IMG/VR virus record: IMGVR_UViG_3300025086_000247
Coordinates: 1-23,576 of that record
DNA: 23,576 nt
Strand: one strand, 5' to 3'
Source: a virus
Position 1 is the stretch's first letter. Every line of letters begins with the position of its first letter. This document shows, piece by piece, positions 1 through 23,576 of this stretch. Made by a program: the position numbers and the translations under genes. The notes beneath the pieces are model-generated. The model was given only the letters and a program-made list of their open reading frames with translations. It did not search any database and was not told the origin of the DNA.

Positions 1-774
1 GAAGAAGTGAAGTTGTCTGGCTTCGCTGCTGCCCCTGTGAAAGCAGAAGGCGCGGCTACCAGCTACGACTCCGCTCAAGAGTCTTACACCGCTCGGTACA
101 ATCACGAGACCATTTCGATGGGCTTTGCGATCACCGAGGAAGCGATGGAAGACAATTTGTACGATTCACTTTCTGCTCGTTACACCAAGGCGCTTTCTCG
201 CGCTATGGCGTACACGAAGCAAGTGAAGGCGGCAAACTTGCTGAACAATGGTTTCACCAGCTTCCAATCTGGAGACGGTGTAACTCTGTTCAATGCTTCA
301 CATCCTTTGGTAAGCGGTGGAACTAACTCCAACCGTCCATCCACAGGTGCTGACCTGAACGAAACGTCACTGGAAAATGCGATCATTGAGATTGCTGCGT
401 TCACCGATGAGCGTGGTCTTCTTATTGCAGCGCGTCCTCGCCGTTTGATCGTACCACCCGCTTTGATGTTTACGGCAGATCGTCTGCTTGAAACGACTCA
501 GCGTGTTGCGACCAGCGACAACGACATCAATGCCATCCGCAACATGGGTGCGATCCCAGAAGGCTATGCAGTCAATCATTACCTGACTGACAGCAACGCT
601 TTCTTCTTGATCACCGATGTGCCAAATGGCATGAAGCACTTCGAGCGTACTGCGCTTGAAACTTCAATGGATGGTGACTTCGATACTGGTAACGTGCGCT
701 ATAAAGCCAGAGAGCGATATAGTTTTGGCGTTTCCGACCCACTCGGAATTTACGGGTCACCGGGATCTAGCTAA
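1..774 (+). CDS. Major capsid protein (5'-truncated)
   Basis: C-terminal 258 codons of the capsid shell subunit. The frame is open at base 1, so the GTG at 7 is probably internal and the true start lies upstream. The protein has the look of an HK97-fold major head protein: an ITEEAMEDNLYD helix region, a PRRLIVPP strand in the middle, and a C-terminus rich in aromatic and charged residues (KARERYSFGVSDPLGIYGS) like capsid P-domain ends in marine podoviruses and Mu-type heads. It is immediately followed by an intrinsic terminator, which fits a gene needed in very high copy. The family assignment comes from sequence style and from its position ahead of the connector and tail genes; a related coat protein class remains possible. 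Confidence 0.85.
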   Translation, partial: EEVKLSGFAAAPVKAEGAATSYDSAQESYTARYNHETISMGFAITEEAMEDNLYDSLSARYTKALSRAMAYTKQVKAANLLNNGFTSFQSGDGVTLFNASHPLVSGGTNSNRPSTGADLNETSLENAIIEIAAFTDERGLLIAARPRRLIVPPALMFTADRLLETTQRVATSDNDINAIRNMGAIPEGYAVNHYLTDSNAFFLITDVPNGMKHFERTALETSMDGDFDTGNVRYKARERYSFGVSDPLGIYGSPGSS

Positions 775-792
775 TAGCTAGGAAGAGTTTGG

Positions 793-819
793 CGGCCCCT
801 TCGGGGGCCGTCCTTTTTC
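793..819 (+). terminator. Intrinsic terminator after the capsid gene
   Basis: A perfect 7-bp GC stem (CGGCCCC at 793-799, GGGGCCG at 804-810) closes a TTCG tetraloop and is followed by TCCTTTTTCC. This is a textbook rho-independent terminator 18 nt after the capsid stop codon. It is the only clear terminator seen in the window and probably sets off the capsid transcript, or attenuates transcription into the downstream late genes. Confidence 0.9.
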
Positions 820-828
820 CTGACCGAT

Positions 829-844
829 TGTTCCACGTGGAACA
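829..844. promoter_or_regulatory. parS-like 16-bp perfect palindrome
   Basis: TGTTCCACGTGGAACA is a perfect inverted repeat lying between the capsid terminator and the next start codon. It fits the bacterial chromosomal parS consensus (TGTTNCACGTGNAACA) bound by ParB, and differs from the Pseudomonas-type site only at an outer base. No parA or parB gene is visible in this window. It could be a host ParB docking site, a site for a phage-encoded ParB elsewhere in the genome, or an operator for an unrelated regulator that uses the same E-box-like core. Confidence 0.7.
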
Positions 845-872
845 TAAGGACTAACCCAGACAGGAGATTACA

Positions 873-1394
873 ATGGGTAATACGACTTTCAATGGAGCCG
901 TCCGCTCCGAAAATGGATTTAAGGTTGTTTCAAAAGACGCAACTTCTGGAGAAATAAGCACCTCCTTCACTCTAGATAGCTCTGGATTGCAAGCAACCCC
1001 AGTGCTGCTGACAGACGCTGATCACAATATCTCTGCTGCCGATCACGGAAGCCGATTGGTTGTTGTTCCTGCGGTCACTGCTGATAGAACTTTAACGTTG
1101 CCATCGCCTGCGGCGGGTATCAGCTTTAAGTTTATCTATGGTGGCGCGGCTGAAGAAACAGAGAATCTGATCATCGACACCGGATCAACAGACAATTTTT
1201 TGCAAGGCGGTCTTGTGCATTTGGATTCAGATGCAGATAACACATCTGTTTACTCAGATGGAAACTCCAATCGCAAGCTGACTCTCACTGACTTTGGCAT
1301 CTTCGAGATTAACATCGTCGCCAAAGACTCAACGAGTTGGTACATTTGGGGCTATGCTGAAGGAGCCGATGCTCCAGCGTTTGCTGATTCCTAA
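873..1394 (+). CDS. Virion protein, possible capsid decoration
   Basis: A 173-aa protein directly behind the capsid gene, with a good ribosome site (caggag, 7-8 nt before the ATG). It is beta-rich in appearance with few charged patches. A first third (MGNTTFNGAVRSENGFKVV) resembles the N-termini of marine phage surface proteins. A second part (about 48-170) has alternating hydrophobic strands ending in STSWYIWGYAEGADAPAF. There is no signal peptide and no TM segment. Its place right after the capsid gene suggests a head decoration or other abundant structural protein; that role is inferred from position only. Confidence 0.6.
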   Translation: MGNTTFNGAVRSENGFKVVSKDATSGEISTSFTLDSSGLQATPVLLTDADHNISAADHGSRLVVVPAVTADRTLTLPSPAAGISFKFIYGGAAEETENLIIDTGSTDNFLQGGLVHLDSDADNTSVYSDGNSNRKLTLTDFGIFEINIVAKDSTSWYIWGYAEGADAPAFADS

Positions 1395-1406
1395 TAGGAG
1401 GTAGTC

Positions 1407-1811
1407 ATGGCTGATGCAGTAGCAACACAAACCATTCAAGACAATGGTAGTACTGCGATATTCCGGTTCACAAATGTCAGTGATGGCACGGGTGAGTCGG
1501 CAGTAACAAAGATCGATGTTTCTGCATTGGCCGTTGACCCCCTTACGGGCGCGGCTTGCACCAAGGTATCGATTGAAAAGATCCAATACACCACCGTAGG
1601 GATGGGCGTAAAGATCTTCTTTGACGCTTCTAGTGATGTCTTGGCTTGGCAGCTAAAGGCAGATGACGCTAGGACGTTTGATTTCACTGACTTCACAGGT
1701 ATACCTAACAACGCTGGTAGTGGCGTTACTGGAGACATCCAGTTCTCTACTGTTAGTGCCAGTTCGGGTAATGTGTACGTTATTGTTATGCAGGTAAGGA
1801 AGCACTTCTAG
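1407..1811 (+). CDS. Virion-type beta-rich protein
   Basis: A 134-aa protein preceded by a strong AGGAGG ribosome site at 1396-1401. It is acidic and beta-rich, with no signal peptide or TM segment, and its style matches small virion proteins that follow the capsid gene in marine phages (DNGSTAIFRFTNVSDGTGES near the N-terminus, then a compact domain ending VYVIVMQVRKHF). The TAG stop overlaps the following GTG start by one base, so the two are probably translationally coupled. I do not recognise a named family. A minor capsid or head-completion role is possible from context alone. Confidence 0.55.
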   Translation: MADAVATQTIQDNGSTAIFRFTNVSDGTGESAVTKIDVSALAVDPLTGAACTKVSIEKIQYTTVGMGVKIFFDASSDVLAWQLKADDARTFDFTDFTGIPNNAGSGVTGDIQFSTVSASSGNVYVIVMQVRKHF

Positions 1812-1996
1812 TGGCTGAAAAGAAGAAGTCTCGTGTAAATGAGGCTGGCAACTATACGAAGCCAGCCTTACGCAAGAGGTTGTTTAACTCTATCAAGGCA
1901 AGCGGCAAGGGCGGAAAGCCGGGACAATGGTCGGCTCGTAAAGCTCAGATGCTAGCGAAGCGTTACAAAGAAGCTGGCGGGGGGTACAAGAACTAA
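1811..1996 (+). CDS. Small basic conserved marine phage protein
   Basis: A 61-aa Lys/Arg/Gly-rich protein starting with GTG that overlaps the previous stop (TAGTG). It has a recognisable conserved stretch: VNEAGNYTKPALRKRLF, then KGGKPGQWSARKAQMLAKRY and a GGGYKN end. I have seen this pattern in many marine phages and large-virus small proteins, without an assigned function. It is the first of four consecutive small basic proteins. The composition suggests nucleic-acid or capsid-interior binding, which is inference. The stop overlaps the next start (TAATG). Confidence 0.7.
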   Translation: MAEKKKSRVNEAGNYTKPALRKRLFNSIKASGKGGKPGQWSARKAQMLAKRYKEAGGGYKN

Positions 1997-2250
1997 TGCC
2001 TCTCAAGAAGTCGCAAAAGTCGCTGAAGAAGTGGACAAAGCAAGAATGGGGAACCAAGTCAGGCAAACCATCGACACAAGGAAAGAAAGCGACAGGTGAA
2101 AGGTATCTCCCGAAGAAGGCTAGAGCGGCTCTATCAGATGCGGAGTACGCAGCTACAAGTAGAAAGAAACGAGCCGACACGAAGAAAGGCAAGCAGCACT
2201 CAAGCCAGCCTAAGAAGATTGCCAAGAAAACAGCGAGGCATCGCAAATGA
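1996..2250 (+). CDS. DUF5872-like small basic protein
   Basis: An 84-aa, Lys-rich protein. The order LKKWTKQEWGTKSGKPS, then KATGERYLPKKARAALS and EYAATSRKKRADTKKGKQ, matches what I know of the DUF5872 domain, found in marine phages and large DNA viruses with unknown function. It starts at the ATG of a TAATG overlap and ends in an ATGA overlap with the next gene. Almost all hydrophobic residues are concentrated in the central YLPKKARAALSDAEYAA helix, with basic tails on both sides. A DNA- or RNA-binding role is plausible but unproved. Confidence 0.7.
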   Translation: MPLKKSQKSLKKWTKQEWGTKSGKPSTQGKKATGERYLPKKARAALSDAEYAATSRKKRADTKKGKQHSSQPKKIAKKTARHRK

Positions 2251-2579
2251 GCTTGACGGACGCGGAGAAGAACAGGCTGAAGAAGGCCGGTCTTCAAGGA
2301 CTGAACAAGCCTAAAAGAACGCCTAGCCATCCCTCAAAGAAGGGAGTCGTTGCTGTGCGCGATGCGGGTAAGGTAAAGATAATCCGCTTCGGTGACCAGA
2401 AGATGGGTCACAACTACTCAGCAGAAGCGCGTAAAAGCTTCAAGGCTCGTCACGCAAAGAACATCAAGAAGGGCAAGACATCAGCCGCATACTGGGCAAA
2501 CAAGATGTTTTGGTCTGGCAAGGGCGGCAGCAAGAAAAGCCCACCAAAGTCCCAGAAGCAAAAGTTTGGCAAAAGTTAA
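2247..2579 (+). CDS. Small basic conserved phage protein
   Basis: A 110-aa basic protein in ATGA overlap with the previous gene. The N-terminal helix (LTDAEKNRLKKAGLQGLNKP) leads to a small strand region (VVAVRDAGKVKIIRFGDQKMG), then a conserved core KSFKARHAKNIKKGKTSAAY followed by WANKMFW, and a Lys/Gly/Ser tail. The KARHxKNI..SAAYWANK block recurs in marine phages and is the best diagnostic. Function unknown. The His/Arg/Lys block and aromatic tail could bind nucleic acid. It is the third of four consecutive basic products. Confidence 0.65.
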   Translation: MSLTDAEKNRLKKAGLQGLNKPKRTPSHPSKKGVVAVRDAGKVKIIRFGDQKMGHNYSAEARKSFKARHAKNIKKGKTSAAYWANKMFWSGKGGSKKSPPKSQKQKFGKS

Positions 2580-2662
2580 TGCCAATAAGCAGGGCGCAAC
2601 AGAAGCAACAAATCAATAAGCCTAAGGCGAAGAAGCGCAAGGTAAAAAAGAATCGGAGGTAG
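2579..2662 (+). CDS. 27-aa highly basic micro-protein
   Basis: A very short frame starting at the ATG of a TAATG overlap with the preceding gene. Its product begins MPISRAQQKQQINKPKAKK and ends RKVKKNRR, so nearly half the residues are Lys or Arg. It fills exactly the gap between two secure genes and its end carries the CGGAGG ribosome site of the next gene (2654-2659). Similar micro-ORFs with an MPxSRAQ start lie in the same place in related marine phage contigs as far as I recall. A coding role is likely from position and composition, but no domain supports it. Confidence 0.55.
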   Translation: MPISRAQQKQQINKPKAKKRKVKKNRR

Positions 2663-2665
2663 TAG

Positions 2666-3358
2666 GTGGCTACTAGCGGCACATTTACATTTAATCTCGA
2701 CCTAGCCGATTCTATGGAAGAGGCGTTTGAAAGAGCAGGCTTAGAGCTTCGTAGTGGCTATGACTACAAGACGGCTAGACGCAGTCTGAATCTAATGATG
2801 CTTGAGTGGCAGAACAGAGGGCTTAACCTTTGGACTGTTGAGTTTGCAACGCAGGCGTTGACTGCCGGAACCAACACATACACGTTAGATGGGAAGGTTC
2901 TAGATATCATCGAAGCGTTTATCCGCACGGACGCGGGCGACACAAACTCGCAGTTCGACCAGTCAATGACTCGCATATCGGTGAGCCAATACTCAAACCT
3001 TCCTAACAAGCTGTCTCAAAGCAAGCCTCTGCAATACTTTGTTGATCGAAACACGGATAACATTACGATCAATCTTTGGCCCACGCCTGACGCGCAAGAG
3101 ACCTACTCGTTTGGGTACTACTACATGGAGCGTATTGAGGATGCAGGCAGTCCTGCGTCAAACAACATAGACGTTCCAGCTAGATTTTTGCCGTGCTTGG
3201 TTAGCGGTTTGGCTTATCAGTTAAGCATGAAGTACCCCCAAGCCGGGGCCAGAGCACAAGCGTTGAAGATGGACTATGAGGAGCAATGGAAGCTTGCCTC
3301 TGAGTCTGATCGCAACAAGGCTTCTTTGTTTGTTTCGCCGGGAGGATACACCTTTTGA
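2666..3358 (+). CDS. Head-tail adaptor (P22 gp4-like tail accessory factor)
   Basis: A 230-aa protein with a GTG start 6 nt after the CGGAGG ribosome site. It shows the usual plan of podovirus adaptor/tail accessory proteins: an N-terminal helical pair (SMEEAFERAGLELRSGYDYK then ARRSLNLMMLEWQNRGLNLW), a central beta region with a Leu/Trp-Pro element (INLWPTPDAQETYSFGYYYM), and a C-terminal helical part (FLPCLVSGLAYQLSMKYP) with a charged tail. Such proteins bind the portal ring and start the tail. A second adaptor-like protein follows one gene downstream. Whether this is the gp4-type or another adaptor class cannot be settled by eye. Confidence 0.75.
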   Translation: MATSGTFTFNLDLADSMEEAFERAGLELRSGYDYKTARRSLNLMMLEWQNRGLNLWTVEFATQALTAGTNTYTLDGKVLDIIEAFIRTDAGDTNSQFDQSMTRISVSQYSNLPNKLSQSKPLQYFVDRNTDNITINLWPTPDAQETYSFGYYYMERIEDAGSPASNNIDVPARFLPCLVSGLAYQLSMKYPQAGARAQALKMDYEEQWKLASESDRNKASLFVSPGGYTF

Positions 3359-3669
3359 GTAAAGCAAAGGGCAAGTACGCTTACGGCTATTGTGATCGAA
3401 CTGGGTTCAGGTATCCGCTTAGAGATCTTGTGCCTGAAATTTTTAACCAAAGACCTACAGGGTTCTTGATTGGCAAAGATGTTGTCGATCCAGACCAGCC
3501 GCAGCTACAGGTCGGCAAGCTTTTGCTTGACGATCCTAAGCCTCTCTTGAACCCAAGACCCGACAGGTCGTTGGATGAGAGCAGAATCCTATCGTCATTT
3601 GATCCTGTGGGTCAGGTGGGCTTGGGTATGACGGGTGATGTAGGCCGAGTCACGGTGGCAACAAGCTGA
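3355..3669 (+). CDS. Small conserved protein with degenerate zinc-ribbon-like start
   Basis: A 104-aa protein starting with TTG in a TTGA overlap with the preceding adaptor gene. The N-terminus YAYGYCDRTGFRYPLRDLV resembles a zinc-ribbon knuckle found in marine phage homologues as CDRxG, followed by a DVVDPDQPQ element. Only one Cys remains in the whole protein, so the second metal ligand pair is absent. The C-terminal half is Pro/Leu/Asp-rich and probably extended. It lies between two head-tail adaptor genes, so a connector-associated role is likely by context. Function is not known. The stop overlaps the next ATG (TGATG). Confidence 0.6.
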   Translation: MSKAKGKYAYGYCDRTGFRYPLRDLVPEIFNQRPTGFLIGKDVVDPDQPQLQVGKLLLDDPKPLLNPRPDRSLDESRILSSFDPVGQVGLGMTGDVGRVTVATS

Positions 3670-4313
3670 TGGCCCTTACATTCACTACACTCAAGTCTGC
3701 TATTCAGGACTACTTGGAGAGCACCGAGACCACGCTAGTATCAAACTTACCGCTTATCATTCGTCAGGCGGAAGACAGAATACTTAAATCTGTCCAGTTG
3801 CCTAACTTTCGCAAAGCAGTTAACGGGGTCACAACGTCAAGTAACCCGTACCTAGAGACACCATCTGACTTCTTGTCTGTGTATTCGTTAGCCATCACGC
3901 CTACCTCTGGATATGAGTACCTGATTATTAAGGATGTAAACTTCATCCGTCAGGCTTATCCAGTGGCTAGTACAACAGGTACGCCTAAATACTATGCCTT
4001 GTTTGATGATACGACATTCATTCTTGGGCCGACTCCAAATGACAATCTGACCGTAGAGCTACACTACTTCTACTCTCCGCAATCAATAACGGTTTCGGCG
4101 GACGGGACTAGCTGGCTTGGGTCTAATGCGGAAGAAGCCTTGCTTTATGGAAGCCTGATAGAGGCCGGGACGTTTCTGAAAACAGAACAAGATATGATGC
4201 AGCTTTACGCCACTAGATATGAGACAGCCTTGGCGGATCTCAAGTCTTTGGGTGAAGGCTACAGTACAACAGATAATTACAGAGCCGGTATGGTTCGTTC
4301 AGAAAGGATATAG
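3669..4313 (+). CDS. Head-tail adaptor (SU10/gp6-like phage adaptor)
   Basis: A 214-aa protein with the layout of podovirus adaptor proteins. It has an N-terminal helical region (LKSAIQDYLESTETTLVSNL then LIIRQAEDRILKSVQLPNFR), a middle beta domain (YLETPSDFLSVYSLAI and YALFDDTTFILGPTP) typical of adaptor proteins that sit under the portal, and C-terminal helices with NAEEALLYGSLIEAGTFLKT and a basic tail. This style matches marine phage proteins annotated as phage adaptor (DUF6682 or SU10-adaptor type). It probably forms a dodecameric ring between portal and tail hub. Confidence 0.75.
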   Translation: MALTFTTLKSAIQDYLESTETTLVSNLPLIIRQAEDRILKSVQLPNFRKAVNGVTTSSNPYLETPSDFLSVYSLAITPTSGYEYLIIKDVNFIRQAYPVASTTGTPKYYALFDDTTFILGPTPNDNLTVELHYFYSPQSITVSADGTSWLGSNAEEALLYGSLIEAGTFLKTEQDMMQLYATRYETALADLKSLGEGYSTTDNYRAGMVRSERI

Positions 4314-4317
4314 CTGA

Positions 4318-4608
4318 GTGCTGATCACACCTTCAGAGATGGGCGTAGGAAACGTCTTTGTTTCAACCACAGAAAACAAGGGACACGATCCAGACTTCTG
4401 GGCTGACTCAGCAGCAGATAGGATTGTTAGTGTTGGTGGGAACTGCCATCCTGCAATTGCAGAACAGGCAAACGAATTCAAGAGGGCTGTTAGAGCAACG
4501 GTCTTATTTTATATCAAAGAAGCGATTCGCAGTGACAGAGTTACTCTTGCCGCTGAATTTGAAAACCAAGGCCATGCTGATATGGCGAACATCATAAGGA
4601 GTCTATAA
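4318..4608 (+). CDS. Conserved marine phage protein of unknown function
   Basis: A 96-aa protein with GTG start, 4 nt after the previous stop. It has a conserved N-terminal block (SEMGVGNVFVSTTENKGHDP, then DFWADSAADRIVSVGGNCHP) and a helical C-terminal half (EFKRAVRATVLFYIKEAIRS then DRVTLAAEFENQGHADMANI). I have seen this order (GVGN.F.TTEN.GH.P.FWA..A..RIVSVG) in many marine phage contigs, always in the virion gene block and without an assigned function. It has no signal or TM segment. Its stop overlaps the next ATG by one base (TAATG). Confidence 0.65.
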   Translation: MLITPSEMGVGNVFVSTTENKGHDPDFWADSAADRIVSVGGNCHPAIAEQANEFKRAVRATVLFYIKEAIRSDRVTLAAEFENQGHADMANIIRSL

Positions 4609-5039
4609 TGGCTATCACGACTGCAATGTGTACGTCTTTCAAGAAAGAGCTTTTGGAAGCAAAACACAATTTTCTAAACTCAGGCGGAAGTACGTTTAAC
4701 TTGGCACTGTATACGAGCAGTGCTTCTTTGGGCGCAGGCACCACCGCATACACGACATCTAACGAAGTGTCGGGCACAAACTACACCGCAAAAGGTGCAG
4801 CCCTGACCCGCGTAGATCCGTCTTCATCAGGCACGACTGCACTGACAGACTTCGCTGATCTTACGTTCTCAAATGCGACAGTTACGGCGAGGGGTGCTCT
4901 CATCTTTAATGAGTCGGCATCAGGCGATCCTGCTGTTTGTGCATTGGATTTTGGTGGTGATAAGACTTCAACAGCGGGTGACTTTACTATTCAGTTCCCT
5001 ACTGCGGATGCGTCTAACGCCATTATCCGAATAGCCTAG
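4608..5039 (+). CDS. Conserved virion structural protein
   Basis: A 143-aa beta-rich protein. The start MAITTAMCTSFKKELLEAKH, the middle ALYTSSASLGAGTTAYTT with SNEVSGTNYTAKGAALTR, and the end GDFTIQFPTADASNAIIRIA form a pattern repeatedly seen in marine phage tail regions. It lies immediately ahead of the repeat-containing and tail-fibre-like proteins, so a tail or appendage structural role is likely. No enzyme motif is present. The start is fixed by the TAATG overlap with the upstream gene. Confidence 0.65.
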   Translation: MAITTAMCTSFKKELLEAKHNFLNSGGSTFNLALYTSSASLGAGTTAYTTSNEVSGTNYTAKGAALTRVDPSSSGTTALTDFADLTFSNATVTARGALIFNESASGDPAVCALDFGGDKTSTAGDFTIQFPTADASNAIIRIA

Positions 5040-5049
5040 TACTTAGTAC

Positions 5050-5937
5050 ATGGCGGCGATTAACGGCTGGGCCAGAGGCGGCTGGGGCGAAGGCGCGTGG
5101 GGAACACCCCTGCCCGTCGAAGTCACAGGTGTGTCTGCTACAGGCGCAGTAACTGCCGCCACCACTGTTTCAAACAACACCCTAGCTGTAACGGGTGTCG
5201 AGGGGACAGCATCTGTAGGTTCTGTCTTTGTTGCGTTAGGAGCAACCGTCCCTGTCACGGGAGTATCAGCCACTGGGTCTCCCGGCTCTGTATCTACAAT
5301 ATCGAACAATACCCTCCCCGTTACAGGTGTTGAGGGTACAGGGCAGATAGGGACGCCCTCTTTCTCTTTGAGCATCGTTCAAGGGGTTACCGGGGTAGAG
5401 GGCACTGGATCATCAAACACTGGCACCGCAACTGGTGGTGCAACTGGCGCACCTTCAGGTGTTGAGGGTACTGGATCTGTAGGAACAGTATCCACGATAA
5501 GCAACAACACACTGCCGGTTACAGGTGTTGAAGGCACAGCAACGCTAAGTTCGCCTACAATTCTTCTCAGCATCAACGTTGATGTCACAGGTGTTGTGGG
5601 TACAGGTGCCGCTGGAACGGTTGACGCTGATCCAGACGCTGCAATCATAGGGGTTTCTAGCACAGGACAGGTTACCGCCCCATCCGTCGCAGCGGACGCT
5701 ACAGCGCCTGTCACAGGGGTTTCGGCTACAGGAGCGGTTACTACGGTAACTGTTTCTGCCGCTGCGAATGCAGATGTGACTGGAGTTGCAGGCACAAGCG
5801 CAATTGGCAGTGTGACTGTATCGGCAGCCGCAAACCTGTCTTTGACCGGAGTTGGTGCAACTGGGGCTGTGACGGCAATAAACATATGGGGGCTTGTTGA
5901 TACAAGCCAGACAGCAAACTGGACAGAGGTAGCTTAG
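5050..5937 (+). CDS. GVxGTG-repeat virion protein (tail appendage-like)
   Basis: A 295-aa protein. The Trp/Gly-rich N-terminus (WARGGWGEGAWG) is followed by about 12 tandem units, each centred on VTGVxGTGxxGxV, and by a C-terminal cap NIWGLVDTSQTANWTEVA. Val/Thr/Gly/Ala make up most of the repeat and there is almost no charge, as expected for a beta-solenoid or stacked beta sandwich. Related proteins occur in marine phage tail regions. The role is probably structural and possibly in host contact. No convincing Shine-Dalgarno sequence lies before the ATG (upstream is ctagtacttagtac), so translation may depend on re-initiation from the previous gene 10 nt upstream. Confidence 0.65.
   Translation: MAAINGWARGGWGEGAWGTPLPVEVTGVSATGAVTAATTVSNNTLAVTGVEGTASVGSVFVALGATVPVTGVSATGSPGSVSTISNNTLPVTGVEGTGQIGTPSFSLSIVQGVTGVEGTGSSNTGTATGGATGAPSGVEGTGSVGTVSTISNNTLPVTGVEGTATLSSPTILLSINVDVTGVVGTGAAGTVDADPDAAIIGVSSTGQVTAPSVAADATAPVTGVSATGAVTTVTVSAAANADVTGVAGTSAIGSVTVSAAANLSLTGVGATGAVTAINIWGLVDTSQTANWTEVA
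5122..5880 (+). repeat. About 12 tandem VTGVxGTG protein repeats
   Basis: The coding sequence repeats a unit of roughly 20-25 codons with core VTGVEGTG or VTGVSATG. Units 2, 4, 6 and 7 also share a SNNTLxVTGVEGT or similar flank. The DNA copies have diverged at synonymous positions, so the repeat is old and kept at protein level rather than a recent DNA expansion. Confidence 0.8.
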
Positions 5938-6591
5938 ATGGCGACTTACGTTAACGACCTTCGCTTAAAAGAGATTGCCAATGGCGACGAAAGCGGAACA
6001 TGGGGCACAAGTACAAATACCAACCTTGAATTGATAGGTGAAGCCTTAGGTTTCGGCACTGAAGCAATTACAACCAATGCAGACACTCATACGTCTACGG
6101 TAGCTGATGGTTCAACCGATCCTGCTCGTGCAATGTACATCAAGTACACAGGCACCCTAGATTCGGAATGCACTATCACGATTGGGCCGAATACAATGAC
6201 CCGCGTTCACATCATAGAGAATGCAACAAGTGGGTCGCAAAACATCGTCATCAAGCAAGGATCTGGCGCTACAGTAACAATTGGTAACGGTAACGTTAAA
6301 GTTGTTTTTCTAGATGGTGCTGGAAGCGGCGCAGCGGTCACAGATGCTTTCATAGATTTGGAGCTAGCTGATGTTGCAAGTGCTACGATTGCAAGCGCAA
6401 CTCTAACTACCGCAGACATTAATGGCGGTACGCTTGATAATGTTGTCATAGGTGGCAGCACGGCGGCGGCTGGTACGTTTACCGACATAGTCTCTAACGG
6501 AAAGACGGTGGGAACACAGTCAATTGTTAGCTCGAATCCGACATCTGCCTCTGGGTTCCCAGACGGGCATGTGTTTTACGTCATTAGCTAG
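5938..6591 (+). CDS. Tail fibre-like protein
   Basis: A 217-aa protein whose N-terminus (YVNDLRLKEIANGDESGTWG with the following TSTNTNLELIGEAL) is a conserved attachment-type domain of marine phage tail fibres. The middle is beta-rich (CTITIGPNTMTRVHIIENAT). Near residues 155-185 an IxGGTLDNVVIGGSTAAAGTF element appears in the DIDGGTIDG style seen at the start of fibre shafts. It ends soon after that element (FPDGHVFYVIS), so it looks like a short fibre or fibre base. Its ATG follows the previous stop directly (TAGATG). The next gene, a fibre shaft candidate, begins 9 nt later. Confidence 0.65.
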   Translation: MATYVNDLRLKEIANGDESGTWGTSTNTNLELIGEALGFGTEAITTNADTHTSTVADGSTDPARAMYIKYTGTLDSECTITIGPNTMTRVHIIENATSGSQNIVIKQGSGATVTIGNGNVKVVFLDGAGSGAAVTDAFIDLELADVASATIASATLTTADINGGTLDNVVIGGSTAAAGTFTDIVSNGKTVGTQSIVSSNPTSASGFPDGHVFYVIS

Positions 6592-6600
6592 GAACGAATA

Positions 6601-7647
6601 GTGGCTATATTTATTAACGACAATGGTACGCTGAAGGAGCTAGACACAGACTCGCAGATTGCTGTCCGTGCTACAGCCAACACGCTTCATCAGGTGAACT
6701 TTATCGTCGTTAATAACGGCGGTACATTGGCTACGGTCTGGAATGCTATATACAACACGACCAGAGCTACCGCGACAACGCGCTCTACGGCTACGACTCG
6801 TGCAACTGAAACGAGTCAGTCCACCAGTAACTCAACGACTACATCGTTCAATACTACGACTACGTTTGGTACTAGTAAGAGCACTACAACGTCGTTCAAC
6901 ACGGCATTTGCGACGGGTACTAGCAGGAATACCACTACGTCGTTCAATACTACGACTACGTTTGGCACCAGTAAGAACACGACTACATCGTTCAATACGT
7001 CTTTCGCCACAGCTACGAGTAGAGGGACAAGCAGAAATACATCAACCAGCTTCAACACAACGTTTGGAACTAGTAGAAACACATCAAGAAACACTTCAAG
7101 GTCTACGAGTAGAAGCACAAGTTTCTCTACATCGTTTTTTACTACCGTAGGTGGCAAGCCATCGGAGACTAGCCGCAACACAAGTAGAAATACCTCGTTC
7201 AATACGTCGTTCTCTACATCGTTCTCTACTTCGTTTAACACGAGCAGGGGTACAAGCAAGAACACAAGCACGTCGTTTAACACCGCTTTCAATACCACGA
7301 CTTCGAGGGGCACAAGCAAAAGTACAACAACCAGCTTCAACACGACCAGATCGACTGGAACGAGTAAAAGCACCTCGACTGCGTTTAACACCACCACCTC
7401 TAGGGGCACAAGCCAGTCCACGACCACTTCGTTTAACACGACAAGAGCGACAGGCACTAGTCAGTCAACTACAACGACGTTCAACACAGCGTTTAACACT
7501 ACAACGACATTCAATACAACGACGACTTTCAATACCAATACTGTTATATTTGAGCGATTAACTGCTACTGGTAATGACACTGAGGTTACGTCTGGTAGCG
7601 CACATAACGCTAGATATCACGACGGATCGCAATGGACGGAAGACTAG
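6601..7647 (+). CDS. Thr/Ser/Asn-rich fibre with four-residue period
   Basis: A 348-aa protein with GTG start (AGGA 8-9 nt upstream). Residues 1-50 form a non-repetitive head (FINDNGTLKELDTDSQIAVR). Residues 51-314 consist almost only of T, S, N, F, R, K, G and A in tetrads such as TSFN, TSRN, TSKS, TTTF. Residues 315-348 are a non-repetitive tail (YHDGSQWTED). N-T-S/T sequons occur about twenty times. Cys is absent and acidic residues are nearly absent in the repeat. The most likely role is an elongated fibre or spike that contacts the host; the fold is unknown. It is followed by a glycosyltransferase-like gene, and glycosylation of this fibre is a hypothesis. It is not a known family to me. 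Confidence 0.6.
   Translation: MAIFINDNGTLKELDTDSQIAVRATANTLHQVNFIVVNNGGTLATVWNAIYNTTRATATTRSTATTRATETSQSTSNSTTTSFNTTTTFGTSKSTTTSFNTAFATGTSRNTTTSFNTTTTFGTSKNTTTSFNTSFATATSRGTSRNTSTSFNTTFGTSRNTSRNTSRSTSRSTSFSTSFFTTVGGKPSETSRNTSRNTSFNTSFSTSFSTSFNTSRGTSKNTSTSFNTAFNTTTSRGTSKSTTTSFNTTRSTGTSKSTSTAFNTTTSRGTSQSTTTSFNTTRATGTSQSTTTTFNTAFNTTTTFNTTTTFNTNTVIFERLTATGNDTEVTSGSAHNARYHDGSQWTED
6751..7542 (+). repeat. Low-complexity tetrapeptide repeat region
   Basis: A long stretch of codons for TSxx tetrads. Larger 16-residue units are also seen near the start (TTTSFNTTTTFGTSKS, TTTSFNTAFATGTSRN, TTTSFNTTTTFGTSKN), including a 26-nt perfect direct repeat at 6844-6869 and 6940-6965, 96 nt apart. Synonymous codons vary between units, so expansion was followed by divergence. 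Repeats of this kind can expand, contract or be misassembled. Confidence 0.85.
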
Positions 7648-7796
7648 AGGACGAGTTAAAGGCTATAAACAAGCGCATAGAAACAATGCTCGACATAGTC
7701 CTTGAGCATTTCGGTGACTCAGAAGATCGTTTCGATGAGTTAGAAAAGATGATATCTGACCTCAAGGATGGTGCAGGGGCTAAAGATGCCGATTGA
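7632..7796 (+). CDS. 54-aa coiled-coil micro-protein
   Basis: A short frame whose ATG overlaps the fibre gene by 16 nt; its stop overlaps the start of the next gene. The product (MDGRLEDELKAINKRIETML, then DIVLEHFGDSEDRFDELEKM and a short acidic tail) is one charged amphipathic helix with hydrophobic heptad spacing, a typical small coiled coil. No Shine-Dalgarno sequence is obvious, so it may be translated by coupling to the fibre gene. It could be a fibre chaperone or oligomerisation partner; that is a guess from position. It exactly bridges two secure genes, which supports it as a real gene. Confidence 0.55.
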   Translation: MDGRLEDELKAINKRIETMLDIVLEHFGDSEDRFDELEKMISDLKDGAGAKDAD

Positions 7797-8661
7797 CCAG
7801 TTAGCTATTGATGATCGCCTTGGCAATGCTGGGGCGCACTTCTTCAAGAGCGGCAACATTCTTAGAAACCCTAAGTGCAATTCCTTAAATCTAGCTAGTT
7901 TGCTGCCCAAGCGCGGCCTGTATAACACCAACCTTGAGTACGATCTTTGGTATTCAATGGGGGGTAACAAAGAAATACACGGCTACGTTTACACCGATGC
8001 GCTTGAAGACTACTTGTACATAAAGCCAGCCAATCAGCATTTCGCTGAAATGGCTATGTATGCAAGTGTAAAGCTTGACCCAACCGGATATGGCGAAAAG
8101 CTAGTTGATCAGATGGGCAAGGGTATTGCGGACAAGTACAGGCTCAGACGCTCAAGCGTAAAGCACAAGTTCGTCATATTCCTGCCCGGAACTAACTGCA
8201 TAAAGAAAGTCTTTGATTGGGATAAAGCAAAAGCCGCCGTTGATCAAGGCGCTGTTATAAAGCCTCACCCTATTTCCAGCGTATCTTTGGTGGTTCATCT
8301 AAAAAACCTCTATGGCGAAGACAACGTCTTAGAGAAGAAAGAGTCTGGTCATGAGCTTATGCAGGCCGCAGACATTGTGGGCTGTTGTTGGAATAGCGAA
8401 ATGGGCATAGCGGCAATAGCCGCAGGCAAGGGCTTTCATCTATTTACAGACCTCAAATGTAAAAGTCATGGCACATACGATCCCATATACAAGGCGATAC
8501 TAAGCGGTGGCAACTACAGAGATAACCTAATACGGGTATTTGACAGTCCTTTTAGCGGTATAATTTACGGCAAAAGCGATGATGCGCTAGATCGCATAGC
8601 GTCTTTCTTCAACCAGTTTTCGGAGGTTCCTCACATTGAACCCAAAAATACTAGTCCGTGA
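7786..8661 (+). CDS. GT-B-like glycosyltransferase candidate (capsule-synthesis type)
   Basis: A 291-aa protein. The ATG at 7786 is preferred over 7768 because AGGGG lies 6-7 nt upstream of it. Residues 127-135 form a beta strand (HKFVIFLPG). A KPHP motif is at 159-162. After a further Rossmann-like stretch (ELMQAADIVGCCWNSEMGIA, 190-209) comes a small-residue loop before AAGKGFHLF. KPHP followed by a Ser-Glu/Gly loop is the arrangement of GT-B enzymes such as capsule-synthesis (KpsC/KpsS-like) and CDP-glycerol transferases. Donor and acceptor are unknown; the upstream Thr/Ser/Asn fibre or a host surface glycan are both possible. Length is short for a full GT-B, so the N-terminal domain may be reduced. 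Confidence 0.5.
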   Translation: MPIDQLAIDDRLGNAGAHFFKSGNILRNPKCNSLNLASLLPKRGLYNTNLEYDLWYSMGGNKEIHGYVYTDALEDYLYIKPANQHFAEMAMYASVKLDPTGYGEKLVDQMGKGIADKYRLRRSSVKHKFVIFLPGTNCIKKVFDWDKAKAAVDQGAVIKPHPISSVSLVVHLKNLYGEDNVLEKKESGHELMQAADIVGCCWNSEMGIAAIAAGKGFHLFTDLKCKSHGTYDPIYKAILSGGNYRDNLIRVFDSPFSGIIYGKSDDALDRIASFFNQFSEVPHIEPKNTSP

Positions 8662-9334
8662 GAACGCTTGGAGCGCAATCACAGTAGACTCAATCAAGGC
8701 GAACATGCCTGATTGGGAGCCTGTCCTAATCAAGAAGGGGGCTTCTGGTGTTATTGCTGCGGCACTTGATAATGCAGACGGCATCACTATGTGCGTCCGA
8801 GGCGGTGTCGTTCTTGATATAAAGCTAGAAGACTTGCCACCAGATGAAAAGCTTTCTGCATTCCACATATCTCTATCTAAGCGCGGGGTTTATGTCGATA
8901 ACCCAAATCACGACCAGATATACAACTTAGCCGGTGCGAACATCACTCACGGGACATGGGACTTAGATGTAATCATAGTCAATCCTGACATGTGGGACGC
9001 CGCTCCTGAACAGGATGCGGGTGCCTTGCGCGATAAAAAAATCCTGAAGATGCCGCGCTACATGAACCATAGAGTGGATCGTGTTGCAGAAAGGGTATTA
9101 CCTGCCGCAGAACTCGCTAGATACGGCGTTCTTGGGCATCAAGCAAGTGTGTTGAACTATGTCGGCGTATTGACCCACGGCCTCTATGGTGCCGCTAGAT
9201 ACGCATACGCATTAGATCGTGTTACGCCGTTTGTGGGCAATCTCAACGCAGAGAAGAAGGCTCAAGCTGAAGCGTATATAGGTCGATGCAAGAGCCAATC
9301 AAAATTTATCAAAGCTTTAGCGGAGAGTAACTAA
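8636..9334 (+). CDS. Unrecognised protein, GT neighbour
   Basis: A 232-aa soluble protein starting with TTG, chosen because GGAGG at 8622-8626 lies 9 nt upstream; it overlaps the preceding gene by 26 nt. It starts with a strand-helix pattern (PKILVRENAWSAITVDSIKA) and a second strand around ADGITMCVRGGVVLDIK, then a hydrophilic middle (ISLSKRGVYVDNPNHDQIYN) and a helical C-terminus with LPAAELARYGVLGHQASVLN. I see no catalytic motif I can name. Overlap with the GT-like gene suggests a linked role, for instance glycan or fibre modification. A degenerate GT-A domain is one alternative, with low confidence. Confidence 0.5.
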   Translation: MNPKILVRENAWSAITVDSIKANMPDWEPVLIKKGASGVIAAALDNADGITMCVRGGVVLDIKLEDLPPDEKLSAFHISLSKRGVYVDNPNHDQIYNLAGANITHGTWDLDVIIVNPDMWDAAPEQDAGALRDKKILKMPRYMNHRVDRVAERVLPAAELARYGVLGHQASVLNYVGVLTHGLYGAARYAYALDRVTPFVGNLNAEKKAQAEAYIGRCKSQSKFIKALAESN

Positions 9335-9912
9335 TGGCATTAGTTCGTACACGCATATTCTCCATCGTAGATGCTGAGTTTGACCGTGTGTTTGATGGTT
9401 CGTTAGCCATTATGACAGACCCAGATACAGGTACGTTCCCTTTTGCTGAGAGAGAACTGACAACATACGATGACCAAAAGGCGCATATTCGTAGTATTTG
9501 CGAACACTTTATCTCAAAAGATAACGCTTTCTGCTTTAAGACAGAGGATGACGGTCTGTTGCTCACCATGATTTTTGGAACAGTGGCTAACAGCCAGTTA
9601 GATATGTGGGTCTGGCTTGGGGCGGATGACGCTAATGGCAGCAGAAGCTATGTTTATGACACAGCCAATGTTCTTAGCTTTCATACATGGCTGAAGGAAC
9701 AAGGGGTTACTGGCATCCAGAGTCATATTTCTGAAAAAGGTAATCGTCTCAAAGACTTCACTGATGACGGTAACGCGCGAATTAAAGATGTAAGTGGTGA
9801 CTGGGGGATATCAGAGACACTAGAAGATTATTCGGACACAGTCTACTCTGGTCGTAATGTAAGAACACTCACGATGAACAGCAACGCAAACATTGTTGTT
9901 GATGACGATTAA
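9334..9912 (+). CDS. Unrecognised conserved-type protein
   Basis: A 192-aa acidic soluble protein, joined to the previous gene by TAATG. The N-terminal half (FDRVFDGSLAIMTDPDTG, CFKTEDDGLLLTMIFGT) has alternating strands and helices and could be a GNAT-like or similar alpha/beta fold, but the acetyl-CoA motif is not clear. The C-terminal half has a WLKEQGVTGIQSHISEKG helix and a beta-rich tail (VRTLTMNSNANIVVDDD). It sits between the GT-like pair and the small lysis genes. No function is assigned. Confidence 0.5.
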   Translation: MALVRTRIFSIVDAEFDRVFDGSLAIMTDPDTGTFPFAERELTTYDDQKAHIRSICEHFISKDNAFCFKTEDDGLLLTMIFGTVANSQLDMWVWLGADDANGSRSYVYDTANVLSFHTWLKEQGVTGIQSHISEKGNRLKDFTDDGNARIKDVSGDWGISETLEDYSDTVYSGRNVRTLTMNSNANIVVDDD

Positions 9913-9921
9913 GGACAAGCG

Positions 9922-10143
9922 ATGTATATACCTGAAACAATTGACGTGGATGGCACTGAGTACAAGGTCGTAGATCTGCCAGAAAAATTACAGAACCTGC
10001 TGGTAGAGCACTGCAACGCCACCTTACAACAGACGGCGTATGAGCGTTTGTGTGCCACGCTTGCGGATGAGATAGCTCATGGCGTGAAGGATTGGAGTTC
10101 GATGAACACCGAAAGCATTCCAGATTTGAGACCAGTTACATAG
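9922..10143 (+). CDS. Small conserved hypothetical protein
   Basis: A 73-aa protein with AAGGA ribosome site 6 nt before the ATG. The opening IDVDGTEYKVVDLPEKLQNL is a strand-turn-strand followed by a helix (LQQTAYERLCATLADEIAHG), similar in outline to small phage proteins of the IxVDGxEYxLxDL type (for example DUF6447). It may be a small oligomeric or coiled-coil protein. The function is unknown. It lies at the entrance of the small-gene lysis block. Confidence 0.55.
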   Translation: MYIPETIDVDGTEYKVVDLPEKLQNLLVEHCNATLQQTAYERLCATLADEIAHGVKDWSSMNTESIPDLRPVT

Positions 10144-10152
10144 GAGGCTTTT

Positions 10153-10317
10153 ATGTTGGACTTTATAGGCAATGTAATTGTGATCGTTACGGGTATTGTT
10201 ACCGTTGCGTCACTGATTGCAGCAGCCACAGATACGCCAAGAGATGACGAGATGATAGGTAAGCTCTACAAGTTGGTGGACATCTTGGCTCTAAACATTG
10301 GCAAGGCTAAAGACTGA
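10153..10317 (+). CDS. 54-aa single-TM protein, holin-like candidate
   Basis: A short frame with a strong TAGGAGG ribosome site 5 nt before the ATG. Product MLDFIGNVIVIVTGIVTVAS then LIAAATDTPRDDEMIGKLYK: one TM segment (about 4-25) followed by an acidic turn and an amphipathic helix (LYKLVDILALNIGKAK). Homologous short proteins with ATDTPxDD and LNIGKAK are common in marine phages as far as I recall. The shape is suitable for a small holin or holin regulator. It is the first membrane protein of the lysis block. The stop overlaps the next ATG (TGATG). Confidence 0.65.
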   Translation: MLDFIGNVIVIVTGIVTVASLIAAATDTPRDDEMIGKLYKLVDILALNIGKAKD

Positions 10318-10523
10318 TGGACGTTGGCGCTGTTGGTGGGATGTCTCAGGTTAGCTGGAAGCAGGTTGCTGTCCAGAAGCAAGAGGTTCTGAGAACAGGC
10401 GGTGACGGTGAGCTAGTGCGAGAAGCTATACAGACAATAATGCCCACCGTGTACACCATGAAAGATGGCAGAATTACTGTAGAGCAATTAGCTCCTACCC
10501 GAAGAATTAACATCAGCGTTTAG
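10317..10523 (+). CDS. 68-aa hypothetical protein
   Basis: Starts at the ATG of a TGATG overlap with the previous gene. The product is soluble, with SWKQVAVQKQEVLRTGGDGE, then REAIQTIMPTVYTMKDGRIT and a basic end (APTRRINISV). No motif is recognised. Its retention between two tight overlaps makes a real gene likely. Confidence 0.5.
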   Translation: MDVGAVGGMSQVSWKQVAVQKQEVLRTGGDGELVREAIQTIMPTVYTMKDGRITVEQLAPTRRINISV

Positions 10524-10531
10524 GAAAACTT

Positions 10532-10654
10532 ATGGCGGAACTGACAGCGGCGCAAAAGCGCAAAATGATAGCCGAGCTACGTAAAGCATCAAAGCTACAC
10601 GCAGGGCAAGCTGACAGGCTAGAGAAAACCCTTCCAAAGAAAAAAGGCAAGTGA
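10532..10654 (+). CDS. 40-aa basic micro-protein
   Basis: A short frame with AGGAAAA upstream of the ATG and 8 nt after the previous stop. Product MAELTAAQKRKMIAELRKAS then KLHAGQADRLEKTLPKKKGK: a single charged amphipathic helix with a basic tail. It bridges two neighbours without a gap and its stop overlaps the next GTG (GTGA). A regulatory or membrane-surface role is possible but unproved. Confidence 0.5.
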   Translation: MAELTAAQKRKMIAELRKASKLHAGQADRLEKTLPKKKGK

Positions 10655-10818
10655 CCAAAGAAGAGTCAGACTTCTGGCGAGAAGAGGCTTCTGATTCGAG
10701 GCTTGAGGTACTGGTATTCTTATGTCAGATAGCACTGATTGTGACATTGGCGATATTACTGAGGCCGTTAGAAGAGCTATTCAAGAAGCTCAAGACCAAG
10801 GTTTCGTTGCCGTCGTAG
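10651..10818 (+). CDS. 55-aa single-TM protein overlapping another frame
   Basis: A GTG start in a GTGA overlap with the previous micro-gene. The product has an acidic N-terminus (MTKEESDFWREEASDSRLEV), one TM segment (about 20-37, LVFLCQIALIVTLAILL) and a basic helical end (EELFKKLKTKVSLPS). The clear TM and charge layout support expression, but the last 97 nt overlap a second frame that starts at 10722 and continues the gene chain. It is a candidate holin/antiholin or small membrane protein. It could be a spurious frame if the second frame alone is expressed. Confidence 0.5.
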   Translation: MTKEESDFWREEASDSRLEVLVFLCQIALIVTLAILLRPLEELFKKLKTKVSLPS

Positions 10819-10910
10819 TTACGGGAAAGGTCAGTGTGATCTGGTGGCATGCTGTTTCAGAAATGCTTCAAGAGGCTAGACAAGACATGAGAAAAGGTAG
10901 ACTCAGATGA
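10722..10910 (+). CDS. 62-aa alpha/beta protein, out-of-frame overlap
   Basis: Starts 97 nt before the end of the preceding membrane protein in another frame. Product begins MSDSTDCDIGDITEAVRRAI and has an AVVVTGKVSVIWWHAV strand pair and a C-terminal helix with MLQEARQDMRKGRLR. A GAGGT ribosome site is about 12 nt upstream. Its stop forms an ATGA overlap with the next gene, and without it there would be an unusual gap, so it is probably real. Function unknown. Confidence 0.55.
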   Translation: MSDSTDCDIGDITEAVRRAIQEAQDQGFVAVVVTGKVSVIWWHAVSEMLQEARQDMRKGRLR

Positions 10911-11095
10911 CTCCAACAGAGAAGGCTATAGCAAAAATTGATGCCCATGAGCGTGAGTGTGCCGTGCGATATCAAGGTATAGAGCAGCGTCTTGACGCTG
11001 GGAGTAAAAGATTCGACCGCCTTGAAACAATGATCTGGGGAGTGTATGCCGCCGTTGTTCTGGCTGTCGCGTTGCCCCAGTTTCTTTTGGGATAG
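10907..11095 (+). CDS. XhlA-like protein with C-terminal TM
   Basis: A 62-aa protein in ATGA overlap with the previous gene. A charged coiled-coil N-terminus (KAIAKIDAHERECAVRYQGI, then RLDAGSKRFDRLETM) is followed by one C-terminal TM segment (about 43-61, IWGVYAAVVLAVALPQFLLG). This layout is typical of XhlA/haemolysin-type accessory holins that act with a holin and endolysin. It lies in the small-gene lysis block, which supports a lysis role. Family membership is not certain from length and topology alone. Confidence 0.6.
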   Translation: MTPTEKAIAKIDAHERECAVRYQGIEQRLDAGSKRFDRLETMIWGVYAAVVLAVALPQFLLG

Positions 11096-11098
11096 ATC

Positions 11099-11566
11099 AT
11101 GATTATTGAGTCTGTTGCAGCGGCTGGGATGTTGCTCCAGCAGATCAATACGGTCATTCAGAATGTAAATGAGGGCAAGGCTAATGTCGATCAGGCTATG
11201 GCTTTGGTGTCCGATTTTGGCGAAGCCCTCAACACGTTTGAGATTGACCGCAAGTCCTCTGCATTCAAGCCATTATCTAAGAACGACATCTTAAAGCTGC
11301 AAATGCTTCGTAGGTCGCAAGAGCGATATCAAAAAGATTTGAGGGATTTGCTTCTTGTCGCAGACCCTAAGCTGTTGAAGGACTACGATGAAGCAATCAT
11401 GCAGCAAGAGAGGGACAGGAAGGCTCATCAAGCTATGTTGAACAAGAAGCGCAAAGAGCGTGAGAAGCTCATGCACGACATTTCAGTTGGAGCAGTGGCT
11501 TTAATTGTTGGCGGTGGTGTAGCCGTTGGTATGATTTACTTAATTATCAAAGCATTTGGGCCGTAG
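11099..11566 (+). CDS. Membrane-anchored helical protein
   Basis: A 155-aa protein. A hydrophobic N-terminus (IIESVAAAGMLLQQINTVIQ) precedes a long charged helical region rich in Lys/Arg/Glu (DILKLQMLRRSQERYQKDLR, MQQERDRKAHQAMLNKKRKE). A single C-terminal TM segment follows at about 127-152 (VGAVALIVGGGVAVGMIYLI). The start at 11099 has only a weak ribosome site (GGGA). It lies between the XhlA-like and EF-hand membrane genes. It may be a lysis or membrane-remodelling accessory protein. No named family recognised. Confidence 0.55.
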   Translation: MIIESVAAAGMLLQQINTVIQNVNEGKANVDQAMALVSDFGEALNTFEIDRKSSAFKPLSKNDILKLQMLRRSQERYQKDLRDLLLVADPKLLKDYDEAIMQQERDRKAHQAMLNKKRKEREKLMHDISVGAVALIVGGGVAVGMIYLIIKAFGP

Positions 11567-11568
11567 TT

Positions 11569-11895
11569 ATGAACGCAAAGCGGTTAGAAGAAGGTAGTGA
11601 GTACGCTGAATATGACGCAGATGGCGACGGCATCATTACTGATGAAGAGCTAAACACCAGTAAAGAGCTACAAGAGTTGCGGTTGCAGCATGAACGCGCC
11701 GATGCACAACGAGCCATGAGTTGGTTTGCTTTATGGGGCATGCTTTTATATCCATCGCTGGTCGTGGTTAGCGAGTTCTTTGGCATGAATCAAGCGGCCT
11801 CGATTCTCGGTGATATGGCTGCGGTCTACTTTGTATCGGTTGCAGGCATACTTGCCGCTTTCTTTGGCGCACAAGCATGGTCAAATAGGAAGTGA
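11569..11895 (+). CDS. EF-hand two-TM protein, holin candidate
   Basis: A 108-aa protein. Residues 16-27 (DADGDGIITDEE) are a canonical 12-residue EF-hand loop with D16, D18, D20, T24 and E27 as calcium ligands. A charged helix follows (ELQELRLQHERADAQRAM). Two TM segments lie at about 49-70 (WFALWGMLLYPSLVVVSEFF) and 83-104 (MAAVYFVSVAGILAAFFGAQ), ending WSNRK. Two-TM topology next to the spanin pair fits a holin, and the EF-hand could make it respond to divalent ions. Similar EF-hand plus TM proteins occur in marine phages as far as I recall. The start has no strong ribosome site. The calcium role is inferred. Confidence 0.65.
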   Translation: MNAKRLEEGSEYAEYDADGDGIITDEELNTSKELQELRLQHERADAQRAMSWFALWGMLLYPSLVVVSEFFGMNQAASILGDMAAVYFVSVAGILAAFFGAQAWSNRK

Positions 11896-11896
11896 C

Positions 11897-12295
11897 ATGT
11901 GGCAGCTAGCTGGAATTCTTGGGGTTGCTCTCGCCCTGACTGGGGGAGCTTTTAAGCTTTACGTTGACAAGGCAGAGGCAGAGAAAGAGTCGCTGTCTGC
12001 CCAGCTTAGAGTAGCGGCAGACAATCAAGTTGCCCTAGAGTCTAGCGTAGAGCAGCTTAACGACCAGATCATTAAGCAAGAAAGCCGCCAGCAAGAGATG
12101 TATGAGCGTGTTTCCCAGTTGCAGATTGACAATGCAGAGTCCCAGCGTGAGGTGGAGTCGATCAGAAAAAAGTTCGCCAAGCACGACATGACTGTACTTT
12201 CCTTACGAAAGCCGGGGTTGATACAGAACATAATCAATCGCGGAACAAAGGAGGTGCTGAGTGATCTGGAAGCTATTACCGATCCTTCTACTTAG
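11897..12295 (+). CDS. i-spanin (Rz-like)
   Basis: A 132-aa protein. The ATG at 11897 is chosen because it gives an N-terminal TM anchor at once (MWQLAGILGVALALTGGAFK) with AGGA upstream; a longer frame to 11810 only overlaps the EF-hand gene. Residues 23-110 are a continuous coiled coil (AEKESLSAQLRVAADNQVAL, EQLNDQIIKQESRQQEMYER, ESIRKKFAKH), ending with the acidic tail SDLEAITDPST. This is the layout of inner-membrane spanins, which connect to an outer-membrane lipoprotein to fuse the membranes in the last step of lysis. The next gene, overlapping by 35 nt, is the expected lipoprotein partner. Confidence 0.8.
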   Translation: MWQLAGILGVALALTGGAFKLYVDKAEAEKESLSAQLRVAADNQVALESSVEQLNDQIIKQESRQQEMYERVSQLQIDNAESQREVESIRKKFAKHDMTVLSLRKPGLIQNIINRGTKEVLSDLEAITDPST

Positions 12296-12650
12296 CGGCT
12301 GCGGCCTCATAGGTCGTGAGCCATACGTCCCTGAGACAAAGAAAGTTGAGGTCGTTACGGTAGTCCAGCCAGCAGCCGTTTATCATCCGCCCTTGCCTAA
12401 CGCCGTTTCAATGTCACCTGTTGAGTGGAAGGTCTTAACGCCAGACACGATGAGTGAATACCTGCAAGATCTGAATGACGGTAACGCCCCAGTGAACGCA
12501 TATTATGGGGTGTCGCCAAAGGGTTATGAGAACCTCTCCTCCAACATGGCGGAACTGAAGAGGTATATACGACAGGTTTTATCTATAATCGAATACTACA
12601 AAGACTTGTCGGAAGATACTGATGGATCTGGAGGGGATACTACAGATTGA
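12261..12650 (+). CDS. o-spanin lipoprotein (Rz1-like)
   Basis: A 129-aa protein with GTG start and a strong AAAGGAGG ribosome site (12247-12254). The N-terminus is a short lipoprotein signal (MIWKLLPILLLSGC) with lipobox L11-S-G-C14. The mature part starts GLIGREPYVPETKK, with a Pro/Val-rich stretch (VVQPAAVYHPPLPNAVSMSP) and a C-terminal helical part (MAELKRYIRQVLSIIEYYKD). It overlaps the i-spanin frame by 35 nt in another frame, the usual spanin architecture. It is longer than lambda Rz1. The last 29 nt overlap the radical SAM gene. Confidence 0.75.
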   Translation: MIWKLLPILLLSGCGLIGREPYVPETKKVEVVTVVQPAAVYHPPLPNAVSMSPVEWKVLTPDTMSEYLQDLNDGNAPVNAYYGVSPKGYENLSSNMAELKRYIRQVLSIIEYYKDLSEDTDGSGGDTTD

Positions 12651-13446
12651 CATAAACATTACGGACTTGTGCAATCGCACCTGTTCGTTCTGTCCACGAT
12701 CTGACGCATCAATATATCCCAACAACAACCAGAACATGAGTCTGGAAATGTTTGATTCGATCATGGATCAGATTGAGGAGTGGCGCTTTGATGGTACTGT
12801 CATGCTGGCAGGCCGAGGGGAAAGCACCAACAATCCAAAGTTCGAGAAGATAATACAGCGTCTTCTCCGTAAGCCTAGAAGATATCGCGCACAGATAACG
12901 ACAAACGGATGGCGGCTTGATCGTTACTGGAAATACTATCGTCAGCTAGACAACCTTGTGCTGAACACCTACACGACGGAAGAAGACTTCAATGCTAGAA
13001 GGGCAAAATACCCTCGCCTAAATAACGGTGAGCGGATTGAGGACTATTGGAAGCCTGACGGCGGGTCAGTTGAAGATGTAAATCGCCTTCCTGATTATGC
13101 TGACCCAAAGGGTAAACCGATTAGATGGAAGCATGCTTTCAATCACAGGGCGGGGTTGATAGCTGGCGGCACTGCTGTGAAGGGGCCGTGCGTTCATCCC
13201 ATGAGGGGCATATTCATTAACTTCGATGGGCAGTTGCAGATGTGTTGCAACGACTGGTCACACCAAATAGGGTTTGGCAACGTCAAAGACGTAAACCTGT
13301 TCAGAGAATGGCGCGACAACCCAAGGCTTGCAGAGATAAGCAGGGAGCTTATAAACGGAAACAGGGATGCTGTTGATCCATGTGCGTCATGTGACGTAAG
13401 TTGTGCCAAACCAGATCTTGTGGAGAGGTACAAACGTTGGCTTTGA
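12622..13446 (+). CDS. Radical SAM / SPASM-type enzyme
   Basis: A 274-aa protein. The ATG at 12622 is supported by GGAAG 6 nt upstream. The radical SAM cluster motif is C17-N-R-T-C21-S-F-C24 after a first beta strand (LQIDINITDL). A GRGES element at 63-67 sits where the GGE SAM-amino contact is expected. The C-terminal part has C189, C207, C208, C253, C256 and C260 (PCVHPMRGIFINFDGQLQMC and CASCDVSC), the Cys pattern of SPASM or twitch auxiliary Fe-S domains. Such enzymes modify peptides, sugars or lipids. The substrate is not visible. It overlaps the o-spanin end by 29 nt and the next gene by 10 nt, so it is in the lysis operon. The same family is common in LPS and surface-glycan clusters. 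Confidence 0.85.
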   Translation: MDLEGILQIDINITDLCNRTCSFCPRSDASIYPNNNQNMSLEMFDSIMDQIEEWRFDGTVMLAGRGESTNNPKFEKIIQRLLRKPRRYRAQITTNGWRLDRYWKYYRQLDNLVLNTYTTEEDFNARRAKYPRLNNGERIEDYWKPDGGSVEDVNRLPDYADPKGKPIRWKHAFNHRAGLIAGGTAVKGPCVHPMRGIFINFDGQLQMCCNDWSHQIGFGNVKDVNLFREWRDNPRLAEISRELINGNRDAVDPCASCDVSCAKPDLVERYKRWL

Positions 13447-14168
13447 GAAAGATGCACACCCGATGGCGTAGAGTGTTTAGCGCCATGCGTAGGCTATACA
13501 AAAATCCCAACGATCTAGAGGCGGCTTTTGTTATTTTTAACTGGCTTTCGTCTGGCTCAGTGCGAAAGCAGTACGAAAGGTTTCGTAATACAGAGTTAGG
13601 CTCAAGAGTCATCATGAACAGTGAGTCGTTGGTTCACGTTCTAGATGACGTTGACAGCTTAAAGGCAATGCCTGTTGGCAGCTTAGGGCGCGAGTACTCT
13701 AAGTTTCTAGTGGAAACAAATCGCTCTACCTCGCAGTTTGCAGGAGACACAAAGGGCCGTGGAGAGAAGCCTTCTGAGTCAGGCTTTAACACATACATCA
13801 AGTGGTACAGAGATCAGCACGATCTTACCCACACGGTTACAGATTACGAGCGCAATCCATTTGGCGAAGTGGTTCTCCTTTGGTTTCTGCACGGCAACTT
13901 TGCAAACTTTGGCATCGTTGCCATGACAATCCCCATGACGATAACGCATGCTAGGAAGAAAGGCTGGGGAGTCTTTGGCGCATCTTTTGAAGCGTATAGA
14001 CATGGGCGGAAAGCTAAGTGGCTTGCAGGTGCGGACTGGCCTGCATTGCTATCAATGCCTTTAGAAGACGTTAAGGCGTTAATAAAAATACAAGATCCTG
14101 TTAAATATCAAGACCTTATGTGCAGGTTGAGAGAATCTAAGGACGTTGCCAGTGAAGGTGCTAGATAA
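13437..14168 (+). CDS. Coq4-like protein (ubiquinone biosynthesis family)
   Basis: A 243-aa protein; the TTG at 13437 is chosen because GAGAGG lies 8 nt upstream, with ATG 13452 as alternative. The diagnostic Coq4 metal-binding motif HDxxHx11E is intact: H128-D129-L-T-H132, then 11 residues, then E144 (HDLTHTVTDYERNPFGE). Upstream is GSLGREYSKFLVETNRS, as in the LGxxYxxF element of Coq4. Downstream is YRHGRKAKWLAGADWPALLS with PLEDVKALIKI, like the Coq4 C-terminus. Length equals the family norm. In eukaryotes Coq4 takes part in ring modification and assembly of coenzyme Q synthesis. In the phage it may support respiration or be reused. It overlaps both neighbours. Confidence 0.85.
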   Translation: MALRKMHTRWRRVFSAMRRLYKNPNDLEAAFVIFNWLSSGSVRKQYERFRNTELGSRVIMNSESLVHVLDDVDSLKAMPVGSLGREYSKFLVETNRSTSQFAGDTKGRGEKPSESGFNTYIKWYRDQHDLTHTVTDYERNPFGEVVLLWFLHGNFANFGIVAMTIPMTITHARKKGWGVFGASFEAYRHGRKAKWLAGADWPALLSMPLEDVKALIKIQDPVKYQDLMCRLRESKDVASEGAR

Positions 14169-14652
14169 CTTTCTTTATAAAGACCTGTATAGCCAGCTAT
14201 TGGGCGAATTGGACGATCTAGATTACAGGCTTATCGATGACCATAAAGGTGCCGATAAGCACGAGGCAAGTCTGGGCGATGACATAAGCCAGCAAATCAA
14301 GTCCTGCTATCAAGAAAAAGTAGGAGAGCCGGTTGGCTTTTTTGACGTAACAGTTGTGAAGTGTTATCCGGGTTACGAGTACAACATTCACGCCGACAAC
14401 CCAAACAAGATTGTCAGCACTGTGGTGTACCTTTATCCAGAGCAGGGAGACGGCACGTCATTTGTTAAAGAAGAAAGTGTTAACAGAATTTCGTTTGACG
14501 AGATTATCTGGAAGCCAAACCGCCTAGTGTCGTGGGTAAACAAGGGCCAGAGGCACATGTACCGCAATACGACTGACGAAATTAGATGTACACTGAATAT
14601 ATATCAAAAGAAACGAAACTCGTTTTTTAAGGTGCAGAGATCTTATGGATAG
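14152..14652 (+). CDS. 2OG-Fe(II) oxygenase
   Basis: A 166-aa protein. The GTG at 14152 is preferred to TTG 14146 because AAGGA lies 8 nt before it. The jelly-roll fold is indicated by the Fe ligands H80-A-D82 (YNIHADNP), and H135 and R145 further on (KGQRHMYRN, DEIRCTLNIY). The spacing HxD...H...R is that of 2-oxoglutarate/Fe(II) dioxygenases. Similar small enzymes are frequent in marine phages. The substrate is unknown; a protein, nucleobase or lipid hydroxylation could be linked to the upstream radical SAM and Coq4-like genes. The start overlaps the previous stop by 17 nt. The endolysin begins before this stop. Confidence 0.8.
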   Translation: MKVLDNFLYKDLYSQLLGELDDLDYRLIDDHKGADKHEASLGDDISQQIKSCYQEKVGEPVGFFDVTVVKCYPGYEYNIHADNPNKIVSTVVYLYPEQGDGTSFVKEESVNRISFDEIIWKPNRLVSWVNKGQRHMYRNTTDEIRCTLNIYQKKRNSFFKVQRSYG

Positions 14653-15094
14653 GAAGACAAGCGCAGAGGGCGTGGCTCTCATAAAAAAGTTTGAGGGATG
14701 CGAACTTGAGGCATATCAATGTTCTGCCAACGTTTGGACGATTGGTTATGGGCACACTCGCGGCGTAGAAGAGGGCGATACCTGCTCTCAAGAAGACGCT
14801 GAGAGCATGCTCGTTGAAGACCTCGAAGAGTTTGAGGGGTACGTTAATGACATCGTGCAGTGTCCTTTAGAGCAGAATCAATTCGACGCTTTAGTAGCAT
14901 GGACATACAACTTAGGGCCAACTAACCTGAGAGAGTCCACCTTGCTGATCAGGCTGAACGAAGAAGACTATAACGATGTTCCAACGCAAATACGTCGATG
15001 GAACAAAGCAGGCGGTAAGGTATTGGACGGTCTAGTAAGGCGCAGAGAGGCAGAGGCTCTCTTGTTCTTAGGGCAAAATTGGGAAGAGGTATAG
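14645..15094 (+). CDS. GH24 endolysin (lysozyme)
   Basis: A 149-aa muramidase of the T4/P22 lysozyme family, which cleaves the glycan strands of peptidoglycan. The catalytic triad pattern E-x8-C-x5-T is visible: E17 (KKFEGCELEAY), C26 and T32 (CSANVWTIGYGHT), where Cys occupies the Asp/Cys position. C-terminal conserved parts include NQFDALVAWTYNLGP and the RRREAEALLFLG end. There is no signal or SAR anchor, so it needs a holin to reach the cell wall. It overlaps the oxygenase gene by 8 nt and follows the AMG cassette, separated from the spanins by three genes. Confidence 0.9.
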   Translation: MDRKTSAEGVALIKKFEGCELEAYQCSANVWTIGYGHTRGVEEGDTCSQEDAESMLVEDLEEFEGYVNDIVQCPLEQNQFDALVAWTYNLGPTNLRESTLLIRLNEEDYNDVPTQIRRWNKAGGKVLDGLVRRREAEALLFLGQNWEEV

Positions 15095-15097
15095 GTC

Positions 15098-15688
15098 ATG
15101 GCTAGAGGCGGATCAGGCGGCGGCAGCAAAGGCGGAGCGCAAACTGTCCCTTACGGACGCGGAGGAGTTGGAAACAACAGGTATCAACCACCGCAACAAC
15201 AACAACAGCCGGTTATGACTAGCGGCCCAGCAATTCTTCCTATACAACCGCAGCAGCAACCTAGTTTTGGCTCCGGTTATAACTCAATCATGAACGATAT
15301 GAGGGCTAACCGTGGTTATCAAGGGTTGCCACAACAGCGAGCGTTTCAGCAGCCCCAGCCGTTCCGTCGGCCCACATACGGTCAAATGTATCAAGGTAAT
15401 TTTGGCGGCTACAATCAGCCTCGATATCAACCTATGCCATTCCGCGCACCCTCTCCGGGCAAGGGTGGATCAAAGGGTGGCGGCATGAACGTTCCCCCCA
15501 TGCAAAACCAAGGGCCAATGCCCATGATGCAAAACCCGCTAGGCAACCGTGGATCAGGTATGTTTCAGGCACAGCCCATGCCGCTGCCGTATCAGACTCA
15601 GAACATGGGCGGGTACAGTCCGCGTCCTGCGATTAGCCGTATTCCTCAACAAGCTACACTTCAAGGTCTTGGGGGGTTTTTTACGTAA
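15098..15688 (+). CDS. Disordered Gly/Pro/Gln/Met-rich protein
   Basis: A 196-aa protein made almost entirely of G, P, Q, N, M, R, S and Y. It includes RGGSGGGSKGGAQ, a QPPQQQQQPV tract, PYQTQNMGGYSPRPAISRIP and repeated KGGSKGG. No domain, TM or signal is present; it is surely intrinsically disordered. GAGGT before the ATG and the TAATG overlap with the next gene make it a real gene. It lies just upstream of the P22 gp10-like tail gene, suggesting a virion or assembly role, which is unproved. Confidence 0.6.
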   Translation: MARGGSGGGSKGGAQTVPYGRGGVGNNRYQPPQQQQQPVMTSGPAILPIQPQQQPSFGSGYNSIMNDMRANRGYQGLPQQRAFQQPQPFRRPTYGQMYQGNFGGYNQPRYQPMPFRAPSPGKGGSKGGGMNVPPMQNQGPMPMMQNPLGNRGSGMFQAQPMPLPYQTQNMGGYSPRPAISRIPQQATLQGLGGFFT

Positions 15689-17544
15689 TGCCTCTCGCCA
15701 AGATTCAGTTCAGCCCCGGCGTAAACAAAGAGGGTACTGAGTACACGGCAGACGCTGGATGGTTTGACTCCGACAAGATACGGTTCCGTAAAGGTCGCGT
15801 TGAAAAGATTGGCGGGTGGGTCAAGTCTGTAGCAGATACGTTCTACGGCATAGCAAGATCGCTGCATTCTTGGTCATCTCTAGAGGGCACAAGGTATCTT
15901 GGTATCGGAACAAACCTAAAGTTCTATGTGAATGAAGGTGCCACCTTCAATGATGTAACTCCGATAAGATTAACCACTGGCGCTGGTGATCCAACGTTTG
16001 CAGCAACAGATGGATCATCAACGATCACAGTGACAGAGGCAGGTCACGGTGCTGCCTTGAACGACTTCGTCACGTTTTCCGATGCAGCGACTCTTGGCGG
16101 TAACATCACAGCCGCAGTCTTGAATCAGGAGTATCAGATTACGTCAGTGCCTACGACTGACACGTTCACGATAGAGGCGATAGACACTACAGGCGCTTCT
16201 GTATCGGCAAATTCTAGCGACACCGGCAATGGCGGTAGCTCTACTGTAGCCGCATATCAAATCAACTCTGGGTTGAACGCCTTCATTCTTGGTACGGGCT
16301 GGGGTGCAGGCGCTTGGGGTGCAGGTACGTTTGGCAGTGCAAGCTCTATATCTGCCGCCGGTCAACTGCGTCTGTGGAGTCAGGACAACTTTGGCGAAGA
16401 TCTTATCTTCAACGCTCGTGGCGGTGGCATCTTCTACTGGGACGAGTCTGTTGGTGTAGGCACCAGAGCGGTTAATGCAACGGCTCTAGGAGGAGCGTCT
16501 AACGTACCGACTGTTGCTTTACAGGTTATGGTCTCAGATGTTGATCAACACGTTATTGCTTTTGGTTCTAATCCAATCGGAAGTTCAGCAATTGACCCGC
16601 TGTTTGTTAGATTTTCTGACCAGCAAAACGCGGCAGACTGGACTCCTACTGCGACCAACACCGCTGGCGGTGTCCGTATCAACTCAGGGTCTGAGATTAT
16701 TGGTGCGGTGCAGGCTAGGCAGGAAATACTTATCTGGACTGACGTAAGCCTTCACTCTATGAGATTTGTTGGGGCACCTTTTACGTTCCAGTTTTCTACT
16801 GTAAGTACAGATATATCAATGATATCCCCCAATGCGGCTGTGAACGCTAGAGGATCTGTTTACTTCATGGATCAAGGTGGTTTCTATCTTTACAACGGGT
16901 CTGTTCAACCGTTGCCGTGTTCTGTGTTAGAGCATGTATTCGATAACCTAAACATATCTCAACGATTCAAGGTCTTTGCTGCCGAGAACAATGAATACTC
17001 TGAGGTGATCTGGTTCTATCCAGTCGGAGAGGGCAACACAGACATAACGAACTACGTCTCGTACAATTATGCAGAGAACCTGTGGGCAGTCGGAACGCTT
17101 GCTAGGGGTACATGGGGTGGTCGTTCAATTGAGAACAGACCGTTAGCCACAAGCGCAATTGATACCAATGACAAGTCGAATATCCTGTACGAGCATGAGG
17201 TTGGGTTTGACGATGACGGATCAGCCATGACTGCGTTTGTTGAGTCTGGCGATCTTGAGATTGGAGATGGCGATAGCTTCATGTTTATCAAGCGGATCAT
17301 CCCTGACTTCTCATTTACAGGTCTGGAGGTCGATGCTTCGATAGATCTAACCCTCAAGGGCAGCGACTTTCCTTTGGAAGAGGCAAGCACTTTGACCACG
17401 TCAACAATCAACAACACGACAAAGCAGTCTCATGTTCGAGCCAGAGCTAGACATACAAAGCTTCGCGTAGAAAGCAATGGCTTAGGTTATGGCTGGAGGC
17501 TTGGCGATTTGAGATTTGATATGAGACAGGACGGTAGACGCTAA
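15688..17544 (+). CDS. P22 gp10-like packaged DNA stabilisation / tail protein
   Basis: A 618-aa protein with the layout of the P22 gp10 tail-hub family. It has an N-terminal block FSPGVNKEGTEYTADAGWFD then SDKIRFRKGRVEKIGGW, a W-rich region (HSWSSLEGTRYLGIGTNLKF), and repeated blade-like strands later (FSDQQNAADWTPT, QEILIWTDVSLHSMRFVGAP, GSVYFMDQGGFYLYNG). Residues about 95-180 look like an inserted Ig-like domain (TITVTEAGHGAALNDFVTFS). The C-terminus resembles the end of this family (HTKLRVESNGLGYGWRLGDL with RFDMRQDGRR). It closes the tail after DNA packaging. Start and stop overlap its neighbours (TAATG on both sides). Confidence 0.8.
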   Translation: MPLAKIQFSPGVNKEGTEYTADAGWFDSDKIRFRKGRVEKIGGWVKSVADTFYGIARSLHSWSSLEGTRYLGIGTNLKFYVNEGATFNDVTPIRLTTGAGDPTFAATDGSSTITVTEAGHGAALNDFVTFSDAATLGGNITAAVLNQEYQITSVPTTDTFTIEAIDTTGASVSANSSDTGNGGSSTVAAYQINSGLNAFILGTGWGAGAWGAGTFGSASSISAAGQLRLWSQDNFGEDLIFNARGGGIFYWDESVGVGTRAVNATALGGASNVPTVALQVMVSDVDQHVIAFGSNPIGSSAIDPLFVRFSDQQNAADWTPTATNTAGGVRINSGSEIIGAVQARQEILIWTDVSLHSMRFVGAPFTFQFSTVSTDISMISPNAAVNARGSVYFMDQGGFYLYNGSVQPLPCSVLEHVFDNLNISQRFKVFAAENNEYSEVIWFYPVGEGNTDITNYVSYNYAENLWAVGTLARGTWGGRSIENRPLATSAIDTNDKSNILYEHEVGFDDDGSAMTAFVESGDLEIGDGDSFMFIKRIIPDFSFTGLEVDASIDLTLKGSDFPLEEASTLTTSTINNTTKQSHVRARARHTKLRVESNGLGYGWRLGDLRFDMRQDGRR

Positions 17545-17738
17545 TGAGCATACTTGAGCAACCCCTGCCCATCCCAGAGTTAGAGTATCAGCAAGAGAAT
17601 GAGGCTTACACACGCCGCACTCTTGAGATTGCACTGAACAGAGTCGAGAACGATATCAATATCGCAAAGACGCAGGGTGACAAGCAGAGTTCGCTAGCGT
17701 TACGTAGGCATCAATTCCTTCTAATGGGTGCCTCGTGA
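17544..17738 (+). CDS. Small conserved marine phage protein
   Basis: A 64-aa helical protein starting in a TAATG overlap. It has an acidic N-terminus (LEQPLPIPELEYQQENEAYT) and a helical rest ending SSLALRRHQFLLMGAS. This RRHQFLLMGA end is well kept in marine phages right after the gp10-like gene, as far as I recall. It may be a tail-associated coiled coil. Its stop overlaps the next start (GTGA). Confidence 0.6.
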   Translation: MSILEQPLPIPELEYQQENEAYTRRTLEIALNRVENDINIAKTQGDKQSSLALRRHQFLLMGAS

Positions 17739-18064
17739 CAGACGTAATCAAGGTTTTGGGACAGGTAAATCCTAGCGCGACAACCACTACGACGTTGTAC
17801 ACGGTGCCCAATCTTACCCAGACTACAGTAAGTTCCCTCGTTATCTGTAATCAGAACGCATTAGTTGGCTCGTTCAGGGTCAGCATTCACGTTGCTGGTG
17901 CTGGTGCAGATGACAAACAATTCATTTTTTTCAACGAAGCAATAGCTGGTAGTACCGCGAGGACTGTAGTGATTGGCATATGCCTGTCACAAACAGATGT
18001 CGTGAAGGTCTACGCTAGTTCTGGAGATATAAGCTTCAACCTATTCGGCGTGGAGACCACCTAA
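17735..18064 (+). CDS. Small virion-type beta protein
   Basis: A 109-aa protein with a GTG start in GTGA overlap. It is beta-rich: IKVLGQVNPSATTTTTLYTV then PNLTQTTVSSLVICN, with FRVSIHVAGAGADDKQFIFF and DVVKVYASSGDISFNLFGVE. The pattern VLGQxxPxAxTxTxLYTVP...VYASSGxxSFNLFG is common in marine phage virion genes, possibly a decoration or tail ring component. No enzyme motif. The stop overlaps the following ATG. Confidence 0.65.
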   Translation: MTDVIKVLGQVNPSATTTTTLYTVPNLTQTTVSSLVICNQNALVGSFRVSIHVAGAGADDKQFIFFNEAIAGSTARTVVIGICLSQTDVVKVYASSGDISFNLFGVETT

Positions 18065-18189
18065 TGAATATGCAACAAGCCCCTTTCCCAATGCAGCCAA
18101 TGGCTGAAGAGATGGCCCGACAGGGACGATACGGAGATTCAATGCTGGTTCACATGAACCCGATTGAAGTCGAAGGTCTCGCCGATTGA
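18064..18189 (+). pseudogene. N-terminal fragment split off by a 22-bp duplication
   Basis: Reads MNMQQAPFPMQPMAEEMARQ then GRYGDSMLVHMNPIEVEGLA and stops at TGA 18187-18189. The start is the expected TAATG overlap. Homologous marine phage proteins run without a break from MLVHMNPIEVxGLASLSPTG, so this is the natural N-terminus of the next 632-aa frame. A 22-nt tandem repeat shifts the frame by +1. Removing one copy joins codon 32 to the downstream frame and gives a 658-aa protein. It could be a real mutation or an assembly error. Confidence 0.75.
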
Positions 18190-18203
18190 AGTCGAAGGTC
18201 TTG
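18160..18203 (+). repeat. 22-nt tandem duplication causing a frameshift
   Basis: Copy 1 is 18160-18181 and copy 2 is 18182-18203, each beginning ccgattgaagtcgaaggtc, with a single C/T difference at the 21st base. Both encode PIEVEGL, but in different frames relative to the flanks. The unit is not a multiple of three, so it breaks the gene. No spacer separates the copies. Confidence 0.95.
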
Positions 18204-20062
18204 CATCACTGTCGCCCACAGGGGAGCTAACCATTAACCCTGAAACGGGACAGCCTGAGGCGTTCCTTCCTATCTTGGCTGCACTTGCTAGCAGCATTGG
18301 TGGTAGCGCATTAGCCACTGGTATTGGTGGCTTTCTGGGCGCTACTGGTATTGGCTCGACGCTTGCCGGTGTCGCTGGCGGACTGGGCGGAAAGCTGGGC
18401 ATGTTAGCGTTAAAAGGTATAACAACAGAGGGCTTACGCGCCGGTTTAACTGGTACGGATTTTGACCTAGGGAAGGCTGCCACCTCTGCCGCTACCTCGT
18501 TTGGTGTAGATAAAGCGATTGGGGCAGCAACAGATGCAGTGGGTGGTGCAACATTACAAGGCACAAAGGATGCTTTGGCTGAGTCAACTCAGGGTGTAGC
18601 GGATGCAAGCAAGGGTTTAGCTGAAGCGACACAGGCTTCCGTCGAAGCTGGTGCGGCAGTTAAGGATTATCCAACACTAGCGGAATCTCTTAAAGCTAAG
18701 GAAGCAGTCGGCACTGCTAAAGCAGGCTTAGATGCGGCACAGGCAACGCAGTCAGGTTTTCAAACCGCCCTTGATACAACTCGTGAAGGAATAGCTGGCC
18801 CGTCTGGTGTTGGTGCGCTGGGCAGTATGGAGGGAATAACTGCCTTTGGTAAGGGCTTATTGTCGCCTAGTGCCGCTATCCCAATCGCAGTAGGCGAAGG
18901 TCAACGCGCAGAGATAGAGCGTCTTGACGAAATGGAACGCATGTTCGGGCTGTCTGCGGAAGAGCGAGAGGAAGACTATCGGCGCAATAGGGCTGGCCTA
19001 GAGGCAAGCAGGTACGGTAGTACATCTGGTGGTGTGGGCGGTCTGGCAGAGGGCGGCATTACCAGCATCAATCCACAGAACTACATGGATACGGTGTCAG
19101 GCGTTTACGGTCTGGCAGGCGAAGCGCCTCCAGTGAAGAGGATGATGGGTGGTGGCCCATCAAATACTGACTTCAATCCTATGACAGCATCGAATCTGTC
19201 TGGAGGATTTGGTTTAGGGCCGGGGAATCTTGGCCCTAGACTGGCTCAACAGAACCTCAGGGGAAGTGAAGTTATTACCCCGGCAGATCTTGAGGGATAT
19301 CGTCCCGGAATAGATCCAGAAATCATGTACTTCCGCAACCCTGCTAAAGCAGAAACAGGGACAGACACGGGAAGCACGGATACCACTGGCACCGCTGATA
19401 CCGCTGCGGTCATGGCATCAAGTCAGTCAGACAATCCATTCATGGCGGCAGCAGATCCAGCGAAACGCGCTGAAGCATTGGAGATAATAAACAGGCAGTC
19501 AGTGTCTACGCGAAAGCGTAAGGCTGCTCAAGACTATCTTGATCGAAATCCCGTCGATGAAACAACTCAAGATGACATAGCTGGTATGCGATATGGCGAG
19601 GCATACGGCATGCAGGGTGGCGGTGAAACCAACGCTGGCATGGAGAAGATGCTTGTCGATCAGACTGCAATGGCTCTGATGGGCCGATTGTCAGAAGAAG
19701 AAACAGACGTTGTCATCAAGCGGTTCATTGATGAGTTTGGCATAGAAGCCTTTCAAGCATTAAGGTCTCAAGTGCTTGAAGGAATCGTGCCCGGATCTCA
19801 GAAAGAGGGGATGATTCAAGGTCAAGGCGGCGGCATGGATGACATGATTCCCGGCATGATTGGTGATCAGCAGCCTGTTGCTGTATCTCCCGGCGAGTTC
19901 ATTGTTCCCGGCGACGTGGTCTCTGGACTGGGTGACGGCGACAGCTCTGCTGGAGCAAAGGAGCTTGAGGGTATGATGGATAGAGTTCGTATGGAAAGGA
20001 CTGGCACCACTAGGCAGCCAGCACCTATTCAAGCTAGCGCAGGGGGGATCTTGCCAGCATGA
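18164..20062 (+). CDS. Large internal-virion-type protein (frame-shifted N-terminus)
   Basis: A 632-aa frame starting at TTG inside the duplication; the natural start is at 18064 in the other frame. The N-terminal part is Gly/Ala-rich and hydrophobic (about 40-130, LPILAALASSIGGSALATGI), possibly membrane-interacting. A central part is Ala/Lys helical (ESTQGVADASKGLAEATQAS). Later come YRPGIDPEIMYFRN and EFGIEAFQALRSQVLEGIVP, then near the end PVAVSPGEFIVPGDVVSGLG with SAGAKELEGMMDRVRMERTG. The SPGEFIVPxDVVSxLG block is a hallmark of large marine phage virion proteins. It is a likely ejected inner-core or tail protein. The stop overlaps the next gene (ATGA). Confidence 0.7.
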   Translation: MKSKVSPIEVEGLASLSPTGELTINPETGQPEAFLPILAALASSIGGSALATGIGGFLGATGIGSTLAGVAGGLGGKLGMLALKGITTEGLRAGLTGTDFDLGKAATSAATSFGVDKAIGAATDAVGGATLQGTKDALAESTQGVADASKGLAEATQASVEAGAAVKDYPTLAESLKAKEAVGTAKAGLDAAQATQSGFQTALDTTREGIAGPSGVGALGSMEGITAFGKGLLSPSAAIPIAVGEGQRAEIERLDEMERMFGLSAEEREEDYRRNRAGLEASRYGSTSGGVGGLAEGGITSINPQNYMDTVSGVYGLAGEAPPVKRMMGGGPSNTDFNPMTASNLSGGFGLGPGNLGPRLAQQNLRGSEVITPADLEGYRPGIDPEIMYFRNPAKAETGTDTGSTDTTGTADTAAVMASSQSDNPFMAAADPAKRAEALEIINRQSVSTRKRKAAQDYLDRNPVDETTQDDIAGMRYGEAYGMQGGGETNAGMEKMLVDQTAMALMGRLSEEETDVVIKRFIDEFGIEAFQALRSQVLEGIVPGSQKEGMIQGQGGGMDDMIPGMIGDQQPVAVSPGEFIVPGDVVSGLGDGDSSAGAKELEGMMDRVRMERTGTTRQPAPIQASAGGILPA

Positions 20063-20580
20063 GCAACCTTTTAGACTTCGACGCATCACAGTTCAAGGAC
20101 ATCTCTAGAGAGCCTAAGGTAAGGCGTAAAGATGAGCCTAGAGAAGTGACTCACACGATCACGATGATCCCGCCTAATTATCTAAACACTCTTTGGGCGG
20201 AAGTGAAGCCGCAACTAGCTAGGGCCGTTGATAGATCTCATGGGCGTTGGAACCTAGAGTTCCTTTATGCCGCGATACTCAATGGCGGTCAGCAGTTGTG
20301 GGTCGCATTTGATGAAGACAAGCGCATCGAAGGTGTCGGAACCACTGAGATTTATCAGTACCCAGAGAAAAAAATGCTAGCGATACAGTTCCTTGGGGGC
20401 GACAATTTCAACGGTTGGGTATGGGACATGCTGGATCGTTTCAAAGAATTTGGTCGAGATGAAAACTGCACTGGCATAGAGGCCACTGCGCGTATGGGAT
20501 TCTGGAAATGGCTTGAGCAAGACGAGTTTTCCAGATCGTATGTTGTATATGAAAGGAGCCTAGAAGATGGGAAAGAGTAA
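20059..20580 (+). CDS. GNAT-like protein in the internal virion block
   Basis: A 173-aa protein in ATGA overlap with the previous gene. It has the acetyltransferase-like plan: N-terminal helices (LNTLWAEVKPQLARAVDRSH), a strand QQLWVAFDEDKRIEGVGTTE, then KKMLAIQFLGGDNFNGWVWD, a helix and a second strand CTGIEATARMGFWKWLEQDE. Phage GNAT-like proteins of this style lie among internal virion genes of T7-like and marine podoviruses. The classical acetyl-CoA loop (Q/RxxGxG/A) is not clear, so an inactive structural use is possible. It overlaps the next gene by 14 nt. Confidence 0.65.
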   Translation: MSNLLDFDASQFKDISREPKVRRKDEPREVTHTITMIPPNYLNTLWAEVKPQLARAVDRSHGRWNLEFLYAAILNGGQQLWVAFDEDKRIEGVGTTEIYQYPEKKMLAIQFLGGDNFNGWVWDMLDRFKEFGRDENCTGIEATARMGFWKWLEQDEFSRSYVVYERSLEDGKE

Positions 20581-22279
20581 AGGCAGCAGCGGCGTTCAAG
20601 AAAGCAAGGTTACACAAACAAACATACCAGAATACGCCCGTCCTTATTTTGAAGAGCTTATGGGACGCACGGTCTTTGAATCGACTCGTCCATATGAAGC
20701 GTACCCCGGTCAAAGAATCGCTGAGTTTACCGACAGAGAGCTTGCGGGAATGCAAGGTTTCGAGGACATGGCGACAAGAGGAGGGCCGCAGCAGTTTACT
20801 GATGCCTCCAACATTGCAGCACGGGTAGGAACGGCAGACCCATTCATGTCAGGCGCTGATGTGATGCGGGGGTACAGGCCGCCCTCGCAGTACTCTGAGT
20901 ACCGTGCCGGTGATATCGACTCTGGTTATCAGGCCGGTAACATCAGGAATCTATATCAGGCAGACCAGCGAGGCGTGGACTATCAGGCTGGTAGCTTTGA
21001 TCCGGGGTATGAGGCAGGAAGTCGGGATCAGGGTTATCAAGCGCGTGACCTAACTTCTGGCTACTCGGCTGGTGAATTTGATCCTCGCTATACTGGTGGC
21101 GGGATAGATCAAGGGCCGGGATTCCAAGCAGGCACCATTGCAGACCCAGCCACACTAGAAAAATACATGAACCCGTACCAGCAGTTGGTCACGGATATTC
21201 AAAAGCAAGAAGCGCAAAAGCAATCTGACATAGCCCAGTCCAAGATAGAGCAGCAGGCTGCCGCATCAGGTGGTCTGGGTGGCTATAGAGAAGCCATCTT
21301 GTCGGCAGAGCTTGGCGCTGATACGAGAAAGCAGCTTGCAGATATTCAGGCTACTGGCGATCAGGCTGCCTTCAAGCAAGCTCAAGCGGCGTTTGAAGCT
21401 GATAGAGGGGCGCGACTATCCGAAGGCAAGTTCGGTTTAGAGGCGGCAGCCCAGCGTCAGCAAGCGTTACAGGAAGCGGCAAAGCTTGGCCTCAGTGCAG
21501 ATCAAGCGGAGGAAGCGGCAAGACAAGCGGAAGAGAAGTTTAGGCAAGATGCGTTTGCCCAAACAGAATCCGGCAGAGCACTGATGGAAAAGCTTGAACA
21601 GTCAGCATTCCAAGCAGGTGAGCAGGCCAAGCAGGAAGCAGCAAAGCTTGGTCTTACAGCGCAGCAGCAAGAGGAAGCCGCAAGGCAGGCAGAGGAAAAG
21701 TTCAAGCAACAGCAGTTCGGCACTAATGAGCAGCTAAGACTTGCTCAACAGAAAGAAGAACGTGCTGTGTTCCAAGCTGGTGAAGCAGCTAGACAGCAGG
21801 CTGCAAAACTTGGATTGACGGCACAAGAGATGCAAGAACGAGTCAATCAGGCTGAGAATCAAGCTCGTATGGCTGCTCGTCGGGAAAACGCTGCACTCGA
21901 AGAACAGCGAGCAAGGCTTGGTCTGTCTGCCATTGCTAGCGATAGGGCTGATCGTGGTCAGCAGCTAGATTCCGCCCGTTTGCTTGGTCAGCTAGGCGTA
22001 GATGCACAGCGTATGGAGATCGAGCGTCTCAGGAACCTGCAAGCTGCCGGTGAGATTGAGCGCATGATGTCACAGCGCGGCATGGATATGGGGTATGAGG
22101 ACTTCTTGCGTCAGCAGGCATTCCCAAGAGAACAGCTAGCGTTCTATAACGCGATGCTTCAAGGGTTACCAGTCACGCCGGGAACGACAACGACAAGCTT
22201 TGGCGGCCCTAGCGAGACTGAGCGATTGCTTGGTGCAGGCATTGGCGGTGTCGGTTTATATAACGCCAACCGGGGTTAG
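20567..22279 (+). CDS. Repeat-rich coiled-coil virion protein
   Basis: A 570-aa protein. The start is supported by AAAGGAG. Residues 14-60 (SKVTQTNIPEYARPYFEELM then STRPYEAYPGQRIAEFTDRE) are a conserved head of marine phage virion proteins. Residues 112-183 hold eight 9-residue units (YQAGxxDxG). Residues 195-300 are helical (MNPYQQLVTDIQKQEAQKQS). From 302 three 54-residue Ala/Gln/Glu-rich coiled-coil units follow, then a helical tail and a Gly-rich end. It is probably an inner core or ejected protein that forms long helices. It lies between the GNAT-like gene and another large protein. Confidence 0.7.
   Translation: MGKSKGSSGVQESKVTQTNIPEYARPYFEELMGRTVFESTRPYEAYPGQRIAEFTDRELAGMQGFEDMATRGGPQQFTDASNIAARVGTADPFMSGADVMRGYRPPSQYSEYRAGDIDSGYQAGNIRNLYQADQRGVDYQAGSFDPGYEAGSRDQGYQARDLTSGYSAGEFDPRYTGGGIDQGPGFQAGTIADPATLEKYMNPYQQLVTDIQKQEAQKQSDIAQSKIEQQAAASGGLGGYREAILSAELGADTRKQLADIQATGDQAAFKQAQAAFEADRGARLSEGKFGLEAAAQRQQALQEAAKLGLSADQAEEAARQAEEKFRQDAFAQTESGRALMEKLEQSAFQAGEQAKQEAAKLGLTAQQQEEAARQAEEKFKQQQFGTNEQLRLAQQKEERAVFQAGEAARQQAAKLGLTAQEMQERVNQAENQARMAARRENAALEEQRARLGLSAIASDRADRGQQLDSARLLGQLGVDAQRMEIERLRNLQAAGEIERMMSQRGMDMGYEDFLRQQAFPREQLAFYNAMLQGLPVTPGTTTTSFGGPSETERLLGAGIGGVGLYNANRG
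20900..21115 (+). repeat. Eight 9-codon units (YxAGxxDxG)
   Basis: Tyrosines recur every 9 residues exactly, from residue 112 to 175 of the coiled-coil virion protein: YRAGDIDSG, YQAGNIRNL, YQADQRGVD, YQAGSFDPG, YEAGSRDQG, YQARDLTSG, YSAGEFDPR, YTGGGIDQG. A further related unit (FQAGTIAD) follows after a 2-residue slip. The DNA copies are diverged. Confidence 0.9.
21470..21930 (+). repeat. Three 54-codon coiled-coil units
   Basis: The unit starts QEAAKLGLSADQAEEAARQA and ends FQAGEQAK; the second copy starts QEAAKLGLTAQQQEEAARQA and ends FQAGEAAR, again exactly 54 residues (162 nt). The third (QQAAKLGLTAQEMQERVNQA) is more diverged and incomplete. The repeat is in frame. Confidence 0.85.
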
Positions 22280-22288
22280 TAAGTAGTT

Positions 22289-23576
22289 ATGAACATACTA
22301 GATGTTGAAGACATGATTAAGGGGCTGCCAGATCAGAGGCTACAGCAGGAAGCTGAAGCTCCTACTGGTCAGGTGCCTCAGTTCCTTGTGATCTCAGAGA
22401 TACAAAGACGCACGGATATGCGTAAACGTTTCGCTGATCAGCAACAACAGGCTCCTCAAGGCACGGTCAAGGATCAGGTTGTTCAGCAGGGCATAGCTGC
22501 TATTGCGCCCCCAGATCCCCAGATGCAGGCTGCTATGGGCGCTCCTGTGCCGATGGCTGCTGGTCGAAGCGTCCCTTTCTCTGCTGATGACCCAAGAATA
22601 AAATTCTTGCAACAGCTAGCGGATCAAGGGGTCACTAGGGAAGACGTGATGGAAAGACTGCGCGGCTACTACTACAACAACGCTGACGAGACTTCGGTGC
22701 ATAGCGTCACTGACCAGCCAAATTCTACGGTTATGCCTCCTAATAAGCAGGGAGTTGGCAGCGTCGTGGAGAACACTCCCTTGACAGACATCGTGCGTCC
22801 GGGCAACGCTGCATATGCGGCGCTAGATCAGGTATTTGGAAGTCAAGCTCCTGTTGTTGACGCTATGGGGGACTTCAAGCCTACGCCACGAGACCCCGAA
22901 GAGTTCGACACTGACAGACGATTTTATCCAAATACAAGCCCGGCAATGAGGCAGCGGATGGTTGATAAACCGTCTCAGGCGTTCCTAGATGAGTTGTCTG
23001 CTGGCTCTAGGGAAAGGCGTAACAGACAGCCTAGTGAAGCAGTGGGCACATTCAGCGCACCACAAACCGCATACACGCAAGAGATGTATGACAAGAACGT
23101 TGGTGGATTCAGGAACATAGTGGATCAAGATCCGAGCCGATACCCTGACATCAAGACGTTCCCAGTTACGGACGTTGACCGTATGTATGCGTCTGAGCTT
23201 TCCAAGATGACCGGCGAGACAGTGACTCCTCAGGGTACAGATCCCAAGCTGGCGGCGCGTACAGATCAGCTAATGCAGAATGAGTACGACGAGATAATGC
23301 GTAAGCAATCGGAACCTGATAGGCGTAGACAGGAACAAGAAGAGTTGATCAGGCAAATCGAAGCTGTATCCGCTTCGGCAAACATCGGCCCCGTATCTTC
23401 TGCCGCTCAAAAAACTGACGCTGGCAGAGCTAAAACTAAGGATTTTACTCCTGACGCTCTCAGTGCAATCTTGGCTCCGAATGCCGCTGGTAATGAACCG
23501 AAGACGTTCATGGAACAGTACGGCATAAACCTGACTGACTACACAGAGACGAAGGACACAGGCGGAGATGGCACTG
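22289..23576 (+). CDS. Large internal-virion-type protein (3'-truncated)
   Basis: An open frame from ATG 22289 to the window end, 429 codons with no stop, 9 nt after the previous stop. The N-terminus (MNILDVEDMIKGLPDQRLQQ, then PTGQVPQFLVISEIQRRTDM and RKRFADQQQQAP) is a hallmark of a very common large marine phage virion protein. The rest is Gln/Pro/Asp-rich and mostly soluble (DDPRIKFLQQLADQGVTRED, DPSRYPDIKTFPVTDVDRMY, NEYDEIMRKQSEPDRRRQEQ). Probably a DNA-ejection or internal core protein, perhaps carrying an enzymatic domain beyond the window. Function not established by the visible part. Confidence 0.75.
   Translation, partial: MNILDVEDMIKGLPDQRLQQEAEAPTGQVPQFLVISEIQRRTDMRKRFADQQQQAPQGTVKDQVVQQGIAAIAPPDPQMQAAMGAPVPMAAGRSVPFSADDPRIKFLQQLADQGVTREDVMERLRGYYYNNADETSVHSVTDQPNSTVMPPNKQGVGSVVENTPLTDIVRPGNAAYAALDQVFGSQAPVVDAMGDFKPTPRDPEEFDTDRRFYPNTSPAMRQRMVDKPSQAFLDELSAGSRERRNRQPSEAVGTFSAPQTAYTQEMYDKNVGGFRNIVDQDPSRYPDIKTFPVTDVDRMYASELSKMTGETVTPQGTDPKLAARTDQLMQNEYDEIMRKQSEPDRRRQEQEELIRQIEAVSASANIGPVSSAAQKTDAGRAKTKDFTPDALSAILAPNAAGNEPKTFMEQYGINLTDYTETKDTGGDGT

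Follow-up and report, generated by a model that had tools for sequence, protein, structure and literature searches.

What are three enzyme genes doing among the lysis genes of a phage, and do they belong together? That phages carry auxiliary metabolism is well established for photosynthesis, nucleotides, and sulfur. The stretch of DNA that we analyzed, here referred to as the window, is a virus record from IMG/VR, 23,576 bp long and classed as linear; its capsid and stabilization proteins are similar to those of Pelagibacter phages HTVC023P and HTVC027P, Roseobacter phages CRP-901 and CRP-902, gammaproteobacterium phage DSL-LC04, and some cyanobacterial phages. The phage group concerned is uncultured and aquatic, and usually carries the cassette among its lysis genes. 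A tRNA search for a clue to the host found none. Elsewhere in the window, a fiber-like protein (6601-7647) contains short repeats rich in Thr, Ser, Asn, and Phe; similar fiber repeats co-occur with relatives of the genes at 7768 and 8636 in distant phages (L195-L201 and L258).

A preliminary description had placed a radical-SAM, a Coq4-like, and a 2OG oxygenase gene between the spanin pair and the endolysin, each overlapping its neighbors. The arrangement is real: three overlapping plus-strand genes (12622-14652) lie exactly between the Rz/Rz1 spanins and the lysozyme (Table 1), with overlaps of 29 nt (Rz1/radical-SAM), 10 nt (radical-SAM/Coq4), 17 nt (Coq4/2OG), and 8 nt (2OG/lysozyme). The TTG start of Coq4 (position 13437) and the GTG start of the 2OG gene are backed by homologues. 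From the gene overlaps we infer that the cassette may be coexpressed with the lysis genes; a promoter scan gave chance-level results, and terminator-like sites were slightly more frequent than expected by chance and uninformative. All three cassette genes are under purifying selection, which is weakest for the 2OG gene (median dN/dS across relatives of 0.056 for radical-SAM, 0.097 for Coq4, and 0.183 for 2OG). With structural genes around it, bacterial relatives of Coq4, and dN/dS below 0.2, the locus has the marks of a phage auxiliary metabolic set.

Table 1. Genes of the cassette and its flanks, with positions in the window
Feature	Position	Strand	Evidence	Place
Rz-like inner-membrane spanin	11897..12295	+	phrog_739, E=5.6e-13	Flank, outside cassette
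Rz1-like spanin lipoprotein	12261..12650	+	phrog_812, E=7.4e-13	Flank
Radical-SAM enzyme, BtrN-like, twitch auxiliary-cluster domain, 274 aa	12622..13446	+	PF04055 + PF13186	Cassette core
Coq4-family protein, 243 aa, TTG start	13437..14168	+	PF05019	Cassette core
2OG-Fe(II) oxygenase, prolyl-hydroxylase-like fold, 166 aa, GTG start	14152..14652	+	Residues + AlphaFold2 fold	Optional third member
Phage lysozyme (endolysin)	14645..15094	+	PF00959, E=2.3e-49	Flank

The radical-SAM enzyme matched PF04055 (E=5.5e-12) and PF13186 (E=5.5e-7), each above the Pfam cut-off, and its CxxxCxxC motif is formed by C17, C21, and C24. All of ten diverse phage homologues keep the auxiliary cysteines C190, C208, C254, and C257, and likewise C209, whereas C261 is kept in close relatives only. 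The sole sequence relatives in the PDB are structures of BtrN (4m7s and 4m7t), which align across both domains, including the four auxiliary-cluster cysteines. BtrN, a twitch enzyme whose single auxiliary cluster is bound by four cysteines, catalyzes a two-electron oxidation (PMC9012708). Because the cysteines align with those of this one-cluster enzyme, we assign the C-terminal domain to the twitch type and not, as at first labeled, to SPASM: besides CxxxCxxC, the protein has the four cysteines of a single auxiliary cluster and, though it matches PF13186, lacks the two-cluster SPASM cysteine set. No aminocyclitol genes were found in the window, no relatives of the enzyme on plasmids, and, by pattern scan, no bacterial relative. 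In Campylobacter phage CPt10 (L204, 3219-8774), we observed a row of several radical-SAM genes with a possible glycine amidinotransferase; the row includes a distant BtrN-like relative of the window's enzyme.

The Coq4 protein matched PF05019 (E=1.3e-12; 48.0 bits against a cut-off of 22.9), and its HDxxHx11E metal motif (H128/D129/H132/E144) is invariant across 36 sequences. In vitro, C1 decarboxylation by COQ4 depends on this motif, which forms its Zn site (PMC7615680), and human COQ4 is described in a review as performing a one-step oxidative decarboxylation (PMC11495197). The structure predicted for the phage protein has the all-alpha Coq4 fold and is nearest to Alr8543 (6e12_A; E=2.9e-7, TM 0.69/0.79). 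With about 35% identity to the nearest bacterial Coq4, it sits on a long branch among gammaproteobacterial sequences, with weak support.

For the 2OG oxygenase, the match to PF13640 (E=3e-4; 22.1 bits) falls under the 27-bit cut-off, and the assignment comes from residues and fold. H80xD82...H135...R145 is invariant in nine homologues, and the AlphaFold2 model (pLDDT 90.8) has a predicted double-stranded beta-helix that matches PolD, P4H, and PHD2 at 1e-7 to 1e-8; PolD and P4H/PHD2 lead the 772 PDB chains found at E<=0.001. On its residues and predicted fold, we place the protein in the 2OG superfamily, close to the prolyl hydroxylases and to PolD. It had no match among phage records.

Whether the trio is a conserved set or a random hot spot for auxiliary metabolic genes (AMGs) was put to the refuting check that the preliminary description had proposed, and the set passed it. 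Relatives were sampled independently of the cassette, through gene 8636-9334, at >=87% identity and with a readable lysis locus. The cassette is retained in 11/11 such contigs, nine of which carry it in the lysis locus and two, via overlapping contigs, in the replication arm, and a random AMG hot spot is thereby rejected for the radical-SAM-Coq4 pair. The two exceptions in position (L192 and L193) have lysis loci without the cassette and, over their overlaps, are 99.8% identical to G001 and 100% identical to G003, respectively. In G001 and G003 the cassette lies in the replication arm directly before DNA polymerase A, and their lysis loci lack it; the cassette genes of G004 likewise precede DNA polymerase A in the replication arm. 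The link of the cassette to lysis is positional, and a functional tie to lysis finds no support.

Radical-SAM and Coq4 genes are adjacent in every IMG/VR contig that spans their junction. The 2OG gene follows Coq4 in most contigs and is absent from two lineages (L009-L014/L023 and L016/L017), with no homologue elsewhere in the examined contigs, which are incomplete; related samples gave many nearly identical contigs, which therefore count as lineages and not as independent events. The trio is thus divisible, with radical-SAM and Coq4 as the core and 2OG as an optional member, and Coq4 occurs without radical-SAM in other phages. The radical-SAM enzyme of G001 is more similar to the window's (91%) than is that of G002 (85%), yet it is G002 that has the window's lysis location, which suggests that the cassette has moved between places. 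G001 and G002 (L088-L093) share a structural arm; of G001's replication arm, only the cassette was found in G002.

All three genes also occur in a second phage (fragments L033, L034, and L082), within about 5 kb and in a different order, at 64% identity to the window for radical-SAM, 43% for 2OG (on the opposite strand), and 36% for Coq4. No other window protein was recognized in these fragments. Its Coq4 groups with that of the window at 96/96 in a larger tree, subject to a long-branch warning. Because the cassette is kept in relatives at two places and in an unrelated phage, we conclude that it is a genuine auxiliary metabolic unit of phages, old and mobile, that sits in a lysis operon without being lysis machinery. 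Bacterial origin of the cassette as a whole was rejected: a pattern scan gave no bacterial relative of the radical-SAM enzyme, and the flanks of the best 80 bacterial Coq4 loci, up to 6 kb, hold no radical-SAM or 2OG homologue.

Coq4 has a wider distribution among phages. In a third phage (L208/G022, 46 kb), the order is 3TM holin, lysozyme, Coq4, 2OG oxygenase, and another 2OG-like gene, with no radical-SAM gene; its Coq4 shares 83% identity with a gene of a marine gammaproteobacterium. Judged by eye, G022 also appears to encode a TonB-dependent receptor-like outer-membrane protein (L209, 14091-16361). In a fourth, uncultured group of 40 T4-like contigs (L215, L218-L254, L256, and L257), Coq4 lies between terminase-like and tail-sheath-like genes. 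L219, with Coq4 at 5860-6675, has a DUF6445 gene and a glycosyltransferase-like gene about 3.5 kb upstream, and the DUF6445 gene is found upstream of Coq4 wherever a T4-like contig extends that far. Because the T4-like contigs searched have no radical-SAM gene, this enzyme is not generally required with Coq4, whereas in the window's phage group it always accompanies it. In jumbo-size L213, as in its relatives L216 and L255, Coq4 directly follows a glycosyltransferase-like gene, and L258 has a divergent Coq4 together with fiber-region genes in common with the window. The jumbo-size record G173 (360,683 bp; L213, 402-2000), which has Coq4, gave seven radical-SAM matches, 4/7 above the Pfam cut-off.

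The starred branches of the Coq4 tree require three or more changes of phage label, and four are needed in the best tree; it therefore appears that Coq4 passed from bacteria to phages on no fewer than three occasions. Comparison of the window's and T4-like Coq4 with 50,697 phage records yielded no match, no cultured phage record with Coq4 was found, and we found no paper that joins Coq4 with phage biology or describes the radical-SAM-Coq4-2OG set, in agreement with the earlier statement that no described phage system with this trio was known. Among phage genes, Coq4 has been overlooked despite its repeated capture, and one group has it locked to a BtrN-like radical-SAM enzyme.

Bacterial Coq4 offers some indication of chemistry. 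Among nine genomes with the closest gammaproteobacterial Coq4 loci, UbiH-type hydroxylases are present in 9/9 and UbiD was found in 1/9. When these genomes are pooled with a sample of the gammaproteobacterial class, UbiD occurs in 2/11 genomes with Coq4 versus 86/137 without it (Fisher p=0.0075), a comparison that is small, ignores ancestry, and is exposed to gaps in metagenome-assembled genomes. This weak inverse link is only a hint, one that fits replacement of UbiD by Coq4 in quinone synthesis and a phage copy that boosts or diverts that quinone step. In sphingomonad plasmids L083 and L085, Coq4-family genes lie within acyl-CoA dehydrogenase/P450/acyl-CoA synthetase clusters, which suggests that some bacterial Coq4 proteins have a catabolic role; because of these lipid-catabolism settings, the family is not only for ubiquinone.

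Our preferred, still tentative reading, with a probability of roughly 0.4, is that the cassette acts on a quinone-type ring lipid and that the phage thereby alters the quinone pool and respiration of its host. The chemistry is taken from the Coq4 family and the inverse Coq4-UbiD link in gammaproteobacteria. During infection, Coq4 would perform a metal-dependent, possibly oxidative C1 decarboxylation of a prenylated 4-hydroxybenzoate-type ring, its substrate being a quinone precursor of the host; the radical-SAM enzyme, through a two-electron oxidation like that of BtrN, and the 2OG hydroxylase would take this small molecule or a relative of it as substrate; and in the host, probably a proteobacterium, respiration and the quinone pool would shift. 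Cooperation of the three enzymes on coenzyme Q is plausible. Against a quinone role, no other quinone gene lies beside the phage copies of Coq4, and known ubiquinone synthesis offers no evident step for the radical-SAM and 2OG enzymes. The distance of the window's Coq4 from bacterial ones, in identity and in branch length, also counts against it. The further proposal that radical-SAM oxidase, Coq4 decarboxylase, and 2OG hydroxylase form a new pathway that makes or converts a quinone-type molecule is doubtful; if true, it would amount to a phage takeover of host respiration that arose repeatedly around Coq4.

An unlikely but substantial alternative is that the cassette makes or alters a nonquinone lipid or a sugar, with a product that may remodel a glycan or, in superinfection exclusion, the cell surface. 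Lipid binding is a property of Coq4-fold proteins, Alr8543 having been solved with oleic acid (6e12), and the catabolic clusters of bacterial Coq4 point the same way, as do an aminocyclitol oxidized by BtrN, the nearest solved radical-SAM enzyme, and the hydroxylating 2OG enzyme. A 41% relative of the radical-SAM enzyme (L066) lies in a phage segment with glycosyltransferase-like genes, judged by eye, and Coq4 follows such genes in the jumbo-size phage and its two relatives. However, within its own phage group the cassette has no linked glycosyltransferase or lipid gene, and the Coq4 of the third phage is nearly a host gene, from bacteria mostly without UbiD.

The preliminary description offered, as an alternative, modification of a virion or host peptide by the set. 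We consider it improbable that the radical-SAM and 2OG enzymes modify a peptide or protein, of virion or host, with Coq4 as an accessory. Prolyl hydroxylases, one of them solved with EF-Tu, and PolD are the top PDB folds for the 2OG enzyme, and several peptide-maturase radical-SAM models match weakly; these scores are far under their cut-offs, however, and no peptide role attaches to Coq4. The two positions of the cassette have no conserved small ORF in common, so that RiPP maturation of a local precursor was rejected, though a precursor might lie farther away; the second phage's fragments share no further protein with the window. Modification of the repetitive fiber protein is unlikely because similar repeats and the same two downstream genes occur in contigs, themselves fragments, without detected Coq4.

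That the cassette sets lysis timing, through an effect on quinones or proton motive force that triggers the holin, is very unlikely. Position and overlaps within the window's lysis operon favor it, as does the Coq4 that adjoins holin and endolysin in the unrelated third phage, but the cassette of G001 and G003 has moved to the replication arm and left the lysis locus alone, and for this reason we rate a lysis role low; the T4-like Coq4, between terminase and tail sheath, also speaks against it. A viperin-like or other antiviral nucleotide enzyme directed at rival phages is scarcely credible, since a weak match to PADLOC pVip (E=2.5e-4) stands against 17.2 bits on the NCBIfam viperin equivalog (cut-off 180), the auxiliary-cluster domain, and partners unlike those of the defense sets compared.

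Returning to the quinone reading, since Coq4 appears to have been captured repeatedly, modifying the quinone-like molecules of an infected cell is probably of benefit to phages, and such recurrence suggests that a quinone- or lipid-ring step is under selection while the phage infects. The finding also opens the role of Coq4 in bacteria to testing, in particular in gammaproteobacteria where UbiD was not found.

Each member of the cassette has counterparts in known systems. The 2OG enzyme is distinct from the common cyanophage 2OG genes; it has the predicted fold and HxD...H...R residues of PHD2, Pseudomonas P4H, and PolD but only 15-18% identity to them. BtrN, the radical-SAM dehydrogenase of butirosin synthesis, is the closest solved relative of the phage enzyme but a distant one, and the phage has no butirosin genes. 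The ubiG gene reported in Baltic Sea viruses (PMC9301287) is likewise an aquatic-phage metabolic gene with a possible effect on electron transport; no description of Coq4 among such genes was found. Unlike known COQ4/Coq4 genes, that of the window lies on a phage genome, outside any quinone operon; its product, placed in the family by sequence and model, shares the PF05019 profile match, the HDxxHx11E motif, and the predicted fold of COQ4/Coq4.
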